This document shows, piece after piece, positions 1-27,548 of a stretch of 27,548 nt of DNA. Origin of the DNA: a virus; the IMG/VR virus record IMGVR_UViG_3300012920_000202, positions 1-27,548 of that record; one strand, given 5' to 3'. A program made the position numbers and the translations under genes. Each line of letters opens with the position of its first letter. Within the stretch, counting starts at the first letter, position 1. A model generated the notes under the pieces. It worked only from the letters and a program-made list of their open reading frames with translations, ran no database searches and was not told the origin of the DNA.

Positions 1-555
1 AGAAACGTAGTCACCTGTCCCGTCAAAAGCATAAGAGCCTGATACATCAAAGACTAGTGTGAAAGATGAGGTAGCTGCAGCTGACTGATTGTTAGGATCA
101 CTGACAGTAAAGGTTAAACTAAAACTTCCAGAGTGAGTTGTATTCGTTGAAGGAGTTATTGTAAATACGTTTGTATTTGCTCCGGTTCCTTGAACAACTG
201 TAGCTATATTCCCTAAAGCTCCTGCCGTTACCGCATAAGAGTATGTTATCGCCTCACCTTCAGGTTCTGTTGCCGCTACAGTGATAACAGTTGGAGTACC
301 ATCATTGGCTAAACTATAACTCGAAACAACGCCACCAGTAATTGTTGGATTTGCATTGGTAACTTCTGCGACTAAGTACCAACCAGTACTGTTCCATACA
401 TACAACTTGTTTATGTCTGATACAAATGCAAGGTCGCCTGCAGTGTTTCCAGTTAGTGGTCTATCTCCAGAAGTAGAATATTGTTTCGCTCCTCCGGTTC
501 CGCCGCCTTCGCCACTTTGAAATTTTCCTAATATTCTTCCTCTTGTAGCTACCAT
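1..555 (-). CDS. Modular tail-fibre-like protein, N-terminal part (runs off window)
   Basis: This is the first 185 codons of a virion fibre or adhesin; the rest lies beyond position 1. The ATG at 555 follows an AGAGG ribosome site. Residues 1-75 form the head module shared with other fibres here (TGNTAGDLAFVSDINKLYVW, then GWYLVAEVT). Residues ~76-175 form a cadherin/Ig-like module with EPEGEAITYSYAV and a SFSLTFTVSD strand. The last visible residues (YAFDGTGDYVS) look like the start of a LamG/concanavalin-like domain. The arrangement copies the start of the 1206-residue fibre at 10144-13764, so this is probably a second LamG fibre. Role in host or glycan binding is inferred from domain type. 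Confidence 0.8.
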   Translation of the reverse strand, partial: MVATRGRILGKFQSGEGGGTGGAKQYSTSGDRPLTGNTAGDLAFVSDINKLYVWNSTGWYLVAEVTNANPTITGGVVSSYSLANDGTPTVITVAATEPEGEAITYSYAVTAGALGNIATVVQGTGANTNVFTITPSTNTTHSGSFSLTFTVSDPNNQSAAATSSFTLVFDVSGSYAFDGTGDYVS

Positions 556-564
556 GTTCTACCT

Positions 565-687
565 CTAAAAATTTTTGTGTGATGTAAACGCAACTAAACC
601 CGCAGTGCTACTGGCACGCAGGTTGTCAATTGTTGCATACGTTTCTGTGAGAGGGGTGTCGGCTCTTAAGTTTTTACCTCTTGACAA
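565..687 (-). CDS. Truncated fibre head-module mini-ORF, TTG start
   Basis: A 40-codon ORF with a TTG start at 687, preceded by an AAGGAG site (696-701) at 8-nt spacing. An in-frame TAA just upstream leaves TTG as the only sensible start. The product begins SRGKNLRADTPL, resembling the SNGRNLSNLL start of the fibre at 20536-22173. It ends SSTAGLVAFTSHKNF, resembling the TAGDLAFVSDINK stretch of the fibre immediately downstream. It stops just before the W-N-G-T-G-W part of that module. It overlaps the end of the 666-914 gene by 22 nt and its stop lies 9 nt before the next fibre's ATG. It may be a decayed duplicate or a small translated leader; a chance ORF is not excluded. Confidence 0.5.
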   Translation of the reverse strand: MSRGKNLRADTPLTETYATIDNLRASSTAGLVAFTSHKNF

Positions 688-914
688 TTTTTCTGCTCCT
701 TAAAACCTTGTCTATGGACTTCCAAGATCTTGGTACAGATGTCTATCGCTTCCTTATATCCGTCTCGAAAACGATTCTTTCTGTTTCCATAGCGTTTAAA
801 CCATTCTAAGCTATTTATATCAGATGATCGCTTGTCTTCAGGAATATCAAAGTTTCTTAAGAGCTCTTCAAAATTATAACGTAGGTTGAGGATTTCAGCC
901 ACCGAGTTGTTCAT
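666..914 (-). CDS. Hypothetical small phage protein (82 aa)
   Basis: This is a short charged, soluble-looking protein with no recognised domain, signal peptide or membrane segment. The middle is rich in Arg and Lys (FKRYGNRKNRFRDGYKEA), followed by a likely amphipathic helix. Its start overlaps the end of the HAD phosphatase gene by 20 nt, so the two are probably co-translated from the same message. The overlap and coding continuity support it as a real gene; function unknown. Confidence 0.65.
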   Translation of the reverse strand: MNNSVAEILNLRYNFEELLRNFDIPEDKRSSDINSLEWFKRYGNRKNRFRDGYKEAIDICTKILEVHRQGFKEQKNCQEVKT

Positions 915-1473
915 ATACCATTCTCCAATTTGACATTTTAGGGATACCCTCAGTATTTTCAGTTTTAATATGAGGGTGTTTCATTAAGAGGGGTTGAAGA
1001 CCAACTTCAGCGCCATGCACTGCGTTCTTAACTTTGTCTTCAATCCAATATGCACCTGGGTACCATGTAGCAAACTTACCCAAGATGTCATCTTTATCTG
1101 CACCTGTATCTAGGTACACAAACTCATCAAAAACTTCTTTCCCAAAAATATTTTGGAGATTCTTTGTTCTTAGTTCCTGTGTATATCTGTTTAGAGATAG
1201 TGAGGTTATAACTGTAAACTTATGACCAAACTCTGCATGTATTTTTTTAACATATTTTACAGAGTCATATAATGGAGGTAAGAACCCAATGTTAGAAGAG
1301 TTGTTAAACTCTAAGACATATTCAAAAATGTCTGGCATATTGTATCGATCTGCTTGATCATATACTCTAACATCTCCTTCAGCGAAGATATTCTTTTCTC
1401 TCATCATCCAAGCATCAAATGGATCTCTCCAGTTTAGTAAGACTCCGTCACAATCTGTTAATATAATACTCAT
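895..1473 (-). CDS. HAD-superfamily phosphatase, possible 5'(3')-nucleotidase
   Basis: A 192-residue hydrolase of the haloacid dehalogenase superfamily. Motif I is TDCDGVLLNW with the nucleophile and acid/base aspartates at D7 and D9. Motif II is the ITSLSL stretch near residue 107. A C-terminal WIEDK stretch fits the acidic metal-binding motif. Size and layout suit a deoxyribonucleotidase-like enzyme, which would fit the nucleotide-metabolism genes nearby, but the substrate cannot be read from sequence. The ATG at 1473 has a good AAGGAG site (1479-1484), and a sigma70-like promoter inside an inverted repeat lies just upstream. It is the first gene of the transcript that leads to the partial fibre. 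Confidence 0.8.
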   Translation of the reverse strand: MSIILTDCDGVLLNWRDPFDAWMMREKNIFAEGDVRVYDQADRYNMPDIFEYVLEFNNSSNIGFLPPLYDSVKYVKKIHAEFGHKFTVITSLSLNRYTQELRTKNLQNIFGKEVFDEFVYLDTGADKDDILGKFATWYPGAYWIEDKVKNAVHGAEVGLQPLLMKHPHIKTENTEGIPKMSNWRMVYEQLGG

Positions 1474-1491
1474 ATAAACTCCTTAATAATT

Positions 1492-1532
1492 CATTCCTTA
1501 TACTACTAGTATACAATAGTTTTTAAGGAATG
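1492..1532. repeat. Perfect 9-bp inverted repeat flanking a promoter
   Basis: CATTCCTTA at 1492-1500 and its exact reverse complement TAAGGAATG at 1524-1532 are separated by 23 bp. The right arm touches the -35 element and the left arm falls near the expected transcription start of the HAD promoter. The long loop argues against a terminator. The arrangement looks like an operator with two half-sites about three helical turns apart (inference). Confidence 0.5.
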
Positions 1533-1536
1533 TACA
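1508..1536 (-). promoter_or_regulatory. Sigma70-like promoter upstream of HAD gene
   Basis: On the minus strand TGTACA (1531-1536) is followed after exactly 17 bp by TATACT (1508-1513). It is in the only sizeable non-coding gap (1474-1555) of this neighbourhood and points into the HAD gene, whose start is at 1473. Confidence 0.6.
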
Positions 1537-1555
1537 CCATTATTTTCACTTTTTT

Positions 1556-1891
1556 TCACTTTTTTTCTACCACTGTGACATTTTTATCACTGTATCTCCA
1601 TTCACTGTGAACATCATCTGGAATCACTAATTGTTCTGGAGTTCTTATTTTCCAATAGGTCCATGATCTCTTACAGTGGTCTTTATCGAACCAAATAAGA
1701 GAGTTTATGAACCATTCTAGATTGTACTTACCTTTCCGCTTCCAACCATAGTTTCTGGCTGAAAACGTTTGATTTGAAGGTCCTCCTAAAAGGACGTTGA
1801 AAAGAACTGAAAGCGCAACTGAAACTCTAGCAACATACTTAGCTAGTAGCGATTCTTTGATGCTCTTTAAATTCAGATAGGTCTTCATCAT
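1556..1891 (-). CDS. Small membrane-anchored conserved phage protein (111 aa)
   Basis: No named function. An N-terminal hydrophobic segment at ~residues 20-37 (VARVSVALSVLFNVLLGG) is followed by a conserved-looking aromatic region containing PSNQTFSARNYGWKRKG and later WFDKDHCKRSWTYW. From memory, similar short proteins with the NQTFSARN and DKDHC stretches occur in many marine phages and alphaproteobacterial prophages. The start (ATG ATG at 1891) overlaps the preceding 60-aa gene by 53 nt, an unusually long overlap, and no strong ribosome site is seen, so the true start is uncertain. It is the last gene before the HAD promoter and lies in the endolysin operon. A lysis accessory role is only a guess. 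Confidence 0.65.
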   Translation of the reverse strand: MMKTYLNLKSIKESLLAKYVARVSVALSVLFNVLLGGPSNQTFSARNYGWKRKGKYNLEWFINSLIWFDKDHCKRSWTYWKIRTPEQLVIPDDVHSEWRYSDKNVTVVEKK

Positions 1892-2021
1892 CTACGACTT
1901 TATTAGGCCTCAATTCTTTTTTATTCTCAACATGTCTAATCCTCAGATTCTTATGCTGAGACTGCAACTTATTTCTACCCTTCTTCTTGTTGCGAGGGTC
2001 AAACCGAGAATATTTTGTCAT
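1839..2021 (-). CDS. Small basic hypothetical protein (60 aa)
   Basis: A highly basic N-terminal half (FDPRNKKKGRNKLQSQHK, more Arg/Lys after) is followed by a short acidic patch (VVDDEDLSEF). No cysteines and no hydrophobic segment are present. Charge suggests nucleic-acid contact, but no family is recognised. The ATG at 2021 sits directly after the endolysin stop, and the 3' end overlaps the next gene by 53 nt. Confidence 0.55.
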   Translation of the reverse strand: MTKYSRFDPRNKKKGRNKLQSQHKNLRIRHVENKKELRPNKVVDDEDLSEFKEHQRIATS

Positions 2022-2022
2022 C

Positions 2023-2499
2023 TTACATTAACTCAAAATGAGGTCCATCGATGAAAGGACGTCTTCCTTGACTCCTTCTTAAATCGATATATGCATTCAT
2101 GGCGTCTTCGGCAGTTCCTCCGTAAGAACGAATATCGCCTTCTGACCATGCTGCACCCCATTTGATTGCAACTCCTTTTTCTTCTGCTGCTTGTTTAAAT
2201 GCGTCACAAATGTCGTCATAAACATTAATTTCCCATACAACGTCAGATCCGTCATACGCTACAACATCAACTGCATGTGAGTATCCGCTGTCTTGAATTA
2301 AGTGTTTAGACTTCATAGTTTGAGAACGTCCATTTGCTACAAGTCTTTCTTGCTCTTCAACTGTTCGTACTCCGTAAGTTACACCAAAATCAACCTTTGT
2401 GAGTTCAATTGCTCGTTCTACAACTGCAACCATATCAGGGTGAACACCCTCCAGTTTTCCTTTTGATCTATTTGATAAGCTAAAAGCCATTATCTCCAT
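2023..2499 (-). CDS. Endolysin: M15-type L-alanyl-D-glutamate peptidase
   Basis: A 158-residue zinc peptidase of the VanY/M15 family, as in phage T5 endolysin, that cuts the peptide stem of peptidoglycan at lysis. Zinc ligands fit H66 (in SKH), D78 (in SHAVDVV) and H154 (in GPHFEL). The spacing from H66 to D78 is 12 residues, where the common SKHxxGHAVD form has 7, so about five residues are inserted in the metal loop. No signal peptide is present, so export would need a holin. It overlaps the glutaredoxin gene by 20 nt; a second in-frame ATG (M4) would reduce the overlap. The candidate spanins are ~14 kb away. Confidence 0.9.
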   Translation of the reverse strand: MEIMAFSLSNRSKGKLEGVHPDMVAVVERAIELTKVDFGVTYGVRTVEEQERLVANGRSQTMKSKHLIQDSGYSHAVDVVAYDGSDVVWEINVYDDICDAFKQAAEEKGVAIKWGAAWSEGDIRSYGGTAEDAMNAYIDLRRSQGRRPFIDGPHFELM

Positions 2500-2731
2500 A
2501 GCCTCCTATAGTGTTTTCGATTTCTGTTATTAGTCCTTCATAACCACCAACGTGAGTATCATGCACCCAGATTTGTGGAACTGTTTTTACTTCTGGCAGT
2601 TTTTGAAAGAGTTCGGTCTTATAGTGAAGATTCACTATATTTTTATATTCATACTCTAACTTGTGGTTTTCACATACTTTCTTGGCGCGTTCACACCAAC
2701 CACAGTCCGGTTTGCCGTAGATCGTGATCAT
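2480..2731 (-). CDS. grxC-like: Glutaredoxin
   Basis: A full-length 83-residue dithiol glutaredoxin. The redox site is C10-G-W-C13 after MITIYGKPD. The cis-proline loop is T50-V-P52-Q-I-W and the glutathione-binding motif is G62-G-Y-E65. In phages these small thiol proteins are usually held to supply electrons to ribonucleotide reductase; the reductase at 7818-10034 has a C-terminal Cys pair that needs such a donor. The start codon overlaps the stop of the 52-aa membrane protein (ATGA), so the two are translationally coupled. Confidence 0.92.
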   Translation of the reverse strand: MITIYGKPDCGWCERAKKVCENHKLEYEYKNIVNLHYKTELFQKLPEVKTVPQIWVHDTHVGGYEGLITEIENTIGGYGDNGF

Positions 2732-2886
2732 TCAGCTTTCCAGATAGTCCACGCTCCATAGACTATTGCAAGTCCTGCAGCTATTTTTGCTAATGGTGCT
2801 AGGAATAGAACCATTAATCCTAGTGCTACTAGTGCAGCTCCGTCCCAGCTAGTACGTTCTTTCATTCTTTTATTCAACCAGTTCAT
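2728..2886 (-). CDS. Small transmembrane protein (52 aa)
   Basis: Starts MNWLNKRMKERTSWDG and continues with one or two short hydrophobic stretches (AALVALGLMVLFLAPLA, then KIAAGLAIVYGAWTIWK). The ATG at 2886 has one of the strongest ribosome sites in the window (AAGGAGG, spaced 6 nt), and the stop overlaps the glutaredoxin ATG by four bases. The position one gene before glutaredoxin and two before the endolysin makes a holin-like role conceivable, but size and topology alone do not prove it. Confidence 0.75.
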   Translation of the reverse strand: MNWLNKRMKERTSWDGAALVALGLMVLFLAPLAKIAAGLAIVYGAWTIWKAE

Positions 2887-2905
2887 TGTTTCCTCCTTGA
2901 ATACA

Positions 2906-2933
2906 ATTATACTTATACGTTTTATAGGTTCAA
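2906..2933 (-). promoter_or_regulatory. Possible sigma70-like promoter before membrane protein/glutaredoxin/endolysin
   Basis: TTGAAC (2928-2933) and TATAAT (2906-2911) on the minus strand are 16 bp apart. The -35 overlaps the last codons of phoH. It would drive the 52-aa protein, glutaredoxin and endolysin. It is less certain than the GTTTACA promoters because it sits partly in coding DNA. Confidence 0.4.
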
Positions 2934-3605
2934 CATCTCTTTTGTCATAATATAATCTCTAACAAAATCAGATCTTACAATATCAGACCATTCAAAATTA
3001 ATAACTCGAAAGAATCTCATTTGCTCTACGATGGAAATAAACTTTATAATTCCATCTCTTTCTTTCGTGTTTGTAAAATCAGACTGCATACTATCACCGC
3101 AAAAAATAATCTTACATCTATTACCAACTCTTGTAATTACTGAGTCTAACTCATGAAAGTTTAGATTCTGCATTTCATCTACGATAATAATAGTATCGTC
3201 AAAGGTTACACCTCTTATAAAAGATGTAGTGTCAAAGTCAACAGCCCTTATAGTTCTTAACTTTCCCCATGCACCTACGTACCCAAACAACTCATCACAT
3301 ATCGCTTTGTATGGTGCCTGATAAGGTTCTTCTTTTTCCTCTTTCGTTCCGGGTAAGTGACCTCCATCTCTTGTTGACACTATCGATCGAATAACTAGAA
3401 CTCTTCTATAGTCCTGAGGATTCTTAAGCATTTCCTTGAACGCCAGATAGAGTGCCATAAAGGACTTACCAGTTCCTGCACTTCCACTTAATACTAAATT
3501 ATGTCCATCTTCCCAAGCCTCAAAAGCTTTTTTCTGGTTCTCAGTAATAGGACTAATTGACTCTAGTTCATCTAGAGCAACTCTCGAACTCTGTCCTTTT
3601 TTCAT
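2922..3605 (-). CDS. phoH: PhoH-family ATPase
   Basis: A 227-residue P-loop ATPase of the PhoH family, common in marine phages. Walker A is GSAGTGKS at residues 41-48. Walker B is IIIVDEMQN with D143-E144. A later IIFCGDSMQSD stretch fits the sensor region typical of PhoH and related helicase-like ATPases. It matches the short phage type, with just the ATPase core. Its cellular task (phosphate starvation or RNA metabolism) is not established, and presence alone does not show phosphate regulation. Its ATG overlaps the stop of the upstream 75-aa gene by four bases. Confidence 0.9.
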   Translation of the reverse strand: MKKGQSSRVALDELESISPITENQKKAFEAWEDGHNLVLSGSAGTGKSFMALYLAFKEMLKNPQDYRRVLVIRSIVSTRDGGHLPGTKEEKEEPYQAPYKAICDELFGYVGAWGKLRTIRAVDFDTTSFIRGVTFDDTIIIVDEMQNLNFHELDSVITRVGNRCKIIFCGDSMQSDFTNTKERDGIIKFISIVEQMRFFRVINFEWSDIVRSDFVRDYIMTKEMLNL

Positions 3606-3829
3606 GTCTTAATCGTATTACCTGCCCCTGAAGCTTTTTTAATTCTTTCTAAGTTTTCTTTCCAACCAGCATCAGTCTTGATAGCTCCAACATTAGAAAC
3701 AATCTTTGGTGCTGTAAGTACATGAATTAGATCTGGATCAGATTCTAACATCTCTTGTAGTTCACTCCACTTACATACGACATCATGAGTTTTTTGTGTT
3801 GATTTATTACGCAGCGTATACGTCGGCAT
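3602..3829 (-). CDS. FmdB-like small phage protein lacking the zinc cysteines
   Basis: A 75-residue protein starting MPTYTLRNKSTQKTHDVVC, which recalls the N-terminus of FmdB-type regulatory proteins and of small proteins in T4-like cyanophages. The CxxC pairs of a zinc ribbon are missing: only one cysteine (C19) remains. The C-terminal part (TDAGWKENLERIKKASG) resembles the KTDxGFKExLxKI tail of those phage proteins. It is coupled to phoH by an ATGA overlap and overlaps the upstream gene by 23 nt. Function unknown. Confidence 0.65.
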   Translation of the reverse strand: MPTYTLRNKSTQKTHDVVCKWSELQEMLESDPDLIHVLTAPKIVSNVGAIKTDAGWKENLERIKKASGAGNTIKT

Positions 3830-4388
3830 ATTCTTTTCCTTTAAACCATTCTGGAACTTGACGTTTTGTCCAGATCATTTTAAATCTATCTTGTTTTGTC
3901 TGGTAGTATTCCTGATAAGACTTGACCGGTTGGCCTTCATGTATACATTGTGGTTCGTGTTTCATAGCAAGTGCAAACGGTGACTGCGAATTAATAGGAA
4001 TATTCTTAGGCGGTACAGATAGAACTTCTTCAAGTAATGTTTGAGTGCTGTGCACCTTATCATATCTATATTGATATTCAATACAAAGAGCGTGAAAGTG
4101 ATCGTAGTGCCATGCATAGTTTCCTATGTTTTCCATAGTCCACACTGTACACGGATGATGGTGATGCACTGCCTTGTATAGAGTATTTTCAAGATTATTA
4201 TCAGGGTGAACCCAATAGTTGACCATTCGCTTTCCAGATTTTGATGGACGTTTTTCAACATAACCATCAAGCATTCTATGTGCTGTTGATAACATTTGAG
4301 CGGACTCAACTATCATCTTTACAACGTGTTTATCACATTGCAACTGAGCAGCTTTGATCGGACTTTCATCCAAGATAAAAATATTCAT
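3807..4388 (-). CDS. Conserved phage protein, possibly remotely DenV/Pyr_excise-like
   Basis: A 193-residue soluble protein starting MNIFILDESPIKAAQLQCDK, then HVVKMIVESAQMLSTAHR and a central HHHHPCTVWTMENIGNY, with many His and Trp. The N-terminal KHVVK/ESAQ segment and the HPCTVW segment are arranged like those in pyrimidine-dimer glycosylase (DenV)-type families, where a KQRVEA helix precedes an HPAxxMW segment. This is a weak resemblance recalled from the family, not a demonstrated homology. It is the first gene after the promoter at 4416-4444 and leads a transcript with phoH. A DNA-repair role is a hypothesis. Confidence 0.6.
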   Translation of the reverse strand: MNIFILDESPIKAAQLQCDKHVVKMIVESAQMLSTAHRMLDGYVEKRPSKSGKRMVNYWVHPDNNLENTLYKAVHHHHPCTVWTMENIGNYAWHYDHFHALCIEYQYRYDKVHSTQTLLEEVLSVPPKNIPINSQSPFALAMKHEPQCIHEGQPVKSYQEYYQTKQDRFKMIWTKRQVPEWFKGKEYADVYAA

Positions 4389-4415
4389 AATGTAACCTTT
4401 AGTAATTAATAATTT

Positions 4416-4444
4416 ATTATACCAAATTTTTCTTCAATTGTAAA
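4416..4444 (-). promoter_or_regulatory. Sigma70-like promoter, extended -10
   Basis: TTTACA (4439-4444), a 17-bp spacer and TATAAT (4416-4421) on the minus strand, with TGG directly before the -10 (extended -10). It lies in the gap upstream of the start at 4388 and closely matches the promoter at 6570-6598. Confidence 0.8.
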
Positions 4445-4448
4445 CCTT

Positions 4449-4613
4449 TTATGCGACCTTATCCAAATATTTTTCTAAGTGTTTATCAATAAACTCTTTC
4501 TTCTCTTTGATTTTTTCTACTAGGTCGTGTTTTCCCTCTCGTTTCATTGACTTTGCAAACCTTTCTAGTTCTGCGGAATCGTTTTGAAGTCGTTCTATTT
4601 GTAAGTGAGTCAT
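4449..4613 (-). CDS. Small charged helical protein (54 aa)
   Basis: A short Lys/Glu-rich protein (MTHLQIERLQNDSAELERF at the start, KEKKEFIDKHLEKYLDK near the end) that is probably all helix and may form a coiled coil. The ATG at 4613 has an AAGAGGAGA ribosome site, good evidence of translation. The stop lies just upstream of the next promoter's -35 element. No family recognised. Confidence 0.65.
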   Translation of the reverse strand: MTHLQIERLQNDSAELERFAKSMKREGKHDLVEKIKEKKEFIDKHLEKYLDKVA

Positions 4614-4652
4614 TATTGTCTCCTCTTAAGGGGTTTAAGGTTAATGTTAACA

Positions 4653-5069
4653 TTATGTAGAATCAAGCAATAGTCCAGGGAACGCTTCCTCAACTACGCC
4701 TCTAGTTACTCCTTTTATTTTTTTCTTTGATATCATGTTAATAACTACCTCAGCGTCCTCAGGATGTATTCCTTCGAGTAGAGCGAAGAATATCTTTTCT
4801 CTTTTATGAGGAGGCATTGAGGTGCCTGGGCCACCTTTCGCAAAGTACGCAAACTGTGTATTTTCTTTATGCAGATCAGTTGCAGGACTCTGCGGTAGAT
4901 TAGGAGTAAACGGTGGTCTTCCTGCAGGAAGTAACCACTGTACCGTTGAATCATAGGTTCCTCTAAGTACATCTTTTAGAGCCCAAGATTCGTTATCTTT
5001 TAGATACTTTACTTTTTCCTCTTTCTTCTTTTTATTTTTTGCTTCTTCAAGCACTTCAAAAACATGCAT
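4653..5069 (-). CDS. DUF6433-like conserved marine phage protein
   Basis: Matches from memory a conserved T4-like marine phage family (DUF6433): an N-terminal helix (VFEVLEEAKNKKKKEEKV), then ALKDVLRGTYDSTVQWLLP and a Pro-rich GRPPFTP stretch. The start at 5069 is chosen over an ATG at 5096 because it has a TTGGAGC ribosome site 10-12 nt upstream and follows the stop of the kinase-like gene, whereas the longer form lacks a site. Function unknown; the family usually sits among replication and metabolism genes, as here beside RNase H. Confidence 0.75.
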   Translation of the reverse strand: MHVFEVLEEAKNKKKKEEKVKYLKDNESWALKDVLRGTYDSTVQWLLPAGRPPFTPNLPQSPATDLHKENTQFAYFAKGGPGTSMPPHKREKIFFALLEGIHPEDAEVVINMISKKKIKGVTRGVVEEAFPGLLLDST

Positions 5070-5071
5070 TA

Positions 5072-5689
5072 TTAGTTGCTCCAATCTGTATCCCACTCTA
5101 GATCATAAAATAACCTGAGTTGAATATTAGTCATTTTAAAAATTGTTTCCTCAAAGGCATAGTCTCCATATCCAATGAGTTGACGGTGTATCATCCATTG
5201 ATCCGGATCTAAAAATACTAGATTACCAGATTTAGTCAACACCATGTTATGAAGGGATAGATCTCCTGGAAGGAAATAATATCCTGCATTCATCTCTCTA
5301 AGTTTGTGATTGTATCTTAAGCTCTCCAGCTTGCATTCGGCGAGTAGCATTTGAACGGAAAGGAGAGACTGCTGTGATAGTTTAGACTTATTGACTAGTT
5401 CTATCTTCTTTGTTTCAGCACTGTACTTTCTATCTGTAAGAAGTTCATCTGCGGTAACGTCAACATCCACGTACTCCATAATAATTGTAGAGTACTTATC
5501 AGTGTTAACTGTTCCGGGATCTTTTAGTGCATGGACATCAACAAGGCTAGGAATTTTTGATCTCATATAACGATAGTTATTGAGCCACTCTTCTGAGTAT
5601 ATTGCTTGAGGTTTATAAGTTTTGTAAACTTTTCCCTCTGCTTCGTTGTATTTAATTATAGTCTTCTTACTCTCATAAAGTGTTATCAT
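5072..5689 (-). CDS. Kinase-fold (APH-like) phosphotransferase
   Basis: 205 residues with the hallmarks of a compact protein-kinase/aminoglycoside-phosphotransferase fold. The catalytic loop is GDLSLHNMV with D143 and N148. The metal-binding LDPDQW follows with D161 in the DFG-like position. Lys residues around 20-26 (GKVYKTYK) could supply the ATP-binding lysine, and MEYVDVDV resembles the hinge. The glycine loop is poorly defined. Substrate unknown: it could phosphorylate a protein or small molecule. The ATG overlaps the stop of the RNase H gene by four bases, so both come from the promoter at 6570-6598. Confidence 0.65.
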   Translation of the reverse strand: MITLYESKKTIIKYNEAEGKVYKTYKPQAIYSEEWLNNYRYMRSKIPSLVDVHALKDPGTVNTDKYSTIIMEYVDVDVTADELLTDRKYSAETKKIELVNKSKLSQQSLLSVQMLLAECKLESLRYNHKLREMNAGYYFLPGDLSLHNMVLTKSGNLVFLDPDQWMIHRQLIGYGDYAFEETIFKMTNIQLRLFYDLEWDTDWSN

Positions 5690-6537
5690 ATAAATTCTTG
5701 TACACTCTCTAACAATCGCTTACACCTTTTACGAACCAAATATGGAAAGACCTTTCCTTTATTGCTCTTAGGATCTTGTCCTTCATAGGTATTTATAATT
5801 TCTCGTTTTATAGAATCAGGTGTTTCAGTTAAATCAATTAATTTTTTATTACGTAAGAAGTTGCGATAGATAGTATCACCCATTTCTTTTTGAAGATCTT
5901 CAGATTCCAACCATGCGTCGATTTTTTTCTGTGTTACAGGAGATTGTCTCCTATCTTCAACAAATACATTATCGTCTGATAAAACATTAGGTACACCATC
6001 ACCACCGTCACCTTTAAATATATGTGTCATAGAGTATAGACGAGGATTTTTATGAGTAACAAACTTCTTAGTCATAGGAGAGTACTGCTTAATGTTATCG
6101 TACTTCTGTAACTGAATAAAATCATGATCCGCAGAAACAATCATTACCGGCTCGTGCTTACCGAACTCTTGAGTTTCAAGAGCGATCTGAGCGATTACGT
6201 CATCAGCTTCACAACCATGTTGGTGTAATACTTTATATGGAAAGTTTTCCGCAATTTCTTCTCTAATCATGTTTAATAGACGAAAGGCTTCGTTCCAATC
6301 TATCTTGGATTCTTCTCTATGCTTCTTTCTTTTAAACTTGTACTGAGGAAATACGTCCTTCCTCCAGTTACCTGTACCATCTGCAATGATTACTACTTCA
6401 CCATACTCTTTACCAAATTTTTGACGATACATTCGAATAGAGTTTAGTACCATATGTCTGAGTAAGTTTTCTTCTACTGCCAATCTTTGCACAACAAGAT
6501 TACCAATAGCTACACCGTTATAATCAATAAGAATCAT
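5686..6537 (-). CDS. rnh: RNase H / 5'-3' exonuclease (FEN family, T4 Rnh-like)
   Basis: A 283-residue nuclease, close to T4 RNase H (305 aa), that removes RNA primers and 5' ends on the lagging strand. Acidic metal-binding residues are visible throughout the fold: D5 in LIDYNG, D53 in IIADGTGNWRK, E110, D112 and D113 in CEADDVIAQ, D137 and D139 in VSADHDFIQL, and D177 and D180 in FKGDGGDGVPN, part of the helix-hairpin region. The arch is basic (KFKRKKHREESK). It is the first gene of its transcript, ~33 nt downstream of a strong promoter. It is the clearest replication gene in the window and supports a T4-like phage. Confidence 0.92.
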   Translation of the reverse strand: MILIDYNGVAIGNLVVQRLAVEENLLRHMVLNSIRMYRQKFGKEYGEVVIIADGTGNWRKDVFPQYKFKRKKHREESKIDWNEAFRLLNMIREEIAENFPYKVLHQHGCEADDVIAQIALETQEFGKHEPVMIVSADHDFIQLQKYDNIKQYSPMTKKFVTHKNPRLYSMTHIFKGDGGDGVPNVLSDDNVFVEDRRQSPVTQKKIDAWLESEDLQKEMGDTIYRNFLRNKKLIDLTETPDSIKREIINTYEGQDPKSNKGKVFPYLVRKRCKRLLESVQEFI

Positions 6538-6569
6538 ATACTTCCACCTTCCATCAATGTTGATATATT

Positions 6570-6598
6570 ATTATACCACAGAAACTTGGAGTTGTAAA
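6570..6598 (-). promoter_or_regulatory. Sigma70-like promoter, extended -10, upstream of rnh
   Basis: TTTACA (6593-6598), a 17-bp spacer and TATAAT (6570-6575) on the minus strand, with TGG before the -10. It lies in the 67-nt gap between the 82-aa gene and rnh and shares GGTTTACAA and TGGTATAATAA with the promoter at 4416-4444. Confidence 0.82.
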
Positions 6599-6604
6599 CC
6601 ATTA

Positions 6605-6853
6605 TTATGCTTCTTCTTCATTATTTTTCATCATTTTTAGTTTATCTTCTGGCGAGCAAATAACTTTTTCAATATCTTTTACTCTTTGATAGTCGTTCAC
6701 CATCTTTTGAACGAAGACCTGTATCATGTCTGGGTCGTTTGCGGCGTTGATACAATCTTGAAGTTCTGTATAATGAGGTTCTTCAAACACATAAACATCC
6801 TTAAAACCATCTGGTGACATTCCTGCGAATACCACTATTAAAAACCATTTCAC
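6605..6853 (-). CDS. Small hypothetical protein with hydrophobic N-terminus (82 aa)
   Basis: Starts MKWFLIVVFAGMSPDGFKDV and has a short, weakly signal-like hydrophobic stretch but no lipobox. The rest is charged with two cysteines and an acidic C-terminus (NNEEEA). Similar MKWFLIVVF proteins are recalled in marine T4-like phages without known function. The start overlaps the SNase stop by four bases. The end is just upstream of the rnh promoter. Confidence 0.6.
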   Translation of the reverse strand: MKWFLIVVFAGMSPDGFKDVYVFEEPHYTELQDCINAANDPDMIQVFVQKMVNDYQRVKDIEKVICSPEDKLKMMKNNEEEA

Positions 6854-7248
6854 TCTAAAATCACCTTCTTTCTATTTTCTAAATGTTGTTGTGCAATCTC
6901 ATCTTTTGACTGCCCATGATACTCAACAGCATGGTGTTCTTCGATCATCTTCTGATTGACGTTTGTGTCAAAACACCACACTTCCCCTAGGATTCTACCA
7001 AACTTTCCTTTTTCATCTTTGTGAGTTCTAATCGTAACTCCACCGGATTTTACCCACTTTTCTAGAAAAGCTGAAGCTGCCTTGCCGTACTTCTTCTCTT
7101 CAGCATCTCGAGTTCTGGACTCTGGTGTGTCAATACCATATAACCTAACTCTTTCGTTTCTTAACCAGATACCAAAACCTAGATCTATATCTACATCAAT
7201 CGTATCTCCATCAACTACTTTTATTACTTTACATCTGTATGTATGCAT
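6850..7248 (-). CDS. Staphylococcal-nuclease-like (SNase) endonuclease
   Basis: 132 residues forming most of an SNase OB-fold. VVDGDT (D13, D15) and RLYGIDTPES carry R35, D40 and E43, the same relative spacing as the catalytic residues of micrococcal nuclease. R85 in GKFGRILG corresponds to its second catalytic arginine. No signal peptide is present, so it should act in the cytoplasm, possibly in host-DNA breakdown or DNA processing (inference). It follows the GIY-YIG-like gene by 3 nt and overlaps the next gene by four, within the nucleotide-metabolism block after the reductase. Confidence 0.88.
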   Translation of the reverse strand: MHTYRCKVIKVVDGDTIDVDIDLGFGIWLRNERVRLYGIDTPESRTRDAEEKKYGKAASAFLEKWVKSGGVTIRTHKDEKGKFGRILGEVWCFDTNVNQKMIEEHHAVEYHGQSKDEIAQQHLENRKKVILE

Positions 7249-7251
7249 TTG

Positions 7252-7662
7252 TTACCTCTTCAAATGTTTTGAGTGAATCTTTCCACCTATGAACTCGTTG
7301 TAATAATCTTGTTTAAATAAAACTTCTCTATCTATTTGTTCTTTCATTTCATAGTATGTCATCTCACCTTTAGTTTTACAGAGTCTTATAATCTCTCTTT
7401 TAAATCTTTTCTCACCGGACTCTTCAACTAAAAGCTTCACTTGATCATTTGATCCATAGTAGGTTTGCCAGTCTGAATCTCTTTTAGAATGTCTTTTGTT
7501 TACTTTTCCTTTTAATGGGCGAAGCTTGTGTATCTTCCAAAAGTTCTTCTTTCCAACATATTTCTTATTGTTGTCTAAATCTGTTATTACATAAACAAAA
7601 CCAGCCAAGCTCTCGTAAGAGTGCTCAGCTGGATCAAATATCTTATCTTCATATAGCCACAT
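7252..7662 (-). CDS. GIY-YIG-like putative nuclease
   Basis: The N-terminal core is a GIY-YIG variant: GFVYVITD (FVY at 22-24) and KKYVGKKNFW (YVG at 35-37), followed by basic residues and a WQTYYGSND stretch seen in phage members. A Glu in YYEMKEQIDREVL fits the metal-binding position. At 136 aa it holds the nuclease domain with no obvious added DNA-binding domain, so a free-standing homing endonuclease or DNA-processing nuclease is possible. It lies between the zinc-ribbon and SNase genes with tiny gaps. Confidence 0.7.
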   Translation of the reverse strand: MWLYEDKIFDPAEHSYESLAGFVYVITDLDNNKKYVGKKNFWKIHKLRPLKGKVNKRHSKRDSDWQTYYGSNDQVKLLVEESGEKRFKREIIRLCKTKGEMTYYEMKEQIDREVLFKQDYYNEFIGGKIHSKHLKR

Positions 7663-7673
7663 GATATTATATA

Positions 7674-7814
7674 TTAGTCTTCTTCGTCCTCGTCGTACTC
7701 TACTAATTCTGCATTGCAGATATTACCACAAAGAGGACAGTAGTTAGGTTCAACATCAGAAGACACCTGAGACTCTCCATCACAGAAGTCACATTCAAAA
7801 TAATAATATTTCAT
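7674..7814 (-). CDS. Zinc-ribbon mini-protein (46 aa)
   Basis: A 46-residue ORF with two Cys pairs, C8-x2-C11 (ECDFCDG) and C26-x2-C29 (YCPLCGN), the arrangement of a rubredoxin-like zinc ribbon, plus a fifth cysteine at C33. The tail is strongly acidic (EYDEDEED). It starts 3 nt after the reductase stop and ends just before the GIY-YIG gene. No clear ribosome site is seen, so it may depend on coupling to the reductase. Function unknown; a structural zinc site is the safest reading. Confidence 0.75.
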   Translation of the reverse strand: MKYYYFECDFCDGESQVSSDVEPNYCPLCGNICNAELVEYDEDEED

Positions 7815-7817
7815 AGA

Positions 7818-10034
7818 CTAGAAGTCTATCTCACAAGCGCCACCAACGCAAGCCTGAGAAGCCATTGTATCTACGTCTGTGTATCTTTTTTCTGTGAGGT
7901 CTTCCTTCCATTCTATTTCATTGAAGTTTTTATTAATTTTATTCCATTTATGTAACAGATAGGAATCTTTTAAGCAGTGTTCTGCTGTCTTTAAGTTTCC
8001 TTTTAGATAGTTATCTGCAAAGTTTTGAAATCTTCTAACCCAATCTTTTTTCATTGCGTTGTCAGATGTTTCAAGAGTAAGATCTTCTCCCATTCCTTGT
8101 GCAGTTGAACAAGCTTGCCAAAGATTAGGGAATGCTGTTAGTCCGTCAACTACAAGACCTGATGCAAAGATCGCTGCCGTATCATACTTCTTTACCATTT
8201 CTTTTGCAGTTATAACTGCAGTGTTTGGTGCCTGATTATAATCTTTGTCTCCTGACATAGGAAGAAAGGATATACCAGCAAAAGAGTTTCTGTTTTCAAA
8301 AACATACTTTTCTACTTGATCCCAATCGTCAACTATGATTGTATTTGAAACGTTGTGTCTGACACCTTTGTCGGCGCATAGTTCAATATTAGTACCAGCT
8401 TCAACCCAATGTTTTTGAGCCAGTTTAACTTTTTCGAGATGAGCTACACCAAGAAGTTCATCTTTAAATATTGAACCTTTCTTTGGTAGAATTGGAAATG
8501 ATACAACAACATCAGTTCCTGTTGCTGACCATACTGAATCTTCCACCATAAATGGGTTTGACTTTTGAATTGCTTGTGTAACTTCAGAGTCCTTTGTCAT
8601 CTGTACGTTACGTATATACATCGCTGAGTGCTCACCATGGATACCAGATCCTGTTTGCAAAAGAACTGATGCGTTACCCGAAGGTTTTACACATGTGGTT
8701 CTGGCCGCAGGATTGATTCCAATTGCTTCAGCAACTTCTTTATTAACCTGCTTAACAATTTTTGCTCCTTCCTCTAACACTTTAGGATCAAACAAAACGT
8801 CTGGATTATTCATCCAACCTGTAATAGATGCACCGATTAGAGCTTCTCTATCAAAGATCTTTTTACTTGTAGGACTTAAAAATTTAAAATCAGTGTAACC
8901 AGCTTGTAGAGTTCCTAGGATAGAAGCAGCACGACAAGCTTTGAAGAACTCTTCTTTTGAAGTACACTTTCCACCATTGATCTCTGTTAAGTTGCATCCT
9001 TGCCAACCAGACTTTCCTTTGATCTGTGGAAACATTCCAATCTCAACACAAGGGTTTGTTGTATGTTCCTTTGACTCAACGAAAACAAAACCTGGTTCAC
9101 CAAACTCTTTTACTGAATTCATGATTTTGCCAAACTCTTCTGGTGAAGTCTTATCTCTAACGATAACAGCAGAGTTGTTTGATCTACCTCTTTGTGGATT
9201 ATCCATAAACCAGTTTCCAGTTTTTGCATTCATCATTTCTTCGTCATCAGGAGAGAAAAGACAAATAGTAGCTGATCTACGCACACCACCAGACAACACA
9301 GCGTCAGCTGTAAACATTACAATGTCATACACCTGAATAGGACGAAGATCAATAGGACCTTTTGAATTCATCACAACTGATTGAAGCATGTGTTCTATCT
9401 TATCGAGTGCAAGTCTTAGACCATCAGGTCCTGGTGCTTTAAATCCACCTGAGATCTTTGACCCCTTTGGTCTAATTTGTGAAGTGTCAAAATACACTCT
9501 ACGACCTTCATATTCAGGATACTTTCCACCGCCAATAAAATAAGAAGATAGAAGAACATCAACAGCAGTAGCCCAACCTTCAATTGAATCTTCTACTATC
9601 CAACCTTTAGCCTGCTTTTTTCTTTCTTGGATCTTAGGTAATTTTTTAACGTGGTGGTTTTGGACAGAAAATCCTGCTCCCGCGCCGCATAGAAGAATAT
9701 AAAAAACTTCTCCAAAAAATTCTGGTCTGTCCGCATAAGATGATGTACAGTTATACATTCTCATCTGATGCTTTAGTATTTGTTCACCACCAAACTGTAA
9801 AGCTCGCTGAGCTCCAAGTACGTACTGTTGTTTATAAGCGTCTCTTGCTTCTTCGATATAATCGGTAATATTATTCATTTTAGTGGAATAGAAATTTTGG
9901 TGCATTTCCATTACACGATCGACAGCCTCATCCCAAGTTTCATAACGCTCAAGATCTTCATTATATCTTGAATATCCATCATAAAACTTTGCTTCGGACA
10001 AAAGCTTTCTAGTGTCAACAAACTCTGTTTGCAT
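7818..10034 (-). CDS. nrdJ: Class II (B12-dependent) ribonucleoside-triphosphate reductase
   Basis: A 738-residue monomeric adenosylcobalamin-dependent ribonucleotide reductase, matching the length of Lactobacillus RTPR (739 aa). C96 (MRMYNCTSS) and C347 (WQGCNLTE) fit the active-site disulfide pair. N327-P-C329-V-E331 holds the thiyl-radical cysteine and its acid/base partners. A PSGNASVLLQTGSG loop fits phosphate binding. The C-terminal C729-VGGA-C734 pair is the shuttle re-reduced by thioredoxin or glutaredoxin. It makes dNTPs for phage replication without oxygen or a second subunit but needs host B12. A sigma70-like promoter lies just upstream; the zinc-ribbon and nuclease genes follow in the same transcript. 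Confidence 0.93.
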   Translation of the reverse strand: MQTEFVDTRKLLSEAKFYDGYSRYNEDLERYETWDEAVDRVMEMHQNFYSTKMNNITDYIEEARDAYKQQYVLGAQRALQFGGEQILKHQMRMYNCTSSYADRPEFFGEVFYILLCGAGAGFSVQNHHVKKLPKIQERKKQAKGWIVEDSIEGWATAVDVLLSSYFIGGGKYPEYEGRRVYFDTSQIRPKGSKISGGFKAPGPDGLRLALDKIEHMLQSVVMNSKGPIDLRPIQVYDIVMFTADAVLSGGVRRSATICLFSPDDEEMMNAKTGNWFMDNPQRGRSNNSAVIVRDKTSPEEFGKIMNSVKEFGEPGFVFVESKEHTTNPCVEIGMFPQIKGKSGWQGCNLTEINGGKCTSKEEFFKACRAASILGTLQAGYTDFKFLSPTSKKIFDREALIGASITGWMNNPDVLFDPKVLEEGAKIVKQVNKEVAEAIGINPAARTTCVKPSGNASVLLQTGSGIHGEHSAMYIRNVQMTKDSEVTQAIQKSNPFMVEDSVWSATGTDVVVSFPILPKKGSIFKDELLGVAHLEKVKLAQKHWVEAGTNIELCADKGVRHNVSNTIIVDDWDQVEKYVFENRNSFAGISFLPMSGDKDYNQAPNTAVITAKEMVKKYDTAAIFASGLVVDGLTAFPNLWQACSTAQGMGEDLTLETSDNAMKKDWVRRFQNFADNYLKGNLKTAEHCLKDSYLLHKWNKINKNFNEIEWKEDLTEKRYTDVDTMASQACVGGACEIDF

Positions 10035-10079
10035 CGCGGGTGTCCTTCTCTTTTATGTTTGATTTTTATTAGTTACTAT

Positions 10080-10108
10080 ATTATATATCATTTCACAGTG
10101 TTTGTAAA
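10080..10108 (-). promoter_or_regulatory. Sigma70-like promoter upstream of nrdJ
   Basis: TTTACA (10103-10108), a 17-bp spacer and TATAAT (10080-10085) on the minus strand, in the 109-nt gap (10035-10143) between the LamG fibre and nrdJ. GGTTTACAA is shared with the promoters at 4416 and 6570. The remainder of the gap is AT-rich (a run of T at 10135-10144) with no convincing hairpin terminator. Confidence 0.78.
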
Positions 10109-10143
10109 CCCTTAAATGGGCGGTTTGTGCAAAAATATTTTTT

Positions 10144-13100
10144 TTATAATTTTAATTTTGCTGACGGTATAGTCTGTTCTCGACTATAAATACACTTTCC
10201 TATGACCATTCGAAAGTTAGATATCTGTCCGTCCATTCCATAATAAGTGTTATAACCTGTTCCACCTATAGTAAAATGGTATCCACTACCAGATCCTAAT
10301 ACATTATAAGCACCTTTGGTTCCGCCACCAGATGGATACCTAATATGTGGAGATTGAAAGTGAGGACCTATCGATCCACTACTTCCATTTACAAATCTAC
10401 CATTGACGAAGATTTCCATGTGAGAGTTGTAACCTTGAGGGTGTTCTACTTGATCACCTTCATAACCTCTTTGTTGAACAACAATGTGATACCACCTACC
10501 AGTTCTTATAGCGACAGAGTATGGAACTGACGTATCGTCATTTGATATAGTAGTTTCTCTGTTTCCTAGAGTTCCACACTTTAACGGATAGTATGTCGTC
10601 TTTCCTGCTTGCGGCCACTTCATTTGTTCATATTCTATATAACCATCATCTTGGTTATTAATTCTTAGGTTGAAGTTACACCAGTCACTGAGTGACCAAC
10701 CATTTCCTGACATGAGGTGTTGAACCTGATTTGAATTATTGTACTCTTGCCAGTGTCGTCTTCTGTACCACATTTCTGCTGTCCACTCATAATCTCCAGA
10801 TCCTGCAAGCTTACTTACGCTTATTACGTCACGTTGATTGGAAGAAGGTGCTGTTCCTTCGAAGTTAACACTAGCATTACCTCTATGTTCATTTTCTGAT
10901 CTAGTCAACCAGAAAGGATCTCCAACATGTAAACCTAGAGTTCCTTTTACGTTGTTGGTAGTCAATTCTGTCGAAGAGTTGTCTGGAGAAGTTAAAAGAT
11001 TTCCTCTTTGACATGTCAGAACCTGAGTTATAATTGGATCAGTAGTAGTTCCAGTAGTGTTAACTGCTCCAGTTGAGGCATCAACTAGTTCCAACTCTGA
11101 GAATATGTCATGACCTTCTCCACACCTTAGTCTACCAGAAGTAACTCTAATATCTGTCATATATCCAGTGAGTGGATAGTAAGCAGTACCATTAGTACCT
11201 GCGGCATATGTGCTCGTATTATCATAGTCACCAAAACCTTGCGATCCTATGGAGACAGTATATCCACCTTCAGGATAAACAGTATTATCGCTTCTCTGAT
11301 ATCTTCCTCTTTCTTTTCCATCAATGAAACATTCAACTCTATATAGACCAAAGAAATGTAAACATACGTGATGCCAATCACCATCATTTAACAGTGTACT
11401 AACAACCGGTGCAGCTGTTGGATTCATTAACTGAATCCATGATTCATTTCCCGGATATCCACTTTGATACTCAGTATTGTTAAACATTATATAGAGATTT
11501 CCATTCTCCACTTTTGTCTTCCAACCTAAGTTAGGAGAACCAGTCTGGCCACCACTTACTAATGAGAATAAAGGTGATCCACCTGATGCAGTATCTTTCA
11601 TCCAAAAATCTATAGTGTGATCATATCTAGACCAAGTTGTGTTTTCTCCTTTAAAGTAAATAGGACTTGTTTCTATTCTATCGTTTGCTCCTCCAGGAAA
11701 CTTTAACATTGGTTCATTTCCGCCCCAAGGATCAGTTATATCTGTAGCAGCAGTAACGTTTCCTAAAACTTTACAACCATCTTTTATAGCCTTATTACCT
11801 TTGTCAATGATATTAAGTTCTACGCCTCCTCTGTAATGAAACGTAGTTCCAGTTGAACTAGTTTTTACTACAGGAGGATTAAAGCTAACATCTCTATCAC
11901 ACGTCTTTGTAATCCTAAGATCAGATATGTGTCCACCTCTGATATCTGCATCTCCAGCTCCATACTTACAACCTAGATAAACTGTTCCAGAAGCAGACCC
12001 AAAAGCAGAAGCGTCTGTCCAAGTTCCTTTTAATATACCTCTCTTAAAGACTCTGATAAGATTCGAACTATTTCTACTTACGGCAATGTGCACCCATTGA
12101 TTTGCGTCTTTTGTACCGTCCCAAAATCCTGCGATGCCACCACCGGTGTTTCCTGCGTGATAACCAAAAGCGAATCTTGTACCATCACTACCAAAAACAA
12201 ATTTGTTGTCAGAATCTCCAGCGTGGTGAAGAGCTGTCCACTTGTTATCTACATATGATTGTCCATCACTTCTTATATAGACCCAAGCTTCTATCGTAAA
12301 TTCACCAGTAAGATGAAAGTCATTACTTGCTGGTACTGTTACGTGACAAGGATTTGATGTTGCAGTGTGATCATGAAAATATACAGAACCATTATGAAGA
12401 GAAGGTGCATATTCTTCTGTAGGTAAGAAAGAAAATGATGTAATCTCTGGAAGTGTCTTTCCACTGACAGCTTGTAGATCACCATAAGTTGATGAGTAGT
12501 CTTTTAATTCGTTTCCAGCAAATAATAAGAGCTTGGTTCCAGAGATACTCGTTAAGTTGTTTATTGTAGGTAAGAACTCATTGCTGTAAACAGACGATCC
12601 ACTTACGACTCTAAAGTTTGATAACCAACCGTCCCATCTTTCATTACCAAATCCTCCCATCTGCCATTTTGTCGATGTTACATTACTATGTCCGACATTG
12701 GCGAAGTCCGTACTGTCATTATCCATCAAGCCATCAAAATAAATTCTAAGATTTCCTGCGTATCTATTAACGACTATGTGGTGCCAATTATTATCTAACG
12801 CATCACATGCACTGGTAAGTGAAGCACTCGTTCCAGAACCGTCATATCCTGTAACATTTATTCTACCTTCATCAGTTAGGTTTATTGTCAAAGTGTTGTT
12901 ATTAGATACGTCATTTCCAGTTCTAAAGATAGGACTATTTGCCTGACTAATAGCCTTATTGTCTTCCATTCCACATATCCAGAACTCTATACAAAAGTCA
13001 CCTGTTCCCCAACTTAAATGAGTGTCAGCTGTCACTGGTTCTAATCGATGATCACCAATAAAGTTAGCGCTGTATCCACCGCTCGGTCTGTAAGGCGTAA

Positions 13101-13764
13101 CTGGAGAAGGATTAGGATTTCCTACTCTTGTCATTGTATGATTTGATGATGAACTATCAACTAAAGATCTGTTATTACCAGTTGATACTGCTTGAATTAA
13201 TTTTTCTGTGTGTTGACCTCCAGCAATATTTAAAGTAAAGCTGAGTGTAAACTTACTTACTGCAGGTGTAGTGTTAACTCCATCGGATGCAGTAAAGGTT
13301 AAGCTGAAGCTACCTACGTCATTTGGATTAGTTGATGGTGTGATGGTAAAAACGTTATTTGATTGAGATACAGTAGCGGTGTTTCCTAATGAACCTTGTG
13401 TTACAGAGTATGCATAAGTTAATGGTGATCCTTCTGGATCAGTAGCATTAATTGTTACTACTGTAGGTGTCCCGTCTTTTGCTAGTACATAAGAAGTAAG
13501 TGCACTTCCTCCAGCAATGTTTGGTGTCGTGTTAGTTACGTTAGCTATAGTTTTCCAGTTAGATCCGTCCCATATCATAACGTTATTCGTGCTTTGTACA
13601 AAAGCCATATCACCAGTTTGATTTCCACTTGTTGGAAGAGCAGAGGGATCAGCATGAATATTAGCAGTTGCGTCTGCCGCCGAGCCTCCCGCAACTGACG
13701 ATCCTTGAATCTTTCCATTTGAGCTAACAGCTGTTGCTAAATCGAATGATCTTGTTGTCGACAT
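10144..13764 (-). CDS. Large tail-fibre-like adhesin with four LamG-like domains
   Basis: At 1206 residues this is the largest gene in the window. Residues 1-77 are the shared head module (GNQTGDMAFVQSTNNVMIW, then NWKTIANVT). Residues ~78-182 are a cadherin/Ig-like module (DPEGSPLTYAYS and SFSLTFTASDG). Four concanavalin/LamG-like domains follow, starting near ANFIGDHRLEP, FHLTGEFTIEAWVY, MLKFPGGANDRIETSP and SVNFEGTAPSSNQRD. Each has a WHHIVV/WVHIAV/WHHVCL/WYHIVV strand, a YFDG- or VNGR-type turn and an SNFR/SDLR/TDIR strand near its end. LamG folds bind glycans or proteins, so a receptor-binding role is likely (inference). There is no signal peptide, as expected for a virion protein. A head-module-only ORF ends 10 nt upstream. 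Confidence 0.85.
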   Translation of the reverse strand: MSTTRSFDLATAVSSNGKIQGSSVAGGSAADATANIHADPSALPTSGNQTGDMAFVQSTNNVMIWDGSNWKTIANVTNTTPNIAGGSALTSYVLAKDGTPTVVTINATDPEGSPLTYAYSVTQGSLGNTATVSQSNNVFTITPSTNPNDVGSFSLTFTASDGVNTTPAVSKFTLSFTLNIAGGQHTEKLIQAVSTGNNRSLVDSSSSNHTMTRVGNPNPSPVTPYRPSGGYSANFIGDHRLEPVTADTHLSWGTGDFCIEFWICGMEDNKAISQANSPIFRTGNDVSNNNTLTINLTDEGRINVTGYDGSGTSASLTSACDALDNNWHHIVVNRYAGNLRIYFDGLMDNDSTDFANVGHSNVTSTKWQMGGFGNERWDGWLSNFRVVSGSSVYSNEFLPTINNLTSISGTKLLLFAGNELKDYSSTYGDLQAVSGKTLPEITSFSFLPTEEYAPSLHNGSVYFHDHTATSNPCHVTVPASNDFHLTGEFTIEAWVYIRSDGQSYVDNKWTALHHAGDSDNKFVFGSDGTRFAFGYHAGNTGGGIAGFWDGTKDANQWVHIAVSRNSSNLIRVFKRGILKGTWTDASAFGSASGTVYLGCKYGAGDADIRGGHISDLRITKTCDRDVSFNPPVVKTSSTGTTFHYRGGVELNIIDKGNKAIKDGCKVLGNVTAATDITDPWGGNEPMLKFPGGANDRIETSPIYFKGENTTWSRYDHTIDFWMKDTASGGSPLFSLVSGGQTGSPNLGWKTKVENGNLYIMFNNTEYQSGYPGNESWIQLMNPTAAPVVSTLLNDGDWHHVCLHFFGLYRVECFIDGKERGRYQRSDNTVYPEGGYTVSIGSQGFGDYDNTSTYAAGTNGTAYYPLTGYMTDIRVTSGRLRCGEGHDIFSELELVDASTGAVNTTGTTTDPIITQVLTCQRGNLLTSPDNSSTELTTNNVKGTLGLHVGDPFWLTRSENEHRGNASVNFEGTAPSSNQRDVISVSKLAGSGDYEWTAEMWYRRRHWQEYNNSNQVQHLMSGNGWSLSDWCNFNLRINNQDDGYIEYEQMKWPQAGKTTYYPLKCGTLGNRETTISNDDTSVPYSVAIRTGRWYHIVVQQRGYEGDQVEHPQGYNSHMEIFVNGRFVNGSSGSIGPHFQSPHIRYPSGGGTKGAYNVLGSGSGYHFTIGGTGYNTYYGMDGQISNFRMVIGKCIYSREQTIPSAKLKL

Positions 13765-13774
13765 GTTTAAACCT

Positions 13775-14002
13775 TTAAGTTACATTTGAAACTTGATACC
13801 AACCGGTACCATTCCATATTAAAAATTTATTCAGTGATGTTATAAGCGCCATTCTACCAGTATGATTTCCAGTTAGAGGAAGATCTGAAGTGTTCGCTAC
13901 CGTTAGGCTATTGTCTGTTTCAAGATTTTCAAACATTCCAACTTCCAGTGTTCCATCACCTTGTAGTGCTTTAGCAAACTCAAACGAACGACTTATAGGC
14001 AT
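13775..14002 (-). CDS. Stand-alone fibre head-module ORF (75 aa)
   Basis: This ORF contains only the N-terminal head module of the fibre family: SRSFEFAKAL near the start, then DLPLTGNHTGRMALITSLNK, FLIWNGTGWYQVSNVT and a stop. The stop falls exactly at the module end that in the neighbouring fibres continues into the cadherin-like module (NVTNTTPNI at 10144-13764, EVTNANPTI at 1-555). The next fibre starts 10 nt later after an AAAGG site. It could be a truncated duplicate, or a functional cap or adaptor protein. Its start overlaps the EF-hand gene stop by one base (TAATG). Confidence 0.78.
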   Translation of the reverse strand: MPISRSFEFAKALQGDGTLEVGMFENLETDNSLTVANTSDLPLTGNHTGRMALITSLNKFLIWNGTGWYQVSNVT

Positions 14003-14373
14003 TATCTACTATCACCACCGCCACTTGGTTTTTTACCAAGCGCTTGACCCGCATAGAACGCTGCAACAATAGCTGCCACAGATACAAAGTATGTTGCTGC
14101 CATATCTCCTAATATCTTTGCTGCTTGATCCAATCCAATATAGTTCGCCAATACAACAGCGAAAGGATAGAGTAGCATTCCAAAGAGTGCAAACCAAGCC
14201 ATCATTCTCTGAGCGTCTTGTTTCTTATCTTCATTCTCCATGTCACTTCGCATGTCTTCTAATTTAATCATTCTTTCTTCCATAGCCATTTCATCATCGG
14301 AGATTGTTCCGTCCCCGTCCCTATCTAAGTAATTATATTTTGAGTCTTTTTCTAATTTCTTTTGTGCGGCCAT
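14002..14373 (-). CDS. EF-hand membrane protein (123 aa)
   Basis: The N-terminal half holds one canonical 12-residue EF-hand loop, D17-R-D19-G-D21-G-T23-I-S25-D-D-E28, with all calcium-coordinating positions filled. A charged helix follows (ERMIKLEDMRSDMENEDKK). Two transmembrane segments lie near residues 60-83 (WFALFGMLLYPFAVVLANYI) and 90-112 (ATYFVSVAAIVAAFYAGQAL). The C-terminus is short and basic. A strong AAGGAGG site precedes the ATG. The two helices are holin-like in size, and a calcium-sensing holin or membrane-docked virion protein are both possible. Its place between two fibre-type genes does not decide between them. Confidence 0.78.
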   Translation of the reverse strand: MAAQKKLEKDSKYNYLDRDGDGTISDDEMAMEERMIKLEDMRSDMENEDKKQDAQRMMAWFALFGMLLYPFAVVLANYIGLDQAAKILGDMAATYFVSVAAIVAAFYAGQALGKKPSGGGDSR

Positions 14374-14384
14374 TCCATTCCTCC

Positions 14385-15752
14385 TTAGCCTGTTTCTGTA
14401 TCACTCATACCACGGCCAGAACCGCTAACATCAATCGTGTAATTCGTATCTGAAACTTTATACAAATGTCCGTATGTTGCACCGTTGTCTGCATATGTCC
14501 AATACTTTGTACCATCTGCTGTTAAAGCTGCAGTTGAAGAGTTATTACCCCATGTGTAAGAATTCCAAGTACTATTTCCTACAGCAAGGCCTCTACCAAT
14601 CCAATTTGATCCAACCCAACCTGAATATGAACCTAACCTACTACTAATGTTTGCAAATGTTACAGCAAACATTGTAAGATTTTCATCATTACCGTTACTG
14701 TTGTCGTAGTTCATAGCCAACTGTTTATTATTAAAATCAAAGAGAACGTTTCTAGCCATACCGCCTCTTTCTCTTCTGATAGCTGCTGAATAGTTAGTTC
14801 CTGAACTGTTCTCTCTTTTTACGGTACAGTTAGCAAGAGCTTTTGCTGCTTTAAAACCTGCTGGTGGTTCGGCACCTTGCCATATAGCCCAGTCTCTTCC
14901 GGAAGAACCATCAAGAGTAATATGTACTTCATGTGGCTTAGAAGTGTTTCCTACTATAGCAAAGGCTCTGTCCCACCAGATGTCCCAACCGTACGCTTCC
15001 GATTGTCCAGTGAGAGTGTATGTACCGGGTGCTAAGTGAAGAACATCGTATCTGCTGTTTGAAATTTCACCAACACTCGCCTGAATATAAGTCTCAAGGT
15101 CAGCGTGATCTGTTGCATTGAGCGAATGAATAACACAAGTACCTCCAGCAGCTTCAATGGCTGCTTTGTATTTAGTGTGAAAATCGTTAGTGTATGCTAC
15201 ACCTAGATCTGCGCTCGCTGTTGTTGATATAGCACCATCATTTGCCAGAATCCTATACGTGTAGTCTCCCAAATTTCCAGATCCTGAAGAATCTGCTAGA
15301 AACCTAAACGTTCCTGATGATGGACTAGAATGAATGATATTTTTAATTCCTGGAGGGTAGGTTCCTCCGCCTTCCTTATAATGAACTGTAGCTGAGCTAT
15401 CTACCTTAAGCGCATCCCAACTATATGTAATTGGAAATCCTTCTGGATCTCCAGCAAGTACACTTATAGAAGCTGATTCTTCGCTTCCTAAACTAACTGT
15501 AGTAGGTAAAACTTTAAAAAACGGAGCGGCGTTGTTTCCTGTTTGAATTCTATCCCATTCAGTACCATCGTATAAGAATGCAGATTTTGTAGCTGTTGCA
15601 AACTTGAGATCACCGGCATTACCAGCACCTAATGCGGCTTCATTAGCCACTGGCTCAACTCCACCACCTACTTCTTCAGGAACTGCTTGAGTTGCTTTTG
15701 CTAGAACTCCAGCCGAACCAAATGCTTTTGCTATTTTTCTAGATCTACTCAT
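14385..15752 (-). CDS. Modular fibre-like protein with beta-helix/pectate-lyase-like distal domain
   Basis: 455 residues. The head module runs to ~residue 75 (GDLKFATATKSAFLYDGTEW, then DRIQTGN). A cadherin-like module follows (DPEGFPITYSWD, then DYTYRILANDG). The distal half starts near FHTKYKAAIEAAGGTCVIHS and has a LAPGTYTLTG strand and repeated short strands with Asn and Gly, as in right-handed beta-helix (pectin-lyase-like) phage fibres. No catalytic residues can be assigned. The ATG at 15752 has an AAGGAG site and lies 22 nt from a late promoter, so strong late expression of a virion component is expected. Confidence 0.78.
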   Translation of the reverse strand: MSRSRKIAKAFGSAGVLAKATQAVPEEVGGGVEPVANEAALGAGNAGDLKFATATKSAFLYDGTEWDRIQTGNNAAPFFKVLPTTVSLGSEESASISVLAGDPEGFPITYSWDALKVDSSATVHYKEGGGTYPPGIKNIIHSSPSSGTFRFLADSSGSGNLGDYTYRILANDGAISTTASADLGVAYTNDFHTKYKAAIEAAGGTCVIHSLNATDHADLETYIQASVGEISNSRYDVLHLAPGTYTLTGQSEAYGWDIWWDRAFAIVGNTSKPHEVHITLDGSSGRDWAIWQGAEPPAGFKAAKALANCTVKRENSSGTNYSAAIRRERGGMARNVLFDFNNKQLAMNYDNSNGNDENLTMFAVTFANISSRLGSYSGWVGSNWIGRGLAVGNSTWNSYTWGNNSSTAALTADGTKYWTYADNGATYGHLYKVSDTNYTIDVSGSGRGMSDTETG

Positions 15753-15768
15753 TTCAGCTCCTTGTTTT

Positions 15769-16110
15769 TTATCTATTTATATCAGTAATCTCTTCTTTCC
15801 ACATTTCTGGTTTAAGCATTTCACCTGCCAGCCATATGAAAATTAGCGTATAATATAATATAACTACTGCTACCGGAGCAACTATAAAACTTACCCATAT
15901 AGGTTTTGTTTTTAGCCAGCGTATTAGTTTCGTAATTTTATTTTTTAGTCCACCTATTACATAAGCGCCGAGTAGGTATCTCACTAAACGCATCACTATT
16001 AATATAGGACTAGTTATAACTTCCCAAAACAATAGTATTGCATCCATTACTAGATCAACAACACGGTCTACTGTGAGCCACTCTCGCCAGTTGCGGAGCT
16101 TTTCCAGCAT
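15769..16110 (-). CDS. Small membrane protein (113 aa)
   Basis: Two hydrophobic segments, roughly residues 20-52 (VDLVMDAILLFWEVITSPIL and on) and 70-95 (IWVSFIVAPVAVVILYYTLI), are separated by a basic loop (KNKITKLIRWLKTK). The C-terminus is acidic. No family recognised. It is the last of three consecutive small membrane-type genes after the spanin pair; its stop overlaps the late promoter of the next gene. A lysis or envelope role fits the context but is not shown. Confidence 0.7.
   Translation of the reverse strand: MLEKLRNWREWLTVDRVVDLVMDAILLFWEVITSPILIVMRLVRYLLGAYVIGGLKNKITKLIRWLKTKPIWVSFIVAPVAVVILYYTLIFIWLAGEMLKPEMWKEEITDINR
15774..15781 (-). promoter_or_regulatory. T4-type late promoter (TATAAATA)
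   Basis: An exact TATAAATA on the minus strand, 22 nt upstream of the ATG of the beta-helix-like fibre at 15752. It matches the -10-only late promoter recognised by T4 gp55-type sigma factors and leaves room for an AAGGAG site in the leader. Confidence 0.75.
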
Positions 16111-16394
16111 TACTCTTTTCTCATTTCGAGAATTTTTATTCTTTGTTCGTGTTCATCTATCTTTTTTGTGATATGAGGATACTTTTTTCTCCAAGCATTT
16201 TCATCTGTCTTTAACCAAGTCCATCCCCATCTATCAACGAGATATTTTAAACTATTATCAAATATTCTATAGGCCCACAGACCTATTCTTGTTCCTTGGA
16301 ACCACGCTAAGAAAGCAGCGCCAAATAAAGATCCTGCAATTGCTGTATAGATCCATAAGCGATCAGTCGCCATTCTTTCAATCATATCCCACAT
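16110..16394 (-). CDS. Single-span membrane protein with charged C-terminal tail (94 aa)
   Basis: One transmembrane segment near residues 13-33 (LWIYTAIAGSLFGAAFLAWF) is followed by an aromatic region (KYLVDRWGWTWLKTDENAW) and a helical tail rich in Lys and Glu (ITKKIDEHEQRIKILEMRK) that may be a short coiled coil. The start and stop touch those of both neighbours, so it is part of a tightly coupled set of small membrane genes. Family unknown. Confidence 0.65.
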   Translation of the reverse strand: MWDMIERMATDRLWIYTAIAGSLFGAAFLAWFQGTRIGLWAYRIFDNSLKYLVDRWGWTWLKTDENAWRKKYPHITKKIDEHEQRIKILEMRKE

Positions 16395-16630
16395 TATTCT
16401 TTTAACACACCCATCTTCTTCAACGCTTCAGTCTCTTGAGCCGGCTTCTTTAATACTTCTTTGCACTTATCACTAGCGTATGTGGTAAACCAACGAGGTG
16501 CGAATGCATGTAGGAAGCAAGCGTAAGCCGCTTTCTCTAACTGCCAAGACACCCACAACGCGTGTTTAAAGTGTTGCCAACGTGACATGTTTACTTCTTC
16601 TAAGTGTAATTTGCATTTTTTACTAAACAT
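16394..16630 (-). CDS. DUF6356-like small protein (78 aa)
   Basis: The centre (FKHALWVSWQLEKAAYACFL followed by HAFAPRWFTTYASD) resembles, from memory, the DUF6356 family, which has an FA..S..L..A....HAF.P..F.T.AS pattern and is found in phages and alphaproteobacteria. The hydrophobic stretch could be an amphipathic or membrane helix. The ATG at 16630 overlaps the preceding stop (TAATG), which favours it; an internal ATG (M15, SRWQHFKH) is an alternative start. Function unknown. Confidence 0.65.
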   Translation of the reverse strand: MFSKKCKLHLEEVNMSRWQHFKHALWVSWQLEKAAYACFLHAFAPRWFTTYASDKCKEVLKKPAQETEALKKMGVLKE

Positions 16631-17025
16631 TAGTCTAAATCTTCTTCTATAATTTCGTTAGGTGATACTGATTTTTCGTAGTATAGTATTACATTATTTT
16701 GTTGATCAATAAATCTTTTTATCTCTTCCATGTTAAGTGCTAGAGCTTGAAAACTCTGCGCTGTCATAGCGTATAAAACAAACTCACCTTGAGTAGTCTT
16801 GATTTTTTCAATAACTTCTTCCAAGTTGGCTTCGGTTACGACTACAATATCTGCGTCTTTCATCTCAACAGGTGAGGGTCTAGAAACAATCTGTATAGTA
16901 GGAGCCTCAATCTTTGGAGTATCTACAACAGTTGGTACTGTAACTATTTCCTTAATCGGAGTTCGACTGCATGCACTGACCAGTAGCGCAGCCGATATCA
17001 CCGAAAAACTTATCAACTTCTTCAT
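16630..17025 (-). CDS. Outer-membrane lipoprotein, candidate o-spanin (Rz1-like)
   Basis: 131 residues beginning with a lipoprotein signal peptide: MKKLISFSVISAALLVSAC, lipobox VSAC with acylated C19. A proline- and threonine-rich segment follows (PIKEIVTVPTVVDTPKIEAP). The start lies inside the 3' end of the coiled-coil membrane gene in another frame (74-nt overlap, 16952-17025), the hallmark arrangement of overlapping Rz/Rz1 spanin genes. It is longer than classic Rz1 and carries an added C-terminal domain (ALNMEEIKRFIDQQNNVILY). A GAGG site precedes the ATG. Spanins fuse inner and outer membranes at the end of lysis; that role is inferred from layout. Confidence 0.75.
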   Translation of the reverse strand: MKKLISFSVISAALLVSACSRTPIKEIVTVPTVVDTPKIEAPTIQIVSRPSPVEMKDADIVVVTEANLEEVIEKIKTTQGEFVLYAMTAQSFQALALNMEEIKRFIDQQNNVILYYEKSVSPNEIIEEDLD

Positions 17026-17383
17026 TTATTTTTTCCTCAGTAGCCTTAGGATCGGCAAGACTATTTTTAATTATATCTGTGTTAGCCAGTAGTTTTGCTA
17101 TGGCTTGATTCTTTTCAATAGATTGTTTGAGATTTGAGCTAAGTTCGTCGTTAAGCTCTTGTTGCTTCTTTAATTCAGCCTTAAAGTTTTCAATCTCTTC
17201 AGTTACTTTAAGTCTGTACTGTTTAAATTCTTCTACAGTTTGTTTCTGTGCAGTTTCTAACTTAGCGTTATTAGCAGTTAGTACTCCAATTCTTGTTTGA
17301 GTGTCGACATAATACTTGTAGCCGAACCAACCGAATCCACCAATAATTCCTACTATAATAATTGTTAAATATAACCTAGCCAT
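16952..17383 (-). CDS. Inner-membrane coiled-coil protein, candidate i-spanin (Rz-like)
   Basis: 143 residues: an N-terminal anchor at residues 4-22 (LYLTIIIVGIIGGFGWFGY), then a long heptad-rich periplasmic helix (~33-105, with KLETAQKQTVEEFKQYRLKV and ELKKQQELNDELSSNLKQSI). The C-terminal end has two Cys (GCATGQC) that may form a dimer or intramolecular disulfide. This is the topology of an Rz-type i-spanin, and the lipoprotein gene begins inside its 3' end in another frame. The shared region encodes the Cys-containing tail. Confidence 0.78.
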   Translation of the reverse strand: MARLYLTIIIVGIIGGFGWFGYKYYVDTQTRIGVLTANNAKLETAQKQTVEEFKQYRLKVTEEIENFKAELKKQQELNDELSSNLKQSIEKNQAIAKLLANTDIIKNSLADPKATEEKINEEVDKFFGDIGCATGQCMQSNSD

Positions 17384-17389
17384 TTGGTC

Positions 17390-17794
17390 TTACTTCTTTT
17401 CAGTATCATTCAAAAAAGCCTTGAACCCTCTTCTTACAACAGGTGGTCTGTCTTTTCTATATCTTTTATCAGTTACGTCAGTTGTTTTAAATCTAGGTCC
17501 CATGTTTGGAGCCATATCTACTCCGCCTTGACCAACAGCGTTTCCGGGTAGATCTTCATGTACGTATTTCCAATCTAGAGCATCGCTTGGTTTGACAGTC
17601 TTTTCTTTTCCCTTGTAAATAACAAATGCTTTTCCTTTGTGAGAGAAGTGTTTAGCATTCTTTTTTATCCAATCTTTCGAACTCTGTTCAGTTCCTCTGT
17701 GTACGATTGACTTAGTCTTTGGTACATTTCTTTGATAAACAAAATGAGTCTTTGGACCTCTTCTGTTTTCGTTTGGATCGAATGCTCCTCTCAT
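17390..17794 (-). CDS. Basic hypothetical phage protein (134 aa)
   Basis: A basic protein (NENRRGPKTHFVYQRNVPKT near the start, KRYRKDRPPVVRRGFKAFL near the end) with no cysteine and no membrane segment. The centre (KHFSHKGKAFVIYKGKEKTV) looks like a small beta-strand-rich fold. It overlaps the preceding gene by four bases (ATGA) and has a TATAAATA late promoter 41 nt upstream, suggesting a virion or assembly protein. No family recognised. Confidence 0.65.
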   Translation of the reverse strand: MRGAFDPNENRRGPKTHFVYQRNVPKTKSIVHRGTEQSSKDWIKKNAKHFSHKGKAFVIYKGKEKTVKPSDALDWKYVHEDLPGNAVGQGGVDMAPNMGPRFKTTDVTDKRYRKDRPPVVRRGFKAFLNDTEKK

Positions 17795-18381
17795 GCTAGT
17801 AACTCCTCTACGGCGAAATATATCTTTTGATTAGTATTTATATGAGTTGCTTCGTATATTGGTAAACCAAAAACTTCTCCTGAAGGATAGGCGTCTTCAC
17901 CAACTCTTATCTTATCTCCTTTTGTTACAATGGGTTCAAATGTACTATTAACAACTTTATCATATTTAAGTTTGTATATTCCAGGTGAAACCCTTGAATC
18001 ATTTAACACAAACCACTCATTCTTTTCGGCTAACAGATCTAAAGAATCAATTCCAGCTTTTTCCATAATTTGTTCTAAGTTCTTATCGCTTAGGTTTCCA
18101 TTCTCTTTTATTAAGTAAAGAGCTGCACCATAAGATGCAATAGAAGAAGATCCTCCTGGAACTTTAGCCATGAGTTTCTTTATATTGAATACTAATCTGT
18201 GGAAAGGTGTGTATGCTGACTTATCGGCTGAATCTGTAACTTTTCGACTCTTGTTTCTGTTACCTTTTGCGTCGATGATTCCTCGTTTAAAAGCTTCAGT
18301 TTTTTCAAATGGAGTTACAAGTAAAGATATAAATCTAAACGTATATACTAGATCTCCAGCTCTCTTTAATAATCCAACCAT
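17791..18381 (-). CDS. Conserved T4-like marine phage protein (196 aa)
   Basis: Begins MVGLLKRAGDLVYTFRFISL, then LLVTPFEKTEAFKRGIIDAK and, after a basic stretch, AYTPFHRLVFNIKKLMAKVP with GGSSSIASYGAALYLIKE. The RFxxLLVTPFEKTxAFKxGIID and TPFHRLVFNIKxLxxKVPGG segments are, from memory, strongly conserved among T4-like marine myoviruses, where the protein is unnamed. The C-terminal third is beta-rich (KGDKIRVGEDAYPSGEVFGL). The location between fibre and head-type genes suggests a structural or assembly role, unproven. Confidence 0.7.
   Translation of the reverse strand: MVGLLKRAGDLVYTFRFISLLVTPFEKTEAFKRGIIDAKGNRNKSRKVTDSADKSAYTPFHRLVFNIKKLMAKVPGGSSSIASYGAALYLIKENGNLSDKNLEQIMEKAGIDSLDLLAEKNEWFVLNDSRVSPGIYKLKYDKVVNSTFEPIVTKGDKIRVGEDAYPSGEVFGLPIYEATHINTNQKIYFAVEELLA
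17835..17842 (-). promoter_or_regulatory. T4-type late promoter (TATAAATA)
   Basis: An exact TATAAATA on the minus strand, 41 nt upstream of the ATG at 17794 and inside the 3' end of the preceding gene. It would give late expression of the 134-aa gene and the spanin pair. Confidence 0.6.
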
Positions 18382-18382
18382 T

Positions 18383-18751
18383 TTAAATTTTCCTTAGCTT
18401 TTCTATGACATGTTGGTCCATCTCAATATTTGTATATTCATCATTCTTTATATATTTTAAAAACACCAAAAAGGGTTTTAGAACCTGCCATTGCTTATCG
18501 TCAAACTTAAACTCCATCAATCTCAGCGCTGGTTTAGTATCAAACACGTTAAAGACAACTATCATATGATTTAGTATCAATCTCTCAGATATATTGCCTG
18601 ATTCTTGATACCGATTGACGAGTCTTTTTATATACTTAAACCGATTTAAGTCTTCATAAAATTCTTCAGCATCCATACATATAGGGTTGTAGTAATACTT
18701 CGCAGCAAACAATACAACGTTCTTGTCATTTAACTCATCAAATAATTTCAT
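18383..18751 (-). CDS. Conserved phage protein, DUF7207-like (122 aa)
   Basis: A soluble, probably all-helical protein beginning MKLFDELNDKNVVLFAAKYY. It contains EEFYEDLNRFKYIKRLVNRY and ERLILNHMIVVFNVFDTKPA, segments recalled from a family frequent in marine phages (probably DUF7207; number from memory). The late-gene position suggests a virion-assembly role, but nothing in the sequence names one. It lies between the large lysine-rich gene and the conserved 196-aa gene with short gaps; an AT-rich leader (ATTATAATATT) precedes the start. Confidence 0.68.
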   Translation of the reverse strand: MKLFDELNDKNVVLFAAKYYYNPICMDAEEFYEDLNRFKYIKRLVNRYQESGNISERLILNHMIVVFNVFDTKPALRLMEFKFDDKQWQVLKPFLVFLKYIKNDEYTNIEMDQHVIEKLRKI

Positions 18752-18772
18752 AATATTATAATCAAATACCCT

Positions 18773-20158
18773 TTAATCTTTAGGACCAGTTGCTCCTGCT
18801 TTTCCAATATTTACTGGCGAGACTGGAGTCTTATCACCAAGTCCACCATTGTCTGTATGTCTATATTTAGGCCCGTTTACACCAGCAGTATACGCTTTAA
18901 ATGTTTTTGGGATAACAGACTTTGCATCAGCAAATTCTGGCATGTTTGGTTCATGCATTTTAACAAACGCTTCTTCACCTTTACGAGTAGATAACTGCTT
19001 AGAGAATGAATCTCTTGTGTCTTCTCCTCCAGCATGAGGTGATTTTTTCACGATATCTTTTGTTGGCATTGGAACAGGTGCAATTGAATTTTCAGTTACA
19101 ATAGTTTCCTGCTTCGCTTTTAGTTTATTTAACCAATTTTCTCGAGTTACACCTTCTGCAACTCTCTTCTTAACTGGCTCCATTCTTACAACCTCCTTTC
19201 CACCAATATTCATTTTGATAGGCTTTTTATCGGCACTTCTAATTTGTTTATCTTCATACTTTACAATCTCACTACCCCGACCAACCTTTTTAGGTTTATC
19301 CTCTTTCTTTTTCAAGAACGGTGTTGGAGCTAAACTTACAGCGGCCTTTCCTTTTGCAGAACTCTGCGCAGATTTAGAAAGTTTTTTCATTAAAGCAGCT
19401 TGCTTGTTTTCTTCTACATGTTCTTTATTGTGGTGCTTTTCAGCGTTGACCCAGTTCTTTCCTTTTGGATCATAGGCATCGTATGTACAACTCTTATTTT
19501 CTGCTGTAGGCTTACCAAACATATCACCACAGTTCTTACAACACATTCCGTTCATGCCCATGTGAGCTTCATTAGTTGAAGAGTTTACTGCTTTAGCAGT
19601 ATCTTTCTTGATAGTTACGGGATGTTTCTTTCCTGCAAAATTAAAGTGTGACTTACCAGCTTTGTGAGCTGCAGCTGCAGCACCCATAAAAGCAGTTCTT
19701 TCTTTAGTGTCTGTAATCTCTTCTGGAACTATGAACTGAACTGACTCTTCAACTTTTTTAGTTTTTGGGTCATCATGAGTATATCCCATTTTATCCATTC
19801 TGACATGATCGGCATACTTTTTAGCTTTATAACCTTTACCAGTTTTTGGGTCATACATCATGTGAGGTTTAAAATCTTTTTCCTTATCTTCTTTCACTTC
19901 TTTCTCTGCAACATCTTTGGTAGCAGGTTTTGACTTGTCGTCTCTCATAGTAAGTTTATCTTTATTGTTCTTTATATACTCGAGAGCAGATTCTCTGTCT
20001 TCAAAAGAACCAGCTTCTGTATCATTGTCTGTCATGACAATAAACTTACCATCTTTTGTGACAATCCTTGTCTCGTCGAGTTCTTCTTTTTGGCCTAGGC
20101 CTAAAACTTTTAAGTAGGCGCTAGTCATATTTTCATGATCGATGTTTGAATGATCCAT
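18773..20158 (-). CDS. Lysine-rich head/core-associated protein (461 aa)
   Basis: A long, very charged, low-complexity protein. It includes a central segment (RTAFMGAAAAAHKAGKSHFN, then FAGKKHPVTIKKDTAKAV) that recurs in prohead-core-type proteins of marine T4-like phages. A cysteine cluster follows (CCKNCGDMF and one more Cys after 17 residues) that could bind zinc. The N-terminus is MDHSNIDHENMTSAYLKVLG. The ATG at 20158 is preferred over 20227 because the extra 23 codons of the longer form overlap the preceding gene in another frame and look non-conserved. Probable internal head or scaffold protein (inference). Confidence 0.65.
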   Translation of the reverse strand: MDHSNIDHENMTSAYLKVLGLGQKEELDETRIVTKDGKFIVMTDNDTEAGSFEDRESALEYIKNNKDKLTMRDDKSKPATKDVAEKEVKEDKEKDFKPHMMYDPKTGKGYKAKKYADHVRMDKMGYTHDDPKTKKVEESVQFIVPEEITDTKERTAFMGAAAAAHKAGKSHFNFAGKKHPVTIKKDTAKAVNSSTNEAHMGMNGMCCKNCGDMFGKPTAENKSCTYDAYDPKGKNWVNAEKHHNKEHVEENKQAALMKKLSKSAQSSAKGKAAVSLAPTPFLKKKEDKPKKVGRGSEIVKYEDKQIRSADKKPIKMNIGGKEVVRMEPVKKRVAEGVTRENWLNKLKAKQETIVTENSIAPVPMPTKDIVKKSPHAGGEDTRDSFSKQLSTRKGEEAFVKMHEPNMPEFADAKSVIPKTFKAYTAGVNGPKYRHTDNGGLGDKTPVSPVNIGKAGATGPKD

Positions 20159-20172
20159 AGTTTTCCCTTTCT

Positions 20173-20484
20173 TTACATCCATATTTGTGCGGCTATAGCG
20201 CCAGATGCCGCAACGATTGCGACCCAAAATAATTTATTAATGACTGCAACAGTAGCTGAATTTTCCTCAACCTTTTTTTCTATTGCATCTAACTTTTCGG
20301 AAAACCTATTCATTCTTTCCCAGGACTCTTCTCTATACTTGTTATAGGTGTCCATCTTTTCTTCAAAGTATTTTGAATAAGAGATTATCTTCTCTTCAAA
20401 ACGAGCAAGATTGATGAGTGCATCACCCATCTTATCGAGTTTTTCCTCAATCCTGTCGAGTCTCTTATTTACTTCTTCTGCCAT
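20173..20484 (-). CDS. Coiled-coil tail-anchored membrane protein (XhlA-like)
   Basis: Starts MAEEVNKRLDRIEEKLDKMG with continuous heptads over ~80 residues and ends in a single transmembrane helix (INKLFWVAIVAASGAIAAQI). The coiled-coil-plus-C-terminal-anchor layout resembles haemolysin XhlA-type holin partners. The ATG at 20484 is chosen over 20496: it has a GGGA at 6-nt spacing and leaves a ~22-nt leader from the late promoter, whereas the upstream ATG would leave almost none. It may act in lysis or as a membrane-docked virion protein. Confidence 0.7.
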   Translation of the reverse strand: MAEEVNKRLDRIEEKLDKMGDALINLARFEEKIISYSKYFEEKMDTYNKYREESWERMNRFSEKLDAIEKKVEENSATVAVINKLFWVAIVAASGAIAAQIWM

Positions 20485-20514
20485 CAGTTTTCCCATCTGA
20501 TAAAGTATTAGTTA

Positions 20515-20522
20515 TATTTATA
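20515..20522 (-). promoter_or_regulatory. T4-type late promoter (TATAAATA)
   Basis: An exact TATAAATA on the minus strand in the 39-nt gap between the glycine-rich fibre and the coiled-coil gene, 19-31 nt before the latter's possible starts. It is the best-placed example here, because it lies outside any coding sequence. Confidence 0.78.
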
Positions 20523-20535
20523 AGATTTTTATTCT

Positions 20536-22173
20536 CTATGCTACCGGAATTATTGCAAATCTACCCGGATAAGATCTTCTCCAGCCGCCAATATCTGTTT
20601 CGTCATCGCCGCCTCCAGTATATGGATTCGCTGTTGTTGAGCCGTGATCAAAGTGTCCAACACCAGCATTATCACCCCATTCTGGTTCATCTCTTCCTGG
20701 AGAAGGTCCATCAACATTATAAGCAAGTGCCGTATTCATTCCACTGTTTGTTATACTAGCATCTGACTTAATATATCCAGATCCACCGCCGCCTGGACCA
20801 CCTGCATAGTTATTTCTATTTCCTGTACCACCACCATAGTAGCCACCACCTCCGCCGCCAGGAGTATGAACGCTTGTTCGGCCGCGACTTCCACCTAGTA
20901 ATTTACCACCTGCTGTTCCTGCTCCATAGCCGCCACCACTGGTTGCTCCTCCAGCAGACTGTGTACCGCCGTAACCACCTAAGGTAGATGATGCTGCATA
21001 ACCTCTTGTTCCTTCAAGACCACCGGCGGATCCACCGCCACCGACTTGACCAAATCCACCGCCGCCTCCTCCGGCGATGAGTAATGCTGCTGCATGTGCG
21101 TCGTTGACATTAGCAAATTCTTTTCCTAGGAATATACCAGTGAGTCCACCACCGGATCCACGACCGTGTTGCATTCCACCATTGTTTGCTCTACCTGCGT
21201 TACCGCCTCCTCCAAATCCACCCGGAGGACCATGACTGTTTCCATTTCCAGTACCGAACGCGCCACCTTGTCCTACAATAATAGTATAATACTGTCCAGC
21301 TGTAAAATCCATTCTTGCGTATGTGTATCCACCAAAGCCACTGTAAGTGTGTCCTCCATCATAATCATCACCAGCACCAACTACACCATCTGATGCTGTT
21401 GATCCTGCAGCTCCCCACATCTTTAAGTCAGCTGTAAAATTTGATTTAGGTAATAACCAGTACTCTCCAAACTTGTTTAATATCATTGTCTGTCCAACAT
21501 CAATAAGTTCATCACCAATACCTGATTGTCCATCACCACCGTAATTATAGTTACTGCCATAGGTAGTTCCCCAGAATCCAGGTGCAGCTGCACCCTTCTT
21601 GAATATACTAAACTTAGAGTAAGTCATACCAATTATAGTTGAGGCTGTTGTGACACGAGCACCGTCTGAAGCGAGTATTCTAAAACTTACGGTATCATTT
21701 GCATTACTCTCACCGCTCATAATATTTGGTGAAAGTCTAAATGTTCCTGCGCTTGTTTGTTGCACACTGTCTATTACATTGTTTGGTGATGGATGTTCAT
21801 CAAAATCATAAACAATAGGAAAACCATCAGGATCTACTGCGGTCACACTAAGAGTAATTCTTTGAGAATCTAAAGTTGCTAGGTTTGTGTCAAAACTATG
21901 GCTCTGATTTAAAATACGTGGTTTTGCAACAACACTACCTCCACTGTCCCACTGAGGAGGACCGTCAGTTCCTGACAGCACTCTGTCCCAACCGGTTCCG
22001 TTGTAGAGATACAAACTCTTTTGACCAGCAACAAACTTTTGATCAGCCTGATCACCAGTTCCTAGACCAGTCGTGTCAGAAGTTACTTCTTTCTTTTGGA
22101 CTCCTTCAACGTTGTCCGCAGAAAGCGTAGTATTTCCACCTAGTAGATTTGATAAGTTTCTTCCGTTACTCAT
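20536..22173 (-). CDS. Modular fibre-like protein with glycine-rich adhesin domain
   Basis: 545 residues. The head module begins MSNGRNLSNLLGG and includes DQKFVAGQKSLYLYNGTGWD, followed by a cadherin-like module (DPDGFPIVYDFD, then DTVSFRILASDG). The distal domain (~residues 200-520) opens with a GEYWLLPKSNFTADLKMWGA strand pair typical of glycine-rich (Gly_rich/ALK-like) domains. It continues with many Gly runs such as LLIAGGGGGGFGQVGGGG and a YYGGG stretch. Glycine-rich tips are known in T4-like receptor-binding adhesins, where polyglycine II helices display variable loops; a similar role is inferred. Translation is coupled to the MKKF protein by an 8-nt overlap. Confidence 0.82.
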   Translation of the reverse strand: MSNGRNLSNLLGGNTTLSADNVEGVQKKEVTSDTTGLGTGDQADQKFVAGQKSLYLYNGTGWDRVLSGTDGPPQWDSGGSVVAKPRILNQSHSFDTNLATLDSQRITLSVTAVDPDGFPIVYDFDEHPSPNNVIDSVQQTSAGTFRLSPNIMSGESNANDTVSFRILASDGARVTTASTIIGMTYSKFSIFKKGAAAPGFWGTTYGSNYNYGGDGQSGIGDELIDVGQTMILNKFGEYWLLPKSNFTADLKMWGAAGSTASDGVVGAGDDYDGGHTYSGFGGYTYARMDFTAGQYYTIIVGQGGAFGTGNGNSHGPPGGFGGGGNAGRANNGGMQHGRGSGGGLTGIFLGKEFANVNDAHAAALLIAGGGGGGFGQVGGGGSAGGLEGTRGYAASSTLGGYGGTQSAGGATSGGGYGAGTAGGKLLGGSRGRTSVHTPGGGGGGYYGGGTGNRNNYAGGPGGGGSGYIKSDASITNSGMNTALAYNVDGPSPGRDEPEWGDNAGVGHFDHGSTTANPYTGGGDDETDIGGWRRSYPGRFAIIPVA

Positions 22174-22393
22174 CTTGCTCCTCTTCTTCTTTACCTCTTA
22201 GTTTTAATTGAAGTGCTTTTCTTATATCTGATTTTTGTACTCTATCTAAACTATTAATCATGTCAACTTTTCTTACAATCTTTCGAAGATCTCTTCTTAA
22301 GGCGCCTGGATTGTCTGTTTGCATATACAATTTAGGTAGACCTTCTATGTCTACTGCGTAATGTGCTTCTAGAAATTCTTTAAATTTTTTCAT
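22166..22393 (-). CDS. Small MKKF-leader protein, likely head-associated (75 aa)
   Basis: A charged helical protein starting MKKFKEFLEAHYAVDIEGLP and ending in an acidic tail (GKEEEEQDE). The MKKFKEFLEA leader resembles the MKTYQEFIAEA capsid-targeting sequence of T4 internal proteins. The ATG at 22393 is preferred to one at 22435: it has an AGGAAAAAGGA site and avoids a 32-nt overlap with the SPRY-like fibre. It sits between two fibre genes, odd for a head protein, so the leader may have another meaning. Confidence 0.68.
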   Translation of the reverse strand: MKKFKEFLEAHYAVDIEGLPKLYMQTDNPGALRRDLRKIVRKVDMINSLDRVQKSDIRKALQLKLRGKEEEEQDE

Positions 22394-22403
22394 ATCCTTT
22401 TTC

Positions 22404-23621
22404 CTATACTGAAGTGAATCCGGGTGGGGGTGCATAAGTCAAATCTCCAGCTCTCATAGTGTAAGCATTCCAACCATCTGCACCAGAAGATGCTCCACCC
22501 ATATACATTCTTGGTCGATCATCTGAGCCTCCTTCTAGTGTACCACTAATTTGTCCACCAGCGAGTGGGTTGTAAGTAGCATGCCAACCACCTCCAACAC
22601 CGCCACCATTAGTACCGTTTCCAAACCAAACCGCTCTAGTGTCAGTATCGTATGCAACCATTATGATCTCTCCGTTACCCCAAGCTCCTCCTGGAATTGT
22701 ATACGTGGCGTTGCCAAAGTTGCTACCTTTAAATTCATCACCACTATAGTGATAGTTTCCTACTACATTAGAATTCTCATAGTTACCTACTAATTCATTT
22801 TCACCGTTTGTAGTAGCACCGGCGTCATCAATTGTTTTTTGAGCCATAAGGCCGAACTGCATGTAAGGTTCTAAGTTTTGACATCTAAACTCAAAGTATC
22901 TCCTACCTAACGGTAGTGGAGAACTTAAAGCAATGCCAGCATATTGATTTAACTGACTTATTCCACCTGATGTAGTACCACTCAACATATTGGTAAAATC
23001 CGTATCACCTGTAGTGACAGTAGGAGTAGCTCCTGCTGCTGCCCAACCAGAACCAGAATTTACTAGTCCGAAAGTAATAGGAGTTGAGAACTGCATAATA
23101 AAGTTTTTAGTAGAAGTGACTAGTTTTGATCCATCAGATCCTATGTAACGTACTTTATAAGCGTCTTTAGTAGAATTACCGCTACCGTCCGATTCAACTG
23201 TTCGAGTTAAAAACTGGTAAGTCGCTGTTCCATCTCCGGCAGTAGTTATTCGAGTTGGATGAGCTAGAGGTGGTGGAAGATTTGCCGAATCATTTCTAAA
23301 AAATACTTTGTCGCTATCTCTCATATAAGCTATATCATAAGTAATAGGAAATCCTTCTGGATCTGCAACTCTAAATGTTTGTCTGGCTGAATCTGTTGAA
23401 GTTGCCGCTATTTCTATATCACCAGGATCTGTAATGATAACAGGTGCTTCGTCTTGTCCTCCAGCTATTCTATCCCACTCGTCCCCGTCATACAGATACA
23501 AAGTTTTTCTGTTTGAAACAAACTTCAGTTCTCCTTCTTCTCCTATTACTTGGAGTCCACCAGAGTCTGCTGTGTTCTTAACACCTTTAGTTTTGTATAT
23601 AGCAACTTCTGATAACTTCAT
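22404..23621 (-). CDS. Modular fibre-like protein with SPRY-like distal domain
   Basis: 405 residues. The head module carries GELKFVSNRKTLYLYDGDEW then DRIAGGQDEAP. A cadherin-like module follows (DPEGFPITYDIAYM, then KVRYIGSDGS). The distal domain begins near QYAGIALSSPLPLGRRYFEF and has MQFGLM, IIMVAYDTDTRAVWFGNGTN and PRMYMGGASS, the strand order of a SPRY/B30.2-like sandwich. SPRY folds mediate protein contacts in eukaryotes; in phages they are found in fibre tips, where ligands are unknown. Its ATG directly follows the stop of the repeat fibre (TAAATG), so these two are co-translated. Confidence 0.78.
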   Translation of the reverse strand: MKLSEVAIYKTKGVKNTADSGGLQVIGEEGELKFVSNRKTLYLYDGDEWDRIAGGQDEAPVIITDPGDIEIAATSTDSARQTFRVADPEGFPITYDIAYMRDSDKVFFRNDSANLPPPLAHPTRITTAGDGTATYQFLTRTVESDGSGNSTKDAYKVRYIGSDGSKLVTSTKNFIMQFSTPITFGLVNSGSGWAAAGATPTVTTGDTDFTNMLSGTTSGGISQLNQYAGIALSSPLPLGRRYFEFRCQNLEPYMQFGLMAQKTIDDAGATTNGENELVGNYENSNVVGNYHYSGDEFKGSNFGNATYTIPGGAWGNGEIIMVAYDTDTRAVWFGNGTNGGGVGGGWHATYNPLAGGQISGTLEGGSDDRPRMYMGGASSGADGWNAYTMRAGDLTYAPPPGFTSV

Positions 23622-25157
23622 TTATTTCTCCGCTATTATCCAGCCTCGAGTAGCGTTATAATATACTAACCCGATAGTTGTTTCGTCTAAGTCTATGATA
23701 AGATCTGAATCTGACGCTCTGATCTTTTGACTAGAAGCAACAGTGATATTATTTGTTCCTGCTGTTCCAGTTCCATCTATGATATTTATTTTACTTCCAA
23801 ACACTCCTGTCGGTAGATTAATAGTTCTACTTGATGATGTGTCGACTATAAGTGTCTTTCCAGCTTCTGCATTGTGAGGTGATGATGTCACTTCAATAAA
23901 ATTGTCTGGTGTATGTAAAGTCTTACTAAGTTTTTTATCCCAATCATATACTATGAGTTCAAAGTTAGTGTCTGCAGCGGGAGTAAGAGTAATAGCGTCT
24001 TTGTTTGGACTAACCGTAAAGTCCGGTCCCTCATCAAGATTAACACCATTAAGAAACACAAGATAGTTAGATGTTCCAAGTGATAATGTATTACCAGCCG
24101 AGTCGACAGTGAATACTGACTGAGGACCTGAAGTTGTAAACTTATATTTCTCTATCCCTCGAGAATCTGTAAAGTCAGGAATTCTTGCTTGAACGTAAGC
24201 AGAGTCTACTATGTCTTCAAACCTGTGAACAAATCTACTTTGAAAGTCTTGAATAATAATTTCTGATCCTGCAGGAACTGAATCTTGTAGAGTTATTCTG
24301 TTAAGACCAGCGTTTCCAACATAATCATTTCCTGAAGTTAATAGTATACCATTAACATTTACTTGTACACCTGATATGTGATCATATGATAAAGTGTTGC
24401 CGTTTGCGTCTACACCTTCATATATTACTTGAGCTGAATTCGCTACGTACCTAAACGTTTCAATCGTTCGAGATCCTGGAAATACTGCCTTTGTTCTAGC
24501 TGCTATAAATGCAGAGTCAAAGTACTCAGCCATATTCGTATCACTAGTAGGTTCATAGGCTTGTATTGTTACTTCATCTCCAAGAGAAGCCGCAACATTA
24601 AGAGTCACTGTGTCTGTTGAAGTATTTACTGTATAATCTTCAGTCTTCCTAAGTATAGAGCCGTTTAGATATACATTAGGTTCAAACTGAAATGCCATGA
24701 GAGTTCCAGTTTTATCATTTCCTGAGAATACTGTTTGACCTGCGGTGGCATCAAAAGGGAATGAACTAATTCCACCACTTGCTATTAGAGCAGTAGGAGC
24801 TCTTGAAGATACATAAGATGAGTCAACTGTCTCTTGTATAAGTGTAATTGTGGAAGCTGAGTCGACAGTTCCACCACCGCCTCCTCCAGAAGTTTGTCTC
24901 GCTTGGACATAGTTAGAATCGATTAGTTGGATAATTGCTGCGGAGTCAGTTCCGCTGCCACCTTGAGCATCTTTAAATGATAAAGTCTTAGTTGCATCAT
25001 TCCAAGTAAGCACTTGGTTGTTTTGTGCAGAATCTGTATCTAGTCTTAAACCGGGTAAAAATAAGCGATTTGTAGCAGAATCACCTAACTGAATGTGATC
25101 AGAATCTAAACCTGCCGGAGGCGCAAGTTTTGAAAGTAAACTAGCCTTTGTTGACAT
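23622..25157 (-). CDS. Repeat-containing tail fibre/structural protein (511 aa)
   Basis: It begins MSTKASLLSKLAPPAGLDSD and lacks the head module of the other fibres, so it may be a different fibre class or a fibre base. Three repeats of ~80 residues each carry a VxLNGxxLxxxxDYxV turn (VYLNGSILRKTEDYTV, VNVNGILLTSGNDYVG, VFLNGVNLDEGPDFTV). They are separated by short linkers of the DSxYVxAR type (DSNYVQAR, DSSYVSSR, DSAFIAAR, DSAYVQAR). The C-terminus (~400-511) is a beta-rich cap with an INLPTGVFGSKINIIDGTG stretch. Such repeats occur in cyanophage and pelagiphage tail fibres. A leader of the AAGGGTGA type precedes the ATG. Confidence 0.78.
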   Translation of the reverse strand: MSTKASLLSKLAPPAGLDSDHIQLGDSATNRLFLPGLRLDTDSAQNNQVLTWNDATKTLSFKDAQGGSGTDSAAIIQLIDSNYVQARQTSGGGGGGTVDSASTITLIQETVDSSYVSSRAPTALIASGGISSFPFDATAGQTVFSGNDKTGTLMAFQFEPNVYLNGSILRKTEDYTVNTSTDTVTLNVAASLGDEVTIQAYEPTSDTNMAEYFDSAFIAARTKAVFPGSRTIETFRYVANSAQVIYEGVDANGNTLSYDHISGVQVNVNGILLTSGNDYVGNAGLNRITLQDSVPAGSEIIIQDFQSRFVHRFEDIVDSAYVQARIPDFTDSRGIEKYKFTTSGPQSVFTVDSAGNTLSLGTSNYLVFLNGVNLDEGPDFTVSPNKDAITLTPAADTNFELIVYDWDKKLSKTLHTPDNFIEVTSSPHNAEAGKTLIVDTSSSRTINLPTGVFGSKINIIDGTGTAGTNNITVASSQKIRASDSDLIIDLDETTIGLVYYNATRGWIIAEK

Positions 25158-25169
25158 TATTAGTCACCC

Positions 25170-25535
25170 TTAATTATCTACCTTTGCTCCGCCTCTCCAC
25201 TGGTAACATGACCAGTATCTGGCTTTGTGTTTTGGTCCAGGGTTGTCACAGTTATGTCTGGCACGAAAGGAAGCCCTTCTCTTCGGATCGTCTCTCTTGA
25301 TTTCCATATTGGGATCACCAAAACGTACAACGACAACGTTGCCAGAAGGACCTTTAACGTAAACTTTAAATTTTTTGTTAGGATTTTCTGATGTACGAAT
25401 CGGATCATTGAGCTTAACCTTTTTACCTTGATACTCTGCTTCCGTGATTTCAAGATCTTCGTATAAGTTGCACTCCTCGCAGTACTGATCGATTTCCTGT
25501 TCTCTGTGTGTTTTAAATTTATCCACCAAACTCAT
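25170..25535 (-). CDS. DUF6321-like conserved phage protein (121 aa)
   Basis: The C-terminal half carries LNDPIRTSENPNKKFKVYVK, GNVVVVRFGDPNMEIKRD and RRASFRARHNCDNPG, then KHKARYWSCYQW. This matches from memory a family of myovirus proteins (probably DUF6321) with an invariant FRARHNC...KARYWSC signature. The N-terminal third is acidic with a close Cys pair (YCEECN). No enzymatic motif is evident; the family is usually found among head and structural genes. It overlaps the start of the downstream reading frame of the preceding gene by 17 nt. Confidence 0.72.
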   Translation of the reverse strand: MSLVDKFKTHREQEIDQYCEECNLYEDLEITEAEYQGKKVKLNDPIRTSENPNKKFKVYVKGPSGNVVVVRFGDPNMEIKRDDPKRRASFRARHNCDNPGPKHKARYWSCYQWRGGAKVDN

Positions 25536-25755
25536 GACCTGCTACCCTTTTCATTTGTTTATTAAACTGTGCTTGTGACGGTTTTTCTTTATATAACTTT
25601 ATTGAGATTTCTGGTCTATCTTTACCTTTAATTCTCCAATTGTAACCTTTTTCTTTGTGCTCAGGTTTTGTAGTCTTTACTACACGTCTCTTATAACCTG
25701 CTTCCCATGATTCTGGTTTACCGCTTCCTTCTCTAATTTCTCTAAAAGTTTTCAT
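25519..25755 (-). CDS. Small basic MKTF-leader protein (78 aa)
   Basis: MKTFREIREGSGKPESWEAG opens the protein, followed by a Lys/Arg-rich body (GYKRRVVKTTKPEHKEKGYN). The leader resembles the T4 capsid-targeting sequence, with I-R-E at residues 7-9 in the position of the prohead-protease site (L/I-x-E). If cut there, a basic ~69-residue internal protein would remain. It sits among other MKxF genes with a 4-nt gap to the next. Inferred internal head protein; no family known. Confidence 0.66.
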   Translation of the reverse strand: MKTFREIREGSGKPESWEAGYKRRVVKTTKPEHKEKGYNWRIKGKDRPEISIKLYKEKPSQAQFNKQMKRVAGHEFGG

Positions 25756-25759
25756 CTGC

Positions 25760-26113
25760 TTAATCTCTTATTTTAGGAGTTGGATGTTTTGGTTTCCCGG
25801 CTGTAACAAACTTTGATCCGGCATATTTAGTATCACTGTGTGCTTCTCGTGACGCACTATTTGCAGCCTTTCGAGCACTCTTATATTGTGGAGAATTAGC
25901 TCCATGTTTTACATGCATCTTTATTGCTGTTCTGTGATCTAATGCAGCGTTTCCATGAGATATATGAGCACTAACGTGATTTTCCATTTTCTCACCATCT
26001 CTATTATTACTTTCATGATCGTGAGCATCGGTCCATTTATCATGATGTTTCATCATTGCTTTATGATAGTTTACGTCTTCGCTAAGTTTTCTTATTTCTC
26101 TAAACGCTTTCAT
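25760..26113 (-). CDS. Histidine-rich MKAF-leader protein (117 aa)
   Basis: MKAFREIRKLSEDVNYHKAM opens the protein. Thirteen histidines among 117 residues (for example KHHDKWTDAHDHE and ENHVSAHISHGN) are spread over the first three quarters, and the rest is basic. L-S-E at residues 10-12 fits an L-x-E prohead-protease site. The His spacing could bind metals, or the protein may simply be basic at low pH. It is coupled to the 198-aa gene by a four-base overlap. Confidence 0.66.
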   Translation of the reverse strand: MKAFREIRKLSEDVNYHKAMMKHHDKWTDAHDHESNNRDGEKMENHVSAHISHGNAALDHRTAIKMHVKHGANSPQYKSARKAANSASREAHSDTKYAGSKFVTAGKPKHPTPKIRD

Positions 26114-26706
26114 TTTATTTCTCCCCTAAGTCTTTTTATTGCTCTATTCTTAGCAAGCTTAATACCGGCTTTTCTTTTACGCATCGTATCTAAATCTTTT
26201 TCCATACCCGGTTCTTTTCTAAGGTGTCTAGCGAAAGCGGAGTTTCCTGCTCTATCATGAGATGTTTTGGCTGCATTATAATACTTGTTGAGTGCTGGCG
26301 CTGAGATCTCAGTTTTTAACGCAGCATAAGCTTTTTTAATCTTTGCACCGTCACGTTGAATCTGATCAGCTTCGCCAAGATTATGTGCAGGTAGTTGTCC
26401 TATTAATCTATCACCTCTTGCCTGTGCCATTGGCCTCTTAAGCTTGACATATCTACCGGACTGTCCTCTAATATTATCACCCTTCGCCATTCTCATTGCA
26501 TCTCTTTCATTGGTAGTCATACCCATAACTCTACCGTCTCTATCTAAAACCATGAAGTTATATTTCAACGCTTCATCCACTGATGCTTCTTTAGGAACAC
26601 AATTAGGAACCATGCCTGGGTGTCCAGGTTTTTTCTTCATTCCCACCATTTTATGTGTGGACCAGCATGGACCGTCTTCGTTAAAGTGTTCCTTAAACTT
26701 TTTCAT
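26110..26706 (-). CDS. MKKF-leader head/core-type protein (198 aa)
   Basis: MKKFKEHFNEDGPCWSTHKM is followed by VGMKKKPGHPGMVPNCVPKE, a short signature (W..HK.VGMKKK....VPNCVP) recalled from prohead-type proteins of marine T4-like phages. The centre contains FMVLDRDGRVMGMTTNERDA, a beta hairpin plus helix. The C-terminal half is very basic (MRKRKAGIKLAKNRAIKRLR). A F-N-E near residue 10 could mark protease processing. It overlaps the preceding 55-aa gene by 14 nt. Likely internal or scaffold-associated (inference). Confidence 0.68.
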   Translation of the reverse strand: MKKFKEHFNEDGPCWSTHKMVGMKKKPGHPGMVPNCVPKEASVDEALKYNFMVLDRDGRVMGMTTNERDAMRMAKGDNIRGQSGRYVKLKRPMAQARGDRLIGQLPAHNLGEADQIQRDGAKIKKAYAALKTEISAPALNKYYNAAKTSHDRAGNSAFARHLRKEPGMEKDLDTMRKRKAGIKLAKNRAIKRLRGEIK

Positions 26707-26860
26707 CGTCCTTTTCCTTCATTTTTTTATAAGCTTCAGCAGTAGAACTGTATGTCATTTCTTCTTCTTTCCATACAGTCTTGTCTGCTACACTCTTATA
26801 AGCGTTATAGATTTTAGTGTTAACTACGTTAACCTTTTCTTCTGCTTCTTTATCAATCAT
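26693..26860 (-). CDS. Small charged protein (55 aa)
   Basis: Begins MIDKEAEEKVNVVNTKIYNA and ends KKMKEKDDEKV: helical, with alternating Lys and Glu. The start overlaps the upstream stop by four bases (ATGA) and the 3' end overlaps the 198-aa gene by 14 nt. This gap-free placement and continuous reading make it a credible gene. No family known. Confidence 0.62.
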   Translation of the reverse strand: MIDKEAEEKVNVVNTKIYNAYKSVADKTVWKEEEMTYSSTAEAYKKMKEKDDEKV

Positions 26861-27548
26861 TTATCGCCTCTCTTTGCAGAAAGATATGCAGCTACCGCCA
26901 TGTCACGTCTTTCTTTTTCTGACTTACCTTTAAACTGTGGAGCGTCAGACTTAGAAAAATCTTTTATATAGGAACGAATTCCCATAGACGGTTTTAGTTT
27001 CTCTTGTATATCTTCCTCATTTATTGACTGCTTGAAGTTTTCATAAGTATGACCTTCACCAACTATTCTAGGTAGCTGATAAATATTTATAGCCTTCTTT
27101 AGTGCCTTCTTTGCGTCATTAACATCACGTCTAGAAACATAGAGCGCGTTATTTTTAAAGTAGCCATCAATACCTTTCTTATTAAGAATCTTGATAACTT
27201 CTTGTTCATAACCTTCACCTAACTCTGCTTTTGCTTTTGCATTGCCTGCCTTTTTCATAGCACCAATGCCTGCTTTCAGTCTACCCTTACTATCACGATC
27301 TTTTTTCTCTTTGTCCATTCTCATTTTATGTAATGGAGACATCATTCTTTTTGCCTGACCTTGTGGTTCACTATAAGCTTCATTCTTATTATCATCGTCA
27401 TCGTCATCATCTTCAATATCGTCAGACTTTGCTGCAATCATATAATCTCTTACACTATCAATGTAATCTGTAGCTTTTGAGATTTTATTTTGTGCCCATT
27501 CAGGAAGATTTTCAGTATCGTCTAACATGTCATGAAGCTCTTCAGCAG
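26857..27548 (-). CDS. Head/core-type protein with ELHDML motif, partial at window end
   Basis: The reading frame is open to the window edge, so the ATG at 27528 is internal and the true start lies outside. The first visible residues (AEELHDMLDDTENLPEWAQN followed by KISKATDYIDSVRDYM) form a motif seen from memory at the ends or middles of several marine phage prohead-type proteins. It is followed by an acidic run (DDIEDDDDDDDN) and a basic middle (MRMDKEKKDRDSKGRLK). The C-terminus carries YENFKQSINEED and SEKERRDMAVAAYLSAKRGD, another motif recalled from these phages. Probable scaffold or internal head protein. Confidence 0.7.
   Translation of the reverse strand, partial: AEELHDMLDDTENLPEWAQNKISKATDYIDSVRDYMIAAKSDDIEDDDDDDDNKNEAYSEPQGQAKRMMSPLHKMRMDKEKKDRDSKGRLKAGIGAMKKAGNAKAKAELGEGYEQEVIKILNKKGIDGYFKNNALYVSRRDVNDAKKALKKAINIYQLPRIVGEGHTYENFKQSINEEDIQEKLKPSMGIRSYIKDFSKSDAPQFKGKSEKERRDMAVAAYLSAKRGDK

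Follow-up and report, generated by a model that had tools for sequence, protein, structure and literature searches.

Why would a phage keep a separate gene for the head of a tail fibre, and place it directly before a gene that encodes a complete fibre with a head of its own? This question is raised by a 75-codon ORF, here called the head-only ORF, in a 27,548-nucleotide stretch of a marine phage (IMGVR_UViG_3300012920_000202) that is referred to below as the window. In the order of transcription on the minus strand, a fibre gene (14385-15752) is followed by a gene for an EF-hand-like/transmembrane (EF-hand/TM) protein, the head-only ORF, a long fibre with Laminin_G_3 domains (the LamG fibre) and a gene that, from its protein sequence, we take to encode a ribonucleotide-reductase-like (RNR-like) protein (Table 1). 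A further contig, L184 (IMGVR_UViG_3300012936_000566), appears to overlap the window and to extend past its start, since its positions 1-1941 encode residues 560-1206 of the LamG fibre with 100% protein identity and its RNR is identical to that of the window.

Table 1. Position and main characteristics of the features discussed in the text
Feature	Position	Strand	Characteristics
Head-only ORF, 75 aa; ATG start, TAA stop	13775..14002	-	Residues 1-~20, anchor helix segment; ~30-75, beta bead (putative trimerisation unit)
Spacer, 10 nt, AGGTTTAAAC	13765..13774	-	Contains the Shine-Dalgarno-like AAGG of the LamG fibre (counting the last A of the stop)
LamG fibre, 1206 aa	10144..13764	-	Head, 1-77; cadherin-like, 78-177 (predicted); Laminin_G_3 domains
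EF-hand-like/transmembrane protein, 123 aa	14002..14373	-	TAA overlaps the head-only ATG (TAATG)
Fibre with divergent head module; opens the proposed late unit	14385..15752	-	
T4-type late-promoter-like motif TATAAATA	15774..15781	-	~21 nt before the start of fibre 14385
Fibre cut by the window end	1..555	-	Its bead is the one most closely related to the head-only bead
Fibre with divergent head module	20536..22173	-	Glycine-rich distal domain
Fibre with weakly similar head module	22404..23621	-	

The head module, its boundary and its predicted fold

To compare the head-only product with the heads of the five fibres of the window, we used Smith-Waterman alignments evaluated against 1000 shuffles. 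The complete ORF could be aligned with residues 1-77 of the LamG fibre (35% identity over 77 columns, z=18.9), and from residue 21 onwards it matched fibre 1-555 almost as strongly (40% over 58 columns, z=18.4). Lower scores were obtained with fibre 20536 (z=5.6, 0/1000 shuffles as high) and fibre 14385 (z=4.5, 2/1000), and the similarity to fibre 22404 was borderline (z=2.8, 25/1000). In addition, the ORF matches the HMM of the module at E about 1e-20.

The last residue of the product, residue 75, pairs with residue 77 of the LamG fibre. In the AlphaFold2 model of residues 1-180 of this fibre, a helix (5-12) and strands reaching residue 75 are followed by a separate domain, and residues 78-177 resemble cadherin repeats (Z about 10). 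Therefore, the initial annotation was correct in describing the product as the N-terminal module of the fibre family ending at the module edge; the complete fibre that it placed 10 nt further on, with the same module, does start there (the spacer is 9 nt in the relatives). The shaft and the distal receptor-binding domains are absent from the product, given that the stop follows residue 75 in all the orthologues.

When the 75 residues were modelled alone with AlphaFold2 (59 aligned heads), a pLDDT of 86 was obtained, with a helix at 5-12 and strands at 32-35, 51-54, 59-63 and 68-73. The helix and the four strands are at matching positions in this model and in that of the LamG head, and the short product is thus a complete unit. 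The top structural match in the PDB was with collagen XV/XVIII trimerisation domains (3n3f, Z 4.9, rmsd 1.6 Å, 46/54 residues), followed by phage spikes, namely Geobacillus virus E2 ORF18 (3-56), CBA120 TSP3 (583-623) and Mtd (5-49); all of them are weak matches (Z <5, Foldseek E 0.24). Searches by sequence gave no meaningful match in the PDB, no real match in Pfam or NCBIfam (YmzC was below the cut-off) and, by tblastn against isolated phages, nothing beyond weak matches of the bead to tail proteins.

The collagen XV/XVIII fold has been described in the N-terminal domain of a Klebsiella phage tailspike, the K1 lyase, as a small beta unit of ~50 residues that is a trimer in crystals (PMC8822698). 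The structures of this lyase were absent from the list of the fold search, and the parallel is taken from that publication. The head-only product differs from the lyase domain in that it is encoded by a separate gene instead of being part of a spike, with a weak structure score and no detectable sequence match between the two. From the model, the head-only product is best read as a putative free-standing trimeric fibre head.

Two positions of the bead set the head-only group apart. R50 and L61 are present in 3/3 distinct orthologues and in 0/56 other heads, in which these positions are mostly D/E and Y (frequent, not invariant). The bead retains L41, P42, G45, G49, W63, G65 and W68, and for this reason we consider the divergence at positions 50 and 61 as a specialisation inside the head family. 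The changes D50R and Y61L could nevertheless reflect a different partner or a role outside the fibre.

Conservation, rarity and origin of the head-only gene

The search of relatives for the same short ORF beside a fibre showed that it is intact in every close relative found, that is, in three IMG/VR contigs (L001, L002 and L003). In all of them it is unframeshifted and directly upstream of the LamG fibre, with the length, the stop and the neighbours as in the window. L001 and L002 are identical across the ORF, so that there are effectively two alleles beyond that of the window. The orthologues present 89-96% identity, and the comparison with the window, which is effectively one divergence (window versus the L001/L003 clade), gave dN 0.049, dS 0.59 and dN/dS about 0.08. 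The 30 differences are distributed 6/4/20 over the codon positions (chi-square p=0.0005), with no indels. This low dN/dS, together with the excess of third-position changes, shows that the short product itself is constrained as a protein. Judging by these substitutions, the head-only ORF is a maintained gene and not debris, on a conservation that amounts to effectively one divergence between the window and the L001/L003 clade. A pseudogene is ruled out by the dN/dS and the intact orthologues.

Near the 3' end of the ORF, around 16 codons (13787-13834) are unchanged among the orthologues, maybe by chance. A special conserved DNA or recombination site was considered here and rejected: the exact 27-mer is confined to the orthologues, and the next-best site in the window, with 3 mismatches, lies inside the bead of fibre 1-555, as expected from coding similarity.

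The initial annotation had considered either a duplication cut off at a module edge or a deliberate short form that occupies the attachment site of the fibre and limits its copy number. The intact orthologues, the purifying selection and the shared stop favor a maintained short form. Recent copying of the LamG fibre followed by truncation is ruled out, because the two heads share 35% identity compared with 89-96% among the orthologues, and because in the module tree, which rests on few columns, the head-only ORF joins the head of fibre 1-555 (94/80), apart from the LamG head. The anchor gives a different affiliation: by similarity to it, the LamG and 14385 fibres rank 2 and 4 of 93, the fibres at the 14385 position in L001 and L003 rank 1 and 3, and the other module fibres of the window rank 66, 76 and 83. 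A bead nearest to fibre 1-555 combined with an anchor nearest to the fibres of its own operon indicates that the head-only ORF is old and possibly mosaic, and no fresh copy; it possibly derives from an old duplication.

To evaluate how frequent such genes are, we carried out a census of the module among the module-bearing viral contigs fetched, which yielded 118 ORFs, complete and distinct, from 73 loci. Most of them (90/118) have the module at the N-terminal end, starting no later than residue 60, as expected of an attachment end. ORFs ending at most 10 residues past the module were found in only 3/118 cases, all belonging to one orthologous group; the shortest of the others have 149 and 171 aa. 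An additional 160 loci, reached via two neighbouring genes, did not contain any further head-only ORF, and as the majority of them have no module fibre they give little information on the loss of the head-only gene. In genome contigs one relative was found, from Pseudoduganella. The 171-aa ORF (L172, 3913-4428) consists of the head and the cadherin-like domain, ends at the edge of the latter and lies 9 nt before a full fibre. It was observed in a single contig and no conserved relative was found for it; its existence suggests that module-edge short forms can arise more than once.

Among known systems, the fibre arrays of marine phages combine the module with a cadherin domain and a variable distal domain, and the same module, in the 118 ORFs of the census, continues onward in all but the head-only group. 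The nearest known parallel to the head-only ORF is gene 18.5 of the SPO1-type Bacillus phages (PHROG_20787), although the relation is distant. It is beside the tailspike genes, and in SP8 and SPO1L1 it is just upstream of a spike-like gene. Its product (SPO1 gp18.5 and the 67-aa protein of SP8) is likewise free-standing and contains little beyond the bead, with a motif of the P-x-x-G-x-x-W-N-G-T-x-W type. The similarity is weak (profile E 0.011 over positions 16-61 of 67; hhalign E 0.0016, probability 16%), and PHROG_20787 does not have the R-S-F-type anchor helix. Its designation as a virion structural protein is annotation only. Cellulophaga phage phi13:2 also has a short bead ORF, gp085 (71 aa), directly upstream of a pectate-lyase tailspike. 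We rejected it as a precedent, since gp084 and gp085 (L199, 31864-33524) are two parts of gp101 of phi19:1: gp085 is the C-terminal piece of this longer virion protein, separated by a frame break in a split gene. In a limited search of the freely available literature, we found no account of a separate gene for the head of a neighbouring fibre.

Expression of the locus

The motif TATAAATA is present 7 times in the window, compared with 2.5 expected; 1/100 shuffles contained as many, and 6/7 copies are on the coding strand. One of these 7 copies is located at 20515-20522 (-). The copy before fibre 14385 is retained in L001 and L003, where it overlaps different reading frames; this retention makes a T4-type late promoter probable, which would serve the unit that contains the head-only ORF.

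Regarding translation, the pairing energy at the head-only start in the relatives is -1.2 kcal/mol versus -5.8 at the LamG fibre, and no Shine-Dalgarno pairing was found at the head-only start in these genomes. In the window, this start has a weak Shine-Dalgarno-like site (-4.6 kcal/mol). The TAATG overlap and the missing pairing in the relatives suggest re-initiation, with the head-only ORF translated by coupling to the preceding EF-hand/TM gene, while the -4.6 kcal/mol site of the window makes this less certain.

The EF-hand/TM protein is very common in marine phages, with hundreds of matches (relatives L101-L180). Its gene adjoins gp51-like/tape-measure genes in Melnitz and HTVC008M, and endolysin, spanin or holin genes in CRP phages and DC31; a holin-like role is possible. 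Upstream of the fibre unit, a lipoprotein ORF (16630-17025) overlaps a TM/coiled-coil ORF (16952-17383), an arrangement that looks like an o-spanin/i-spanin pair.

Possible roles of a fibre head on its own

The reading that we prefer, with a probability of about 0.4, is that the head-only ORF is a genuine late gene for the head of a tail fibre alone, an N-terminal anchor helix plus a small beta bead. The product would share its mRNA with the two full fibres and be translated by ribosomes that re-initiate at the end of the EF-hand/TM gene, and the bead, according to its fold, would form a homotrimer. In the virion, as the similarity of the anchors suggests, this trimeric stub may dock at the fibre site through its anchor helix, without a distal receptor-binding part, and would cap or share the sites otherwise taken by the full fibre. 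Capping or limiting of the fibres is plausible, and is our first choice. A more specific form of this idea, which we hold more doubtful, is a dedicated "blank" fibre: an armless trimeric head, coexpressed from one late mRNA, would compete for the docking sites in such a way that the blank-to-fibre ratio sets the valency, and the 171-aa form of L172 would be a longer blank.

Just as doubtful is an adaptor or assembly partner, in which the trimeric head acts as a base or scaffold for the LamG fibre or nucleates its trimerisation. The constant neighbourhood fits with this, as in 4/4 genomes showing both genes the head-only ORF immediately precedes the same LamG fibre; the conserved R50 and L61 are consistent with an interface altered so as to prevent mixed trimers, and SPO1-type phages place their free-standing 67-aa bead gene between or before tailspike genes. 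However, no extra binding surface is recognisable within the 75 aa, and the LamG fibre, with a complete anchor and head of its own, has no need of an adaptor on present evidence.

Somewhat less likely again, in our view, the product uses a borrowed head fold as a structural knob at another site of the virion or for an unrelated function in the cell, such as regulation in the lysis region. The changes at positions 50 and 61 would agree with such a function, as would the proximity of the EF-hand/TM gene, a neighbour of lysis genes in several phages, and of the upstream genes that we read as spanin-like. Against it, the product retains a fibre-type anchor helix like that of the fibres of its own operon. 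It is very improbable, and largely refuted, that the ORF is what remains of an old, decaying fibre gene that lost the part following the head by recombination and survived by chance. Fibre arrays are in general prone to recombination and L172 holds the second module-edge short form, in one contig only; nonetheless, decay is at odds with the dN/dS of about 0.08, the third-position excess, and the constant length and stop without indels in the relatives. Finally, a programmed read-through of the TAA, giving a two-headed fibre in which the head-only module precedes the LamG fibre in tandem, deserves almost no credence. In its favor, the frame past the TAA is open into the fibre in L001-L003 with their 9-nt spacer, but the 10-nt spacer of the window shifts the fibre out of frame, and an ATG and a Shine-Dalgarno-like site are present at the start of the LamG fibre itself.

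Phages are known to change the specificity of their fibres through exchange of the distal parts. A conserved gene limited to the fibre base would point to a control of the number of fibres mounted, or to a separate base piece. Should the product be only a minor structural stub, it would still be a clear case of one fibre module kept as its own gene. If it is a trimeric stub on the tail, it could alter the number of receptor-binding fibres per particle. With 75 aa that are predicted to fold alone, the head-only product offers a small, testable handle on the question of how the many fibre types of a large array are accommodated at few docking sites in marine phages.
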